Assembly: GCA_020720625.1 (NCBI GenBank) | Contig: DYOH01000006.1 | Coordinates: 21,135-85,134 of the forward strand | Reading direction: 5' to 3' | DNA from: Acetofilamentum sp. | Lineage (GTDB): Bacteria; Bacteroidota; Bacteroidia; Bacteroidales; DYOH01 | DNA: 64,000 nucleotides | Position numbers and translations under genes: made by a program | Notes under the pieces: generated by a model | What the model was told of the DNA's origin: nothing | The model's input: the letters and a program-made list of their open reading frames with translations, nothing else | The model's database searches: none | Part shown: piece after piece, positions 1 through 64,000 of the stretch | Layout: each line of letters starts with the position of its first letter | How positions within the stretch are numbered: position 1 is the first letter of the stretch

Positions 1-1047
1 AATTTTATCAGATACCGGGTGGCAATAATGATTACAATTATTGTGAATAAATCCGGAAGATAATTTAATATACTTAATCCTATTGATTTAACTGGTGAAA
101 ACAAATAACCAAACAATGTTTCTGCTAAGCGTTGTGTGGGTGGAAAAATACTAAATAGTATCGGAAGGGTTAGATATAATTGCAATAGATTTAGAGCCCA
201 ACGCATTATTTTTGAACCAAATATGGCAATATCAGTAAGCGTATCGTCGTCAATAAACTGATAATCTTTTATTTTTATTCCTTTTATTCTTGTGCCTTTC
301 TGTTTTAAAATCCAATTGTCTACTTTGTACTTAAAAAATCGGTTAATTAGTTTTATAAGAATTATCTGAATAAAGATTACCAAAATTACTAAGGTAATTT
401 GTTTTAGCAGTGTAAGCAAGCTTTTGTTTTCTTTGTAGTAAACTATATCATTCTCAATTTTTTGCTTGTAGATGCTCGCCAATTCCATTTTCGATTTTCC
501 ATGCCAAAGTGCATCGTAATCGGTTATGTTTATTAATGTTCGGTCTTTGAATAGAATATCTACTGTTTGACCATAATCGTAAAGCTGCAAGGTATCAAAA
601 TCAAGGATATATTGTTCGTATGTGGTTTTTAATCTGGAGTCAATTAATTGTGCTCGCTCGCCCGAAGATATTTTTTGCCACTTCGTAAAGATAAAAAATA
701 AGGTATCTTCGTAAGGCGCTATCGGGTAACCTTTGGCAATTTTTTTTAGGCTGTCTATTTCGGTTTTCATCCTTTCCTTGGTAATAGAATCTTGCTGCTG
801 CAAGGCATTCAATTTGGCTTCCACCTCTTTTCTTTTTTTTGTTTCAGTGGCCGAAATTTGTTCAAGCTCTTCTATCAGTTTTTGTTTTGCTATGGAATCC
901 ACTTTCCTGAGCGAATCTGCTCTTTTTATCCATTGTATGGTGCTGTCTTCCTGAAAATATATATTCTTATTGGTGTTTTGGGCATTGGCTGATATTGTAA
1001 ACAGCAATATTATGAGTGAGTAAAATATACATGGATTTGCGTTCATA
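1..1047 (-). CDS. Mechanosensitive (MscS-like) ion channel family protein, partial (C-terminus beyond window start)
   Basis: Reverse-strand frame open from ATG at 1047: MNANPCIFYSLIILLFTISANAQNTNKNIYFQED..., signal peptide, coiled-coil segment, then several TM helices; layout typical of Bacteroidetes MscS proteins. Runs off the window so absent from the ORF track. Confidence 0.65.
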
Positions 1048-1072
1048 GTTGGATGAAAATTTCGAGTAAATA

Positions 1073-1119
1073 TATAAAAAAAACATCTCTTGAATTGTGC
1101 TTTTTTGAGATGTTTTTTT
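1073..1119 (-). terminator. Rho-independent terminator downstream of sulP-type gene
   Basis: AAACATCTC...GAGATGTTT stem with T-run on both strands. Confidence 0.6.
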
Positions 1120-1180
1120 ATTTGATATTATTATTTGAAAGCAAGAGGATATCTTTTCGGTTAAATTTTGATTCTAAAAC

Positions 1181-2836
1181 TTATTTATGTAGTTTAATTT
1201 TCGGCGATTTTATCAGCTCATTTGCATATTTTAGGGCTTCGTCAAAATTTACATGTATATTATTCAAATCAATAATTTTTTCGAATTGATTTTTTAGCAT
1301 ACATTCTTTTACTTGCTTATTTACTCCGGAAAGCACTATTTGTACATTCTCTGCTTTTAACGTTTTAATGGTATCTTTTAAATTATGTGCTCCTGTGCTA
1401 TCCATAAATGGCACATGGCGCATACGAATTATGAGTATTTTATTTCGGATTCCTAAATTTTTTATCACTTCGCAATACTCTTTGGCGGAGGCAAAAAACA
1501 AAGGGCCGCTGATTTCGTAGATGCCTATTTCGTGTGGTATGTTGCTATAATCGTCTATTAAATCTGAGTCAATCGGTTCTTGCATTGAATGAATATCCGA
1601 CATCCTCTTCATAAACAACAACGAAGCTAAAACTACTCCTATTTCAAGAGCTACGGTTAAGTCCACAAATACTGTTAGCAAGAAAGTGGATAAAAGCACA
1701 AGTACATCGAAAGAGCGGCCTTTTAAAATCGACCTAAAAGAGCGCCATTCGCTCATATTATAGGAAACTACAATTAGAATCCCGGCCAAAACCGACATGG
1801 GTATTAGTTTGGCCCACTTTCCAAAAAATAGCATAATAAATAGCAAGGTAATGGCATGTATAATTCCCGCAACCGGGGTTCTGCCTCCGTTTTTTATGTT
1901 GGTTGCTGTACGTGCAATGGCGCCTGTGGCCGGAATTCCCCCAAAAAAAGGTGTTATTACATTGGCTATGCCCTGAGCTATTAATTCAGTATTGGAACGA
2001 TGTTTTCCGCTAATCATGCCATCGGCTACTACGGCCGATAACAAAGATTCTATACCTCCAAGAAGGGCTATTGTTAAGGCCGGTTGCAGATAATTGCCAA
2101 GCGAGCCCCATTCAAAATCTGGTATGCTAAGGCTTAGCTTTCCCGAAATTTCTCCGAAATACGTTTCTATTGTGGGCACCGGAATACTGAATATTTGTAT
2201 GACGGGAGTGATTAGCATAATTGCGATGAAAGAACCGGGCACTATACTTTTGTATTTGGTGCTAAGCAGGATTATGGCTATTGTTAAAAGTGTTATGACT
2301 ATTGACCATGGATTTAGGGTGTGTATTTCCTGCGCAAACATCATCCATTTTTGAGTAAAATCGGCTGGTACTTTTACAATATCAAGCCCTAGAGCGTCTT
2401 TAATTTGTGTAGAAAAAATAACCAAAGCAATGCCACTGGTAAAGCCTACAACAAGTGGTCGGGGAAAAAATTTGAGTAAATTTCCCAGTTGAAGTAATCC
2501 AAAGGCTATTAAAATAAATCCGGCTAAAACGGTAGATATTAATAAGCCTCCTAAACCGTATTGTTCAATTATTCCATAAACAATAACAATAAATGCTCCT
2601 GTTGGGCCACCAATCTGAACCCTGCTGCCTCCCAAAAAAGATATCAAAAATCCGGCTATTACTGCCGTTACTAAGCCTTTGTCGGGGGATACTCCTGAGG
2701 CTACTGCAAAAGCTATAGCCAGTGGTAGTGCCACAATTCCAACTACTACGCCCGACATGGCATCTTTGGTAAACTGTTCTTTTCCATAGCCCTCTTTTAG
2801 AACAGTAAAGAATTTAGGCTTAAAAAGTGTATTCAT
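1181..2836 (-). CDS. SulP family inorganic anion transporter with C-terminal STAS domain
   Basis: MSGVVVGIVALPLAIAFAVASGVSPDKGL...GGPTGAF; C-terminal STAS region IRMRHVPFMDSTGAHNL. Confidence 0.93.
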   Translation of the reverse strand: MNTLFKPKFFTVLKEGYGKEQFTKDAMSGVVVGIVALPLAIAFAVASGVSPDKGLVTAVIAGFLISFLGGSRVQIGGPTGAFIVIVYGIIEQYGLGGLLISTVLAGFILIAFGLLQLGNLLKFFPRPLVVGFTSGIALVIFSTQIKDALGLDIVKVPADFTQKWMMFAQEIHTLNPWSIVITLLTIAIILLSTKYKSIVPGSFIAIMLITPVIQIFSIPVPTIETYFGEISGKLSLSIPDFEWGSLGNYLQPALTIALLGGIESLLSAVVADGMISGKHRSNTELIAQGIANVITPFFGGIPATGAIARTATNIKNGGRTPVAGIIHAITLLFIMLFFGKWAKLIPMSVLAGILIVVSYNMSEWRSFRSILKGRSFDVLVLLSTFLLTVFVDLTVALEIGVVLASLLFMKRMSDIHSMQEPIDSDLIDDYSNIPHEIGIYEISGPLFFASAKEYCEVIKNLGIRNKILIIRMRHVPFMDSTGAHNLKDTIKTLKAENVQIVLSGVNKQVKECMLKNQFEKIIDLNNIHVNFDEALKYANELIKSPKIKLHK

Positions 2837-3027
2837 TTTCCTTATTAAAAAAAGCGCGCAAATGTATAGGTTTTTTGAATCTAAATAAATGAATTTTAGT
2901 TTTTTTTGATAGAATGCAGAATGTTTTTCAAAACTAACTTAAAAATGCTTTTCTTTGCATCACGAATATTATTCTGGTATAAGCTGGCAAATACCGATAA
3001 ATTATTACTAGTAGTTTGTTTTATTTT

Positions 3028-4599
3028 ATGATAGCTAAGATTAGAAATGTATTGATTGGCGAAAACGAATGTATTCAAATCCAGAGCATGACCAATTTTC
3101 CTGCGCTGGATATGGACGCTAATTTAATGCAGTGCAGATTATTATATTCAATGGGATGCAAAATAATTCGCTTTGCCACACAGCGTGCGGCCGAAATCGA
3201 AGCAGTTGCCGGATATAGAAAACTTTTGCAACTTGAGTTTCCCGATATTTGCATTGTCGCCGATACCCATTTTAGCCCGGTGGTTGCCGAACTGGCAGCC
3301 AATGTTTTTGACAAAGTGCGCATTAATCCTGGCAATTTTGTTGATAGGAATATTTCTACTAAGATTTATTCTGATGATGATTTTGCTACCGAGAGAAAAA
3401 AAATCGAAGCCCAGTTTATTCCTTTTTTAAAAAAATGCGAAAAAAATAATACGGCAATCAGAATTGGAAGTAATCATGGCTCTCTCTCGGAACGTATGAT
3501 GCAAAAATACGGAAATACTGCTGTTGGTATGGTGGAATCTGTTTTGGAATTTTTAGAAATTGCGGAAAATGCTCATTTTGCAAATTTAGTTATTTCTTTA
3601 AAAGCAAGTAGTCCGTTGATGATGATTGAAGCTAATAGGTTGCTTATGAGTAAAATGATCGAAAATGGCTTCATTTATCCATTGCATTTGGGGGTTACTG
3701 AGGCGGGCAGTGGCGACGAGGGTAGAATTAAATCGGCCATTGGAATTGGAACACTTTTGCTTGATGGAATAGGTGATACTATCCGGGTTTCTCTTACAGA
3801 ACCACCTGAAAATGAAATTAATCCGGCGAAATATATAATACAAGCTGCGGGCGTAGAAAGTGAGAAGCATCAAGCTTTTGTGTCTTCCAAAAGGCTAACG
3901 GCGAAAATTCCATACGTAGTAAGTCGTTTTAAAAACGGGTTTGAGCGCTTTCCTGATTATTATTTCGATCAGTTCCGTTTAACGAATCAGTATGGTCAGT
4001 CAATCAGTGATGATATAGAAATAGTAATTATTGACATTTCAATGGATTTGCCGACTAAAATCGGTAGCATTAAAAAACAAATCTCTGATGCTGATGAAAA
4101 AAAAAATATGACTGATTTTTTACTTCATTATAGGAGTGATGAGCCTGATTGGGAAAAATTTTTAATTTATAGCGCTGTGCATTTTGGAGCCTTATTTATA
4201 GATGGCTTTGGAGATGGCATCTGGATTGAAAATGAGAATTTTTCTGCAAATAATCTGGTTAAGCTCTCGTATCAGATATTGCAGGCTGCCGGCAGAAGAC
4301 TTAGTTTTCCAGAAATAATTAGTTGTCCGGGCTGTGGACGTACATTATTCGATTTAGAAACTGTGGTAAGCGATGTAAAAAAACACATGGACATAATCAG
4401 CAACATTAAAATTGCCGTTATGGGATGTATTGTAAATGGCCTGGGTGAGATGGCAGATGCCGATTACGGAATAGTTGGGGCTGGTAAAAATCGGGTAAAC
4501 ATTTTTTATCAGCGTAAAATGGTGAAGCAAAATATTCTGGCATCTCAGGCTATGGATGCCATGCTCGAAATATTATCTCGTAATAATCATCTGAAATAA
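3028..4599 (+). CDS. ispG: (E)-4-hydroxy-3-methylbut-2-enyl-diphosphate synthase
   Basis: N-term IQSMTNFPALDMDANLMQCRLLYSMGCKIIRFA; C-term CPGCGRTLFDLE...IAVMGCIVNGLGEMADADYGIVG, the Fe-S ligand region of IspG; ATG start at 3028 preferred over upstream TTG. Confidence 0.95.
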   Translation: MIAKIRNVLIGENECIQIQSMTNFPALDMDANLMQCRLLYSMGCKIIRFATQRAAEIEAVAGYRKLLQLEFPDICIVADTHFSPVVAELAANVFDKVRINPGNFVDRNISTKIYSDDDFATERKKIEAQFIPFLKKCEKNNTAIRIGSNHGSLSERMMQKYGNTAVGMVESVLEFLEIAENAHFANLVISLKASSPLMMIEANRLLMSKMIENGFIYPLHLGVTEAGSGDEGRIKSAIGIGTLLLDGIGDTIRVSLTEPPENEINPAKYIIQAAGVESEKHQAFVSSKRLTAKIPYVVSRFKNGFERFPDYYFDQFRLTNQYGQSISDDIEIVIIDISMDLPTKIGSIKKQISDADEKKNMTDFLLHYRSDEPDWEKFLIYSAVHFGALFIDGFGDGIWIENENFSANNLVKLSYQILQAAGRRLSFPEIISCPGCGRTLFDLETVVSDVKKHMDIISNIKIAVMGCIVNGLGEMADADYGIVGAGKNRVNIFYQRKMVKQNILASQAMDAMLEILSRNNHLK

Positions 4600-4871
4600 A
4601 TGATTATTTTTGGAATTTGAGAAGAATAATTAACTTAGTTTAATTTTCGGTGGGGGGCATTAAATTTTTTTGGAATAAGTGAAAAGAAATATGGGGTTAC
4701 AATTACTATTTCCTGAAAAGCCCGGAAAAAGATAATTCTGGCAGGAAAATTGTTCCAAATACATTAGAATGATTATTCATTGAAAGCATTTTTTAAATAT
4801 ATTTTGAAATTAAAAAATTAGGCAGTAATTTTACGATTACGAAAAAGTTATACCCAAATAATAGAATTGTA

Positions 4872-5663
4872 ATGAAAAAAATACTCGTATCGCTGCTAAT
4901 AGTAGCGTTACCATTGTATCAGATACAGGCTAAAGAAATAGTTATCGAAGGAGTTTTTCAGGGAAAGAATCTGATTATTTATAATCCTTTTGCTGCAACT
5001 GGCGTAGGTTTTTGTATTTATGAGGTTACCGTTAACGGAAATGTCATTACCGATGAAATTAACTCCACTTCTTTTGAAATAGATATGGCTTACTTTCGTT
5101 TGCAAAAAGGCGATCCTGTAAAAGTAGTCATTAAGCATAAAGAAGGTTGTACTCCTAAAATTGTTAATCCGCACGTGTTAAGGCCGGCAGCTACCTTTAC
5201 CACTACTGCCATTACTGTCGACAGAAACGGTTTGCTTAGCTGGACAACCATAGAGGAAAGTGCATCATTGCCATTTTATGTGCAGCAATTCCGGTGGAAT
5301 AAATGGGTAAGAGTTGGAATTGTGCAAGGTAAAGGAACTCCAGGAAGTAATTCCTATACTTATAACGTACATTTGCATAGCGGCATTAATAAATTTAGAG
5401 TTATGCAGTTAAATTATAATAATCAGCCAAGATATTCCCTCGAAGCCGAATATAATAACCGATTAATGCCTACAGTTACCTATGCGATGAATAAATCTAA
5501 AAAATCTATTGATTTTTCTGCTGAAACCGATTTTGAAATTTATGATTATTTCGGAAAACTTCGGGCTAAAGGTTTTGGACTTTCAGTAGATATTGACAAA
5601 CTCGAGAAAGGTGATTATTTTTTGCAGTTTGATAACTCCATTGAAAAGTTTACAAAAAAATAA
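4872..5663 (+). CDS. Secreted hypothetical protein
   Basis: Signal peptide MKKILVSLLIVALPLYQIQAKE; ends with a sorting/carbohydrate-like beta-rich segment. Confidence 0.7.
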   Translation: MKKILVSLLIVALPLYQIQAKEIVIEGVFQGKNLIIYNPFAATGVGFCIYEVTVNGNVITDEINSTSFEIDMAYFRLQKGDPVKVVIKHKEGCTPKIVNPHVLRPAATFTTTAITVDRNGLLSWTTIEESASLPFYVQQFRWNKWVRVGIVQGKGTPGSNSYTYNVHLHSGINKFRVMQLNYNNQPRYSLEAEYNNRLMPTVTYAMNKSKKSIDFSAETDFEIYDYFGKLRAKGFGLSVDIDKLEKGDYFLQFDNSIEKFTKK

Positions 5664-5686
5664 TTTTAGATAATTTTTTTTGCTTC

Positions 5687-5720
5687 AACTTTTGACATAA
5701 TTAAATGTCAAAAGTTTTTT
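5687..5720 (+). terminator. Rho-independent terminator
   Basis: AACTTTTGACAT-AATTAA-ATGTCAAAAGTT followed by T-run. Confidence 0.8.
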
Positions 5721-5856
5721 TATGAACATTATCAATGCTTCTATCTGGTTAGTCTACCTGGTTTTATGCATACTTCGAGCGTTTCTCTTTATATTGTTTT
5801 TAAATTACAGGAACTAAGCACGCTTTTTATTTATTATTTTGGCGCTATATTTTACT

Positions 5857-6999
5857 ATGGAAAACAATCTGGCAGGCATATATATTCATATTCCCTATTG
5901 TAAAACCAAATGCAACTATTGCGATTTTTACAGTGTAATCAATAAGTCAAACGAAAAACAGTTTCTTCAGGCCATTCTGAATGAAATTTTGCTTCAACAG
6001 CATTTTTTTTTGCCTGGAACCAAATTGTCCAGTATTTATTTTGGTGGCGGAACTCCTAGTTTTATCGAAAAAAATCACATCGAAAATATATTAAGTCAAA
6101 TTCATCAGGTTTTTGCTGTTGTTCCGAATGCCGAAATTACATTAGAAGCCAATCCCGACGATTTGAGTTTTGATTCCTTATCAGATTACAAAAGAATGGG
6201 CTTTAACAGGCTAAGTATGGGAGTTCAAAGCCTTATTCCGGATCAATTGCGCTTCATGCAACGACGACATACGGTTCAGCAGGCACAAGAATCGGTGAAC
6301 AGTGCCCTAAAAGTTGGTTTTGATAATATCAGCATCGATCTTATTTATGGATTGCCAGAGTTAAAAATTTCGGAATGGGAAGCATCGCTCAATTCGGCAA
6401 TGCAATGGCCGGTTTCGCACCTTTCGGCTTATCATCTAACTGTGGAAGAAGGCACTTTACTGCATAAGCAGGTTAAAAGTGGATTAATAAGCGTAATTTC
6501 CGACGAATTATCTTATCAGCAATTCGAAATTTTAATGGATTTGGCATCCAAACATGGTTTTGAGCAATACGAAATTTCTAATTTCGCCAGGAATAGCAAA
6601 TATTCGCAACACAACTCTGCGTATTGGCATCAGAAACCTTACCTTGGGCTTGGCCCCTCTGCTCATTCATATAATCTGGATAAAAGATGCTGGAATCCAC
6701 CAAATTTGAATACCTATATCAAAAAACTTATAGCTGATATACTTACTTTTGAATGCGAAGAATTATCCATTTTGGATAAATTTAATGATATGATAATTAC
6801 ATCTTTGCGTACTTCGCATGGCCTATCGCTTGAGCCATTATTTTCCATTTTTAATCCCGGAACAAAATGGCTTGAGAAATTGCAGAAAATGGTGGCCGAA
6901 GGATGGATTATAAACGAAAAGGAGCATTACAGGCTGAGTCGCAAAGGGATTCACCTGGGCGATAATTTGATGGCAAATCTAATGATTGTTAATGATTAA
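5857..6999 (+). CDS. hemW: Radical SAM family heme chaperone / coproporphyrinogen III oxidase-like
   Basis: AGIYIHIPYCKTKCNYCDFYS, FGGGTPS, ETLEANPDD, RLSMGVQS, YEISNFAR motifs. Confidence 0.93.
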   Translation: MENNLAGIYIHIPYCKTKCNYCDFYSVINKSNEKQFLQAILNEILLQQHFFLPGTKLSSIYFGGGTPSFIEKNHIENILSQIHQVFAVVPNAEITLEANPDDLSFDSLSDYKRMGFNRLSMGVQSLIPDQLRFMQRRHTVQQAQESVNSALKVGFDNISIDLIYGLPELKISEWEASLNSAMQWPVSHLSAYHLTVEEGTLLHKQVKSGLISVISDELSYQQFEILMDLASKHGFEQYEISNFARNSKYSQHNSAYWHQKPYLGLGPSAHSYNLDKRCWNPPNLNTYIKKLIADILTFECEELSILDKFNDMIITSLRTSHGLSLEPLFSIFNPGTKWLEKLQKMVAEGWIINEKEHYRLSRKGIHLGDNLMANLMIVND

Positions 7000-7020
7000 T
7001 TTTTTTAGAAATACGATGTA

Positions 7021-7374
7021 ATGATGATAATAGACGAACAAACAATAAATAGCAAATGGCGTTATTTGCAAGCCAAACTTAGCACGCAGTTTGGTGCAGA
7101 TATTGATACCGTAAATACCCTTTATCTTATTGGAATACAGGAAAGTGGTGCGGGATTCGATAAATATTCCAAAGACGAAAAAACTAGTTTGATAACAATT
7201 GGAAATAATAAAGTGATGAGCTATTTTGGGTATTACCGGCAGGCAGGAACGGAAGAAAATGGATGGCCTGCATATAAACAAATTGAATCTACCGAAAATC
7301 TTTCACAGGAAAAAAAGGATGTACTTATTATGGAAGGAATAATTCGGTATTTTATCGAGATTGAGTATATTTGA
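7021..7374 (+). CDS. Conserved hypothetical protein (117 aa)
   Basis: Complete ORF in the intergenic space on the coding strand; no motif recognised. Confidence 0.65.
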   Translation: MMIIDEQTINSKWRYLQAKLSTQFGADIDTVNTLYLIGIQESGAGFDKYSKDEKTSLITIGNNKVMSYFGYYRQAGTEENGWPAYKQIESTENLSQEKKDVLIMEGIIRYFIEIEYI

Positions 7375-7482
7375 ATCCGAAAGTTTTGCGTTATACTGAG
7401 AAATTGTTTTTTAAGTATAACGCAAAATGCTTGTAAAAACGCAAAATTTTGTATATATAAAAATAACTCAAATCTGATACAA

Positions 7483-8133
7483 ATGAAAAAGACAGTATTG
7501 ATTTTATTGGTTTTAATCGTTTTTTTTAATCTAACCAGCATGGCGCAAAAATACGTAATTATTTCTACTGAGTTTGGTGATATGAAAGTAAAACTCTATG
7601 ATGAAACTCCATTGCATCAAGAAAATTTCATTAAATTGGCAAAGGACGGATTTTATAATGGAACTATTTTTCACAGAGTAATCCGTGAATTTATGGTTCA
7701 AGGCGGAGACCCCGAATCAAAAAATGCCCAAGCCGGTGCTCCTCTGGGAAGTGGTGGCCCCGGATATACTATTCCTGCTGAATTAAAAGCCGAATTTTTT
7801 CATAAAAAGGGCGCATTAGCTGCTGCCAGGCTGGGAGATCAAATGAATCCGGGAAAAGCTTCGTCGGGCTCACAGTTCTATATTGTACAGGGAAAAACAT
7901 ATACAAACGAGCAATTAACTATGTTTGAAGGCCGTTTGGGCTTCAAATTCTCGGCTGAGCAAAGAACTGCCTATACCACCGTTGGCGGAACTCCTTTTCT
8001 CGACAGGCAATACACTGTTTTTGGAGAAATTGTTGAAGGACTTGATGTGATTGATAAAATTGCCGGAGTTCCTTGCGATGGTCGCGACAGACCCAACAAG
8101 GATATAAAAATGACAGTAAAGCTTGTCGAATAG
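7483..8133 (+). CDS. Peptidylprolyl isomerase, cyclophilin type, exported
   Basis: Signal peptide; FGDMKVKLYDETPLHQENFIKLAKDGFYNGTIFHRVIREFMVQGGDP; GKASSGSQFYIVQG. Confidence 0.95.
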   Translation: MKKTVLILLVLIVFFNLTSMAQKYVIISTEFGDMKVKLYDETPLHQENFIKLAKDGFYNGTIFHRVIREFMVQGGDPESKNAQAGAPLGSGGPGYTIPAELKAEFFHKKGALAAARLGDQMNPGKASSGSQFYIVQGKTYTNEQLTMFEGRLGFKFSAEQRTAYTTVGGTPFLDRQYTVFGEIVEGLDVIDKIAGVPCDGRDRPNKDIKMTVKLVE

Positions 8134-8195
8134 GGCTTTTTTTTATTCTAAAAATTTATACTTTTGCCCAAATATTGGCAACAGAGGAGATTGAT

Positions 8196-9215
8196 ATGCA
8201 ACAAAAAATCAGAGAACTTACAGAATTGCTCGATCGTTTTGACCCGAAATCGGCAGATGAACTCGAACAATTTCGTATTCAGATGTTGGGAAAAAAGGGT
8301 GAAGTTACCCTTTTATTTTCACAATTTAAGGATGTTCCATCTGAACAAAAAAAAGAGATGGGGGCAATACTTAATACCTTAAAAACAAATACACAGGATA
8401 AAATTAACTCTTTTAAGGATTTACTTCAATCTAATAATAAAAAGCAGTTTTATCTTGATTTAAGTTTGGCTGCCGACCCTTTTAAATTAGGCTCCAGGCA
8501 TCCGGTTTCTTTGGTACATAATCAAATTGTTGAAATTTTCTCCCGATTAGGGTTTACTGTTTTCAATGGACCCGAAATCGAAGACGATTGGCATGTATTT
8601 AGTGCATTAAATTTTCCCCCGGAGCATCCGGCGCGCGATATGCAGGATACTTTTTTTGTGAATCAAAAGGATCAAATTCTGCTTCGCACGCACACTTCAT
8701 CAGTGCAGGTTAGGGCTATGGAAGCACTTAAGCCGCCAATCAGAACGATTGCCCCTGGTAGAGTTTATCGCAACGAAGCTATTTCAGCACGCTCTCATTG
8801 TCAGTTTCATCAGATTGAGGGTTTATATATAGATAAAAATGTTTCTTTTGCCGATTTAAAACAAACTTTGCTCTTTTTTGCCAAAGAATTCTTTGGGCAG
8901 AATACCAAAATTAGGCTAAGACCATCTTATTTTCCATTTACCGAACCTTCGGCAGAGGTGGATGTGTCTTGTTCGTTATGCGGGGGCGAAGGCTGTAATG
9001 TTTGCAAATATACCGGTTGGCTCGAAATTTTAGGTGCTGGCATGGTTGATCCAAATGTATTGGATGCCAGTGGAATTGATAGTAAAATATATACAGGTTA
9101 TGCTTTCGGACTGGGTCTGGAGAGAATAGCTATGCTTAAGTACGGTATAACTGATATACGCATTCTGTTTGAGAACGATGTAAGGTTTCTTGAGCAATTT
9201 AAAAGCGTTTTTTGA
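8196..9215 (+). CDS. pheS: Phenylalanine--tRNA ligase alpha subunit
   Basis: MQQKIRELTELL...GPEIEDDWHVFSALNFPPEHPARDMQDTFF, TEPSAEVDVSC, GAGMVDPNVL; ATG 8196 with RBS AGAGGAGA. Confidence 0.97.
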   Translation: MQQKIRELTELLDRFDPKSADELEQFRIQMLGKKGEVTLLFSQFKDVPSEQKKEMGAILNTLKTNTQDKINSFKDLLQSNNKKQFYLDLSLAADPFKLGSRHPVSLVHNQIVEIFSRLGFTVFNGPEIEDDWHVFSALNFPPEHPARDMQDTFFVNQKDQILLRTHTSSVQVRAMEALKPPIRTIAPGRVYRNEAISARSHCQFHQIEGLYIDKNVSFADLKQTLLFFAKEFFGQNTKIRLRPSYFPFTEPSAEVDVSCSLCGGEGCNVCKYTGWLEILGAGMVDPNVLDASGIDSKIYTGYAFGLGLERIAMLKYGITDIRILFENDVRFLEQFKSVF

Positions 9216-9402
9216 TTCAATTTTTCTTGGTTTACTAAATCACATTTGCATTGTGCAGAGTTAATAAATTATGTTTTTTATCTTTGCACTCCTAAATTTT
9301 TATTATTACATTTGCAGGCCCTGAAAATATGATAATCGTGCAATGGGAGATTGTTCTTTTACAGGGTGTTGAATAATCTTGAGTAGCACAAAAATAAAAA
9401 TT

Positions 9403-9972
9403 ATGAAAGTATTAGAGTTAAAAGGTTCTTTACGCGAGAATGTTGGTAAAAGTAGTACAAAAGCATTGAGAAAGAATGGCGACGTTCCATGCGTTCTTTA
9501 TGGTGGTAATGAAACTATTCATTTTTTCATGCCCGACAAAGAATTTCGTCAGTTGGTTTTTACACCAAATGTATATTTGGCTAAATTAATTTTAGGCGAA
9601 AATCAATTTGAAGCTATTCTTCAAGATGTTCAGTATCATCCTGTTAGTGATGAAGCTTTACACGTTGACTTTTATCAGGTGAAAGAAGATAAACCTATTA
9701 TTATTGCAATTCCTGTGGCTACTTCTGGATTAGCAGATGGTGTGAAACAAGGCGGTAAATTGCAGATTTCTTACAGAAGATTAAAAGTTAAAGGTTTAAT
9801 TAAAGACATTCCTGATGTACTTTATGTTGATGTTACTAACGTTGGTTTAGGACAAAGTGTAAAAGTTGGTCAGTTAAATTTCGAAAATCTTGAGCTTCTT
9901 GATCCTAAAAACGCTGTGGTAACAACAGTTAAATTAACACGTGCCGCCAAAGGTGCTAAAGGAACCGAATAA
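9403..9972 (+). CDS. rplY: 50S ribosomal protein L25/general stress protein Ctc
   Basis: MKVLELKGSLRENVGKSSTKALRKNGDVPCVLYGG... HVDFYQV. Confidence 0.95.
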   Translation: MKVLELKGSLRENVGKSSTKALRKNGDVPCVLYGGNETIHFFMPDKEFRQLVFTPNVYLAKLILGENQFEAILQDVQYHPVSDEALHVDFYQVKEDKPIIIAIPVATSGLADGVKQGGKLQISYRRLKVKGLIKDIPDVLYVDVTNVGLGQSVKVGQLNFENLELLDPKNAVVTTVKLTRAAKGAKGTE

Positions 9973-9981
9973 TTTTATTGC

Positions 9982-10545
9982 GTGAAGTATTTAATTGTGG
10001 GTCTCGGAAATATTGGCGAAAAATATATAAATACTCGTCATAATATTGGTTTTAATGTATTGGACGCTCTGGCTGGAGCGTCCAATATTGCTTTTGAGCA
10101 TCAGCGTTATGCTTTTTATGCCAATTATAAATATAAAGCTAAAATGCTGATATTGATTAAGCCTACAACATTCATGAATCTTAGCGGTAATGCCATTCGA
10201 TATTATTTACAGCAAGAAAATATCGCTCCCGAAAATATGCTGGTCATTGTAGACGATTTAGCCTTAAACTTTGGAGTCATTCGTATCAAAAAGCAAGGTT
10301 CAGATGGGGGACATAATGGTTTGGCGGATATTATTCTTAAGCTGGGGCACCAAAATTTTCCGCGTTTAAGATTTGGCATTGGCGATAATTTTCCTAAAGG
10401 TAGGCAGGTTGATTATGTATTGCAGCATTGGAATAAAGACGAAATGGTGGCTTTGCCAGATAGAATTGATAAAATGATAGAAGCAATACATAGTTTTGCT
10501 ACTATTGGACTTGATCGAACCATGAATCTTTTTAATGGTAAATAG
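9982..10545 (+). CDS. pth: Aminoacyl-tRNA (peptidyl-tRNA) hydrolase
   Basis: MKYLIVGLGNIGEKYINTRHNIGFNVLD, KPTTFMNLSG, GSDGGHNGL; GTG start. Confidence 0.96.
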   Translation: MKYLIVGLGNIGEKYINTRHNIGFNVLDALAGASNIAFEHQRYAFYANYKYKAKMLILIKPTTFMNLSGNAIRYYLQQENIAPENMLVIVDDLALNFGVIRIKKQGSDGGHNGLADIILKLGHQNFPRLRFGIGDNFPKGRQVDYVLQHWNKDEMVALPDRIDKMIEAIHSFATIGLDRTMNLFNGK

Positions 10546-10712
10546 TACGTTTCCCCTTTCTTTTTCCATCAGAAATATATATTCTTGTAAATAAATTGTC
10601 CGATTTTCTTTAATTGGACTTGTTTTACGCAAATTATTTAGGCTTTTGGTAATTTTTCATTTACCTTGTACCTATATTTATTTGATACTAATTTAATTTA
10701 ATATATTGAGTG

Positions 10713-11360
10713 ATGAAGTTCTTTGTATCTGTATTCTTTTTCCTTTCGGTTTACCAGTTATTGCCTGCTCAATCTTATTTTGGCATAAAGCTAAATACCG
10801 ATATTACTGTAGATTTTTTTCAATCTATTGAATACCAAACTATACACCCTAAAATTTCCGGGGGATTGGCATACAAATTCGCCAAATATCCTTCTTGGTG
10901 GTTTTTGCAAATGGAACTAAATTATGTGAGTAAAAATCTTGAGTTTACTTGGGAAAATACGAAAACTGATTTGCCTGGTGATTTTTATACTGAGACCATT
11001 TCTTCTAAAAACCTGCAATTTAACTTTTTATCGCATGTTCAGCTTGGAAAGCAGAATTTTAAATCGGGTATACATGCCGGACCATTCTTTTCATATATGC
11101 TTTGGGCCGACCGCGGTTTTATTGGAATTGTTCCCGAAGAAGACAATTATCCAATGCTTACTCCTTGGGATTACGGAATAACGGTGGGAGCTACTTTCGT
11201 TTATGCGATTGGGGCTTCTGATATTCAGTTAGATGTAAATTATTCTATGAGCTATAGCTCTCTTACTGCTTCTTTAGAAGAATTGGATTTTGATTATAGA
11301 AATAATCAGCTTGTGCAAATGAGCCTATTGTATTTTTTTGCCCCCAAAAAAATAAAGTAA
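10713..11360 (+). CDS. Outer membrane beta-barrel (porin-family) protein
   Basis: Signal peptide, alternating beta-strand pattern, short barrel-like length. Confidence 0.7.
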   Translation: MKFFVSVFFFLSVYQLLPAQSYFGIKLNTDITVDFFQSIEYQTIHPKISGGLAYKFAKYPSWWFLQMELNYVSKNLEFTWENTKTDLPGDFYTETISSKNLQFNFLSHVQLGKQNFKSGIHAGPFFSYMLWADRGFIGIVPEEDNYPMLTPWDYGITVGATFVYAIGASDIQLDVNYSMSYSSLTASLEELDFDYRNNQLVQMSLLYFFAPKKIK

Positions 11361-11472
11361 CTTCTTACTCGTATTTTGATGTTTTATGGCATAATGATAT
11401 GATTGATATAGATATAAATATTTTGGAAAGCGCTTTTCATTATTGTTTCTAATTGCCTTAAATAATATACTC

Positions 11473-12999
11473 ATGATTAACGCCAAATTGATGCTCATTT
11501 TCATACTTTTAGTTAGCTTTTCTAATACTTGGGCGCAAAAAATTGCAGAGCCTGAAAATTTGGGGGAGAACATAAATTCACTTTGCTACGATTATAGGCC
11601 AAAACTTACTGCCGATGGGCGCTTTTTGTATTTTACTCGCATATTATGTCCAACCGAATTACAGCATTACGAAGGAAAATTGTTTTTTTCGGAAATAGAT
11701 AAAAACGGAAAATGGTCTCTAGCAAGGCCGCTCGATTTTAAATATAATTCCGACGAATTTGGGCCTTATCTTTATTCCGTTAGCCCCGACAACAACCAGC
11801 TTACAATTACACTGCTAAATAGAGAAACATCTACCAGAATTTTGTGTAAAATTTATAGAACTGAAAAAGGCTGGTCTGAACCTGATACTTTAATGCTTGG
11901 TTTTGAAGTTCCCGAACTCAATTCTACTTTTGCCTTATCCGATAATGGTTCCATGTTATTGTTTTCTTATGATGATGCCAATAACCCGGAATTCGGATTT
12001 GGTGATAAAGACTTGTATGTAGCATTTTTAAGAGAAAATAATGCTTGGTCTAAAATGCAAAATTTGGGCGGCATTATCAATAATACCAGCGTAGATTTAA
12101 ATCCTTTTCTGGCATCAGATAATAAAACGCTCTATTATTCGAGCGAAAGGCCTGATGGATTTGGATTTAATGATATTTATATGTCGAAAAGACTGGATAA
12201 TACATGGAAAAATTGGTCAAAACCAATTAATCTTGGTGCTTTTATTAACGACGAACATTGGAACGATGGATTTTTTATTCCGGCAACGGGTAATTTCGGC
12301 TATTTTAACTCCGAAAGAAGTGGTTTTGGACAAGGTGATATTTTTAAGGTGCAATTACAGGCATCTTTATTGCCAGAGAAAGTAATTTTAGTAAAATCTG
12401 TTGTTTTGGACCAGAAGAACGCTCCTGTTGGTACACGCGTGTTTTTCGAAGATCTGGAGTCAGGGATAAGGGTAGGCTCTGCCTTATCGCATCCGCTTAC
12501 TGGCGAATTTCAAATCTCTTTGCCTTTTGGCAGTAAATATGGTATATATCTTGATGCCGAAGGTGCATTTTCAGTTAGTTCATATCTCGATTTATCAAAG
12601 GATACCAGTTTATTCGTTATTCAGGATACCATTCGGATAAAAAATCTCGAAATTGGCACTACAATCAGGCTTAATAATATTTTCTTTGCAAACAACAGTA
12701 CTAATTTATTAGCTGAATCTTTTGCCGAACTGAATCGTTTGGCGAAGTTACTCATCGAAAATTTTTCTCTTAGAATTAGAATAGAAGGGCACACGGATGG
12801 GCTTGGGTCGGATGTGTACAATTTAGAACTCTCTCGTAAAAGGGCGGAATCTATTTATTTATATCTCATTTCAAAAGGAGTGAAAGAGGCGCAACTTGAA
12901 ATTAAGGCCTTCGGCGAATCCAAGCCGATTGCTGATAACAATACAGAAAGTGGAAAAAAACGAAACCGTAGGGTGGAGTTTACCGTATTAGAAAAGTAA
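11473..12999 (+). CDS. OmpA family protein with WD40/PD40-like propeller repeats
   Basis: PD40-like repeats (YFTRI, LYYSSERPDGFGFNDIYMS, GYFNSERSGFGQGDIF); C-term OmpA motif IRIEGHTDGLGSDVYNLELSRKRAESIYLYL. Confidence 0.9.
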   Translation: MINAKLMLIFILLVSFSNTWAQKIAEPENLGENINSLCYDYRPKLTADGRFLYFTRILCPTELQHYEGKLFFSEIDKNGKWSLARPLDFKYNSDEFGPYLYSVSPDNNQLTITLLNRETSTRILCKIYRTEKGWSEPDTLMLGFEVPELNSTFALSDNGSMLLFSYDDANNPEFGFGDKDLYVAFLRENNAWSKMQNLGGIINNTSVDLNPFLASDNKTLYYSSERPDGFGFNDIYMSKRLDNTWKNWSKPINLGAFINDEHWNDGFFIPATGNFGYFNSERSGFGQGDIFKVQLQASLLPEKVILVKSVVLDQKNAPVGTRVFFEDLESGIRVGSALSHPLTGEFQISLPFGSKYGIYLDAEGAFSVSSYLDLSKDTSLFVIQDTIRIKNLEIGTTIRLNNIFFANNSTNLLAESFAELNRLAKLLIENFSLRIRIEGHTDGLGSDVYNLELSRKRAESIYLYLISKGVKEAQLEIKAFGESKPIADNNTESGKKRNRRVEFTVLEK

Positions 13000-13013
13000 T
13001 ACAATAATAAAAA

Positions 13014-13571
13014 ATGGAAGTAAAAGGAATTGTAACTAAATCAATAGCCGAATTTGTAAAAGCTAATTTTCCTGAACGTTATGTGGAATGGGAAACTAAA
13101 CTTCCCATTGAAACGCTAACTATTCTGGATCGTAAATTGTCTTTGCATTTATGGCAGGATGTTCACTTTGGTGCTGAAGTGCCCACCAGAATTGTGGCCG
13201 AAATATTTTTTGACAATGATTTGGCTAAAGCTGCGCTTGCTACCGGAAGGTATTCCGCAGAGAGGGCATTTAATGGCGTTTTTAGAATGCTGCTAAACAT
13301 TATTTCGCCAAAAATGCTAACGGAAAAATCTCAGCGATTTTTTGGTACTTTTTATAAACCAAGTACTACAATCGTAGATAAGATTTCTGCAAACCATATT
13401 TATCTCAATATATTCGACATGGAACATCACAGCGAAATTATTGAATATCGAATTGCCGGATGGGCGCAAAGGGCTTTCGAAATGGCCAATAGCACAAATG
13501 TGGAAGTCTTGGTTTTAAAATCATTCGCCAAAGGTGATTCTTTTACCAGAATTGACGTTAAGTGGAAGTAA
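13014..13571 (+). CDS. Hypothetical protein, DUF2378/TIGR02265-like (paralog 1)
   Basis: Aligned by eye to the neighbouring ORF: MEVKGIVTKSIAEFVK / MEIKGTAVKTTEQFMK, KYSAE..GVF, RIAGW. Confidence 0.6.
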   Translation: MEVKGIVTKSIAEFVKANFPERYVEWETKLPIETLTILDRKLSLHLWQDVHFGAEVPTRIVAEIFFDNDLAKAALATGRYSAERAFNGVFRMLLNIISPKMLTEKSQRFFGTFYKPSTTIVDKISANHIYLNIFDMEHHSEIIEYRIAGWAQRAFEMANSTNVEVLVLKSFAKGDSFTRIDVKWK

Positions 13572-13624
13572 CATATTGTTTATTTTGTTTTTTTTAGTAT
13601 ATTAGTGCACGTAAATTTAATAGA

Positions 13625-14182
13625 ATGGAAATTAAAGGTACGGCGGTTAAAACCACCGAGCAATTTATGAAAGACAGGTATCCTGATTTATATCTAGATT
13701 GGAAGAGAGAATTACCTGCAGAGTCAAAAGTTTTTTTTAGAAATCTTATTCATGCTACTAAATGGTACCCTTTGTTCGAAGCTGTTATTCTTCCTACCGA
13801 AGCTGTGGCTAGAGTTATTAATAAATCTAAAATCGATACAGCCAGAGAACTCGGTAAATATAGCGCCGAAGTGGCACTTAGTGGTGTGTATAAAATTTTT
13901 ATTCGAATTAGTAATCCCGATTTTGTTATTTCAAGGGCTACTCAGGTGTTTTCCACCTATTATCAACCCGGCTCTATTGAAATTACCGAACGTAACGATA
14001 CTTCTATTAAATTCGCTATTAAGGATTTCGAAAAGAAAGATGAACTCATTATGCACCGAATTGCCGGATGGATGGAAGGCACTCTTGAAGCCACACGCAG
14101 AAAAACAATTCATTCTGAAGTAATTATTGCCGATGCCGAGAATAATAAACTTTTTTGTGAAATAATTGCACGCTGGACATAA
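13625..14182 (+). CDS. Hypothetical protein, DUF2378/TIGR02265-like (paralog 2)
   Basis: Tandem paralog of 13014-13571, same length (185 aa). Confidence 0.6.
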   Translation: MEIKGTAVKTTEQFMKDRYPDLYLDWKRELPAESKVFFRNLIHATKWYPLFEAVILPTEAVARVINKSKIDTARELGKYSAEVALSGVYKIFIRISNPDFVISRATQVFSTYYQPGSIEITERNDTSIKFAIKDFEKKDELIMHRIAGWMEGTLEATRRKTIHSEVIIADAENNKLFCEIIARWT

Positions 14183-14337
14183 CTTTTTTTTGTAAGAATA
14201 TTTTTCCTTGAAACTATATTTTTAACCACTGTGTATTTTGTATGCAGTGGTTTCTTCGTTTTTATAAATACAAATTTTTCTTTTTTTTGATAGATATTTA
14301 AAAAGAATTATTTTTGGGTAAATACATCTCAAATCAA

Positions 14338-16587
14338 ATGAAAAAACTATTTTTTTCTATTGTAATTTTTTTTCTATTTTTTTGTTCCGTTGCGCTCTCT
14401 CAAAATAATGAGAATGAGCATGTAAATAGAATTAGGCTTATTCTCGAAAAATACTTTTCAAAACACGAGCATCTGAGCGTTTATTTGCATCTGGACAGAA
14501 ATTTTTATTTTGTTGGCGATACCATCTGGTTTAGCTCTTATCTGATAAATGCAAATACCGGAATGCTTGATACTGCATCCCGAATCGTTTTTCTTGATTT
14601 TATTGATGAACACAATCGTATCACAAACACTTTTCTTATCAACAGTAAAAATGGAGTGGGGCAGGGAAGTATTATTAGCGAATCAAAATTGCATTCCGGT
14701 AATTGGCAATTGGTGGCATATACATTGAGCATGAAGAACTTTTCAGAAGATTATTTATTCCGAAAAAATATTTTTTTGATAAATTCTTTTGATAATGATT
14801 CAGCTATTGCAAAAAAATATTTGCCTCCGGCTTATAAATTACGTTCCGAAAAGCGAAAAGAAAAAAGATTAACCGCTGATTTTTTCCTTCAATCAGGACC
14901 TGATGACAATAATTTTAGTATGTTGGTTAAGGTGAATAACAAACTCGGGAAACCATCGCTTGGCAAGGGGCTTGCTATTTGTCGCAACGGTAGTTTTCCT
15001 TTTCAGACTGATGTTTCTGGTTATGCCGAAATTTTGGATTTACCTCTAAATCAGCATCTGGATTTGCAGCTTAAAGGAAAAAAATATCAAATTAAAGCTG
15101 AAAATACAAATCCTTATCTTCGTATTATTTTGGATAAAAAGGCATTATCTTTTATTACGCATTCCGATAATCCTAAACATCGATTTCTCTTACATTTACA
15201 AAATGCACAATTACTTGCCCTTTACGACTTACATGAGCTTAATCTTGCAGATGTGCGTACGCATATCGACTCAATCCCCGAAGGATTGAATAGCTTTATT
15301 CTATTATCTCAAAGCTATGATATTTTGGCGGAACAGCATTACTTTAAGCCTTTTGAGCAAAATTTGATTCTCGAAAAAAAGCTTGATAAACTTTACTTTC
15401 GCTTGAAACTGAAAGAAAAGGCTTATTTGTCTGTTTCGGTTTTTGGAGTGCCTCAAACAGCCTTGAATTATTTTGGTTCTATTCAATTTTCATTAGCTTA
15501 CGATCAGGCTGTTGTACATTACCATAACCCTTTATGGAAGCGAACTTATACGCATCAGCCTAAAACAAATTATAAACTAATTTTTTCTCAAGATTATAAA
15601 GTGCAAGAGATTGATGATTTGAACGAAATTTTTTTGAGTGGAAAAGTGGTGCGGTTTACCAATATTGGGGTGGCCGACAAGATTGTTCGTTTGTCTAATT
15701 CCGAAGATTATTTCAATACCCAGGAAAAAACTTCCGGAAATTGGGGAAAATTTACTTTTGATCCAGTAAATATGATAGATTCTGCTTATTTATTGATTGA
15801 TGCTGTTCGCGAAAGTGGCTCTAACTGGCTTTCGGTGCAACTCGATACCATCGCATCTTTATACCCAAAGTATAATTCTGTACTTACTATTCCATTGGAA
15901 GTTAATGATTTTCGGGTAAATAATCAAACCAAGGAAAATGCATGGATAATCGCAAATTCTGAAATGGAAGTTATGATAAAAAAGCGAAATCAATTGCGAA
16001 GTCAGAGTTCTACAATTTATGGTACACCGGACCACGTGATAAAAGTGGCAGGTACAAGATTCGAAAATTACACAAGTTTACTCGATGTTTTGGTAACCGT
16101 GCCAGGTATTACCATGATGGGAAATATTCCGGTAATTAGAGGAATATCAACTTTTTATGGCAGTATTGCACCATTAGTTTTGCTCGATAATACGCCTGTT
16201 TCGGTGGATATTCTTACCCAAATTTCGCCTTTTGAAGTTGAGCGAATTGAGGTGTTAAAATCTTCGTCGAATACTTCCATGTTTGGCTCCCGAGGTGGCA
16301 ATGGTGTAATAGCAATTATTACTAAACAGGGCGAATTAAATACCTCATTTGCCTATCATGTTTCGCTTCCCGGTTTTGCACAAATGCGCGAATTCCTGAT
16401 TACGCCGCCGCATGCATCTAAAATAAAGCAACAAAAAGCTTATACTTTATTTTGGAATCCCATGGTTTTGGTTTCGGCATCGGGCGAATTTGAAATGGAA
16501 GCTCCAAATTATTTTCAGGGGGCGATTATTAGAATCGAAGGTATATCTGAAAGCGGAAAAGCTATTTTCTTTCAGGAAAAATTATAG
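14338..16587 (+). CDS. TonB-dependent receptor plug-domain protein (no barrel)
   Basis: Signal peptide; MG2-like LDRNFYFVGDTIWFSSYL; plug-like VPGITMMGNIPVIRGISTFYGSIAPLVLLDNTPVSVDILTQISPFEVERIEVLKSSSNTSMFGSRGGNGVIAI; ends about 80 aa later. Confidence 0.85.
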   Translation: MKKLFFSIVIFFLFFCSVALSQNNENEHVNRIRLILEKYFSKHEHLSVYLHLDRNFYFVGDTIWFSSYLINANTGMLDTASRIVFLDFIDEHNRITNTFLINSKNGVGQGSIISESKLHSGNWQLVAYTLSMKNFSEDYLFRKNIFLINSFDNDSAIAKKYLPPAYKLRSEKRKEKRLTADFFLQSGPDDNNFSMLVKVNNKLGKPSLGKGLAICRNGSFPFQTDVSGYAEILDLPLNQHLDLQLKGKKYQIKAENTNPYLRIILDKKALSFITHSDNPKHRFLLHLQNAQLLALYDLHELNLADVRTHIDSIPEGLNSFILLSQSYDILAEQHYFKPFEQNLILEKKLDKLYFRLKLKEKAYLSVSVFGVPQTALNYFGSIQFSLAYDQAVVHYHNPLWKRTYTHQPKTNYKLIFSQDYKVQEIDDLNEIFLSGKVVRFTNIGVADKIVRLSNSEDYFNTQEKTSGNWGKFTFDPVNMIDSAYLLIDAVRESGSNWLSVQLDTIASLYPKYNSVLTIPLEVNDFRVNNQTKENAWIIANSEMEVMIKKRNQLRSQSSTIYGTPDHVIKVAGTRFENYTSLLDVLVTVPGITMMGNIPVIRGISTFYGSIAPLVLLDNTPVSVDILTQISPFEVERIEVLKSSSNTSMFGSRGGNGVIAIITKQGELNTSFAYHVSLPGFAQMREFLITPPHASKIKQQKAYTLFWNPMVLVSASGEFEMEAPNYFQGAIIRIEGISESGKAIFFQEKL

Positions 16588-16606
16588 CTTTGTTTAAATT
16601 TTTTTT

Positions 16607-18019
16607 ATGGTAAATGGCTCAGCTAATTTTGTAGCTTATTTTAATCATCTGGCACCCGATTATCTCAAATATAAAAAGCGTTTTGCCTATTATTGGAGTC
16701 ATATTTCGCGATACATTAATTATTTTATTAGTGAGAGCGATTCTGTGCTCGAAATTGGTTGTGGTGTTGGTGATAACCTAAATGCCTTAAAAGGAAACAG
16801 AAAACTTGGCGTAGACATTAGTGAGAATATGATTATGGAAGCCCGAAAGAACTTCCCCGATTTGCAGTTTGAGCTTCTTGATGCTGCTCGTTTGTGCATA
16901 GATGAAAAGTTTGATGTGATTGTTTTGTCAAATGTTTTAGGCTATATGGACGACATTCAGATGGTGTTTCGTTCTTTAAAATCTGTTTCGCATAACCAAA
17001 CACGCATTATAATTGCCGCTTATAATTATTCGTGGGAGCCGATACTCAAATTTGTAGAATGGCTTGGATTAAAGAAGAAGAGCGGGCAACAAAACTGGCT
17101 TTCTGTTCATGATATTCAGAATTTGTTGTATCTCGAAGGTTTTGATGTTTTTCGTAAAGCCAAACGAATGCTTCTTCCTGTGAATATTCCGTTGATTTCT
17201 TTTTTTGTAAATAAGTACCTTGCTCGTTTGCCATTATTCAACCATTTTTGCCTCGATCAGTTTATCTTTGCCCGAAATTCGTGTGTTCAAAAAACTGATT
17301 ATTCTGTTTCCATTGTTATTCCTGCCCGCAACGAAAGTGGAAATATCGAAAATGCCTTAAGCAGAATGCCTCGATTTGGAACTTCACAACAAATTATTTT
17401 CGTGGAAGGAAATAGTACCGATGATACCTGGGAAATAATAAACAAAATGGTGATAAAATATAAGCATTCCTGGAATATTCTGGCCATTAAGCAACCCGGC
17501 AAAGGCAAGGGTGATGCTGTGCGAGAGGCTTTTTCCAAGGCATCGGGCGATATTCTTATGATTCTGGATGCCGATTTAACTGTAGAACCAGAACAATTAC
17601 CTAAATTTTATGAAGCTATTGCCGAGGGGAAGGCCGAATTTATTAATGGTTCGAGGTTAATGTATCCGATGGAAAAAAATGCCATGCGAACACTCAACGA
17701 ATTTGGAAATCGTTTCTTTAGTTCTGTATTTAGCTGGCTTCTCGAACAGCAAATTAAAGATACTTTGTGTGGCACAAAAGTTATGTTTAGGAAAGATTAC
17801 CTCAAATTAGAAAGAAATCGGTCTTTTTTTGGAGATTTCGATCCTTTTGGAGATTTTGATTTAATTTTTGGTGCCTATAAGCTAAATCTTAAAATTGTGG
17901 ATTTACCTGTCAGATACCAGGAAAGGGTTTATGGAACCACCAATATTTCGCGTTTTAAGCATGGTTGGCTTCTACTTAGGATGGTTGGTTTTGCCTTATC
18001 TAAAATAAAATTTTGGTAA
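16607..18019 (+). CDS. Fusion of class I SAM methyltransferase and GT2 glycosyltransferase
   Basis: VLEIGCGVGDNLNAL (MTase motif I) in N-half; VSIVIPARNESGNIENAL ... GDILMILDADLTVEPEQL (GT-A) in C-half. Confidence 0.9.
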   Translation: MVNGSANFVAYFNHLAPDYLKYKKRFAYYWSHISRYINYFISESDSVLEIGCGVGDNLNALKGNRKLGVDISENMIMEARKNFPDLQFELLDAARLCIDEKFDVIVLSNVLGYMDDIQMVFRSLKSVSHNQTRIIIAAYNYSWEPILKFVEWLGLKKKSGQQNWLSVHDIQNLLYLEGFDVFRKAKRMLLPVNIPLISFFVNKYLARLPLFNHFCLDQFIFARNSCVQKTDYSVSIVIPARNESGNIENALSRMPRFGTSQQIIFVEGNSTDDTWEIINKMVIKYKHSWNILAIKQPGKGKGDAVREAFSKASGDILMILDADLTVEPEQLPKFYEAIAEGKAEFINGSRLMYPMEKNAMRTLNEFGNRFFSSVFSWLLEQQIKDTLCGTKVMFRKDYLKLERNRSFFGDFDPFGDFDLIFGAYKLNLKIVDLPVRYQERVYGTTNISRFKHGWLLLRMVGFALSKIKFW

Positions 18020-18029
18020 ATAGTTTACC

Positions 18030-18080
18030 AAAAAAAAGCCTTGTTTATTGAATTTCTAAACAAGGCGCTCAAATTTTTTT
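18030..18080. terminator. Bidirectional terminator between convergent genes
   Basis: GCCTTGTTTA-TTGAATTTC-TAAACAAGGC with A-run upstream and T-run downstream. Confidence 0.8.
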
Positions 18081-18087
18081 AAAAATG

Positions 18088-19083
18088 TTATCTGCTTATC
18101 AGGCCATTAGCCAGCAAATATTCGGCAATCTGAATAGCATTGGTGGCGGCCCCTTTTCGCAGGTTATCAGCTACAACCCACATATTTATTGTATTGGCTT
18201 GCGAATCGTCGCGCCTTATTCGGCCTACAAATACTTCGTCTTTGTGCTGACTATATTTAGCCATCGGATATTGCTTTTCTTTTGGATTATCAAGCACAAT
18301 CAATCCTTTTGTATTATTCAGAATATCAAATACTTCGGCCATCTCAAAGCTTTTGTGGAATTCGGCATTCACACTTTCGGAGTGGCCGCCCACTACCGGA
18401 ACCCTTACGGCGGTGGCTGTGATACCCAGACTGTAATCGTCGAAAATTTTTCTGGTTTCGTTTACCAGTTTTATTTCTTCTTTGGTGTAATTATTTTCTT
18501 CGAATATATCGCATTGCGGAATACAGTTTTTATCTATTGGGTAGGGGTAGGCCATTTCGCCTTCGATACCCATTCTTTCGTTTTCCATTTGTTTTACTGC
18601 TTTTACGCCAGTACCAGTTATCGATTGATAGGTGGAAATAACTAATCTTTTTATTTTGAATGCTTTGTGTAGTTCGTTCAGTGCCACAACCATTTGTATT
18701 GTAGAGCAATTTGGGTTGGCAATTATTTTATCGTTTGAAGTAAGCACATGTGCATTTATTTCCGGAACTACAAGCTTTTTGGTTTTATCCATTCGCCATG
18801 CCGATGAATTATCAACTACCACGGTGCCTTTTTCTGCAAATTTCGGTGCCCACTGTAATGATGTATTGCCTCCGGCCGAAAAAATGGCTACGTCGGCTAC
18901 TTTATCGATGGCATCTTGCATCGAAATTATTTTATAGGCTTTGTTTTTAAATTGAATTTCTTTTCCAATACTTTTTTCCGATGCAACTACGTATAACTCA
19001 TCTACCGGAAAATTTCTTTCTTCTAATACCTTTAACATCACTGTGCCAACCAATCCTGTGGCACCCACAACTGCTACTTTCAT
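18088..19083 (-). CDS. asd: Aspartate-semialdehyde dehydrogenase
   Basis: MKVAVVGATGLVGTVMLKVLEERNFPVDEL, SAGG, NPNCSTIQMV, RVPVVGGHSES. Confidence 0.97.
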   Translation of the reverse strand: MKVAVVGATGLVGTVMLKVLEERNFPVDELYVVASEKSIGKEIQFKNKAYKIISMQDAIDKVADVAIFSAGGNTSLQWAPKFAEKGTVVVDNSSAWRMDKTKKLVVPEINAHVLTSNDKIIANPNCSTIQMVVALNELHKAFKIKRLVISTYQSITGTGVKAVKQMENERMGIEGEMAYPYPIDKNCIPQCDIFEENNYTKEEIKLVNETRKIFDDYSLGITATAVRVPVVGGHSESVNAEFHKSFEMAEVFDILNNTKGLIVLDNPKEKQYPMAKYSQHKDEVFVGRIRRDDSQANTINMWVVADNLRKGAATNAIQIAEYLLANGLISR

Positions 19084-19184
19084 CTATTTTTCGTTATTTT
19101 GTGGATTATTAACTTGTTTGTTGAGCAAAATTAGTAATTTCTTTTACAATATTTCGTTTATTTTTATATCTTGTCTAAATTATT

Positions 19185-21020
19185 ATGCATTACGCTATGA
19201 ACTTGAAAATCTTTGTTTTAACCCTGCTTTGGATGTGCGTTTTGATGGTAAACTTACACGCTCAGGAACCTTCGGAAACTCAGTTGGCTATGGCTTATTA
19301 TAATGAAGGTAAATACGAACAATCTGCAGATTTATTCAAGAAACTTTACGATAAGGCTCAAGCTAAATTTTATTTTGATTATTATCTCAAATCTTTACTA
19401 AAGCTCGAACAATTTGATTTGGCCGAAAAAGAGGTAAAAAAAGAAATTAGAAACAACAAGTCGGATATTAGTTTGCTTGTGGACCTTGGCTATATTTTTC
19501 AGATGCAAAATAATTTTGATAAGGCTAAGGAGTTATACAATAGTGTATTGCAAAAAATTCCGGCAGATAGAAATATGATTTCGCGCATTGCAAATGCTTT
19601 TATGTCGAAACAGGAATATGAATATGCCGAGCAAACCTACTTGGCCGCTCGAAATAAAATGCTTGGTCAGAAATTTCATTACGAGTTAGCTAATGTTTAT
19701 GCTGCACAGCGCAATTATGAAATGATGATTGAAGAATATATGGAGCAAATTTATGAAGTTCCATCTGATTTGCCTAATATCAAAAATAGCTTGCAGTATT
19801 ACATCGTTAATATTGCCGATCAGGATTTTAAGGTATTATTTCATAATAGCTTACTCAAAAGAGTTCAAAAATTTTTAAATCACCCGGTTTACAACGATTT
19901 ATTGCTTTGGTTTTATATTCAGGAAAAAAATTATGCTGCGGCCCTAATTCAGGCGAAAGCACTAGATAAAAGACTTTCTGAAAATAGCCGAAGAGTGATT
20001 GAAATTGGAAATATGGCGCTCGAAAATAAAGATTTTGATGTGGCAGAAAAGGCTTTTTCTTACGCAATTGAGAATTCAGAACGTTCGAATAATCAGAATG
20101 CCCGATTAGGACTGCTTAATACGTTTTATCAAAAATTAGTAAACGGACTTATTCGTGACGAAGCCCAGATACAGCAGTTGGAGAAGCAATATTTGGATGC
20201 CATAAACGAATTTGGTCTTAGTAATATCACCATTCAAATTATTCGTGATTTAGCGCATATAGAAGCATTTTTTTTAGATAAGCCCAACGAAGGAATTGAT
20301 TTACTTAACAAAGCTTTGGCAATTAAAAATTTACCTTTTGAACTTATGGCCATCTGCAAATTAGAACTTGGAGATATTCAGCTGCTTACCGGGGATGTAT
20401 GGGAAGCTGTGCTTACTTATGGACAGGTGGAAAAAGCAAATAGTGAGAATCCTTATGGGCATGAGGCTAAATATAGAAAAGCCAGAATTGCATTTTATAC
20501 CGGCAAATTCGAGTGGGCTAAAGCTCAGCTTGATGTTTTAAAAGCTTCTACAAGTAAACTTATTGCAAACGATGCTACAGAATTATCGCTTTTAATTAGC
20601 GACAATCTAAATGAAGATTCGGTTTCAATGCCTTTGAAAATTTTTGCTCGGGCTGAAATGTACTTTGCTCAAAATAACGACTCCTTGGCTTTGCTTTCAT
20701 TAGATAGTTTAACAAAATTCTATTTTTCGCATCTTATTATCGACGATGTATATTATCGTAGAGCAAAATATTTCTATAGCAAGAGTTTGTACGATAAGGC
20801 TTTACCTGAATTGTTGAAAATTACCCAAGAATATGCATGGGGAATTTTGGCCGATAATGCATGGTTTATGTTAGCTCAGATTTACGAAAGAAACGGCAAA
20901 ACTGATTTGGCTCTTGAGGCTTATCTCGAGATAATTCAGAATTATGCCGATAGTATTTTTGTGCAGGAAGCCAGAGCCAGATTAAGATTATTAAGGGGGG
21001 ATTATAAAAACGAACTTTAG
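19185..21020 (+). CDS. Tetratricopeptide repeat protein, exported
   Basis: Signal peptide; repeated TPR-like helices (AYYNEGKYEQSADLFKKLY, LEAYLEIIQNYADS). Confidence 0.88.
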   Translation: MHYAMNLKIFVLTLLWMCVLMVNLHAQEPSETQLAMAYYNEGKYEQSADLFKKLYDKAQAKFYFDYYLKSLLKLEQFDLAEKEVKKEIRNNKSDISLLVDLGYIFQMQNNFDKAKELYNSVLQKIPADRNMISRIANAFMSKQEYEYAEQTYLAARNKMLGQKFHYELANVYAAQRNYEMMIEEYMEQIYEVPSDLPNIKNSLQYYIVNIADQDFKVLFHNSLLKRVQKFLNHPVYNDLLLWFYIQEKNYAAALIQAKALDKRLSENSRRVIEIGNMALENKDFDVAEKAFSYAIENSERSNNQNARLGLLNTFYQKLVNGLIRDEAQIQQLEKQYLDAINEFGLSNITIQIIRDLAHIEAFFLDKPNEGIDLLNKALAIKNLPFELMAICKLELGDIQLLTGDVWEAVLTYGQVEKANSENPYGHEAKYRKARIAFYTGKFEWAKAQLDVLKASTSKLIANDATELSLLISDNLNEDSVSMPLKIFARAEMYFAQNNDSLALLSLDSLTKFYFSHLIIDDVYYRRAKYFYSKSLYDKALPELLKITQEYAWGILADNAWFMLAQIYERNGKTDLALEAYLEIIQNYADSIFVQEARARLRLLRGDYKNEL

Positions 21021-21071
21021 TTTTGTTTCATTTGCATTTCACTTATCTTTGCATAAAACTTTTTTATTAAA

Positions 21072-21815
21072 ATGAAATTAAAATATTTTGCCGTATTTTT
21101 GCTCGTTAGCGTAGCGTTTATTGCTTGTGAGTCTAAGCCCGATGGTGTGCTTGGTGATGAAAAAATGGTTCAGGTTCTAACTGATATTCATATTACGGAT
21201 GCGATCCTGAATGAGAAACGTATTTTCGATAAAAATATAAAAGACACCATGTCATCATATTATGATCATGTTTGGGTGAAAAATAATATTAGTTATCAGG
21301 ATTTTAAAACATCCATCAATTATTATACACGGAATACCACTGAATTGAATATTATTTATGATAGTGTGATTTCCCGATTGATTCACATGCGCGATTCCGT
21401 TAGAGACAGAGACCAGGTGGAACTCGTGAAGGAAGGTTATAAAATGAATCTATGGAGTCAAAAATCGGAATGGTCAATTCCGGAAGATGGACATGATAAT
21501 ATGATTTTTTATAAGATTATTACTAATAATCATGGCGTTTACACCTTGAAAGCCAAAATACGAATGTATCCTGATGATGGTTCTACTGTGCCTAGAATTA
21601 CTGTGGTAGCTTATTACGACGATGAAACTTATGATGCCAGCTATGATTATGGGGTTGTTAAAGATGGACAATGGCACGATCATGAGGCAAAAGTGAGAAC
21701 TAACGAAGGAAAGGTGCTCAACAGAATTGCCGGTTGGGTGCTCGATCATAGTCAACTTCAGGGGCATAAGCATGCCGATATTAAGGATATCGAACTTATC
21801 TATTCATCAAAATAA
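21072..21815 (+). CDS. DUF4296-domain lipoprotein
   Basis: Lipobox FIAC; KMVQVLTDIHITDAIL N-terminal motif of DUF4296. Confidence 0.8.
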   Translation: MKLKYFAVFLLVSVAFIACESKPDGVLGDEKMVQVLTDIHITDAILNEKRIFDKNIKDTMSSYYDHVWVKNNISYQDFKTSINYYTRNTTELNIIYDSVISRLIHMRDSVRDRDQVELVKEGYKMNLWSQKSEWSIPEDGHDNMIFYKIITNNHGVYTLKAKIRMYPDDGSTVPRITVVAYYDDETYDASYDYGVVKDGQWHDHEAKVRTNEGKVLNRIAGWVLDHSQLQGHKHADIKDIELIYSSK

Positions 21816-22369
21816 TGGCTTTCCCATTTAACTATAAACAAATAGTTAGTAGCAACAATATTGATGTGACTGCGAAGGTATCGGATAACGATTTGTATAC
21901 TTTTTTCCGTCAAAAGATTAACATGGCTTCTGTGAGCGATTGGTCTGAAGCTGAATCGGGACTTTCTTTTGTTTCGCGAAATAGTTTATTTGGCATTCAT
22001 ACATTTATGCAATTAAAGTGGCAGTTTAAGCCAATGATTCATATCGAAATTACTTTCGATATGGATAATTTTTTGCGTTTGCTTTCTTTGGTAGCTATTG
22101 TTGTTGGTTTATTGGGTAAAATGAGTTTTCAGCATTATATACTCATTAGCTTTTTTATAATTGTAGTTTTATTTCTGATTAACTTTTCGATTTTAAAAAT
22201 TTATTCTAAGCGTTTGATAAACGATGCAATGGCATTTGTTGTCCCCGAGAACTTAAGCACCGAAATTGGGCTTGATGAGAAGAGTTTTTTTTCCGATTAT
22301 TCTGTCTCCCGCGAAAATAGCGATATTCATTATCAAACGAAGGATAATAGTAAAAGTAGTAGCCTATGA
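21815..22369 (+). CDS. Hypothetical membrane protein
   Basis: Overlapping start/stop with neighbours; two hydrophobic segments. Confidence 0.7.
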   Translation: MAFPFNYKQIVSSNNIDVTAKVSDNDLYTFFRQKINMASVSDWSEAESGLSFVSRNSLFGIHTFMQLKWQFKPMIHIEITFDMDNFLRLLSLVAIVVGLLGKMSFQHYILISFFIIVVLFLINFSILKIYSKRLINDAMAFVVPENLSTEIGLDEKSFFSDYSVSRENSDIHYQTKDNSKSSSL

Positions 22370-23550
22370 TAAAGCGCAGATTGAGTGCAAATTACGTTTA
22401 TACCGGAAAAGTAAACGAGTTTTTCAGAAATGCCATTATAGAGCTTGATGAAAATAACCGCATTATTCAGGTATTGCCTAATGCTGATAATCGGGAACTG
22501 GCTTTTACCGAATTTTATAATGGAATCCTTGTTCCTGGATTTATTAATGTACATAGCCATTTAGAGTTATCCGGTCTGAAGAATAAAATGGAAAAAAATA
22601 CCGGTTTAGCCGGTTTTTTTGAGCAATTGAATGCAAAAAGAGCCGCACTTATAACTGATGCTAGCAAAAATGCTTTGCAAATGGCGATTGAAGAAATGTG
22701 GCGAAATGGTATTGTGGCGGTGGGAGATATCGTTAACACACCAGATACTTTGGATGTAAAGAAAAAGTTTTACGCTCAGCTATATTTCCATAATTTTGTC
22801 GAGTTAATTGGTTTTGCTGCTTCTCATGCCGATAGTGTTTTTAATATTGGGCTTGAACTTGCATCAAAATTTGCACATTTTTCTAATTCTTCTATTGTGC
22901 CGCATGCTGTTTATTCTGTTTCGGAGGCACTTTTCGAATTGATTTTTCGGCACTCATCATTATCTGAGTCTATTCTTAGTATTCATCATCAGGAGAGTAT
23001 TCATGAGAATCTGATTATTGCCCAAAGAGCCGGATTATTGGCCAAGGTGTTTAACCACAGAAAGTATCATCTTAACGATTTACCTTTATCTGATACAGTT
23101 TCCGATTTTATATCACACAAAATTTCGAATCAAAAATTAATTTTGGTGCATAATACTTTTGCTGGTGTTTGCGATTTACAGGGTTTTAATAAGCAAAATA
23201 CCTTTTTGGCTATTTGTATTAATTCCAATTTGTTTATTGAAAATGAAATTCCGCTTATTGACCAACTTTATGCATCCGGACTACCGATTTGCCTGGGAAC
23301 TGATAGTTTTGCTTCTAATGATTCGCTTTCTATTCTCGATGAAATAAAGTCCATTATGTATCATTTTCCGGAGTTCGATTTTTCTGAAGTTTTGAGCTGG
23401 GCTACTTTGAATGGAGCAAAAGCCTTGAATATTCAAAACGATTATGGTACTTTTGAAAAAGGGAAAAAACCAGGTGTTAATCTTATTCAAAACTTTGATT
23501 TCAAGCGCAAAAGAGTAAGCAATGATAGTTTGGTAAAAAGAATTGCTTAA
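22366..23550 (+). CDS. Amidohydrolase family protein
   Basis: GILVPGFINVHSHLELSGL, SIHHQES, LCLGTDS-like PICLGTDSFASNDSLSILDEI. Confidence 0.88.
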   Translation: MIKRRLSANYVYTGKVNEFFRNAIIELDENNRIIQVLPNADNRELAFTEFYNGILVPGFINVHSHLELSGLKNKMEKNTGLAGFFEQLNAKRAALITDASKNALQMAIEEMWRNGIVAVGDIVNTPDTLDVKKKFYAQLYFHNFVELIGFAASHADSVFNIGLELASKFAHFSNSSIVPHAVYSVSEALFELIFRHSSLSESILSIHHQESIHENLIIAQRAGLLAKVFNHRKYHLNDLPLSDTVSDFISHKISNQKLILVHNTFAGVCDLQGFNKQNTFLAICINSNLFIENEIPLIDQLYASGLPICLGTDSFASNDSLSILDEIKSIMYHFPEFDFSEVLSWATLNGAKALNIQNDYGTFEKGKKPGVNLIQNFDFKRKRVSNDSLVKRIA

Positions 23551-24473
23551 GGGTATAAGCCTTTTTTTTGCAATACTTTTATCAGCAAATCGGGTCTGTC
23601 GGTAATAATGCCGTCTACTTTTTTTTCTATCAGTAATTCCATTTCATTTTCGCTGTTGATTGTCCAGAAGAATATGCCATATCCTTTTTGTTGTGCTTTA
23701 TTAATTAGCGAAGCTTTATCAAGCGACAAAAACGATTCATTTGTCGGTATGGCTAATATCTTGGTTTGTGGAAACTGAAATTTAGATAGAAATAGTTTTT
23801 CTTTGATAAGAAATTCTCTTGCCTCATTGCTGGCCGCAGAACAAATATATTTGTTGGCTGTAATTTTCTGAAAATAATCCAATGTAGCTTGATGAAAAGA
23901 TGAAATTATTACGTCGTCTGTTCGTTTGTATTTTTTGAGCAGATAGGCTAATTCTCGTGATGCTTTTAAGCCGCTTTCTCCATCATCTTTTATCTCAATT
24001 AATATTTTTACCAATGGATAGCGTACAAATACCTGTTCCAGACTTGGAATTTTTATTGTGGTATCAGCATAGGGATTATTTCCATCTAAATCTTTGAATT
24101 TTTTTGCAAAATTGAGCTGTTTGAGTACTAAAAGTGAGTATCTCGCTACTTCTCCTTTCCCATTTGATGTTCTATCCAAACTCTCGTCATGAATGCAAAC
24201 CAACTGACTGTCGCGCGAAAGTCTTACGTCCATTTCGAGCATATCTGCGCCAAGGGCAAGTGAACTGTCAAAGGCTAAGAGGGTATTTTCGGGAAACAAT
24301 AATTTGCTGCCACCGTGGGCAATAATTAATGGCCTTTCGTATTGTTTGAAACTATAATTTGGGCTACGCTGTTTGTTTTCAGGAACATAATCTAAAGCAA
24401 GCAGTAATATTATTAGTGCAAAAATTGTTGAGAATATATATGATTTTATCGACTTGTTTTCCATCGTTTGCAA
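23547..24473 (-). CDS. Glycerophosphodiester phosphodiesterase family protein
   Basis: LIIAHGGSKLLFPENTLLAFDSSLALGADMLEMDVRLSRDSQLVCIHDESLDRTSNGKG. Confidence 0.94.
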   Translation of the reverse strand: MQTMENKSIKSYIFSTIFALIILLLALDYVPENKQRSPNYSFKQYERPLIIAHGGSKLLFPENTLLAFDSSLALGADMLEMDVRLSRDSQLVCIHDESLDRTSNGKGEVARYSLLVLKQLNFAKKFKDLDGNNPYADTTIKIPSLEQVFVRYPLVKILIEIKDDGESGLKASRELAYLLKKYKRTDDVIISSFHQATLDYFQKITANKYICSAASNEAREFLIKEKLFLSKFQFPQTKILAIPTNESFLSLDKASLINKAQQKGYGIFFWTINSENEMELLIEKKVDGIITDRPDLLIKVLQKKGLYP

Positions 24474-24562
24474 TATTTCTGTTTATTTCCAAATTTAATC
24501 TTTATTTTTTTATCATCCAAAATTCTTGCTATTAACAATAATGCTGCGTTTATGTTATCGGC

Positions 24563-24604
24563 AAAAAAAAAACTTCCTTAAGCTAAATAGCTTACAGGAA
24601 GTTA
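24563..24604 (-). terminator. Rho-independent terminator of gltX
   Basis: On minus strand AACTTCCTGTAAGCT-ATTT-AGCTTAAGGAAGTTTTTTTTT. Confidence 0.88.
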
Positions 24605-24635
24605 CAATGTTTAATCCGATATTCGGAAATTTGTA

Positions 24636-26165
24636 TTATTTTAATTTTTCTATTGCATAGTTTAATCTTGATATACTTTGCTCTTTTCCGATGATTTCTA
24701 ATATGTCAAATAGATGGGGTCCTTTTGATTCGCCAACTATAGCAACACGAAATGCATTCATTACAGCTCCTATATTCATATTATTTTGTTCGATATATGC
24801 TTTTACTTCCGATTCTAGTAAATGGGCCGAAAAATCCTGGCATTTTTCTAAGATTTCTATCATTTGAAGCATTTGTGCGGAACTATCTTCTTTCCACCTT
24901 TTTTTTATGGTTTTCTCGTCGAAGGCCATTGGAGCCACAAAGAAAAAATCGCTTTGTTCCCAAAAATCTTTAACAAAAACAGAGCGGTCTTTTACTAAGG
25001 CTACAATTTTTTCTAGTTTATTTATGTCTGCATCTACGTTTTTTAATTTAAGCAATTTCGAAAATTCTTGGGCAAGTTCTCTATTTTCTCTCTTTCTCAA
25101 ATAATGCTGATTAAACCATTTGGCTTTTTCGGGGTCAAATCGCGAGCCTGATTTTCCAACTCGTTCCAGGCTAAAAAGTGGCGCAAGTTCTTCAACGTTA
25201 AAAAATTCTTGTTCAATACCCGGATTCCATCCCAAAAGGGCTAAAATATTAATAACGGCATCCGGAAAATAGCCACTTTCGCGGTAACCCGACGATATTT
25301 CTCCTGTTTCGGGGTCTTGCCATTCAAGCGGAAATACAGGGAATCCCATTTTATCGCCGTCTCTTTTACTTAGTTTGCCTTTTCCTTCGGGTTTTAGGAT
25401 TAATGGCAAATGGGCAAACTCGGGCATCACTGTTTCCCAGCCAAAGGCCCGATATAGCATTACATGTAAAGGTAAAGAGGGTAGCCATTCTTCGCCACGG
25501 ATTACATGGCTTATTTGCATTAAATAGTCGTCTACAATATTGGCAAGATGGTAGGTGGGCATTCCATCTGATTTGAATAGCACTTTATCGTCTAATAAGG
25601 ACGAATTTACGGTTACCTGGCCTCTAATAATGTCTTGCACAACTACATCTTCGTTTGCCGGCATTTTAAATCTGATTACATAATTTTCGCCGGAGTTCAG
25701 TTTCTCTAATACTTCTGAATTGCTTAAAGTGAGCGAATTTTTCATTTCGCCACGGGTATGTGCATTGTATTGTTGAATTGCTGATTTCTCGTTTTGCAAT
25801 TTTTCGCGCATGATTTCGAGTTCTTCGGGGGTATCAAACGCATAGTATGCTTTATCCTTGTGAATCAAATCAATTGCATATTTTTGATATATTTCTTTTC
25901 GTTCCGATTGTCGGTACGGACCATATTTTCCTTCTTTCACTATCGATTCGTCGGGAACCAAACCTAGCCAGTTTAGTGAATTTACAATATATTCCTCGGC
26001 TCCGGGAACATATCGGCCTTGGTCGGTGTCTTCTATGCGCAATAAAAAATCACCACCGTGTTTTTTGGCAAATAAATAATTAAATAAGGCTGTTCTAACG
26101 CCTCCTATGTGCAAGGGACCTGTTGGACTGGGCGCAAATCGCACTCTTACTCTTCGATTCTGCAT
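24636..26165 (-). CDS. gltX: Glutamate--tRNA ligase
   Basis: [41 protein letters not shown]. Confidence 0.97.
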
Positions 26166-26208
26166 ATTCTTGTTTCTTAACTTTCTAAAATTCTTGCAAA
26201 GATAGTAA

Positions 26209-27447
26209 TTATTCAGGCTTGGAAAATATACATTTTAGGATTTGATGCGTGGCTCCTGTATTTTTCTCAATGTACTGCTTATTTTTTTCGCCGCTAGCCA
26301 TTCGGGCATCTTCCTTTTCTAGCCAATAATTTAGTTGTGTGTTTAATTGTTCTGTCGATTTTATACTTACTGCACCACCATGTGAAATCATTTCTTTTGC
26401 CTCTTCAAATTTTTGGTATTTGGGGCCAAATATTATGGCCAGGCCGAATGTGGCCGGTTCCATGGTATTATGTATACCTGACCCAAAACCACCTCCAATG
26501 TATGCTATTTCTCCATACTGATAGAGCGATGAAAGCATGCCAACGTTATCTATGATTAAAATGCTTACATCTTTTACATTCTCTATGTGGGCATTCGAAT
26601 ATCTTATAAAACTTTTTTTTAGTTGATTTTCGATTTGGATTATATGGTTTTTACTGATTTCGTGGGGGGCAATGATGTATTTTGTATCTGCCTGATTATT
26701 ATTAATATAATCGATAATGTGCTTCTCGTCGGGCGGCCAACTGCTACCGGCCACAACGAGCTTTTTATGATTTTTGAATGCGGCTGCAATAGCAATCTTT
26801 TCTGCTTGTTTTCCAATGGAAAATACTCTGTCGAATCTTGTATCGCTGCTTCTGCTTACGTTGGTAAATCCATATTTAGTCAATAATTCTACTGATTCCT
26901 GATTCTGAACAAAAAAATGGGTGAAAAAGCTGAGCATTTTCTTATAAAATCTTCCATAAGATTTAAAAAACAACTGGTTTTTACGGAACAAGCCTGAAAT
27001 TAGATAAGTTGGTATATTTTTTTTATGTAATTGGTTTAAATAGTGGTACCAAAAATCGTATTTTACAAAAATGCTCATTTCCGGGTTTATCCAGTCTATA
27101 AATTTTTTGGCGTTTTTTGCCTTGTCTGCGGGTAAGTAGCAAACATAATCTGCCAGGGCATAGTTTTTTCGGATTTCATATCCCGATGGTGAGAAAAAAC
27201 TCAGTACAATCTTTTTCTCCGGAAATTTGGCTTTTATGGCTTCTATCAGCGGTCTTCCTTGTTCAAATTCGCCTAGCGACGATACATGAAACCAAACAGT
27301 TTTGGTCTCAAACAGGTTTTTTGTCGAGATATTGTTTATACTAGCCTTTTGTCCTTGAACAAAAAGACCAGCTTTTCTATGTATCGGACTTATCAATTTG
27401 GCTGTTAATTGATAAACATAAATCCCTAAGTTGTACAAAATGAGCAT
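26209..27447 (-). CDS. waaA: 3-deoxy-D-manno-octulosonic acid transferase
   Basis: [52 protein letters not shown]. Confidence 0.95.
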
Positions 27448-27453
27448 ATTGTG

Positions 27454-28146
27454 TTATTTAAGGTAAATAGGTAAATCCCAGTTGATTTTTTTTTGTTTAT
27501 GCAGTTCTAAGTAGGCGTTTGTTTGGCTAAATGGTTGGGAGCCAAAAAATCCATTTCTTGCCGAAAGGGGCGAAGGATGTGCGCTTTTTATTATTTTGTG
27601 TTTGGTTTCGTCTATCAAATTTTGTTTTGAATGTGCAAAATTACCCCATAGAATAAATACAATCTGTTCTTTAGTATCCGAAATGCGGCTAATTATGGAG
27701 TCAGTAAATTTTTGCCAGCCTATTTTGCTATGCGATGCTGCTTTGTGAGCTTCAACGCTTAAAATGGCATTGATTAGTAAAACTCCTTGCTCGGCCCAAT
27801 TGCCTAAATCGCCATGAAACGGAATAGCTGCACCGGTATCTGAGTGGAGTTCTTTGTAAATATTTCGCAGGGATGGTGGAAGTGAAATTCCGCCAGGGAC
27901 AGAGAACGCAAGGCCATTGGCCTGCCCTGTATTGTGATAGGGGTCCTGGCCCAATATTACTACTTTTAGTTTGTTTAATGCACATAAGTGGAACGCCCGA
28001 AATAGTTGCTGTTTGGCAGGAAATATTTCTTTTGTGTTATAAAGTAATACTATTTCTTTTTCCATTTCATTAAATTCTTTGCTATGAATCTCTTCCCGCA
28101 AGAAAGTGCTCCAATCGGAGGGTATGTAGCTTTTTAGTTCTTTCAT
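27454..28146 (-). CDS. ung: Uracil-DNA glycosylase
   Basis: VVILGQDPYHNTGQANGLAFSV, LLINAILSVEAHKAASHSKIGWQKFTD, SAHPSPLSA. Confidence 0.97.
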   Translation of the reverse strand: MKELKSYIPSDWSTFLREEIHSKEFNEMEKEIVLLYNTKEIFPAKQQLFRAFHLCALNKLKVVILGQDPYHNTGQANGLAFSVPGGISLPPSLRNIYKELHSDTGAAIPFHGDLGNWAEQGVLLINAILSVEAHKAASHSKIGWQKFTDSIISRISDTKEQIVFILWGNFAHSKQNLIDETKHKIIKSAHPSPLSARNGFFGSQPFSQTNAYLELHKQKKINWDLPIYLK

Positions 28147-28169
28147 GCAACAAAATTAGGAAAGGCCGT

Positions 28170-28565
28170 TTAATCCAAAAATCTTTTTTTTAATTCCGGA
28201 CTTGGAATCATACATTTATCTTTTTTCCCAAACCATTTGTATCTGTTGATTGCTATAAAATCATATATTTTGTCTCTAATATAAAGGGGAATTAAGTAGG
28301 CTAGTTTTATTAATATGCGGGCACCACCAAATGCTGCTATTATTTCTATGGCGGCAGTTGATTTTACATAGGCTTTGCTATTTTTTAAGAGTATTACCGA
28401 ATCTGCTTTAATATGGTGATATTGCTCCATAAATTCCTTTGCGCTTTTGGATTGGATGGCTGCAAATACGAACTTCTCCTTTTTGTCCAGGCGTATAATG
28501 GATTGAACGCTCGAATTGCATAAATTGCATACGCCATCAAATAAAATTATTTGTTGCTCTTTCAT
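28170..28565 (-). CDS. Thiol-disulfide oxidoreductase DCC family (DUF393)
   Basis: IILFDGVCNLCNSSVQSIIRLDKKEKFVFAAIQS. Confidence 0.9.
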   Translation of the reverse strand: MKEQQIILFDGVCNLCNSSVQSIIRLDKKEKFVFAAIQSKSAKEFMEQYHHIKADSVILLKNSKAYVKSTAAIEIIAAFGGARILIKLAYLIPLYIRDKIYDFIAINRYKWFGKKDKCMIPSPELKKRFLD

Positions 28566-28693
28566 AGTGCAAGTATAATAAATTCTTTTTTCTCTATCGT
28601 TATTTCATTGTATATTATAAATGCCTGAAATATTGTAGTTTATACTATTATCAAAAGAGTTTCAGTTTATGTATTTGGTAAAAATATGTTAAA

Positions 28694-28710
28694 AGTGTAT
28701 TTTGTACACT
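28694..28710. promoter_or_regulatory. Candidate operator palindrome upstream of the Nudix/wHTH regulator
   Basis: AGTGTA-TTTTG-TACACT perfect inverted repeat just upstream of the promoter. Confidence 0.45.
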
Positions 28711-28716
28711 ATATTG

Positions 28717-28748
28717 TTTGCTTGTAAAAATATATTGTCGTAGATTTG
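28717..28748 (+). promoter_or_regulatory. Bacteroidetes-type promoter
   Basis: TTTG-N20-TAGATTTG, 24 nt upstream of ATG 28772. Confidence 0.55.
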
Positions 28749-28771
28749 TGTCAAAATAACACTTAATAGAA

Positions 28772-29473
28772 ATGTCAAAAGAAAACAAATATTGCTACGA
28801 TTATCCAAGGCCATCACTTACAGTAGATTGTGTAGTTTTTGGTTTCGATGGATTGAGTATAAAAGTACTGCTGATAAATAGGGGAGTGGAGCCTTTCAAA
28901 GGAAAATGGGCTTTGCCGGGTGGTTTTGTAAGAATGGAAGAGTCTATCGACGAAGCTGCCGCTCGCGAATTAAAAGAAGAAACATCCATACATTCTATTT
29001 TTTTGGAACAGCTCTATACTTTTGGTGCTCCCGAAAGAGATCCGAGGGGTAGGGTAGTGTCGGTGGCCTATTTTGCCCTTATCAATCTGCATCATTTTAA
29101 TGCAATGGCCGGAGATGATGCACAAAAAGCTCAATGGTTTAGTCTACAGGATTTTCCGCCACTTGCTTTTGATCATGCAGAAATATTGAGAATGGCAGTA
29201 TATCGTTTAAAAGGTAAAATTAGGTATCAACCCATTGGTTTTGAGTTATTACCGGAAAAATTTACGCTTGTTCAGCTACAAAATTTGTACGAGGCTGTGC
29301 TTGAGATGCCCTTAGATAAAAGAAATTTTCGACGCAAAATGCTGAGTACCGGTTTACTTATAGAACTAAATGAAAAAGATATGCGATCTACACGTAAAAA
29401 GGCGCAGCTTTATCAGTTTAATCAGGAGAAATTCAACGAATTGAGTAAAAAAGGCTTTAACTTCGAGATTTAA
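28772..29473 (+). CDS. NrtR-like transcriptional regulator: Nudix domain plus C-terminal winged helix
   Basis: Nudix core [25 protein letters not shown]-term [36 protein letters not shown] typical of Nudix-wHTH regulators. Confidence 0.88.
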
Positions 29474-29505
29474 ATAACTACGTATCAACTTAAAATGTAA
29501 ATATC

Positions 29506-30291
29506 ATGAAAAAGAATGCATTACTGATTATCGACCCGCAAAATGATTTTTGTAGCCCAAATGGAGCATTATTTGTAAATGGTGCCGATGAAGATATGAA
29601 CAGATTGGCCAATTGGATTCTGAAATTTAATAAGGATATTGATTTTATTGGTGTAACCGTTGATTCGCATCAACCAAACGATATTTCGCATCCGCAATTT
29701 TGGATGGACAAAAATGGCCAATATCCTTCTCCCTTTACGCAAATTACATCAAAAGATGTGGAAGATGGTATTTGGACTCCCCGTTTCGACCCTGCCAGAT
29801 GCTTAGACTATTTGAAAGAACTAGAGCGACAAGGCGAATATCCGCACGTAATTTGGCCTATGCATTGCATTATTGGTAGCGAAGGGGCAGCCATTTATCC
29901 CAAATTGCTTAGCGCAATGATTAAATGGACGGAGAGTGGAAAATTTTATCAAACTGTGGCCAAAGGTACATTCCCTTTTACCGAGCATTTTGGTGCATTT
30001 CGCGCTAATATTCCTGATGCTTCACGCCCCGAAACGCAATTAAATCATGGACTGATTAAAACACTCGAATCTTATCAGAATGTATATCTGGCCGGAGAAG
30101 CTAAGTCGCATTGCGTGGCCAATAGTTTAAAACAGGTTTTAGACGAAGCTCCTGCGCTGGCTCCTAAATTTATTGTGATGACGGATGCCATGTCGAATGT
30201 TGCCGGTTTCGAAACGCTCGGTGACCCAATTTACGAAAGAGCCAAAAGGATGGGCGTGCGGTTTACAAGCACCAACAACAATTTACTTTAA
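29506..30291 (+). CDS. Isochorismatase/nicotinamidase-like cysteine hydrolase
   Basis: ALLIIDPQNDFCSPNGALFV...VTVDSHQPNDISHP; VYLAGEAKSHCVANSL catalytic Cys region. Confidence 0.85.
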   Translation: MKKNALLIIDPQNDFCSPNGALFVNGADEDMNRLANWILKFNKDIDFIGVTVDSHQPNDISHPQFWMDKNGQYPSPFTQITSKDVEDGIWTPRFDPARCLDYLKELERQGEYPHVIWPMHCIIGSEGAAIYPKLLSAMIKWTESGKFYQTVAKGTFPFTEHFGAFRANIPDASRPETQLNHGLIKTLESYQNVYLAGEAKSHCVANSLKQVLDEAPALAPKFIVMTDAMSNVAGFETLGDPIYERAKRMGVRFTSTNNNLL

Positions 30292-30316
30292 TTTATTAAC
30301 CCTAAAATTTTTAGCC

Positions 30317-31003
30317 ATGAACTTCTTAGATTTGGATTTTGACTTAAATTTCGGTAACTTTAATCCTGAGGATATTGATACTGACGAAACCATCAACGCT
30401 GTTTTTATTGTTGATACTTCGCCTTCTGTGCAGTCGTATGTGAAAGATTTGAATACTGCTTTCAACGATTTTACTTCGACTTTACAAAAGTCGCATATTG
30501 CAAAGCGTTTGTTTGTTTCGGTGCTTGAGTTTAATTCTAATATACATGTTGCCAATGGGTTTCAGCCAATCAGTAATATTCCGGTAATGGATTTTTCTAA
30601 GCGCATTAAAGGAGCTACGGCTTTATATGATGCGATTATTACTGGTTTGAAAAATGCTTTGGATTACAGGAATAATCTCGAAAACTCTGGTATTGATACA
30701 AAAACCCTTATTTTTGTGCTCACCGACGGGTGGGACAATGCGTCGAAGCATAATGCTCACGAAATTAAGCTCGTTTTGGACGATTTGCGTAAAGATGAAA
30801 GAAGTGCATTTTCTTTCTCCAGTATTCTTTTCGGTATTGGAATGGATTCAAATTTTGGTCAGATTCAAAAAAACTTAGGCTTTGACCATTGGGCAAAAGT
30901 GGGAACTAGCGGTAAGGAACTTCGAAAAATGATTGGCTTTATATCTCAGTCAATTTCATCGGTTTCGGCTGGTGGCGGATTCCCTGCTCCTATCGATTTT
31001 TAA
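30317..31003 (+). CDS. vWA domain protein, TerY-like
   Basis: MIDAS residues: VDTSPSV (DxSxS), GATALYD (Thr), LTDGWDN (Asp). Confidence 0.85.
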   Translation: MNFLDLDFDLNFGNFNPEDIDTDETINAVFIVDTSPSVQSYVKDLNTAFNDFTSTLQKSHIAKRLFVSVLEFNSNIHVANGFQPISNIPVMDFSKRIKGATALYDAIITGLKNALDYRNNLENSGIDTKTLIFVLTDGWDNASKHNAHEIKLVLDDLRKDERSAFSFSSILFGIGMDSNFGQIQKNLGFDHWAKVGTSGKELRKMIGFISQSISSVSAGGGFPAPIDF

Positions 31004-31184
31004 TGTATTTGCGGGGACTTTTAATTTTGTGACAAAAGTCCCTTATCTTTTCTGTGATGAAAAACATATTGGGTTAAATTTCTTATTTACTTGATTTTGT
31101 TTGTTATCGCATAAAGGAAAAACGTCATATTTTGGACAGATTAGATAATTCTTGAATATGGCTTTAAATATTAATTTTTGTTGC

Positions 31185-31922
31185 ATGAAAACTGAATTTT
31201 TGATTAAAAAGGGGACGTCTCATCCCGTGTTTTGCGAGGATTTTTTCGTTATCGAAGAGTCTGAACATTGGTTAATGACGGCTGTTTTTGATGGCTGTAG
31301 TTCTGGTACGGATTCGCATTTTGCATCTACACTTTTAGCTAAATTAGCGCGTAAAGCGTTTAGGTATCATGCTAAAAATAACAATTCGGCAGATTCTTTA
31401 GCTAAGAATATTATTCAATCGCTTGTTTATGATTTGTTGAAAGTGATGAATGATTTGATTATTAGTAAGATGGAGCTGCTCTCAACCATCATTATAGCCA
31501 TTGTTGATAAAGATACAAACAGGGCTTTTGTTTTTGTGCAAGGCGACGGGGTGATTGTGTGCGATGGCAAAACCGAGATATTTGACCACGATGATAAACC
31601 TGATTATTTGATTTATGATATTGAAAAAATTGCCACTTCTGATGTATTTTTTCTTTGGTGGGAAATGCACACCCAAAAACGGGATTTTGATCATTTCCAT
31701 GATTTATCTATCTCTACAGATGGGATTTTAACTTTTGAAAAATATTCTTATGAGAATTCAGAACCATTGGATTCTCCGCTAGCATTTTTACTGATTGATT
31801 ATTCGCCTGCCAAGGATGCCAAGTTGCCCAGAAAGTACTTTAAGTTAATAAAGAAGCACAAATTTCAGCACTACGATGATATTGCCATGATTAGAATTAC
31901 AAATTATGATAAGAAGAACTAA
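31185..31922 (+). CDS. PP2C-like protein phosphatase
   Basis: AVFDGCSSG, VQGDGVIVC, LSISTDGI, YDDIAMIRI; start MKTEF at 31185 or upstream 31152. Confidence 0.75.
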   Translation: MKTEFLIKKGTSHPVFCEDFFVIEESEHWLMTAVFDGCSSGTDSHFASTLLAKLARKAFRYHAKNNNSADSLAKNIIQSLVYDLLKVMNDLIISKMELLSTIIIAIVDKDTNRAFVFVQGDGVIVCDGKTEIFDHDDKPDYLIYDIEKIATSDVFFLWWEMHTQKRDFDHFHDLSISTDGILTFEKYSYENSEPLDSPLAFLLIDYSPAKDAKLPRKYFKLIKKHKFQHYDDIAMIRITNYDKKN

Positions 31923-32712
31923 AAGTGGAGTTGTTTGGTTTGAATTTGATTTGTTGGCAAAATTTCCAAAATTATTGCATTTTCATTCAACCAGAAAAGG
32001 TGGACAAAGCAAAGAGCCATATAATTCTTTCAACCTTGGATTTGGAGAAGATAATGCGGCAGATGTTTTGGCAAACCGAAACAAATTGGCCAATCTGATA
32101 GGTTTTAGCGGCAATGATGTGGTTGCCCAAAATCAGGTGCATGGTACTCACTTGGAAGTAATTCATGCAACACAGAGAGGTAGCGGTTTTGGGGATAAAA
32201 CAAATGCCATAAAAAACTGCGATGCCATGATCAGCAATCAGCCAGGTATTTGTTTGTGGGCTTTTGGTGCCGATTGTATTCCCATTTTGTTTTACGATGA
32301 CCACAAGAAAGTTATTGGTGTTGCACATGCCGGATGGAAAGGCTCTTTGCAAAATATTGTAGGTAAAACTATTCTGGCCATGCAACAGCATTTTGGTTCA
32401 AATCCGGACCATATTATTGTTGCGCTTGGAGCCGGAATTGGGGTAAAATATTATGAAGTAGGCGATGATGTAGTAAAGGCCGTTTTTACGCAATTTGCTA
32501 TTGATGAGCCTTTTCTTGTGAAAAATCCGCGAACGGGTAGGTTTCATCTCGATTTGTACAATACCAATCTGTTTCTGCTCTATCAAGCCGGAATAAGTCC
32601 GGAAAATATTCAAATCAGCGACTTATGCACTTTTGAGAACAAAGATTTGTTTTTTTCTGCACGTCGCGATAAAATTACCGGCCGTCAAGTGGCCGGAATT
32701 ATGCTTTCCTGA
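31906..32712 (+). CDS. pgeF: Laccase-domain protein (PgeF/YfiH family)
   Basis: NQVHGTH, GADCIPILFYD, GVAHAGWKGSLQNIV; zinc ligands H/C/H retained. Confidence 0.92.
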   Translation: MIRRTKSGVVWFEFDLLAKFPKLLHFHSTRKGGQSKEPYNSFNLGFGEDNAADVLANRNKLANLIGFSGNDVVAQNQVHGTHLEVIHATQRGSGFGDKTNAIKNCDAMISNQPGICLWAFGADCIPILFYDDHKKVIGVAHAGWKGSLQNIVGKTILAMQQHFGSNPDHIIVALGAGIGVKYYEVGDDVVKAVFTQFAIDEPFLVKNPRTGRFHLDLYNTNLFLLYQAGISPENIQISDLCTFENKDLFFSARRDKITGRQVAGIMLS

Positions 32713-32723
32713 TTTATACTTAT

Positions 32724-34388
32724 ATGATTAGCGTATATAATCTTCAGAATCAAAAACTGAGCATCAACGAAAACAAAGAATTGGCTCGCGGGGGCGAAGG
32801 TCGAATTATTTTGATGAAATCTAATATGGTAGCCAAGATTTTTCATCAAGCTTTGCTAATCGACTCTTTGCCGCATTTCGAATTTCTGATGAAAATGCCT
32901 GAATTACTCTTTTTGGCGCCTAAAGATATTTTATTTCAGAATAACCAAATCGCCGGATTTGTGATGCCTTTGCTTTCTGATGACTTTGTGCCACTTTCGG
33001 CATTATTTAATCAGGCATTTTGCCTACAGCACCAGATAAATGCTGCCGAAAAAAGCAAAATTATTGAACAAATTTATCAGGCAATTCAATTTGTGCATCA
33101 GAATAACATGGTTATTGGCGATTTGAATCCTTATAATGTGATGATTAACATCAAGGATTATTCTGCAAAAATGATTGACGTGGATTCCTATCAGACACCT
33201 TATCGTAAGCATAGTGGACTATTGCTTGAAGACATTCGCGATTATCAGTTTGCCGGTGCGGTAAGTCAGCATAGCGATTTCTTTGCATTTAGTGTCTTGG
33301 TTTTTAATTTATTATCTTTCACTCATCCTTTTAAAGGTATTCATTTGCAGTTTAAGTCTTTAAAAGACAGAATGATAAATGCTATTCCGGTGTTTCATGA
33401 ACAAGTAAAAAAGCCTAAATGCTATATTCCACAAAATGAAAAACTTCTTTCGGTTTTTGAAGAATTTTTTGTACTAAAAAAGCGATATCTCGCAAATTTT
33501 GCACTTTTAATGGAGCAAGCAGTAGTTGCCCGGCAAATGGATATTTTGGAGAGCAAGGATTTAATTATTCAGCTTATTTATAGTTCTGCTTTTCGAATGC
33601 TCGACTTTAACGATAATTTTGCTTACGTCAAAACCAACAATGCCTGGCTAATATTCGAATCAATAGAAAAATCAAAAATTGTATTGCGAAAAACCATTGC
33701 AATCAACGATTTCGATCAACTATTTTTGGCCGAATCTACAGTTGTGGCTGTGCAAGGAAATGAGTGGTTTTACGATATTCACGCCGAGGCAAAACCAATC
33801 AAAAACATTCAGTTAAGTGCCGCCAATAAAATATGGAATTACGATGGAATATTACTTTCTGTGGAAGAAGGTGCGATGTTCAGAATTTTTATCAACGAAA
33901 TTAAATTTGATAATGTACGCATGGAAAGGGTGGAGGTTTTTTCACAAGGATTACGTTTGATGAATAGCTTTGTTCAAAATTCCGGTGGCGTTCAGAATGT
34001 TTTTTATAGGAATGTAAGTTCGCTAACCACTATAAAACTTGATTACCCGGTGCTGAGCATCAATCAAAAAAAGAATTATTTTAGTTTTGATAGAAAAGAG
34101 AATAATGTTGTGAAACACTATTTTGCCCGAATTGATGGATTTTCAACGAAAGTGCTTGCATCGGAACTGGACGAAATAAATTCTTTTGCCGTTCAGAAAG
34201 GGGCAAAAGCAAACGATTTGATTTTTATTCCGAAAGACGATTTTATTGAGGTTAGAAGTGCACTCGACTTTGCGTTACTTACTCAGTTTGCTTTTGATGG
34301 TGTTAGCTCCGATTCGGCATTATTTAGTACTAAAGCTGGTATTATTGTAATAGAAAAGGAACAGATTTTTTTGGTGAATAAAAAATAG
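32724..34388 (+). CDS. Protein kinase-like protein with beta-rich C-terminal domain
   Basis: LARGGEGRIILMKSNMVAKIF (Gly loop and VAIK-like Lys), IGDLNPYNVMI (catalytic loop), MIDVDSYQ (DFG equivalent). Confidence 0.85.
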   Translation: MISVYNLQNQKLSINENKELARGGEGRIILMKSNMVAKIFHQALLIDSLPHFEFLMKMPELLFLAPKDILFQNNQIAGFVMPLLSDDFVPLSALFNQAFCLQHQINAAEKSKIIEQIYQAIQFVHQNNMVIGDLNPYNVMINIKDYSAKMIDVDSYQTPYRKHSGLLLEDIRDYQFAGAVSQHSDFFAFSVLVFNLLSFTHPFKGIHLQFKSLKDRMINAIPVFHEQVKKPKCYIPQNEKLLSVFEEFFVLKKRYLANFALLMEQAVVARQMDILESKDLIIQLIYSSAFRMLDFNDNFAYVKTNNAWLIFESIEKSKIVLRKTIAINDFDQLFLAESTVVAVQGNEWFYDIHAEAKPIKNIQLSAANKIWNYDGILLSVEEGAMFRIFINEIKFDNVRMERVEVFSQGLRLMNSFVQNSGGVQNVFYRNVSSLTTIKLDYPVLSINQKKNYFSFDRKENNVVKHYFARIDGFSTKVLASELDEINSFAVQKGAKANDLIFIPKDDFIEVRSALDFALLTQFAFDGVSSDSALFSTKAGIIVIEKEQIFLVNKK

Positions 34389-34443
34389 ATTCTTGCAACG
34401 AAATTATGCTTTTGTTCGTCTTGTTACTATAAACTTTGATAAA

Positions 34444-34884
34444 ATGAAAAAAGTGCGATACATCAAAGCCTCTTTATGGAGTGGTATTCTTGGCTTTTTG
34501 GGCCTCTTTAGTGCCTGTATTCCGAGAATGGAATATGGTACACCGCATGCTACCTATATAATTAAAGGAAAAGTGCTCGATTCCAATACAAAACTTGCTA
34601 TCCCCAATATTTCGGTGAAAGCCGGCGATAGTTTATCTTATTTTTTCCCAAATCAAACATATACTGATGCTCAAGGAAATTTCCAGATGACCTTAGAGAT
34701 TTTTCCGGATAAAATGGGTATACCTTTGTACTTTTGGGATGCAGACAGTGCCGAAAACAAATTGTACGAAGGCCGCGATACTTTGATTTTATTCGACCCG
34801 GCGGTTTTACAAGGCGGAGATGGCGACTGGGATTGCGGAACGGCTACTTTAACGCTCAACATCAGTTTAAATGAAAAAAACTGA
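34444..34884 (+). CDS. Radical SAM-associated putative lipoprotein (TIGR04134-like)
   Basis: Lipobox-like LGLFSAC; carboxypeptidase-regulatory-like fold IKGKVLDSNTKLAIPNISVKAGD; overlaps downstream rSAM gene. Confidence 0.75.
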   Translation: MKKVRYIKASLWSGILGFLGLFSACIPRMEYGTPHATYIIKGKVLDSNTKLAIPNISVKAGDSLSYFFPNQTYTDAQGNFQMTLEIFPDKMGIPLYFWDADSAENKLYEGRDTLILFDPAVLQGGDGDWDCGTATLTLNISLNEKN

Positions 34885-35965
34885 TGCATCGCAAATATCA
34901 CTGAAACAGCGCATTGAACTTGAGTTATTTCGTCAGTACAGGCATGCGCAGGCTACATTACATCCATTAAAATATATTAGCTGGGAAACCACCCTTTTGT
35001 GCAATCTTAGCTGTTTGCATTGCGGTAGCGATTGCACTGCTTCGGCTGCTCACAAAGATATGCCGCTCCAAGATTTTCTGAAAGTTTTAGATTTGGTGAA
35101 GCAAAACACTGACTCTCGGCAGGTTATGATTATTCTTACCGGCGGTGAACCTTTGATGCGGAAGGATATTTTTGAGTGTGGAAAAGAGTTCTATAATAGA
35201 GAATTTCCGTGGGGAATGGTTACCAACGGATGGGAATTGACCGAAGAGAAAATTGAAAAGCTGCTTCAAAGCGGATTACATGCTATAACTGTTAGTTTGG
35301 ATGGTACAGAGAAGCTTCACGACTGGTTTCGAAACCGAAAATATTCATTCCAAAGAGCTATCAATGCTATTCGTATATTAGCTCAGGTTTCTTACATTAA
35401 GTTTGATGTGGTTACAAGCGTACATTCCAAAAATTTACCAATTTTAAATGAATTAAAAGAGTTATTAATGGCTGCCGGAGTTAAGCATTGGCGATTATTT
35501 ACCATATTTCCTGCCGGAAGAGCGCTTCATAATGCTGATCTACAGTTAAATAATGCCGAATTTACCCAATTATTGGAATTTATTAAACTTACACGCTCCG
35601 AAGGTGGTATTAACGCTTCCTACGGTTGCGAAGGTTTTTTGGGTAAATATGAAAAACAGGTGCGCGACCACAATTTCTTTTGCGTTTCGGGTATTTATTC
35701 GGCATCGGTTTTGGTAAACGGCGATATTACCGGATGCACAAGCATTCGAGATAAATTTGTGGTGGGAAATATCTACCACGACAATTTCTGGGAAAGGTGG
35801 CTAAATGGTTTTGATGCTTTTAGAAACCATGATTGGAAGAGGAGCGGTGAATGTGCAAATTGTTCTATGTTTAGATATTGTGAGGGAAATGGCATGCATT
35901 TGTGGAATTTGAATGGAAAAACACCCAATCTTTGTCATTTAAAAAGAATTGACTTTTCTTTTTAA
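34871..35965 (+). CDS. Radical SAM/SPASM protein (TIGR04133-like)
   Basis: CNLSCLHC cluster, ILTGGEPLMRKDIFE, VTNGWELTEEKIE, SPASM-like C-terminal Cys (CTSI...CANCSMFRYCEGN). Confidence 0.9.
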   Translation: MKKTDASQISLKQRIELELFRQYRHAQATLHPLKYISWETTLLCNLSCLHCGSDCTASAAHKDMPLQDFLKVLDLVKQNTDSRQVMIILTGGEPLMRKDIFECGKEFYNREFPWGMVTNGWELTEEKIEKLLQSGLHAITVSLDGTEKLHDWFRNRKYSFQRAINAIRILAQVSYIKFDVVTSVHSKNLPILNELKELLMAAGVKHWRLFTIFPAGRALHNADLQLNNAEFTQLLEFIKLTRSEGGINASYGCEGFLGKYEKQVRDHNFFCVSGIYSASVLVNGDITGCTSIRDKFVVGNIYHDNFWERWLNGFDAFRNHDWKRSGECANCSMFRYCEGNGMHLWNLNGKTPNLCHLKRIDFSF

Positions 35966-35980
35966 ATGACAAAGATTGGG
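35924..35980. repeat. Perfect 23-bp inverted repeat with 11-nt loop overlapping 3' end and stop of rSAM gene
   Basis: CCCAATCTTTGTCATTTAAAAAG / CTTTTTAAATGACAAAGATTGGG. Confidence 0.95.
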
Positions 35981-36046
35981 CATCTGAAGTTTCCCCTGTC
36001 AAATAAATGTTTGATATGCTATAAATTATAATAATTTGATAATAGG

Positions 36047-36179
36047 ATGAGTTCAGTCTAAAAAGATTGAAAAAATGATTATACCCCTGCCAGCGTTTTC
36101 TTAATTGACTTATAAACTGTTTAGTACAGTTACAGCATTTTATAAAAATCAACGCTGGCAGGGTTTTTAGACTAGACTC
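36047..36179. repeat. MITE/REP-like element, full copy
   Basis: Outer TIR GAGTTCAGTCTAAAAA / TTTTTAGACTAGACTC (14/16), inner perfect CCCTGCCAGCGTT / AACGCTGGCAGGG, second copy at 63951. Confidence 0.8.
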
Positions 36180-36646
36180 AATAATTGTTCATGTTAAAGT
36201 TTTTCAAGTAAAATTTAGGGATACTTTTTAAATAATCAAGAAAAAAAATGATTTTTAACAAACTTTTCTATGCGAATGAAGTTGTTATTTCCTAATTCAT
36301 TGTATAATAATAATTTATTTTCAAATAGTAATGAATATTTGCATAAGATGCAGATGATGGATATGTTTTTTTTAAGGAGTGCATAAATTCAATGTATGGA
36401 AAATATGGGAATCAAGTATGTTAAGGATTTTCGTTTTGTAGATTTTTGTGTACCGATAAAGTCGGAAATTTAGTTCGTATTGTCAATGAAGAAAAACTTT
36501 CTTTGAAATTTCCTTTTCAATTTCCGGATTCGGTTTGCTTAGTTTTTATATTTTTGTCTGATTTTTTGTTTCATCCGGTTTACGAAACTTTTTGTTTCGG
36601 TTTACGTTTGTTTAAATAGAAAAAATCAAGACAAAAGTATAAATTA

Positions 36647-38578
36647 ATGAAAATGAGAAAATTGTTGCTTCTAACTTTCACTTTGTTTATTTATTATCCA
36701 TTATTTTCCCAATACACTATCGAAACAGAAGCGGTGTTGAAAAAGCAGTCTGCCTTTCGTTTTACCGCCGAATGGCAGTATTTATCTACCGATATTTTTC
36801 TAATGAATGCCGAGAAATTTACCCCATTGCTTAATGATATTATTCAACGCGCGTATCTTGAAAAAGGGAAAAAAATGAAGAAAAAAGAAAAAATCGATTT
36901 GGATAAATTATTGATTACTGCCAATTTAAAGTCTGCTACCGGAACAAATGTGGTATACCCTATTTATAGTTTTCAGATACAGGAAGATGCTGAAAAAAAG
37001 CAAACAACAATATTGGCCAGCACCAATGAACAAATTCGCTTGATGGATAATTTACCCATGGTCGGAAAATCTGATATTATTGAAGCCGAGATTAAAGCCG
37101 AAGCATTTCATGCCGGAGAAATGAGTCAGATTTACAGAATTATTTCATGGCAATTACAAAATATTGCTTCTTTTTCGTCGCCGGTGGCAGCGCTTGGTTT
37201 AGTGGCCGAATTTGGAAAATTTATGGAGAGCAATATCGAAAGTAAAAGTTATCAGTTTTCTAATACCATTCGCATTTACGAAGCTCAGGATTTTAATAAA
37301 AGGGTACATTCTGTAAACGTATATGTCTTTAAACCTTCTGGAAATGCCGCAATTTCGGTTTCTACGCAACAAATCGAAAATTGGGTAGATACGGCCAAAT
37401 TTGTTAGTCTAAACAAGGAAACCCTGAACAATTTTATCAACTTTAAGAACTATCCAATCATGGTGATTGTAAATTATAAATCGCGCTACGTTTCGGAGCC
37501 TATTGTTGGAGATCAAATTGATTTTGAGAAAATTGACGAGCGCCGTCTTAAAATCGAGAAAGCTTATCAAGCTAAATTAATCAATCTTGAGTCTTACGAA
37601 CAAGAAATTAAATTGCTCGATTTTTTGAAAATCTTTGCACAATTAAAGGTAAATATTCACAATTTTGAATTGAATTATAAGAATAAAATTACAGAGGACT
37701 TCTCCAAAAGTTATTTCATTATTTTTAGTGAACTCAGAAAACTTAAAAATAATTATCACGCCCGGCAGCTTGAATTTGCTAACAATAAATCATTTCAGAA
37801 TGATTTTAAAGCGCTTTACGAAGAGATTCTGTTAAATGCCGAACTTTATCTCGAAACAAACACCAATCTCAAGAATATTAAAGAACTTGCCAATGTTTTG
37901 TACGATTTTGAAAATTTGGCCGGACACTATGATGCGCCAAATGAAATTGAAAGTAAACTCAGGAAAATATATGCTGTTGAGTTTCCTGCATCGGAAATGA
38001 AATCTGAAGAAATTTTGGCTATTCAAAATATGATTGAAACTTATGAACAGAAGCAATATAACGATATTTACGACATGCAGGTTAAAAAACTTAATGCCTT
38101 AGATGCTGTTGATTTGAATTTGCCTGAGTTCGAGAAATCAAAAAATATGGCCAATGCCACTTATTGTAGCAGATGCAAAACCGAATTAAATAATGCAATT
38201 CTGCAATTTAATGAGAGATACGAAGAAAACCGTAAACAAAATCTGGTATCAAATTTGACAATACAACAAAAGTATGCCGGAGCCTTCTTGTTTAATGTAT
38301 TACAGAAGGAAGCTTGTATTGAAAAGCAGGTATACATTGAATTTCCGGATTCCACTTTGCGTCCAAATTATATTATTATGTTTATGAATGAATTGGAGGA
38401 GTTTAAACTGAACAGACAAAAATTACAATTATTAATTAAAAATCCGGATATTTCCAAAGCTACTGCCGATGAGATTGAAGATAAATATTTGATTTTAAAG
38501 TCGGCTGTGGTGCAAATTGAAGATGATATAGATGCTTTATGCAGAAAAATCCCAAAGTATTGTGAGTGTGAAAATTAA
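36647..38578 (+). CDS. Secreted hypothetical protein (643 aa)
   Basis: Signal peptide MKMRKLLLLTFTLFIYYPLFSQ; helical C-terminal region; no family recognised. Confidence 0.75.
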   Translation: MKMRKLLLLTFTLFIYYPLFSQYTIETEAVLKKQSAFRFTAEWQYLSTDIFLMNAEKFTPLLNDIIQRAYLEKGKKMKKKEKIDLDKLLITANLKSATGTNVVYPIYSFQIQEDAEKKQTTILASTNEQIRLMDNLPMVGKSDIIEAEIKAEAFHAGEMSQIYRIISWQLQNIASFSSPVAALGLVAEFGKFMESNIESKSYQFSNTIRIYEAQDFNKRVHSVNVYVFKPSGNAAISVSTQQIENWVDTAKFVSLNKETLNNFINFKNYPIMVIVNYKSRYVSEPIVGDQIDFEKIDERRLKIEKAYQAKLINLESYEQEIKLLDFLKIFAQLKVNIHNFELNYKNKITEDFSKSYFIIFSELRKLKNNYHARQLEFANNKSFQNDFKALYEEILLNAELYLETNTNLKNIKELANVLYDFENLAGHYDAPNEIESKLRKIYAVEFPASEMKSEEILAIQNMIETYEQKQYNDIYDMQVKKLNALDAVDLNLPEFEKSKNMANATYCSRCKTELNNAILQFNERYEENRKQNLVSNLTIQQKYAGAFLFNVLQKEACIEKQVYIEFPDSTLRPNYIIMFMNELEEFKLNRQKLQLLIKNPDISKATADEIEDKYLILKSAVVQIEDDIDALCRKIPKYCECEN

Positions 38579-39722
38579 ATTGTTTTTGCTTTTAATATCA
38601 AGTCTACTTTATCCTTATGTTTTTTTTGCACAGCAATTGGTTAGAGTGAATACTCTTAGCGGCGATGGATACGTGGAAGAGAGAACTTATATTGGTGGAG
38701 AAGAAAAGTTTGTAGATAATATTACCGGCGTTACAGTTACAAAGGTAAATATTATTACAGAGCGAAATTTTACCCGATATTTTCTAATTGATAGTATCTA
38801 TTGGTTCGATTACTTGTATATGGACGATTACGAAGAAGGTTTTGTTACTTCTTACGATTATACCTACGATAGTGCTTTGGTTTTTTATCAGAATGAGATT
38901 TACGACGATTATGATGCACGTTCGGTAGTAAATGTGAATATATATAACGAGTTTATGTATACCGACAGTTTATCGGGTAATTCGGCATTTTATTTTACAT
39001 TGAAAGAAAAGAAATATATTAAGGAAGAAGAAATAATCGCCTATTTTATCTATGATAGTCTTAAGTGGAAGGATGTGCGCGAATTACCTGTGCGTCCGTT
39101 TGTTAGACAAGTAATTGATACTTTAGGCGTAGCAAGTCCCGAATTTCTTAGAGAAATGGCTTATCCGATGACATATCAAGAGATATTTGATACGATAAAC
39201 CAATTCCGCACTTTTGTTATAGATTCTGTTGCACTGCGCCTTTTCGATCCTTTTCAGTATTTGGCCGAAATATCGCGGTTAAAGTTAATGTTTGAATATT
39301 ATAAGGATAATATTCAAAAACCTTATGTGCGTGATGTGGTTTTAAATCAGATGATTAAAATGATGTCATTGCGATTAAATGAGATAAGACGAATTACGGG
39401 CATTGATTTAAAACGTGAGCCTGCTTTTAATAATTTGCTTGCTCTAAAAACCGTAAACGGGTTTAATCCGCGCTGTATTAATCTCGATAGCGTTGCTTCC
39501 TATTATGCCGATGAATACGATTCAATAAGGGTAAAAATGGTTCAGATAAATCCAAAAGGAGCAGTAAGTGTGCAGTTTTCTCAAATTCAGACAGAGTCGT
39601 TGAAGGCAGCCGCTCGTAATATGGCTTATGAATTAAATAAATGGTACGATTTAAATTGGAAAAGATTATACGGAAGAAAAGAATTAGCGCCTGGCGAATT
39701 TGTTCCGATAGATGAAAAATGA
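38562..39722 (+). CDS. Secreted hypothetical protein (about 386 aa)
   Basis: GTG start giving MSVKIKLFLLLISSLLYPYVFFAQQ signal peptide; overlaps upstream gene by 17 nt. Confidence 0.75.
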   Translation: MSVKIKLFLLLISSLLYPYVFFAQQLVRVNTLSGDGYVEERTYIGGEEKFVDNITGVTVTKVNIITERNFTRYFLIDSIYWFDYLYMDDYEEGFVTSYDYTYDSALVFYQNEIYDDYDARSVVNVNIYNEFMYTDSLSGNSAFYFTLKEKKYIKEEEIIAYFIYDSLKWKDVRELPVRPFVRQVIDTLGVASPEFLREMAYPMTYQEIFDTINQFRTFVIDSVALRLFDPFQYLAEISRLKLMFEYYKDNIQKPYVRDVVLNQMIKMMSLRLNEIRRITGIDLKREPAFNNLLALKTVNGFNPRCINLDSVASYYADEYDSIRVKMVQINPKGAVSVQFSQIQTESLKAAARNMAYELNKWYDLNWKRLYGRKELAPGEFVPIDEK

Positions 39723-39832
39723 ATATCTTAAGCTGCGTAATTCCTAAAGACTTAAGTTTATGCGTCTGAATTCATGAAACCAAGGATGGGATGTAGCTTT
39801 ACCAATTTTAAATTTTTTGGGATAAGATATTG

Positions 39833-39875
39833 ATGCCACGAATTGATGGCCTAAGCTAAATTCGTGGCATTTTCT
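39833..39875 (+). terminator. Rho-independent terminator
   Basis: ATGCCACGAATT...AATTCGTGGCAT followed by TTTTCTTTATT. Confidence 0.7.
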
Positions 39876-39892
39876 TTATTCTTAATAGAAAT

Positions 39893-40555
39893 TTACAAAA
39901 ATATTTTTTGGCTAATTCCTATCAAAAATCCTCCTTTTTCTTTTTCGCGAACAAACAGGTTGTCTTCATCTAATAATCTGCCTTTTTCCATATAAATACA
40001 ACTCTGCATTTTTGGCGCTCCAAAATCGGCAAGTGATTTATATAAGGATTCGTAATCGAAAAAATTGGCCGATTTATAAATTTCGTTCGATTTGTTTTCT
40101 TCATACCATACAGAATTTTTGTTTAGCGCACCAATAAGAATATATCCGTTTTTTTTCAAAACCCGATGCATTTCTTTAATGGCCTTTTCTTTGTTTTTAA
40201 TAAATCCAAGGGTGGCGAAACTCATGATATTTTCTATAGATTCATCTTCAAAGGGCAATTCGGTGGCACTGCCTTTAACAAATTGTGCGTTTTTGATATT
40301 CTTTTTCATGGCTATTTCAAGCATCGCATCCGATGTGTCGAGTGCGGTTATCTCAAAACCATGGTGCGACAAAAACTGTGTCCAATGTCCGGTGCCACAG
40401 CCTATTTCTAATACATTTTTTGAATTTAAGTCATTAAAAAATAATGCAGTGTTGAATTTCTCCAAATCATCAATTTTTTTTCCTTGTTCTGTTGCATAAT
40501 ATTGGTCGTAAACCGATGCAATTTTATCAAAATCAAACAAGCTTAAACTATTCAT
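39893..40555 (-). CDS. Class I SAM-dependent methyltransferase
   Basis: NVLEIGCGTGHWTQFLSHHGFEITALDTSDAMLEIA. Confidence 0.92.
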   Translation of the reverse strand: MNSLSLFDFDKIASVYDQYYATEQGKKIDDLEKFNTALFFNDLNSKNVLEIGCGTGHWTQFLSHHGFEITALDTSDAMLEIAMKKNIKNAQFVKGSATELPFEDESIENIMSFATLGFIKNKEKAIKEMHRVLKKNGYILIGALNKNSVWYEENKSNEIYKSANFFDYESLYKSLADFGAPKMQSCIYMEKGRLLDEDNLFVREKEKGGFLIGISQKIFL

Positions 40556-40619
40556 AATCTTTAGTTTCTGAAATTTATGTTGAAAAATTTAAAATTGTCG
40601 GCAAATGTATAAAAATCAT

Positions 40620-41327
40620 TTATTTTGATGAAATTCTGGCGGAACCTGAAACATCGGTATTTACCTTGTCCGGATTTCCAAAATATTTTAGACTTGATGA
40701 GCCTGATAGGTCTGCATCTAAATATTTACTGCATCTTACCGATGCATTCGAAGAGCCGCTTATTTCCACATAAGCTTTTTTCGAATTTAATTTATCGCCG
40801 ATAAATACACTAGAGCCTTCTAAATCTAAATCTAATCTTTCGGTACTTCCCATTATCTTTGTTTCGGAGGAGCCACTTGTGTATATTTCAAGCTTTTCGG
40901 TTAAAACATCCAGATAAATTGTAGCGGAACCACTGGCGTTAATTTCCATTTCTTCTGTCTTTATCTGATTGATAGTGCTTAGTTTGCTTATTCCTTCGAT
41001 TGTGATTTCTTCAAAATCTGTGCTCGTAATATTTATGGTGATATTATTTTCGAATTCAAGGCATTGAGCAGAACTAATTTCCAGGGTATTTCCATTTTGT
41101 TTTATTTCAATCATTGATAAGAAATTACTGTCCGTATTAATTTCAATCTGGTTATAGCTTCCTTGAATAAGGTTGATTTCTGCAGAAATTTCGATTTCAT
41201 AGTTTACAGTTTCAGCCTCTACTTTTACTTTTTTTTCTGCTCTGATGCCATTTCCTTCTTCGCAATTATTACACGACCATAAGCCTAAGGTGGTGAATAG
41301 TATTGTTATAGCGATAATTTTTTTCAT
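40620..41327 (-). CDS. Head GIN domain (DUF2807) putative lipoprotein
   Basis: Lipobox LGLWSC; repeated beta motifs GSATIYLDVL, ISGSSNASVRC, LSGSSSLKYFG. Confidence 0.85.
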   Translation of the reverse strand: MKKIIAITILFTTLGLWSCNNCEEGNGIRAEKKVKVEAETVNYEIEISAEINLIQGSYNQIEINTDSNFLSMIEIKQNGNTLEISSAQCLEFENNITINITSTDFEEITIEGISKLSTINQIKTEEMEINASGSATIYLDVLTEKLEIYTSGSSETKIMGSTERLDLDLEGSSVFIGDKLNSKKAYVEISGSSNASVRCSKYLDADLSGSSSLKYFGNPDKVNTDVSGSARISSK

Positions 41328-41478
41328 GTGTAAATAGTTTTTATTATTTTGAACAAATATTTATTCGTTTTTATTATTATCAAGTTAGATTTCAATACCA
41401 AGCTATTGCTTGTGCTTTTGATTTTCAATAAGTATTTACTTCTACGTCTTGTTAGTATGTGCCTTATGATGAATGTAT

Positions 41479-43539
41479 TTAAATCGTAATCTGATGTATC
41501 AGCCGAAAAATTTCGGTAGATACATGCTCAAATAGCAATTTATCTGGTCTCATCATGGCTTTTTGTTTCTCTAATTCATTGTTTGATAAGGTGCTAACAT
41601 GATTTAGGTCGAGCAGGATTTTCATTTTTTTTGTATCCAAACAATGGCCTGCGATGGCCCAAATTGGGATATTGCTATTTTGAATCAAAGTTTTTAGTCG
41701 CGAAATAAGTTTAGCATTCATGGTTTGCCAATCTATACTTCCTTCGCCAGTAATTATTAAATCGATGTTCTCAAATTTTTTGTCGAATTGGGTTAGTTTA
41801 AAAATAAAATCGGCGCCGTTTATAATTTCCGATTTAAATACTGCGTGCATTGTTCCGGCAATACCTCCGGCAGCACCTGCTCCCTTTACCTTATTCAAAT
41901 CTATTCCAAATTGCTTATAAATTATATTCTGAATGTTTTGCATACCATTCTCAAGTACTTCTAAATCTGATTTTTCTGTAGCACCTTTTTGAAAAGCATA
42001 AGTGCGAACTGCACCTTCGGGGCCTGTAAATGGATTATCCACATCGCCGGCAATTATTAGCCTGGCTTTTAAGCTAGGTATGTTGCTTATTTTTCTTACT
42101 TTTTCTAATTCGAATCCTGTTGGAATTTCGCCTTCGAATTCACCGCTTATTTCGGCACCTAAGGCCTTTAGTATCCCTAGTGCTGCATCGTTTGTAGAAC
42201 TTCCGCCAGTAAAAAGTACAATGGTTCCAAACATTTTTTTCAAGGCATCGGTAATTAATTGCCCAACTCCATAACTGCTTGTAAACAAAGGATTTTGTTC
42301 TAATGGAGAAAGCTTGTTCAGTCCAATAACTTTGGCAATTTCTATAAAAGCGGTGTCTGAAATTAAATCTGCGAAATAGTAAGTCGAAATTTCGTGCATC
42401 AGGGCATCCCTTACTTTAACATGTATCTTATGCAAATCGGGTAAATGATGCTTAAGAATGTCGATAGAACCTTCTCCACCATCGGCCAATGGAGCTATAA
42501 CTGTTCGTACCCTATTGTTAAGACTTTTTTTTAGCGCTTGCTCAATAATTTGAGCTGCATCTAATGAGTTTAAGGTTCCTTTGTAGCTGTCGGGTGAAAT
42601 AAGGATTTGGTAATTTTTGTTAAATTTTTGTCGGGCTTTTTCTTTATCTTTGTGTAATTGGTCTTGCAGTTCTTTTAAATTATTAAATTTCATTTCGTTA
42701 CGTAATCTATCCACGAAACAGATTTCTATGTTTTTGTCGTAAATGTCGCCGTCAAAATCAAAAAAATGTGCTTCAAGTGTTTTATCTACTCCGTTTATTG
42801 TTGGGCGAATACCTATGTTCATCATGCCTTGATGGTATTTTTGTGCAACTTTTCCTTCAATTACATAAACGCCATCTGCCGGAATAATTTTTACTGAATC
42901 GTTTAAGGAAATATTGGCTGTCGGGAAGCCTAGTTTTCTACCAAGCTGCCTGCCTTTTACAACCTTTCCTTTTATGTTGTATTTATAGCCCAGAAGCTGA
43001 GATGCCAGCCTTACCTCGCCTTTAAACAAGTGGTCTCTGATTTGCGTTGAACTAATATTTACCGATTGGTGAAGTAATTCGCTTAGCTGGTGTATCCTGA
43101 TATTCCAAACTCCGGCACATTCCTGCAAAATATCGGGCGACCAAATCCTGTCGCTTCCAAAACGCTGATTAAATCCAATGAAAAAATGTTTTGCTTTAAT
43201 TTTTTGATAAACAATGTTTTCTATAAACGAACAAGCGTTTAGTTTCGAAAATTCCAAGGTAAATGGAAATACGATTAAATGATCGATTCCTGTTTGCTCA
43301 AGGGCAGAAATCCTTTCGTCGATGGTTTGCAATAGCCTAATATTCTTTCCTAAGGGTGATAGTATTTCTCTTGGATGTGGCCAAAATACCAGTAATACCG
43401 ATTCTCCATTTATTTGGTGAGCGTATTTGATGATTTCAGCAATCACTTTTTGATGCCCTAAATGAACACCATCGAACGAGCCTATCGTAAATACTGCATT
43501 ACTTGCATTGAAATTGTCTAAATTATAATGTATTACCAC
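41479..43539 (-). CDS. ribF: Fusion protein: bifunctional riboflavin kinase/FAD synthetase (RibF) + glycerate kinase
   Basis: N-term FTIGSFDGVHLGHQKVI, GRKLGFPTANI, HFFDFDGDIYD (RibF); C-term ILISPDSYKGTLNSLDAAQII, PLADGGEGSID, FTGGSSTNDAALGILKALGA, KGAGAAGGIAG (glycerate kinase); one uninterrupted ORF with junction near residue 306. Confidence 0.93.
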   Translation of the reverse strand: MVIHYNLDNFNASNAVFTIGSFDGVHLGHQKVIAEIIKYAHQINGESVLLVFWPHPREILSPLGKNIRLLQTIDERISALEQTGIDHLIVFPFTLEFSKLNACSFIENIVYQKIKAKHFFIGFNQRFGSDRIWSPDILQECAGVWNIRIHQLSELLHQSVNISSTQIRDHLFKGEVRLASQLLGYKYNIKGKVVKGRQLGRKLGFPTANISLNDSVKIIPADGVYVIEGKVAQKYHQGMMNIGIRPTINGVDKTLEAHFFDFDGDIYDKNIEICFVDRLRNEMKFNNLKELQDQLHKDKEKARQKFNKNYQILISPDSYKGTLNSLDAAQIIEQALKKSLNNRVRTVIAPLADGGEGSIDILKHHLPDLHKIHVKVRDALMHEISTYYFADLISDTAFIEIAKVIGLNKLSPLEQNPLFTSSYGVGQLITDALKKMFGTIVLFTGGSSTNDAALGILKALGAEISGEFEGEIPTGFELEKVRKISNIPSLKARLIIAGDVDNPFTGPEGAVRTYAFQKGATEKSDLEVLENGMQNIQNIIYKQFGIDLNKVKGAGAAGGIAGTMHAVFKSEIINGADFIFKLTQFDKKFENIDLIITGEGSIDWQTMNAKLISRLKTLIQNSNIPIWAIAGHCLDTKKMKILLDLNHVSTLSNNELEKQKAMMRPDKLLFEHVSTEIFRLIHQITI

Positions 43540-43645
43540 AATTTTACATTTTTTGACAATTGTTTATAAATATAAATATTGAAATACAAAATGTTTTATA
43601 TTTTTGAGCCTTTATTTTTGCAATATTAAAACTAAATTCGTTAAA

Positions 43646-44803
43646 ATGAGAAAATTTATTGGTTTATTTGTTGGATTAAGCTTTTTGTTTGCGGCTTGCA
43701 ATAATTCCGGCGATAAAGATGCTGTGCTTGTAAAAGGAAAATTGGAAAATGCTCCAAATACGGTTTTGTTGTTGAAATACGTTAAAAACAATCAATTAGC
43801 TACTCTTGACTCTGCTTCTACCGATGCTGATGGTAATTTTAAACTTAAAGGCAAAATTCAGTTCGAAGATTATTTAATTATTCAATCCCTTGATCAATCT
43901 CAATTTGTACAACTTGTGGCCTCACCCGGAGAAGAAATCGAACTGAATGCCGATTTTACCGATATGGCTAATACCTACAAAGTTAGTGGTTCGGTAGGGT
44001 CTGTTGTAATGCAGGAAATTACCAAATACCACATGGATATGGTTGCAAAAGTGGATAGCCTTGGGAAAATGTACAGGGAATATTCAATGGCTGGCAATGT
44101 AGAACAGATTAAAGACCAGATTGATTCTGTGTATCGTCAGATTATTGAAGATGAAAAGCAATATTTAACCGAAGTAATTAATAAAAACGATTCTTCGTTG
44201 GTTGCCTTATTTGCATTGTATCAACAAATGGGACAGCAAACCCCCATTTTTCATCCGGAGGTAGATATGCCCATTTTTGAAAAAGTGAGTAATAGTTTGG
44301 CTACTAAATTACCTAATTCTGAGTTAGTTAAATCTTTAACAGAAATGGTTAGTGGTTTTAAAAATCCTCCTATGCAAGTGGGTGCCGTTGGTACTGAAGT
44401 TCCCGAAATTGAAATGGAAAGTCCAGAAGGTAAAGTGATTAAACTTTCTGAATTCCGTGGAAAATATGTTTTGCTTGATTTCTGGGCTGCTTGGTGTCGT
44501 CCGTGTAGAATGGAAAATCCAAACATCGTTGATAATTATAAAAAATATAGTAAAGATGGATTTGAAGTATTTCAGGTTTCTTTAGACCAAACCAAAGAGG
44601 ATTGGGTGAAAGCAATTAAAGACGATGGTTTGAATTGGATACATGTGAGCGATTTACAATATTGGCAATCGGCAGCGGCTCGCCAGTATAATATTTCTGC
44701 TATTCCGGCAAGCTTTCTTTTGGATAAAGACGGAAAAGTTATAGCTACCAATCTTAGAGGGCCTGCCCTTGGCGAGAAACTGAAAGAAATTTTCGGTCAT
44801 TAA
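43646..44803 (+). CDS. TlpA-like thiol-disulfide oxidoreductase with DUF4369 N-terminal domain, lipoprotein
   Basis: Lipobox FLFAAC; FWAAWCRPCRMENP active site; ATG 43646. Confidence 0.93.
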   Translation: MRKFIGLFVGLSFLFAACNNSGDKDAVLVKGKLENAPNTVLLLKYVKNNQLATLDSASTDADGNFKLKGKIQFEDYLIIQSLDQSQFVQLVASPGEEIELNADFTDMANTYKVSGSVGSVVMQEITKYHMDMVAKVDSLGKMYREYSMAGNVEQIKDQIDSVYRQIIEDEKQYLTEVINKNDSSLVALFALYQQMGQQTPIFHPEVDMPIFEKVSNSLATKLPNSELVKSLTEMVSGFKNPPMQVGAVGTEVPEIEMESPEGKVIKLSEFRGKYVLLDFWAAWCRPCRMENPNIVDNYKKYSKDGFEVFQVSLDQTKEDWVKAIKDDGLNWIHVSDLQYWQSAAARQYNISAIPASFLLDKDGKVIATNLRGPALGEKLKEIFGH

Positions 44804-44842
44804 TCGCGTTTTGGCCTTTTTTGTTTCAAAACTTATTATTTT

Positions 44843-44868
44843 AGCCCTTATTTTTAAGGGCTTTTTTT
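44843..44868 (+). terminator. Rho-independent terminator abutting next start codon
   Basis: AGCCCTTA-TTT-TAAGGGCT followed by TTTTTTT, ATG at 44869. Confidence 0.8.
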
Positions 44869-45708
44869 ATGAAATTTACTCGTAAACGCTTATACGAAAT
44901 AGTTTTCGAAGCAGAAACTATGGAAGGCAGATTATTTGACACCATACTCCTTGGCTTAATTTCTTTCAGCATTGTAATTGTGATGCTTGAGAGTGTGCAG
45001 GATATTTATCAAAAGTATGGAGCTGTGTTGGTTGTTATTGAGTGGATTATTACTATCACATTTACCTTTGAATATATTCTTAGATTAGCAATTGTGGCAC
45101 ATCCCATCAAGTTTGTTTTCAGTTTTTATGGTATAATAGATTTTTTAAGCACGATTCCAACATACCTTAGTTTTTTTTTCCCGGGCTCTCAAGGGCTTGT
45201 TGTGATAAGAGCTTTAAGGCTTCTTCGTATTTTCAGAATTTTGAAAATGCCTCGCCATTTGCGCGAAAGTAATGTAATATTATCTGCTCTTAACCGCAGT
45301 AAGCATAAAATTTTTGTTTTTCTTTTTTCTGTAATAATGATTGCTATAATTGTCGGAACAGTAATGTATCTGATAGAAACACCGGAAGCCGGCTTTACTA
45401 GTATTCCCCGATCTATTTACTGGGCTATAGTTACCCTTACAACCGTTGGATACGGCGACATTGCCCCTCAGAGTTCATTGGGGCAATTAATTGCCAGTCT
45501 GGTTATGATCTTAGGGTATGCCATTATTGCTGTACCCACCGGAATTGTTACTTCCGAAATGAGTCGGGAGAAATTTAATCTTAAGGAGATATCAACAGAT
45601 GTTTGTCCTAATTGCTTAACCGAAGCACACGATTCTGATGCTATATATTGCAAAAAATGTGGTGCCATACTCAACGAACAAACTTCTAATCGGGCAGACA
45701 AGCATTAG
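44869..45708 (+). CDS. Voltage-gated potassium channel-like ion transporter with C-terminal zinc ribbon
   Basis: S4-like VVIRALRLLRIFRILKM; selectivity filter TTVGYGD; C-term CPNC-X11-CKKC. Confidence 0.92.
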   Translation: MKFTRKRLYEIVFEAETMEGRLFDTILLGLISFSIVIVMLESVQDIYQKYGAVLVVIEWIITITFTFEYILRLAIVAHPIKFVFSFYGIIDFLSTIPTYLSFFFPGSQGLVVIRALRLLRIFRILKMPRHLRESNVILSALNRSKHKIFVFLFSVIMIAIIVGTVMYLIETPEAGFTSIPRSIYWAIVTLTTVGYGDIAPQSSLGQLIASLVMILGYAIIAVPTGIVTSEMSREKFNLKEISTDVCPNCLTEAHDSDAIYCKKCGAILNEQTSNRADKH

Positions 45709-45934
45709 AGATTTTCAATACAAATACGGCTTTGTAGGTTTCAAATATCAGCTTTATTTTTTTTACTATCAAATTCATGATAATCTCATAATCCCCTATA
45801 ATCAAAGTACTCATTGCACTATAATGTATCTCCAGTTTATTTTGGGTTTCAATGTCCTTTAGAAAATCAATAACAGCGGTTCTATATTCGTTTTGCAAAG
45901 AATACAGGCTTATTTCAATCGATATTTTGTTCAT
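45686..45934 (-). CDS. Small protein resembling YkoF/MTH1187 thiamine-binding family
   Basis: ISIEISLYSL...LEIHYSAMSTLIIGDYEIIMNLI; short ORF between ttcA and the channel gene. Confidence 0.5.
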   Translation of the reverse strand: MNKISIEISLYSLQNEYRTAVIDFLKDIETQNKLEIHYSAMSTLIIGDYEIIMNLIVKKIKLIFETYKAVFVLKISNACLPD

Positions 45935-46685
45935 TTATGGGCTTCTTTTCGGTGGATTGCACTAAATACTCTTCAAAAATCCGCGACATGGATGTGTTGA
46001 TGCTTTGTAAACTATAGGGATATATACGAGCCATTTGGCTGATTATTTCTTTTACTGCTTTTCTTTGCGTTTTCTCAGCAAACGGACATTCTTTGGCTTG
46101 GGTTTGGATTTCTTTTTTGTCGGCGTATTCTTTTATCTCTTTTTCTGTGAGGCCAATAAGTGGTCGGATTATATCAATCTCTCCCCGAAAAATGGATAAT
46201 TTTGGCGGAATTGACGAAATACTACCATTGAACATCATGTTCATCAGCAGCGTTTCTACAGCATCATTCATGTGATGACCTAATGCAACTTTGCTTGCAT
46301 TCTCTAATCTGGCTGCATCAAAAAGGCTCTTTCTGCGCGTGGTGGAGCATAAGAAACAGGGCGTTTTTCTTTTATCAGTCGAAAAATCAATTACCGTATT
46401 TGTTACAACAAGCTTGATATCTCTTTGAATACAAAATTTTTTCAGATATTCAATACTAGTTTCATAAGGAATAGATTCACTCCTTACATGCACGGCCATC
46501 ATCTCGAAATGAAACGGCAGATTTTGCCTTAATAGAAAAAGCAGGTCAAGTAAAACCAACGAATCTTTTCCACCCGATAATCCTACAATTAATTTATCTC
46601 CTTCTGTAATCATGGCATATTCCTTAACAGATAAAGCCACTTTTTTTAATATTTTTTTCTGATACAGTAAGCTTTGTTTATTCAT
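45915..46685 (-). CDS. ttcA: tRNA 2-thiocytidine biosynthesis protein TtcA-like
   Basis: LIVGLSGGKDSLVLLDLL PP-loop; CFLCSTTRRKSLFDAA; ALGHHMNDAVETLLMNM. Confidence 0.9.
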   Translation of the reverse strand: MNKQSLLYQKKILKKVALSVKEYAMITEGDKLIVGLSGGKDSLVLLDLLFLLRQNLPFHFEMMAVHVRSESIPYETSIEYLKKFCIQRDIKLVVTNTVIDFSTDKRKTPCFLCSTTRRKSLFDAARLENASKVALGHHMNDAVETLLMNMMFNGSISSIPPKLSIFRGEIDIIRPLIGLTEKEIKEYADKKEIQTQAKECPFAEKTQRKAVKEIISQMARIYPYSLQSINTSMSRIFEEYLVQSTEKKPINEQNID

Positions 46686-46913
46686 TTTCCAAATTTGTAA
46701 ATAAAATGCAAATATCATGAACTCATTTTATTAATAAAATTTTTTATTTTCATAAAATGATTTTTTTTCGATGGCTTAAGTGTTTGTATATTAGATGTTA
46801 ATCGTTTTTCTTCTATTTCGTGCAATAAATAATTGACATATTATTTTAGCCATAATATAATTTTTCTTAATTTCGGCAGCTAGAAAAAAGAAGCGCAATG
46901 CTTTATATTTCTT

Positions 46914-47001
46914 GGAGAGATGGCCGAGTGGTCGAAGGCGCACGCCTGGAAAGTGTGTATACCTCAAAAGGGTATCGTGGGTTCGAATCCCACTCTCTCC
47001 G
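46914..47001 (+). tRNA. tRNA-Ser (anticodon GGA)
   Basis: GGAGAGA...TCTCTCC acceptor stem, long variable arm GTATACCTCAAAAGGGTATC, T-arm GGGTTCGAATCCC, anticodon loop CTGGAAA. Confidence 0.95.
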
Positions 47002-47070
47002 CGCAAATTGCAAATACTAATTAAAAAAGAGAGAATTAAAATCGTTATTAATCAAAACAGAAATCACACC

Positions 47071-47886
47071 ATGAAAAAGTTATTAGCTTTATTGACTGTT
47101 TTTTCGGTACTCACCTTTTGGGGGTCAACTATCACCTTTGCACAAGAAATGGAAGGTGATTCAACTGTTGTAACAGAAACTTTAGATTCTACAGCTGTTG
47201 CAGAATCTACATCAGAAGTAGCCGAAGATGCCGTAGTGGCTGAAGAAGAAGAAGTGCCTATGCACAAACAGGTAAAACAAAAATTTATTGAAGGTGGTGC
47301 AAGCTTTATGGCTTTCGTATTGCTTACATTAATCATTGGTCTTGCCTTTGTAATCGAGCGCATTATCTATTTAAATCTGGCCGGAACAAACACAGATAAA
47401 TTGCTTGCAAAAATTGAAGAAGCTCTTAAATCCGGTGGTTTCGATGCTGCTAAAGAAGTATGTCGCGCAACCAGAGGACCTGTAGCATCAATTTTTTACC
47501 AGGGTTTGGACCGCGCTCACGAAGGAATTGATATGGCCGAAAAATCTGTAATGTCTTATGGTAGCGTTCAGATGGGTTTAATGGAGAAAAACCTGACTTG
47601 GATTCAGTTGATGATTGCCATTGCCCCAATGCTTGGTTTCATGGGTACAGTTATTGGTATGATTGGTGCTTTCGATGCTATTCAGGAAGCCGGTGATATT
47701 AGCCCTGCCCTTGTAGCCGGTGGTATTAAAGTAGCTTTGATTACTACGGTATCAGGTTTGATTGTGGCTATTATTCTTCAGGTTTTTTACAACTACATCG
47801 TGTCAAAAATTGACTCATTGGTAAGTTCTATGGAAGATGCTTCTATTACTTTAATTGACTTATTGTACAAATATTCAAAAAAATAA
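47071..47886 (+). CDS. exbB: MotA/TolQ/ExbB proton channel family protein
   Basis: PMLGFMGTVIGMIGAFDAIQEAGDISPALVAGGIKVALITTVSGLIVAI; ATG 47071 (ORF-track start lies inside tRNA). Confidence 0.95.
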   Translation: MKKLLALLTVFSVLTFWGSTITFAQEMEGDSTVVTETLDSTAVAESTSEVAEDAVVAEEEEVPMHKQVKQKFIEGGASFMAFVLLTLIIGLAFVIERIIYLNLAGTNTDKLLAKIEEALKSGGFDAAKEVCRATRGPVASIFYQGLDRAHEGIDMAEKSVMSYGSVQMGLMEKNLTWIQLMIAIAPMLGFMGTVIGMIGAFDAIQEAGDISPALVAGGIKVALITTVSGLIVAIILQVFYNYIVSKIDSLVSSMEDASITLIDLLYKYSKK

Positions 47887-47891
47887 TTCTG

Positions 47892-48350
47892 ATGGATAGC
47901 ACTTTAACAAAAATATTGAATATATTTCTGTATGCACTTCTCGGAATTACAGTGGTTCTTACTTTCTTCTTTTTTCAAGGGGGAGTAACACCAGAATCTA
48001 TTAATTCTTTGTATCCCGAGCCTGTATATACTTCTGTTTTACTAAACTGGACATATTTGCTTTTTGTTCTTTCTTTGGTAATTACGGTTGTCTTTTCAGT
48101 GATTGGTGTAATCAGAAATCCTAAAAATGCAGTAAGGTCTATTGCGGTACTCGCTGTGATGGGATTAGTTGTATTGGTTTCTTATTATCTTGCTGACGGT
48201 ACTAAATTAAATTTAGTTGGCTATACTGGCCCCGACAACGTTGAATCTGTGCTTAAATTTACAGATACGATTTTGTACACAACCTATATTTTATTTGTTG
48301 TGGCTGTTGTCGTTGCATTTGGTGCATTTTTATTTAAGTTGAGAAGATAA
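47892..48350 (+). CDS. Small multi-pass membrane protein within exb operon
   Basis: Four hydrophobic segments; 5 nt after exbB stop. Confidence 0.8.
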   Translation: MDSTLTKILNIFLYALLGITVVLTFFFFQGGVTPESINSLYPEPVYTSVLLNWTYLLFVLSLVITVVFSVIGVIRNPKNAVRSIAVLAVMGLVVLVSYYLADGTKLNLVGYTGPDNVESVLKFTDTILYTTYILFVVAVVVAFGAFLFKLRR

Positions 48351-48405
48351 TTTATTTGCTGTTGATGTCGTATTCGCAGCTTTTGATTTAAAAATATTAT
48401 CAATT

Positions 48406-49050
48406 ATGGCAAAAAGACAATTGCAGGAAATTAATGCGGGTTCAATGGCCGATATAGCCTTCTTGTTGTTGATATTTTTTCTTGTAACAACAACAATGGA
48501 TGTAGATTCGGGCTTGGCACGTAAACTTCCGCCCCCTGCTCCAGAAACTACTGAAGATCAGCCGCCTCCTATCAGGGAACGGAATGTGTTGATTGTACTT
48601 ATAAATAAAGATGATCAATTGGCGGTTGAAGGTGAACTTTTTAGCGTTGAGCGATTAAAGGATAAAACGAAACTTTTTGTTACCAATCCACGTAATGATA
48701 AAAATTTGTCCGATAATTTTACTCTTGCCGAAAAGTATCAGGAAGCTTTAGACGAAGGTAAAGAGAAAGAAGCTGAGCGATTTAAACTATTAATGAAAAC
48801 TTTTGGGTCGGCTGTCAGAGTATCGAAAGGTGTTGTTTCTTTACAGAATGACCGTGGTACTTCTTATAAAATGTATATTAAGGTACAAAACGAATTAGTG
48901 GCTTCTTTTAACGAACTTAGGGACGAATTATCTTTGTCTGCCTTCGGCAAAAAGTATGACGATGCATCTGAAGTACAGCAGGAATTGATCAGAGATATTT
49001 ATCCTTTGAGCATATCTGAAGCGGAACCTAGAAATATTGGAGGAAAGTAA
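48406..49050 (+). CDS. exbD: ExbD/TolR biopolymer transporter
   Basis: INAGSMADIAFLLLIFFLVTTTMDVDSGL. Confidence 0.93.
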   Translation: MAKRQLQEINAGSMADIAFLLLIFFLVTTTMDVDSGLARKLPPPAPETTEDQPPPIRERNVLIVLINKDDQLAVEGELFSVERLKDKTKLFVTNPRNDKNLSDNFTLAEKYQEALDEGKEKEAERFKLLMKTFGSAVRVSKGVVSLQNDRGTSYKMYIKVQNELVASFNELRDELSLSAFGKKYDDASEVQQELIRDIYPLSISEAEPRNIGGK

Positions 49051-49051
49051 T

Positions 49052-49522
49052 ATGAAATTTCGTAAAAAAAAGGACGGAAGTCCACCACCTATTTCAACTG
49101 CTTCTTTGCCTGATATCGTTTTCATGCTTTTGTTTTTCTTTATGGTTTCTACCACTATGCGTGAAACCGACCTTAAAATTAAAGTAAAGGTACCCGAAGC
49201 TACTGAAATAAAGAAGTTAGAAAAAAAATCACTGGTTAGTTACATAAATGTTGGTATTCCATTGGAGCAGTTTCGTGAAATTTATGGTACTGAACCCAGA
49301 ATTCAGTTAAACGACAAGCTTTCTAATGTCTCAGATATCAGTTCTTTTATAGAAGCTGAACGAAAACAACGAGATGAGAATGAAGTTCCCATGATGACTA
49401 CTTCTATGAAAGTGGATGAAGATGCAAAAATGGGAATAGTTACTGATATTAAGCAAGAACTTCGTAAAGTACAAGCTCTGAAAATAAATTATTCTACTCG
49501 TAAGGGTATTAAAAGAGAGTAA
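49052..49522 (+). CDS. exbD: ExbD/TolR biopolymer transporter (second copy)
   Basis: STASLPDIVFMLLFFFMVSTTMRETDLKI. Confidence 0.92.
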   Translation: MKFRKKKDGSPPPISTASLPDIVFMLLFFFMVSTTMRETDLKIKVKVPEATEIKKLEKKSLVSYINVGIPLEQFREIYGTEPRIQLNDKLSNVSDISSFIEAERKQRDENEVPMMTTSMKVDEDAKMGIVTDIKQELRKVQALKINYSTRKGIKRE

Positions 49523-49540
49523 TATATTTAAAAATTATTT

Positions 49541-49576
49541 AAGTGGTTATGATTTTATAACCACTTTTTTTATTTT
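49541..49576 (+). terminator. Rho-independent terminator of exb operon
   Basis: AAGTGGTTAT-GATTTT-ATAACCACTT TTTTT. Confidence 0.9.
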
Positions 49577-49590
49577 TTTACCGGCTTTTT

Positions 49591-49621
49591 TTTGGTTTTT
49601 AAAAAGCATTAATTATCTTTG
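49591..49621 (+). promoter_or_regulatory. Bacteroidetes-type promoter of aromatic operon
   Basis: TTTG-N19-TATCTTTG. Confidence 0.65.
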
Positions 49622-49642
49622 ACTTTTGAAATAAATCTGAAA

Positions 49643-49720
49643 ATGAAATTATCTACATTATATTATTGGTTCTATTTTTATCTGGATATTACTGCCGGGA
49701 TGGAAAAGAACTGTAATTAA
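49643..49720 (+). CDS. Aromatic operon leader peptide MKLSTLYYWFYFYLDITAGMEKNCN
   Basis: 26-codon ORF including stop, just downstream of promoter, with seven consecutive Tyr/Trp/Phe codons. Confidence 0.8.
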   Translation: MKLSTLYYWFYFYLDITAGMEKNCN

Positions 49721-49769
49721 TTAAATTATTTACAAAAAGAACCCGGCGAGAAATCGACCGGGTTTTTTT
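49694..49769 (+). promoter_or_regulatory. Attenuator: antiterminator (GCCGGG 49694-49699 with CCCGGC 49742-49747) vs terminator (AACCCGGCGA-GAAA-TCGACCGGGTT-T7, 49740-49769)
   Basis: Mutually exclusive complementary segments visible in sequence, U-tract, located before the aromatic operon. Confidence 0.8.
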
Positions 49770-49818
49770 GTACGAAATAACCGTTTTTTTGTTTGCTTAT
49801 CAAGTAATAATTGAATAT

Positions 49819-50994
49819 ATGATAATAGATGAAGCAGATGTTGTGAAAAGGGTGGAAGAGTATTTTTTTTCATCAAAATTGCGTGAGATTGCCAATATGC
49901 GAAAACAAGGTATTCCGGTAATTAATCTCGGCATAGGTAGCCCTGATTCTCCTCCACATGTAAGTGTTTTGAATGCTATGCATGAAAGTCTTGATAATCC
50001 AGGGGCACATGGTTATCAGGCATATAAGGGTAACGAAAATTTGCTCGATTCTATGGCTAGCTGGTACAACAAGTTTTTTGGTTTACAATTAATTGGAAAT
50101 GAGCATTTCTTGCCGCTTAATGGTTCTAAAGAAGGAATTAGCTTTATTCTACATGCGTTTATCAATCCTGGCGATAAAGTTTTGATTCCTAATCCTGGTT
50201 ATCCTACATATACATCGGCTGCTTTGCTGCATTATGCCGAAGTAGATTATTATGCTTTACGTTCTGAAAATTACTATTATCCTGATTTTGATTTGCTCGA
50301 AAAGCAAATTACGCCGCGCACCAAAATTATTTTTCTCAATTATGCACACATGCCCACAGGGGCACCTGCTACTATCGAAGTTTTCGATAAGTTTGTTTCT
50401 TTGGCAAAAAAATATAAAATTCTGTTGGTAAACGATAATCCTTATATTTTTTTACATGATAAACAATTAAGCATTTTTGCGGTGGAGGGTGCAATGGATG
50501 TGGCAATTGAACTAAATTCACTAAGTAAATCGCATAATTTGGCCGGTTGGCGCGTAGGAATGGCTGTGGGGGCGCCTGATTATATAAAATTACTACTTAA
50601 AATGCGCAGCAATGCTAATTCGGGGCATTTTTTACCAATACAGCATGCTGCCATCGAAGCCATGAATTTGCCCGACGACTGGTATGCCGAGCAATTAGCG
50701 ATTTATAAACGTCGCAGAGAGATTATTTTTCCGCTTTTGCGTTTTATAGATGCTGAATTTATTGAAAATCAGGCAGGTATGTTCGTCTGGGCTAAAATTC
50801 CGAAACAATTTGATTCTGGCGCTGCTTTGGCCGATTTTATTCTTAAAAAGGCCTTTGTTTTTGTTACAGAAGGCGCAGTATTTGGCTCGGAAGGAGAACA
50901 ATATTTCCGAATTTCGTTGAGTATAAACGATAAAGAACTTTCGGACGCAGCCATGCGTATAAAAGATTTATGGCTAAAGGAGGGGTATAAATGA
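49819..50994 (+). CDS. Class I/II PLP-dependent aminotransferase (aromatic operon)
   Basis: INLGIGSPDSPPH, NPGYPTYTSA, NDNPYIFL, ELNSLSKSHNLAGWRVG. Confidence 0.93.
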   Translation: MIIDEADVVKRVEEYFFSSKLREIANMRKQGIPVINLGIGSPDSPPHVSVLNAMHESLDNPGAHGYQAYKGNENLLDSMASWYNKFFGLQLIGNEHFLPLNGSKEGISFILHAFINPGDKVLIPNPGYPTYTSAALLHYAEVDYYALRSENYYYPDFDLLEKQITPRTKIIFLNYAHMPTGAPATIEVFDKFVSLAKKYKILLVNDNPYIFLHDKQLSIFAVEGAMDVAIELNSLSKSHNLAGWRVGMAVGAPDYIKLLLKMRSNANSGHFLPIQHAAIEAMNLPDDWYAEQLAIYKRRREIIFPLLRFIDAEFIENQAGMFVWAKIPKQFDSGAALADFILKKAFVFVTEGAVFGSEGEQYFRISLSINDKELSDAAMRIKDLWLKEGYK

Positions 50995-51857
50995 TTGTTT
51001 CAATAATTGGTCTGGGTCTTATTGGGGGCTCTATAGCTATTGACCTGCGCAAAAGGGGCTTTGCTAATTCTTTGTTAGGCATGGATGCAAATACCGAGCA
51101 TGCCGCTAAGGCATTAGAATTGGGTTTGGTTGATTCTATTGTAGATCATTACGAGCAATTAAGATTTAGTGATATCATTATTCTTGCAGTGCCTGTTGAC
51201 GCTGCCATTGCTTTGTTGAACAATATTCTGCCACTCCTCGATAATCAGTTGCTTATTGATGTTGGTTCTACAAAAGAGCCTTTGATTAATGCTGTTAATG
51301 GGAATGAAAAAAGACATCTGTTTTTAGCTGCGCATCCAATGGCTGGTACCGAATTCTCTGGCCCACAGGCTGCTATTTCCGGTTTGTTCGACCAAAAAGC
51401 GGTGATTTTCTGTAACGCCGAAGAGACAGATACTAATTTGGTTTACTTAGCCGATGCTATGTTTGCCGCACTTAAGATGAGAAGAATTGATATGGATGCA
51501 AAAAGCCATGATATTCACGCAGCTTATGTTTCTCATATTTCTCATATTAGTTCTTTTGCATTGGCTTTGAGCGTTTTACATAAAGAGAAAGATGAGAGAA
51601 GTATTTTCGAAATGGCCAGTGGAGGTTTTGCATCTACTGTTCGATTAGCCAAAAGTTCTCCGGATATGTGGGCACCGATTTTTATGCAAAATCGAAAAAA
51701 TGTGCTCGAAGTATTAGACACTTATATTAATTATTTATACGATTTTAAATTAGCCATATTTAATCAGGATAAAGAGAGATTACTTTTTTTGATGAATAAA
51801 GCTAATGATATTAAACCTATACTGAATTTAAAAGAAAAATTAACTGTAAAACCTTAA
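50991..51857 (+). CDS. tyrA: Prephenate dehydrogenase
   Basis: IIGLGLIGGSIAIDLRKRG; AAHPMAGTEFSGP; SHISHISSFAL. Confidence 0.93.
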   Translation: MIVSIIGLGLIGGSIAIDLRKRGFANSLLGMDANTEHAAKALELGLVDSIVDHYEQLRFSDIIILAVPVDAAIALLNNILPLLDNQLLIDVGSTKEPLINAVNGNEKRHLFLAAHPMAGTEFSGPQAAISGLFDQKAVIFCNAEETDTNLVYLADAMFAALKMRRIDMDAKSHDIHAAYVSHISHISSFALALSVLHKEKDERSIFEMASGGFASTVRLAKSSPDMWAPIFMQNRKNVLEVLDTYINYLYDFKLAIFNQDKERLLFLMNKANDIKPILNLKEKLTVKP

Positions 51858-51869
51858 AATTATAGAAGA

Positions 51870-52970
51870 ATGACAAATTTAGATATTATTCCATTGAAAG
51901 ATTGGGGATTGAACACTCAAAGACCCCTTGTTATGGCTGGTCCTTGTAGTGCCGAAACTGAAGAACAAGTGCTTAAAATAGCTTCTCAACTCGATAAAAC
52001 TAAGGTAAATGTATATAGAGCCGGTATTTGGAAGCCCAGAACAAGGCCGAACTCTTTTGAAGGTGTTGGCAGTGTGGGTCTTCGCTGGCTTCAGCTCGTA
52101 AAGCAAGAATACGGATTGAAAACTGCCACAGAGGTAGCCAATGTAAAACATGTGTATGAAGCTCTTAAGGCTGGGATTGATGTTATCTGGATTGGTGCCC
52201 GAACTTCGGCAAATCCTTTTGCAGTTCAGGAAATTGCAGACTCTCTTCGTGGGGTGGATATTCCTGTTTTTGTAAAGAATCCTGTGAATCCGGATTTGGA
52301 ATTGTGGATTGGTGCTATTGAACGAATTCATCAGGCTGGAATTAGCAGGGTAGGGGCTATTCATCGTGGTTTTTCTTCTTACGATAAATCCAAGTACAGA
52401 AATACGCCGCATTGGCAAATTGCCATTGACTTAAAACGGAAATTGCCTCAAGTGCCATTAATTAATGACCCTTCGCATATTACGGGAAATGCCGATTTGA
52501 TTGAAGTTGTTTCTCAGAAAGCAATGGACTTGAATTTTGATGGTTTAATGATTGAAACTCATTGCAATCCTCCCAAAGCGTGGAGCGATGCCAAACAGCA
52601 AATTACCCCGTTTCGTTTACATGAGATTTTGAATAATTTGGTGCTTCGTAAAGAATATATCGATGGCTCGCTCATGGACGATACCTTGGAAGAATTGAGA
52701 GCAAAAATAGATTACCTTGACAATGAATTGCTTGAAGTGTTGTTGCACCGAATGGATATTGTTGCAAAAATTGGTGAATGGAAAAAACAACATGGCATTA
52801 GTATTTATCAATCTGCTCGTTTTGAAAGTATCATGGATGCCGCTCGTCTGAAATCTATGAACATAGGTTTAAAAGAAGATTTTGCCGAAATCATTTTTAA
52901 ATCGATTCATGAGGAGTCTATCAGTATTCAAACGGCTATTTTAAATTCGGTCTTGCTCAAAAATAAGTAA
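51870..52970 (+). CDS. Bifunctional 3-deoxy-7-phosphoheptulonate synthase / chorismate mutase type II
   Basis: VMAGPCSAETEEQVLKIA, YRAGIWKPRTRPNSFEG, NDPSHITG; C-term chorismate mutase LEELRAKIDYLDNELLEVLLHRMDIVAKIGEWK. Confidence 0.96.
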   Translation: MTNLDIIPLKDWGLNTQRPLVMAGPCSAETEEQVLKIASQLDKTKVNVYRAGIWKPRTRPNSFEGVGSVGLRWLQLVKQEYGLKTATEVANVKHVYEALKAGIDVIWIGARTSANPFAVQEIADSLRGVDIPVFVKNPVNPDLELWIGAIERIHQAGISRVGAIHRGFSSYDKSKYRNTPHWQIAIDLKRKLPQVPLINDPSHITGNADLIEVVSQKAMDLNFDGLMIETHCNPPKAWSDAKQQITPFRLHEILNNLVLRKEYIDGSLMDDTLEELRAKIDYLDNELLEVLLHRMDIVAKIGEWKKQHGISIYQSARFESIMDAARLKSMNIGLKEDFAEIIFKSIHEESISIQTAILNSVLLKNK

Positions 52971-52973
52971 ATA

Positions 52974-54224
52974 ATGCATACAAGCGAATACAAAACTATT
53001 TCCGGTTTTTTGCAAGGTAGTGTGGCTGCTCCGGCTTCTAAAAGTGTTTTGCAGCGTGCTGTGGCTGCCGCTTTTTTAGCCGGAGGCAAATCTACTTTAG
53101 ATGGTTATACTCATAGTAATGACGTAGATGTGGCCATTCAAATTATTCGTTCTTTGGGGGCAGATGTTACAATGAGTAATCAACAATTGAGCATTACCCG
53201 GAGTGCATTTGGGCGAAGCAATAAGATTTATACCGGTGAGTCTGGTTTGTCTACTCGCTTGTTTACTCCTTTGGCTGCCTTGACAGGAAATGAGATGCAT
53301 TTCTCTGGTAGTGGTAGTATTCTTAAGCGTTCCATGCAATTTATGGTAGAGGCATTAGCTCAGTTTGGTGTGGAAATGCATACCAATAATGGTTTTATGC
53401 CTTACACAATTAAAGGTAAGCTTCGGGCTGCCAAGGCTTATATCGATGGCTCTCAAAGTTCGCAACTTATTAGTGGCCTGCTAATGGCTTTGCCTTTACT
53501 TAACGACGATAGCTTTATCGAAGTTAACAATTTGGCTAGCAAGCCCTATATCGACCTTACTTTGCAGGTGATGAATGAATTTGGCGTTAAGGCCGAAAAC
53601 CTAAACTACCAATCTTTTTTTATTCCGGGGAATCAGCACTATGATTCTGCTAATTTTTGGGTCGAAGGCGATTGGAGTGGCGCCGCATTTTGGTTTGTGG
53701 CTGCTGCGATTAGTGGTGATATTCTAATTTCAGGATTGGATAATAATTCTATGCAGGCCGATAAGCGTATTTTAGAAGCCTTAGATTTAGCCGGTGTTGG
53801 GTATGCATTGCAAAATAAAGACTTTATTGTGAGGCAAGCTGAGATTAAACCATTTGTTTTTGATGCCACGCATTGTCCTGATTTATTTCCTCCATTGGCG
53901 GTTTTGGCGGCTTATGCAAACGGAAAATCTTCGATTAAAGGTGTCTCTCGTTTGTTCGGGAAGGAGAGTAATCGTGCTTTGGCTATTGCAAACGAATTTT
54001 TAAAACAGGGTATAAAAGTACATATCGATGGTGATGAGATGATTATTTGGGGCGGAAAAGTTAGTGGCGGACAAAATTTTGATGCACATAACGACCATCG
54101 CATGGCAATGGCTGGGGCAATTCTGACCCTTAAGGCAGAAAATCCTATTACGGTAGTGGGAGCGGATGCGGTGGCTAAATCGTATCCCGATTTTTTTAAT
54201 CATCTTAAATTATTACTCCATTAA
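52974..54224 (+). CDS. aroA: 3-phosphoshikimate 1-carboxyvinyltransferase
   Basis: GSVAAPASKSVLQRAVAAAFLAGG, DGSQSSQLISGLLMALP, DHRMAMAGAIL. Confidence 0.95.
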   Translation: MHTSEYKTISGFLQGSVAAPASKSVLQRAVAAAFLAGGKSTLDGYTHSNDVDVAIQIIRSLGADVTMSNQQLSITRSAFGRSNKIYTGESGLSTRLFTPLAALTGNEMHFSGSGSILKRSMQFMVEALAQFGVEMHTNNGFMPYTIKGKLRAAKAYIDGSQSSQLISGLLMALPLLNDDSFIEVNNLASKPYIDLTLQVMNEFGVKAENLNYQSFFIPGNQHYDSANFWVEGDWSGAAFWFVAAAISGDILISGLDNNSMQADKRILEALDLAGVGYALQNKDFIVRQAEIKPFVFDATHCPDLFPPLAVLAAYANGKSSIKGVSRLFGKESNRALAIANEFLKQGIKVHIDGDEMIIWGGKVSGGQNFDAHNDHRMAMAGAILTLKAENPITVVGADAVAKSYPDFFNHLKLLLH

Positions 54225-54596
54225 GCCTTTGTCCCGGAAAAGCATAAGTATAGCTGAATGTGGGAGAATAACATATTTTTGTTTGTTGATTTCGATGGGG
54301 AAGGAGCCTGTTTGTAAATAAACTGCCAAATCCCCTACCTTGGCTTGCAGTGGTATATATTTCGATTCTTCGCTTCCTGCTTTCCATGGTTCATCATACT
54401 CCTGATTGTTGGGAATAGGATAGCCCGGCCCAACTTTCACAATGTAACCCGAATAAATGTTTTCTTTTTCCTGAATGCCCGGCGGGAGATATAGTCCGGA
54501 TTTTGTTTTTTCCATTGGAGATTTTGGTTGAATAAGCACTTTATCGCCAATCATCAATACATCTTCAAGAGATTGTTTATCAAATCCTAATGACAT
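54213..54596 (-). CDS. GroES-family co-chaperone (stand-alone)
   Basis: VLMIGDKVLIQPKSPMEKTKSGLYLPPG; VGDLAVY; YVILPHSAIL. Confidence 0.85.
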   Translation of the reverse strand: MSLGFDKQSLEDVLMIGDKVLIQPKSPMEKTKSGLYLPPGIQEKENIYSGYIVKVGPGYPIPNNQEYDEPWKAGSEESKYIPLQAKVGDLAVYLQTGSFPIEINKQKYVILPHSAILMLFRDKGLME

Positions 54597-54606
54597 GATT
54601 TTTCTA

Positions 54607-55569
54607 TTATAAAAATATTTCTAGTAATTCTAAACCTGAGGTTTCTATTTTTATCATACTTAGTTCGGCTGGTATGAGCAATGTTTCACCTTTCTTTAAT
54701 TCTATATGGTAATTATTTTCATCAGAAATTATCCCTTCGCCGCTGACTGCCATGAAAATTACAAACGAATCTAATGCAGCGTAATCCCTAGTAATTGCTT
54801 TTGATATTTGCATATAGTTTGTTGAGAAATTGGGTGTGCGGTTAATTTCATTTATCTCATTTGTCTCTCGGGAATAGCTTATTGGTTTTATTGGGGCTAA
54901 CTCAAAATGAATGGCATCTAAAGCCAATTCTTTATGTAGTTCCCTCGTTTCACCTTTTTCGTCTGTTCTGTCCCAATCGTAAATCCGATAGGTAATATCT
55001 GATGTTTGCTGAATTTCGGCCAATAAAACTCCTTTTCCGATGGAATGAACTCTTCCGGCACAAATTTCATATATATTACGTGGTTCTAATTCTTCTTTAT
55101 AAATGAAATCTTTTATATTGCTTACATTTAAGTAATTATCTTTGTTAATTCCCGTAGAAAAACCAAAATATAAGCCCGCATTTTCTTCGGCTTGCATTAT
55201 GAACCACATTTCGTTTTTGCCGTAGGCCTGATGTCGTTCTTTGGCCAATTTGTCGTCGGGATGAACTTGTATGGAAAGATCGTCGTTTGCATCAATAAAT
55301 TTAATAAGAATTGGAAATTCAATGCCGTATTTTTCATAAACTTTATCTCCTAGCAAGTCACCCATATATATTTCTACCAATTCATTTAGGGCGTTACCGG
55401 CTAAAAATCCGTTTTCAACCACCGAAATATTGTCTTCTACGGCCGAAATTTCCCAACTTTCACCAATTTTTTTGTCTAATGGGAGGTCTTTATTTAATAT
55501 TGTATTTAATTTTTGTCCACCCCATATTTTTTCTTTATAAATGGGTCTAAATTTTAACGGATAAAGCAT
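54607..55569 (-). CDS. manA: Mannose-6-phosphate isomerase, class I-like
   Basis: LYPLKFRPIYKEKIWGGQKL, ESWEISA, IDANDDLSIQVHPDDKLA, KNEMWFIM. Confidence 0.95.
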   Translation of the reverse strand: MLYPLKFRPIYKEKIWGGQKLNTILNKDLPLDKKIGESWEISAVEDNISVVENGFLAGNALNELVEIYMGDLLGDKVYEKYGIEFPILIKFIDANDDLSIQVHPDDKLAKERHQAYGKNEMWFIMQAEENAGLYFGFSTGINKDNYLNVSNIKDFIYKEELEPRNIYEICAGRVHSIGKGVLLAEIQQTSDITYRIYDWDRTDEKGETRELHKELALDAIHFELAPIKPISYSRETNEINEINRTPNFSTNYMQISKAITRDYAALDSFVIFMAVSGEGIISDENNYHIELKKGETLLIPAELSMIKIETSGLELLEIFL

Positions 55570-55594
55570 ATTCTGTAATTTAAAATACAAATTT

Positions 55595-56392
55595 ATGATA
55601 GTTTTTTCCAATGCCAAAATAAATCTCGGTCTAAGGGTTAAAGAGAAACGTCCGGACAAATATCATAATATCGAAACGATTTTTTATCCTTTGCCTCTGT
55701 TTGATATTATCGAATTTTTTGAATCGGATCATGATGAAATAATTGAGTCTGGGTTTAGTACTAACTGTCATTATGCTGATAATCTTATATTTAAAACTCT
55801 GGTGCTTTTCCGTAAGCATGCGGATATACCCTTTTTTCGTATTCATCTACATAAGCAAATACCCGTGGGTGCTGGTTTGGGTGGTGGTTCGGGCAATGCT
55901 GCAGCAACCATGCTTTTTTTAAATTCCTACCTTTCTCTGGGTTTCGATTCTGTTTCTTTAACTAATTTTGCGCTGGCTTTGGGAAGCGATGTTCCCTTCT
56001 TTTTGCATAATAGGCCATCTAAAGCGTATGGAAGAGGCGAAATTTTAGAATTCTTAGATTTTTCTTTGAAAGGATATTGGATTTTTGTCGTTTTCACCGG
56101 ATTATTCGTTTCTACTGGCGCTGCTTTTAATCAAATTCAGGAAAAAAAAGCCAAGCCGAATTGGCAAAATTTGAGTAATTATTGTTTCGATTCGGTAAAT
56201 GATTTTGAAGGCTACATTTTTAAACAATATCCTGAAATTGAACATATAAAAAATAATTTGCTACTGGCTGGCGCCGATGTGGCTGCTTTAAGTGGAAGTG
56301 GGTCTTCGGTTTTTGGTATTTTTAACCAAAAACCGAAGGTTTCAATTATTGAAAATTGCTACTTTTGTCGTTTATTTTTTATCTCTTTTTAG
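55595..56392 (+). CDS. ispE: 4-diphosphocytidyl-2-C-methyl-D-erythritol kinase
   Basis: NAKINLGLRVKEKRPDKYHNIETIFYPL, IPVGAGLGGGSGNAAATM, LSGSGSSVFGIF. Confidence 0.96.
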   Translation: MIVFSNAKINLGLRVKEKRPDKYHNIETIFYPLPLFDIIEFFESDHDEIIESGFSTNCHYADNLIFKTLVLFRKHADIPFFRIHLHKQIPVGAGLGGGSGNAAATMLFLNSYLSLGFDSVSLTNFALALGSDVPFFLHNRPSKAYGRGEILEFLDFSLKGYWIFVVFTGLFVSTGAAFNQIQEKKAKPNWQNLSNYCFDSVNDFEGYIFKQYPEIEHIKNNLLLAGADVAALSGSGSSVFGIFNQKPKVSIIENCYFCRLFFISF

Positions 56393-56393
56393 T

Positions 56394-56708
56394 ATGATAT
56401 TCTCCTTTGTTATTGTAGCTGTGCTTGTTTTTTTTGTAAATATTCCCTTTGGATATTGGCGTTCTAATGTAAAAAAATTTTCCTTACAATGGGTTTTGGC
56501 AATTCATTTACCTGTTCCATTTGTAATTATAATGCGCGAATCATTTCAATTGGGATACCATTGGTCTAGGTATCCGCTAATGATTATGGCTTTTTTTGGT
56601 GGCCAGTTTGCAGGTAAAAAAATATATTCATTTTTGTTATGCCGTCTGGAAAAGATGCCTGGTTCTTGCCTTGTCATGGATTTGGTCCGTAGCAAGAAAA
56701 AAGTTTAA
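56394..56708 (+). CDS. Conserved hypothetical membrane protein
   Basis: ATG 2 nt after ispE stop; hydrophobic segments; 104 aa. Confidence 0.7.
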   Translation: MIFSFVIVAVLVFFVNIPFGYWRSNVKKFSLQWVLAIHLPVPFVIIMRESFQLGYHWSRYPLMIMAFFGGQFAGKKIYSFLLCRLEKMPGSCLVMDLVRSKKKV

Positions 56709-56709
56709 T

Positions 56710-57222
56710 TTATTTGTACCAGGATGCATATTTGATATAATTATTGGCAATTCTATTTATTTCACCATCCAACAGGTTTTCGTCTATTTCTTTAACTCTT
56801 TTGGCCGGAATTCCGGCATAAACGCCACCTTTGGTAAGATGCATTCCTTTTGTAACAACTGCGCCTGCAGCTACCACACAATGGCTTTCTATTATGGCGT
56901 CGTCGAGTATTATTGCACCTATGCCAATAAGTACATTATCGTGAATAGTGCATCCGTGAACTACGGCGTTATGTGCTATCGAAACATTATTGCCTATATT
57001 TGTTGGCGATTTTAAGTAGGTGGCATGCACGGTGGCATTGTCTTGGATGTTTACTTTATTGCCTATTTTTATGCTATGTACATCGCCACGGATAACCGCA
57101 CTATACCAAACTGAGCATTGGTTTCCCATTTCCACTTCGCCTACTATAACGGCATTTTCCGCTAAAAAGCAATCTTTGCCAAATATGGGTCCTTTTCCGT
57201 TTATTGTTTTTATTATGGCCAT
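56710..57222 (-). CDS. Gamma carbonic anhydrase / hexapeptide repeat protein
   Basis: CSVWYSAVIRGDVHSIKIGNKVNIQDNATVHAT, IAHNAVVHGCTI. Confidence 0.94.
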   Translation of the reverse strand: MAIIKTINGKGPIFGKDCFLAENAVIVGEVEMGNQCSVWYSAVIRGDVHSIKIGNKVNIQDNATVHATYLKSPTNIGNNVSIAHNAVVHGCTIHDNVLIGIGAIILDDAIIESHCVVAAGAVVTKGMHLTKGGVYAGIPAKRVKEIDENLLDGEINRIANNYIKYASWYK

Positions 57223-57455
57223 TGTATAAGTTTTTTATTACAAAAGTATAATTTCTTTCTTATTTATTGCAAATAATTATATTATGTTAAGTTGCCTGTT
57301 TTTTATTGTTTTGCTTAGGGGAGAGGATACTTTTTGATGCTATTTTTAAATGTTTTTTTTGATTCTAATGTTTATATTTCCCCTATTTTTTTCTTCAAGT
57401 TTATGGCTAATTTTATAGAGTTTTAAAAATACTGTTTTAATTTGATAAATATATT

Positions 57456-58355
57456 ATGTTAAGTGTATGTATTCCTATATACAATAGGGGTGTAATTAAT
57501 CTTGCTTCCGAAGTGAAGAAGCAAAAAGATGCCATTTCCGAAAAAATTGAAATTATATGTATTGATGATGCATCGGAGATTTTATTTAAAAATATAAATA
57601 AGGATATTTTGACCATTGCAGACAGGTATATTGAACTAGAGTTAAATGTAGGACGGGCTGCTATAAGAAATTTGTTTCTGAATTATGTTCAAAATGAATA
57701 TTTATTATTTTTAGATGCTGATTCGTTAATAATCAAGAAAGATTTTTTAAAAACATATATTGATAAATTAAAATTATCGGAAATTGATGTTGTTTTCGGA
57801 GGTCGGGTTTACCCGTCCGAATGTTTTGATACAAACCGGATACTTAGGTTTAAGTATGGGATTTTTAGAGAATCAAAATCACTTCAGCAGAGGTTATTAA
57901 GTCCATATCTTAGTTTTCAGACTAATAATTTTTTGATTAGAAGGGATGTGCTTGACATGAACAGATTTAATGAGCAACTGAAGCAATACGGACATGAGGA
58001 TACATTGTTTGCCCTAATTTTAAAAAGGAACCATATAAATGTGGAGCATATTGATAATGTTGTTTTGAATGATGAACTTGAGACAAATAGTGAGTTTCTC
58101 TATAAAACGGAACAGGCAGTGCAAAACTTAACTATTTTGATGAAATACCTCTCCCCGACTGAAATATTGGATATTAACCTAATCCGGTATTCTAAACGCT
58201 TTCATTTTTTTTTGAATTTATCTACTTTTTGGGGTGTTTATTTAATGAAATTTTTGCGATGGTATTTATCTGTTTATAGATTTTTGAATGTGCCATTTCT
58301 TAATTTGTATAAATTACTGTACTTTAATATGATATATCGGACTATGAAAAACTAA
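57456..58355 (+). CDS. Glycosyltransferase family 2
   Basis: LSVCIPIYNRGVINLASEV, IDDASE, YLLFLDADSLIIK. Confidence 0.88.
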   Translation: MLSVCIPIYNRGVINLASEVKKQKDAISEKIEIICIDDASEILFKNINKDILTIADRYIELELNVGRAAIRNLFLNYVQNEYLLFLDADSLIIKKDFLKTYIDKLKLSEIDVVFGGRVYPSECFDTNRILRFKYGIFRESKSLQQRLLSPYLSFQTNNFLIRRDVLDMNRFNEQLKQYGHEDTLFALILKRNHINVEHIDNVVLNDELETNSEFLYKTEQAVQNLTILMKYLSPTEILDINLIRYSKRFHFFLNLSTFWGVYLMKFLRWYLSVYRFLNVPFLNLYKLLYFNMIYRTMKN

Positions 58356-58392
58356 TCCCGATAAAATGATATCCGTATCAGGATTAGTTTTA
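58351..58392. terminator. Bidirectional terminator between convergent genes
   Basis: ACTAATCC...GGATTAGT TTT. Confidence 0.7.
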
Positions 58393-58398
58393 GGTGTT

Positions 58399-60138
58399 TT
58401 ATCCGAAAATCTGCCTTTTTATGGCTCTTGAGATGAATCGCACTTTCTCCGAAAAGCTAAATCGACCCAAGTTTGTCATCACAACTCCTTTAGTCATATT
58501 GGTTTTTTTGCTGTAATCTATCACAACGTCTACTACAACTACTTTTTTCTGTTGTTTTGCTATATCAAAAGCTTTTTTGAGTGTTTCATCAATGGCAAAA
58601 TCATTCGGCATAAGTAAATATTCTGCTCCACAAGCATCTGCTATTCCTTTTATGTTGAATTGTCCGAGTACTGTGGCTGTTTTTCTGTTGAGCGGAATTT
58701 TTTGAAATTGGGAAATCTGCCCAAGTTCGCCATCGTTAAAAACAAAATATACTACTTCTTGCTCATACATTACTGCCGTTAGCATTTCCATTCCTGTCAT
58801 CAAAAATCCACCATCGCCAACAATGCCAATAACTTGTTTGTTTGGATTTGCCATTTTTGCACCTATGGCTGCCGGCACACAAAAGCCCATACAGTTAAAA
58901 TCCGTGGGTGATACAAAATGCCGGGATTTATCAACTGAAAGAAGTTCTGTGGCGAGATATGTGTGGTTTCCATCGTCTACAATAAAAATGCTATCCTTAC
59001 TTGTAAGTTTGTTAAGTGCTTCGAAAAAGAATCCGGGGCTTACTTTTTGGTTCTGCTTTTCTTTTTTCCAGGTTTGTACATAGTTAAGCTTTTCGGTTTT
59101 TATTAAATCTTGCAGTTTATTTATAGATTCAGAATTTTTATTTGGAGAATTTTTTAGTTTTTGGGCAATTTTTTCACAAATTTCAAATGAATCGCCTTCT
59201 AAAGTTATTTTGGCCGGATAGTTTTTGTGAAAAACTTCAGGATTTATGTCGATGTGAATGAGATTTTCGGGTACAACAGCTCCAAAGCTACCTGTGCCAA
59301 TTTCTGAAAATCTAACACCAACAGCAAGCATTGCATCGCAGTTTTTAAAAGCTTTTTGAGACGCCGGTACTGAGTTTGCGCCAAATCCAAAACCTGTATG
59401 AAGCGGATGGGATGCCGGAAAGGATGCTTTTCCTTGCAAAGTTGTTGAAACGGGGGCATTTAATTTTTCGGCAATTTCAATGATAGATTTTGTTGCTTCT
59501 GCAGCTCCCCAACCAACGTAAATTCCCGGATTTTTTGCTTTTAGAAGCAATTCAACAGCTTTTTCAATATCGCTTTGGGTGTAGCGTTGCACTTTTTGCG
59601 GTTTTTGGTAGCTGGGCATCTCGCTTACTTCGCCTTGAAACATTTGAATTTCTACCGGAATTTCAACAAAAACTGGTCCGGGTTCGCCTTCGGTAGCTAA
59701 TTGATAGGCCTTATAGATGCTTGGGATTATTTCCTTGTGTGTGCTTATTAAAAAATATCCCTTGGTAATTTCATTTACCAGATTTCCTTGGTTCATTTGG
59801 TGCAATTGATAGCTGCGTCCGCTGTCTTTTCTTGTGCCTCCTGAGATAATGAGCATCGGAATACCATCTAAGAAAGCCTCGCCAATTCCGCTCATGGCAT
59901 TGGTAGTGCCTGCTGCTGGCACAATCACCAGTGTTCCGGTTTGCTCAGATGTGGCCGATACGCCAATGGCCATAAATGCTGCACCACCTTCGTGTGTTAC
60001 AAGTATTGGTGTAATTTTTTCTGAATTATTCAGTTCATCGTATATCTCGGTGTTGTGAACTCCCGGAATGCCAAATGTGTATTTTATTCCGATTTCTTCG
60101 AGTGCATGAACCACCAATTTTGCTCCGGTTTTTTTCAT
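58399..60138 (-). CDS. Thiamine pyrophosphate-dependent enzyme (acetolactate synthase large-subunit-like)
   Basis: YTFGIPGVHN, VTHEGGAAFMAIG, GPVFVEIPVEIQ, GDGGFLMTGMEMLTAV. Confidence 0.9.
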   Translation of the reverse strand: MKKTGAKLVVHALEEIGIKYTFGIPGVHNTEIYDELNNSEKITPILVTHEGGAAFMAIGVSATSEQTGTLVIVPAAGTTNAMSGIGEAFLDGIPMLIISGGTRKDSGRSYQLHQMNQGNLVNEITKGYFLISTHKEIIPSIYKAYQLATEGEPGPVFVEIPVEIQMFQGEVSEMPSYQKPQKVQRYTQSDIEKAVELLLKAKNPGIYVGWGAAEATKSIIEIAEKLNAPVSTTLQGKASFPASHPLHTGFGFGANSVPASQKAFKNCDAMLAVGVRFSEIGTGSFGAVVPENLIHIDINPEVFHKNYPAKITLEGDSFEICEKIAQKLKNSPNKNSESINKLQDLIKTEKLNYVQTWKKEKQNQKVSPGFFFEALNKLTSKDSIFIVDDGNHTYLATELLSVDKSRHFVSPTDFNCMGFCVPAAIGAKMANPNKQVIGIVGDGGFLMTGMEMLTAVMYEQEVVYFVFNDGELGQISQFQKIPLNRKTATVLGQFNIKGIADACGAEYLLMPNDFAIDETLKKAFDIAKQQKKVVVVDVVIDYSKKTNMTKGVVMTNLGRFSFSEKVRFISRAIKRQIFG

Positions 60139-60159
60139 CTTTTTATTGTTTTATTTTTG

Positions 60160-60999
60160 TCAATTAATTGTATGCAGACTTGTAGTTTTTTTTGTTTTTC
60201 GGTTGAGCTTTTTAGTCCATCTTTTTTTCAAACCTGCTATTTTGCCCGGACAGGTATTCAGTATATCAATTACAAATTTTGCTTCTTCGTATTGCATATT
60301 TTCAATAAAGTAATCAAACGATTTCTTTAGCATCAATTTTTTTTCGTCAGAAGCTTTGGTTTGAAAAATATCTTTGTTGTTACCCTCCACTAAGGTAAAC
60401 GAAATCAAGGGCAATTGATATTCTGATTTGAGTTTTATTTTGTTTAAAAATATCCAGTTATCGAGCCATTGGGGCAATTTTTGCATGTTTATTTGGGCTA
60501 AAAAATCTGCATGTACAAGCAATTGCGGAAATAAGGGATATAATTCCCATTGAAGTGCATCTTGTAGGGCGTTGTAGTGTTGTTGTTTACGGTTTTTTTC
60601 TTTTTTGGGTTCAAACAAATTTTTTGTTTTCCCATAAATTTTTAGTTTATGAATGTTAGCCTCTGCCAGTTTTTTCTCAAAATCAAGTATGGGGGCATCC
60701 GGATAAAGATGTAATTTTAGATTGATATACCAGAGCGACATTGGAAAATTTTCTACAAGAAAATAGCTGTAAGCAAGTTGGCTTAGTAATGGAACTACAA
60801 ATTCGTTGGTGGCAGAATCGGAAAACAAATAAGGCCTTAGCGCCCATTCTGCGTTTCGAAGGTTGTCCTGAATTAAATCCGGTTTTACTTGTTGGTTTAT
60901 TAATCTAATATACTGATATTCTGTGGATAAACTAAACTGGCCATACAAGTTATTCAAAAATGGGTGAAAAATGAACAGGAAAAATATATATTTTTTCAT
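60160..60999 (-). CDS. Hypothetical exported protein
   Basis: Signal peptide-like N-term MKKYIFFLFIFHPFLNNLYGQ; lies in unidirectional gene cluster. Confidence 0.65.
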   Translation of the reverse strand: MKKYIFFLFIFHPFLNNLYGQFSLSTEYQYIRLINQQVKPDLIQDNLRNAEWALRPYLFSDSATNEFVVPLLSQLAYSYFLVENFPMSLWYINLKLHLYPDAPILDFEKKLAEANIHKLKIYGKTKNLFEPKKEKNRKQQHYNALQDALQWELYPLFPQLLVHADFLAQINMQKLPQWLDNWIFLNKIKLKSEYQLPLISFTLVEGNNKDIFQTKASDEKKLMLKKSFDYFIENMQYEEAKFVIDILNTCPGKIAGLKKRWTKKLNRKTKKTTSLHTIN

Positions 61000-61042
61000 A
61001 GATTTTTTTTCTGAATTTTTATTTTTAAATATAATAGGGGAA

Positions 61043-61624
61043 TTAAAAATTAATTTGTAAGCTCATCGATGGGTATACCTGATTTTGTGGTGAAAATGCG
61101 GGTGTTTTTTCGATATTGAATTTCATGTTGTATTTATATCGGATAAGTTCCTGCTTTTTGCTCATTAGATGCTGTCCATGTATCCAGTCGTAAAAATAAG
61201 TGGCCATGATGGTACTGATGCTTATCCAAATTACTGTGGAGTTAGCAATGATAAAGACCGGAGTTTTGGTTTTATCTAATGCATCGTCAAATCTAAGATT
61301 TAGGATATCCTTAATTTTTGCCGAAGTTTGAAATCCCACAGTAGCAAAAGCTGCAAAAGAAGTAGCCCTCATGCCTAATAAATAGTATCCTGTTTTATTT
61401 TCGTGGGCTTTAAAGTGCACGTAACCCGGAACAACCATGGCATACATCATGTCTTTCATTCTTAAATTTCTTGAAAGTAGCTGATACTCTTCTACATTCA
61501 TTCCATACGCCAAATAGGGTGTTTTTAGTAAATCGTCTTGTTGAACATGGTAAAAATCAATATCCTGAGCATCTGAATTAAAGACTATCAGCGATAATAA
61601 AAAGTAAGTAAGTATTTTTTTCAT
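61043..61624 (-). CDS. Hypothetical exported/membrane protein
   Basis: Signal peptide MKKILTYFLLSLIVFNSDAQ; two hydrophobic segments. Confidence 0.65.
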   Translation of the reverse strand: MKKILTYFLLSLIVFNSDAQDIDFYHVQQDDLLKTPYLAYGMNVEEYQLLSRNLRMKDMMYAMVVPGYVHFKAHENKTGYYLLGMRATSFAAFATVGFQTSAKIKDILNLRFDDALDKTKTPVFIIANSTVIWISISTIMATYFYDWIHGQHLMSKKQELIRYKYNMKFNIEKTPAFSPQNQVYPSMSLQINF

Positions 61625-61652
61625 GGCAATAATTATTTTATTAAAGAATGTA

Positions 61653-63278
61653 CTATTTTTTTTTCTCAATGATGTGTTCTGTTGCTTTTTGTGCTGTAAA
61701 AATGCAGGTTGCTAAAAAAGTGCCTTCCAGAGCTCTTTTGCCATGAGAACCACCACCGCCAAAACCGGCTGCTTCGCCAATGGCATAAAGGTTTTCGAAT
61801 GCTTTACTATCTTGGTTTACTGCATTTTTATGCAATACTTGAGAATTTAAATTTGTTCGAATACCCCCTAAACTTTTGCGCGAAAGTATCTGTTCTCGGA
61901 TAGCTATAAGTGGGTATGCCTTTTTATCGTTAATTTTTTGGTTTTTCAAGGTTCTAATTTTGTCTCCTCTGTATTGTCTTGTATGTTGTATCCTTCTAAT
62001 TTGCTCGTCGTTCCAGATATTTTTTCCTCTCTCAAAATTTTGGTCATATTCTTCAATTGATTTTCGGAGCAAATCTGCATCCACTTCTTTATTTCCGGTG
62101 CATTGATTCATTTTTTCGACGAGTTCGTCTATACTATTGGCAGTTATAAAATCTTTTGTTTTGCTTTGTAATGAATTTATTAATTTTTTGTTTCCCATAA
62201 GAAGGGTAAGTACAAATCCAATGTAGTTTTTGTTTTTTATGGCATCGTTATATTCAGAACCTGAAACAGCCAATTCTTTTTTCGCAATTTTGTGGTTGAG
62301 TATTTGCCATGAATATTTTTTTTCTTCCTGACAAATACGTGTAACCATGTATCTAGTATCAAATGCTGTAACCAGAGGTACAGGCCCCATTCGTTCGCCC
62401 TTGTAATTTACCCAAATGGCCGATTTGGGTGGTACTATGCTTAATCCATGATTCGGTCTACGTGGATTTGGGTGTGGAACACCTGCAGCGTAGTTCCACA
62501 TTAAGTCCATATTGCTAAGTTCGCCTCCAATTTTTTCCACTTCGTCGTGGAGTAAACCGTCGGAAAAATGATGCGATCCATTTAATATTTCTTTGGGCGG
62601 AATGCCCCATTCATGATGCCAGTTAGCTCTTACTTTGTCCATGTTTCCGTTAAAGCCTCCGCTGGCAATAATATAGTTTTGTGCTATGGCTTCAAAATCT
62701 TCGCCCAAATTTTCCGTTTTTCCTTTTAAGCCCGATATTTTGTTGTTTTCTGTTGAAATTGATTCTACGCGGTGTTCAAAAAATATTTGAACTAAATGTT
62801 TGTTCTGATGTTTTTCGATGTATTCAATTAGTTTTGTAATTAGCTCGTAACCTGTTCCCCATACCATGTGGAATCGGGGTACACTATTGCCATTTGAATA
62901 CAATCCGCGTTCAACCCAATGCACTACCGGAAAATATCCGATTTTTTTTGATGTAATCCATTGATAAATGGAGAGTGTGTTTTCGATGAATTTTTCTGCA
63001 TATATTTTTCCGAAATATTCTTTTTCGGTGAATTCGGCAAAACTAAACCAATCTTTTTTGGCTAATTCCACTGAATCATTAATACCGGTTTTTTTTTGCT
63101 GAGGGGAATTTACGTAAAACATTCCACCAAAAGATTCTTTGGCTAATCCACCAAAATTTTCCTCTTTGTCGCGGTCTATTATCACTACATCTATTCCGTT
63201 TTCTATTAACTCTATGGCGGCAGCTATTCCTGCAATTCCGCCTCCAATAATTACAGTATGGGCTTTAATTTGTTTCAT
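61653..63278 (-). CDS. FAD-binding dehydrogenase (3-ketosteroid dehydrogenase/fumarate reductase flavoprotein superfamily)
   Basis: HTVIIGGGIAGIAAAIELIENGIDVVIIDRD; C-term LYAIGEAAGFGGGGSHGKRALEGTFLATCIFTA. Confidence 0.92.
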   Translation of the reverse strand: MKQIKAHTVIIGGGIAGIAAAIELIENGIDVVIIDRDKEENFGGLAKESFGGMFYVNSPQQKKTGINDSVELAKKDWFSFAEFTEKEYFGKIYAEKFIENTLSIYQWITSKKIGYFPVVHWVERGLYSNGNSVPRFHMVWGTGYELITKLIEYIEKHQNKHLVQIFFEHRVESISTENNKISGLKGKTENLGEDFEAIAQNYIIASGGFNGNMDKVRANWHHEWGIPPKEILNGSHHFSDGLLHDEVEKIGGELSNMDLMWNYAAGVPHPNPRRPNHGLSIVPPKSAIWVNYKGERMGPVPLVTAFDTRYMVTRICQEEKKYSWQILNHKIAKKELAVSGSEYNDAIKNKNYIGFVLTLLMGNKKLINSLQSKTKDFITANSIDELVEKMNQCTGNKEVDADLLRKSIEEYDQNFERGKNIWNDEQIRRIQHTRQYRGDKIRTLKNQKINDKKAYPLIAIREQILSRKSLGGIRTNLNSQVLHKNAVNQDSKAFENLYAIGEAAGFGGGGSHGKRALEGTFLATCIFTAQKATEHIIEKKK

Positions 63279-63463
63279 GCTAAAATATTTTATAGACAAA
63301 ATAGCAACTGGCTTAATTTTCAGTCTGATTAATTTTTTGTTGCTTACAATTATTTATTATGTGAATTTATGATAATAATCAGATATAATAAAATGTTTAA
63401 CATATATAATTAATGTATTGATATGTAATTATTTACAAATTGGCAGGTATTGTAAAAAAAAAG

Positions 63464-63560
63464 TTATCAACATAGCTCTAGCCCAATAGCTGCAAAGTGC
63501 CTAACCTATGTTGATAAAATTATCCACAGGAATTTGTTGATAAAAAAAAAAAATTATAAA
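63464..63560. promoter_or_regulatory. Cluster of DnaA-box-like 9-mers with AT-rich tract (candidate replication origin)
   Basis: TTATCAACA 63464-63472 (+), TGTTGATAA 63509-63517 (-), TTATCCACA 63520-63528 (+), TGTTGATAA 63535-63543 (-), then poly-A/AT tract. Confidence 0.55.
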
Positions 63561-63571
63561 ATTGTGGCTGG

Positions 63572-63820
63572 ATGAAAAGAATAAAAACAGATATCGTCTA
63601 TTTCGAAAAGCGAATTAAGTATCGTCTTAACAAAGCGAATGCTCCAAAACGAAAGTTTGCTTTACAGGAGAGTGTTTTCCAAGATGGATATTTTTTGTTT
63701 TATGATGGAAGAGAGTTTTACTCTTTCGGGAAAAATTTGTTAGCAAATCAGTTAACTATTCAGAATCAATTGGTTGAATATTTGTACTCGCGAACATATC
63801 AAACCAAATTACCCTTTTAG
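63572..63820 (+). CDS. Hypothetical protein (82 aa)
   Basis: ORF filling intergenic space, followed by terminator. Confidence 0.6.
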   Translation: MKRIKTDIVYFEKRIKYRLNKANAPKRKFALQESVFQDGYFLFYDGREFYSFGKNLLANQLTIQNQLVEYLYSRTYQTKLPF

Positions 63821-63860
63821 TAGTTTTTTCGTAGTTTTAAGTTTATAGGTTTAATAAATA

Positions 63861-63890
63861 AAAACAGAGATTTGAAAAAATCTCTGTTTT
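63861..63890. terminator. Rho-independent terminator
   Basis: AAAACAGAGA-TTTGAAAAAA-TCTCTGTTTT. Confidence 0.8.
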
Positions 63891-63950
63891 ATATTTTAAA
63901 TCACAACTGACCGATTAAAAGTTTGAGATTCCGAACGCAGTGAGGAATCT

Positions 63951-64000
63951 ATGAGTTCAGTCTAAAAAGATTGAAAAAATGATTATACCCCTGCCAGCGT
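63951..64000. repeat. Second copy (truncated by window end) of the MITE-like element at 36047
   Basis: 50/50 identical nt: ATGAGTTCAGTCTAAAAAGATTGAAAAAATGATTATACCCCTGCCAGCGT. Confidence 0.95.

Follow-up and report, generated by a model that had tools for sequence, protein, structure and literature searches.

A predicted leader-peptide attenuator with a run of aromatic codons upstream of an aromatic amino acid operon, and its counterparts across Bacteroidia

Leader locus and aromatic amino acid operon

The window (the whole 64-kb stretch of DNA that was analysed) carries on its forward strand a four-gene operon for aromatic amino acid biosynthesis, preceded by a short leader ORF and a predicted intrinsic terminator that lies between this ORF and the first structural gene (Table 1). 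The promoter (TTTG-N19-TATCTTTG), the 25-aa ORF with its seven aromatic codons, the T7-tailed terminator and the order aminotransferase, tyrA, DAHP synthase/chorismate mutase and aroA had been proposed in an initial annotation, and all elements were recovered at the positions given there, with all four gene assignments confirmed. The start of the aminotransferase gene is most likely the ATG at 49819 rather than the TTG at 49768 of the mechanical ORF list, placing it 99 nt 3' of the leader stop codon and beyond the terminator. At the sequence level, the leader promoter is located directly 5' of the leader ORF and apart from the exbD-like gene upstream. It resembles promoters of the Bacteroidota primary-sigma type, with transcription predicted to start at ~49625-49628.

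Table 1. Features of the leader locus and the downstream operon.
Feature	Position	Strand	Details
Terminator-like hairpin	49541..49566	+	3' of the upstream exbD-like gene; separates two transcription units
Candidate promoter	49591..49621	+	TTTG (49591-49594), 19 nt, TATCTTTG (49614-49621); read directly
Leader ORF	49643..49720	+	25 aa, MKLSTLYYWFYFYLDITAGMEKNCN; direct reading and class-wide counterparts, including L004 and L022
Sensor (segment 1)	49661..49681	+	TAT TAT TGG TTC TAT TTT TAT (YYWFYFY)
Segment 2, antiterminator 5' strand	49693..49700	+	core GCCGGG (49694-49699)
Segment 3, terminator 5' arm and antiterminator 3' strand	49741..49748	+	core CCCGGC (49742-49747)
Predicted intrinsic terminator (segments 3:4)	49740..49769	+	T7 tail; folding, -16.3 kcal/mol alone
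Class I/II aminotransferase, first operon gene	49819..50994	+
tyrA, prephenate dehydrogenase	50991..51857	+	NF006307 over cut-off
DAHP synthase fused to chorismate mutase type II	51870..52970	+
aroA, EPSP synthase	52974..54224	+	TIGR01356 over cut-off

The YYWFYFY stretch is the sole run of at least seven aromatic codons in all six frames of the 64-kb window, and none of 3000 shuffled versions of the intergenic region yielded a start codon followed by such a run (M...[FWY]7). Segment 2 begins ~10 nt beyond the last aromatic codon. Its core is complementary to that of the terminator 5' arm, as the initial annotation had stated, so that antiterminator and terminator are mutually exclusive; the duplex of segment 2 with the arm reaches -14.6 kcal/mol, a value equalled by none of 100 shuffles. 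Due to a one-base bulge, the terminator was missed by a generic terminator scan and was therefore read by folding, with leader and terminator together giving z = -4.2 relative to dinucleotide shuffles. The leader stop codon is found ~20 nt beyond segment 2, so a ribosome halted there would probably sit between segments 2 and 3 and not on segment 2.

A search of the same assembly identified the operon-encoded enzyme as the only DAHP synthase found. The only other match (29% identical, partial length, one in-frame stop) would fit a KDO8P synthase. Prephenate dehydratase, sought with PF00800 or a same-genus protein (L118), was not found in this assembly (G000, 98.5% complete); phenylalanine auxotrophy, a different route or a gap in the assembly could account for this. 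The two nearest relatives of this genome do carry prephenate dehydratase, without a leader. Elsewhere in the window (46912-47001), the TTG-initiated reading listed at 46912 for an exbB/MotA-like gene runs into a tRNA gene of the same strand, and the protein-coding gene must therefore start farther downstream.

Conservation among relatives

A same-genus locus (L004, MRLFSAYYLYYFYFWTNSSRDGIIL) and a same-family locus (L022, MILTVNKYWFYFYYRMLHK) carry leaders in front of the same aminotransferase gene. The segment after the run is kept in both (TCGGGA and GCCGGGA, respectively), as is the terminator arm (ACCCGGC), and the peptide outside the aromatic run varies even inside the genus. Since these peptides are alike in little except their aromatic content, selection appears to act on the codons and not on the peptide. 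This pattern bears on the idea that the leader owes its effect mainly to translational coupling, or to a small trans-acting peptide as with peTrpL, rather than to transcription termination. For Sinorhizobium, PMC7298713 reports a leader peptide that acts in trans; in the genus studied here, however, it is the peptide that varies and the terminator that is conserved, and the aminotransferase gene starts beyond the terminator, so that we regard this explanation as very unlikely.

For a wider survey, 80 named Bacteroidota loci (one genome per species) were combined with loci from 60 genomes of the order and family of the window; L024-L032 were left out because their aminotransferases are non-orthologous. 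A blind detector, calling ATG-initiated ORFs of 9-42 codons with at least five aromatic residues in eight and a terminator directly after them, was applied to 110 loci (850 kb) and returned 74 leader-terminator units on the operon strand versus 1 on the opposite strand. Because this strict detector misses real leaders with a bulged terminator (L003, L004) or weaker arms, such cases were checked by eye. Aromatic leaders were found in the same genus and family as well as in Bacteroidales, Chitinophagales, Saprospirales, Cytophagales and Flavobacteriales, including Phocaeicola (L096), Paludibacter (L054, L085), Chitinophaga (L045, L083), Saprospiraceae (L082), Hymenobacter (L075), Pseudarcicella (L039), Flavobacterium (L103, L105) and Galbibacter (L046). 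Most matches precede pheA, the first gene of the operon in the majority of lineages. In Sphingobacterium-type loci, which contain a lone aminotransferase gene, no leader was found. A TAnnTTTG box lies at most 75 nt 5' of the leader ATG in 51 of the 74 leaders (~4 expected from shuffles); a generic sigma-70 promoter scan (21 found, 20 expected) was uninformative for Bacteroidota. Conserved aromatic codon runs, for which the initial annotation had suggested looking in related genomes, are thus present there together with conserved terminators and a conserved promoter box.

To reduce sampling bias, we looked for prephenate dehydratase in a draw of 99 genomes spread evenly across the phylum. Under the strict rule, a leader precedes pheA in 13 of 20 Bacteroidia loci, and relaxed inspection adds four (L175, L176, L184 and L185), raising the count to 17/20. 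Among the pheA loci outside Bacteroidia in this draw, leaders were detected in 0 of 30 (L193 ends at a contig edge).

Covariation and spacing

Pairing between the run-to-terminator region and the terminator 5' arm was evaluated in 76 leaders. Briefly, the best duplex within a fixed window was determined in the same way for own, swapped and shuffled combinations, which avoids an alignment chosen to fit. The mean energy was -14.8 kcal/mol for each leader's own segment 2 and arm, -9.7 kcal/mol after swapping arms between loci and -6.8 kcal/mol with shuffled spacers. Own pairing was stronger than the mean swap in 76/76 leaders, many of which come from related loci and thus do not represent 76 independent events. 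The longest Watson-Crick block measured 6.5 nt (own) versus 4.6 nt (swapped), and 6.4 versus 4.4 nt for arms lacking CCCG. In total, 57 different Watson-Crick cores were observed, for instance GAGCAGGA/TCCTGCTC in Paludibacter, GAAGCGGGA/TCCCGCTTC in Phocaeicola, AAGTCGGTT/AACCGACTT in Pseudarcicella and GGGAGG/CCTCCC in Chitinophaga. The terminator 3' arm has to match the 5' arm as well, so that the changes extend over three segments at once. Compensatory change in the pairing that corresponds to 49694-49699 and 49742-49747, another feature to which the initial annotation had drawn attention, was thus found.

Segment 2 starts at a median distance of 8 nt (IQR 6-10) from the last aromatic codon across leaders. 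The stop codons form two groups, one close to where segment 2 begins and one ~20-35 nt 3' of segment 2, and few lie between the two; these groups perhaps reflect two ways to mask the antiterminator. A constant distance between run and segment 2, combined with a free position of the stop codon, would be expected if selection acted through stalled ribosomes whose leading edge is fixed.

These data weigh on the possibility of a simple terminator or constitutive dampener, with an ORF that senses nothing and owes its many aromatic codons to U-rich sequence. U residues are indeed frequent in the region, and the runs use TTT and TAT most often. However, TTC, TAC and TGG account for 262 of the 711 aromatic leader codons, showing that aromatic residues are retained where other codons are used. 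Reading frame and start codon are conserved too, as is the spacing to segment 2. The strand bias of the detector matches, the conservation of the runs among relatives and the covariation of segment 2 with the terminator arm likewise speak against a sequence by-product, which we consider slightly less probable still than translational coupling or a peptide acting in trans.

A further alternative is that a trans-acting RNA-binding protein, a T-box or a small-molecule riboswitch drives the terminator, with the peptide being secondary. Systems of this kind govern trp and aro genes in Firmicutes. Rfam scans of the window and 14 related loci, however, yielded no leader or T-box family over threshold; only segments 2-4 of the leader RNA are conserved, with changing letters, and the feature kept in all loci is the in-frame aromatic run. 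Control by such a factor is therefore as improbable as the by-product explanation.

Folding and proposed mechanism

Taken from the sequence and its counterparts in relatives, the element very probably controls the aromatic amino acid operon by ribosome-mediated (leader-peptide) transcription attenuation. The classical reading of the initial annotation gains support from the runs, terminators, promoter box and covariation in relatives. From these elements, their conservation, spacing and covariation, we infer coupled translation, stalling and a read-through that responds to aromatic supply, in the following order. RNA polymerase would start at ~49625, with a ribosome close behind it translating the 25-codon leader. 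A shortage of Tyr-, Trp- or Phe-tRNA would make the ribosome stall within YYWFYFY, with its leading edge at or before ~49690, and leave GCCGGG free to pair with CCCGGC once the latter has been made; the terminator would then be blocked and the operon transcribed. With an ample supply of charged tRNAs, the ribosome would pass the run and either cover segment 2 or part it from the arm. With segment 2 masked in this manner, the terminator could form and transcription would end before the aminotransferase gene.

Stepwise folding gave the antiterminator (-13.8 kcal/mol) for a ribosome stalled on the final Tyr codon with the 5' arm just made, and left only the terminator (-20.6 kcal/mol) for a ribosome at the stop codon. 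Folding of the whole leader in the stalled state gave -24.2 kcal/mol for the terminator versus -18.1 kcal/mol for the antiterminator. Given that the equilibrium fold favours the terminator, antitermination would have to win kinetically, as is usual for leader-peptide attenuators. The helix between run and segment 2 (1:2), which would have a protective role in a leader that is not translated, averages -13.3 kcal/mol across leaders, compared with -8.8 kcal/mol for shuffled sequences, and ranks in the best 5% in 39 of 76. That of the window alone is no better than shuffles, and a fold of the window without a ribosome still contains the antiterminator when the 5' arm emerges; together, these two results leave the default state of the untranslated leader uncertain.

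Relation to known systems

The mechanism is of the classical trpL/pheL kind and already known. In E. coli and Salmonella, pheL and trpL are short leader ORFs carrying a run of end-product codons, with mutually exclusive antiterminator and terminator folds in front of a biosynthetic operon, and the layout of codon run, 2:3 and 3:4 folds and downstream operon is the same as at the locus described here. Unlike pheL and trpL, which each read one residue, the run in the window mixes Tyr, Trp and Phe; the promoter is of the Bacteroidota type, segment 2 begins 8-10 nt beyond the run, in many cases still within the ORF, and there is neither sequence homology nor an Rfam match. One leader reading several amino acids of a shared pathway is known from the enterobacterial ilvGMEDA (Ile, Val, Leu) and thr (Thr, Ile) operons, although here the residues are aromatic and the phylum is a different one.

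A 2010 report, which itself adds a case from Firmicutes, states that no leader-peptide attenuation had until then been known beyond Proteobacteria and Actinobacteria, apart from the atypical ermC leader (PMC2965389). For Bacteroidota, only hints exist: short ORFs reminiscent of leader peptides occur in 5' UTRs of B. thetaiotaomicron (PMC7366714), and the main text of PMC9723704 reports clues to leader-peptide attenuation before amino-acid operons of Flavobacterium psychrophilum as well as structured 5' elements of pheA and hisG that are conserved in Flavobacteriaceae and lack Rfam matches. These elements share the class, the suspected mechanism and, for pheA, the pathway with the leader described here, but that main text gives no peptide, codon run, covariation or extent outside the family. 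The operon in the window differs in that it lacks pheA and the leader precedes an aminotransferase gene. A search of open-access main texts revealed no description of an aromatic leader across Bacteroidia. The view of the initial annotation that such a leader is poorly documented in Bacteroidetes hence stands for its class-wide occurrence and has to be qualified for Flavobacteriaceae, where the main text of PMC9723704 already reports the pheA and hisG elements and clues to attenuation.

Apparently new are the class-wide extent, the anatomy, the covariation and a three-aromatic sensor in front of the only DAHP synthase found. Bacteroidia largely lack Shine-Dalgarno initiation. On balance, we favour the broader view that the aromatic-codon attenuator is an ancestral, class-wide regulator of aromatic biosynthesis in Bacteroidia that operates without such initiation and implies close coupling of transcription and translation, and that it has turned into a three-aromatic sensor before the only DAHP synthase in the lineage of the window. 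If so, ribosomes are predicted to follow closely behind RNA polymerase in Bacteroidia, and the element would be a candidate regulator of the aromatic amino acid supply of bacteria that are abundant in the gut and the environment, with the leader codons providing a readout of the residues sensed by each lineage.

Residues in the leader runs and tryptophan leaders

Phe and Tyr dominate among the 74 distinct leaders; Trp is present in 24 and all three aromatics in 22. Codons for all three residues, which the initial annotation proposed to be sensed by one leader, thus occur in the run in the window and in this subset, but most homologous leaders contain only Phe and Tyr. As judged from the gene content, a leader for all three residues before the only DAHP synthase would make metabolic sense. 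A pattern search of the same genome for histidine runs returned no leader-like ORF.

The same genome further contains, on contig C61 (L133, 1132-1372), two tandem Trp-rich leader ORFs (MKFISKNHIWWWLS and MNKNNWWHWSNFFSPK) before trpE, each followed by its own terminator, and WWW-type leaders precede trpE in relatives (L125, L127-L132 and L135). Like the leader in the window, they combine residue-rich ORFs with terminators; they differ in their Trp sensors (WWW, WWHW), in the trpE operon that follows and, in this genome, in being two in series. In the first of the tandem leaders, TAGTTGCA lies opposite TGCAACTA (by eye). AGCCCG in the second can pair with the terminator arm, with 19 of 200 shuffles doing as well (not significant). 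Two aromatic leader-terminator units in series before the same operon were also seen in Chitinophaga, Saprospiraceae and others (L020, L023, L045, L065, L077, L082, L083, L179 and L185), an arrangement that resembles a two-stage attenuator.
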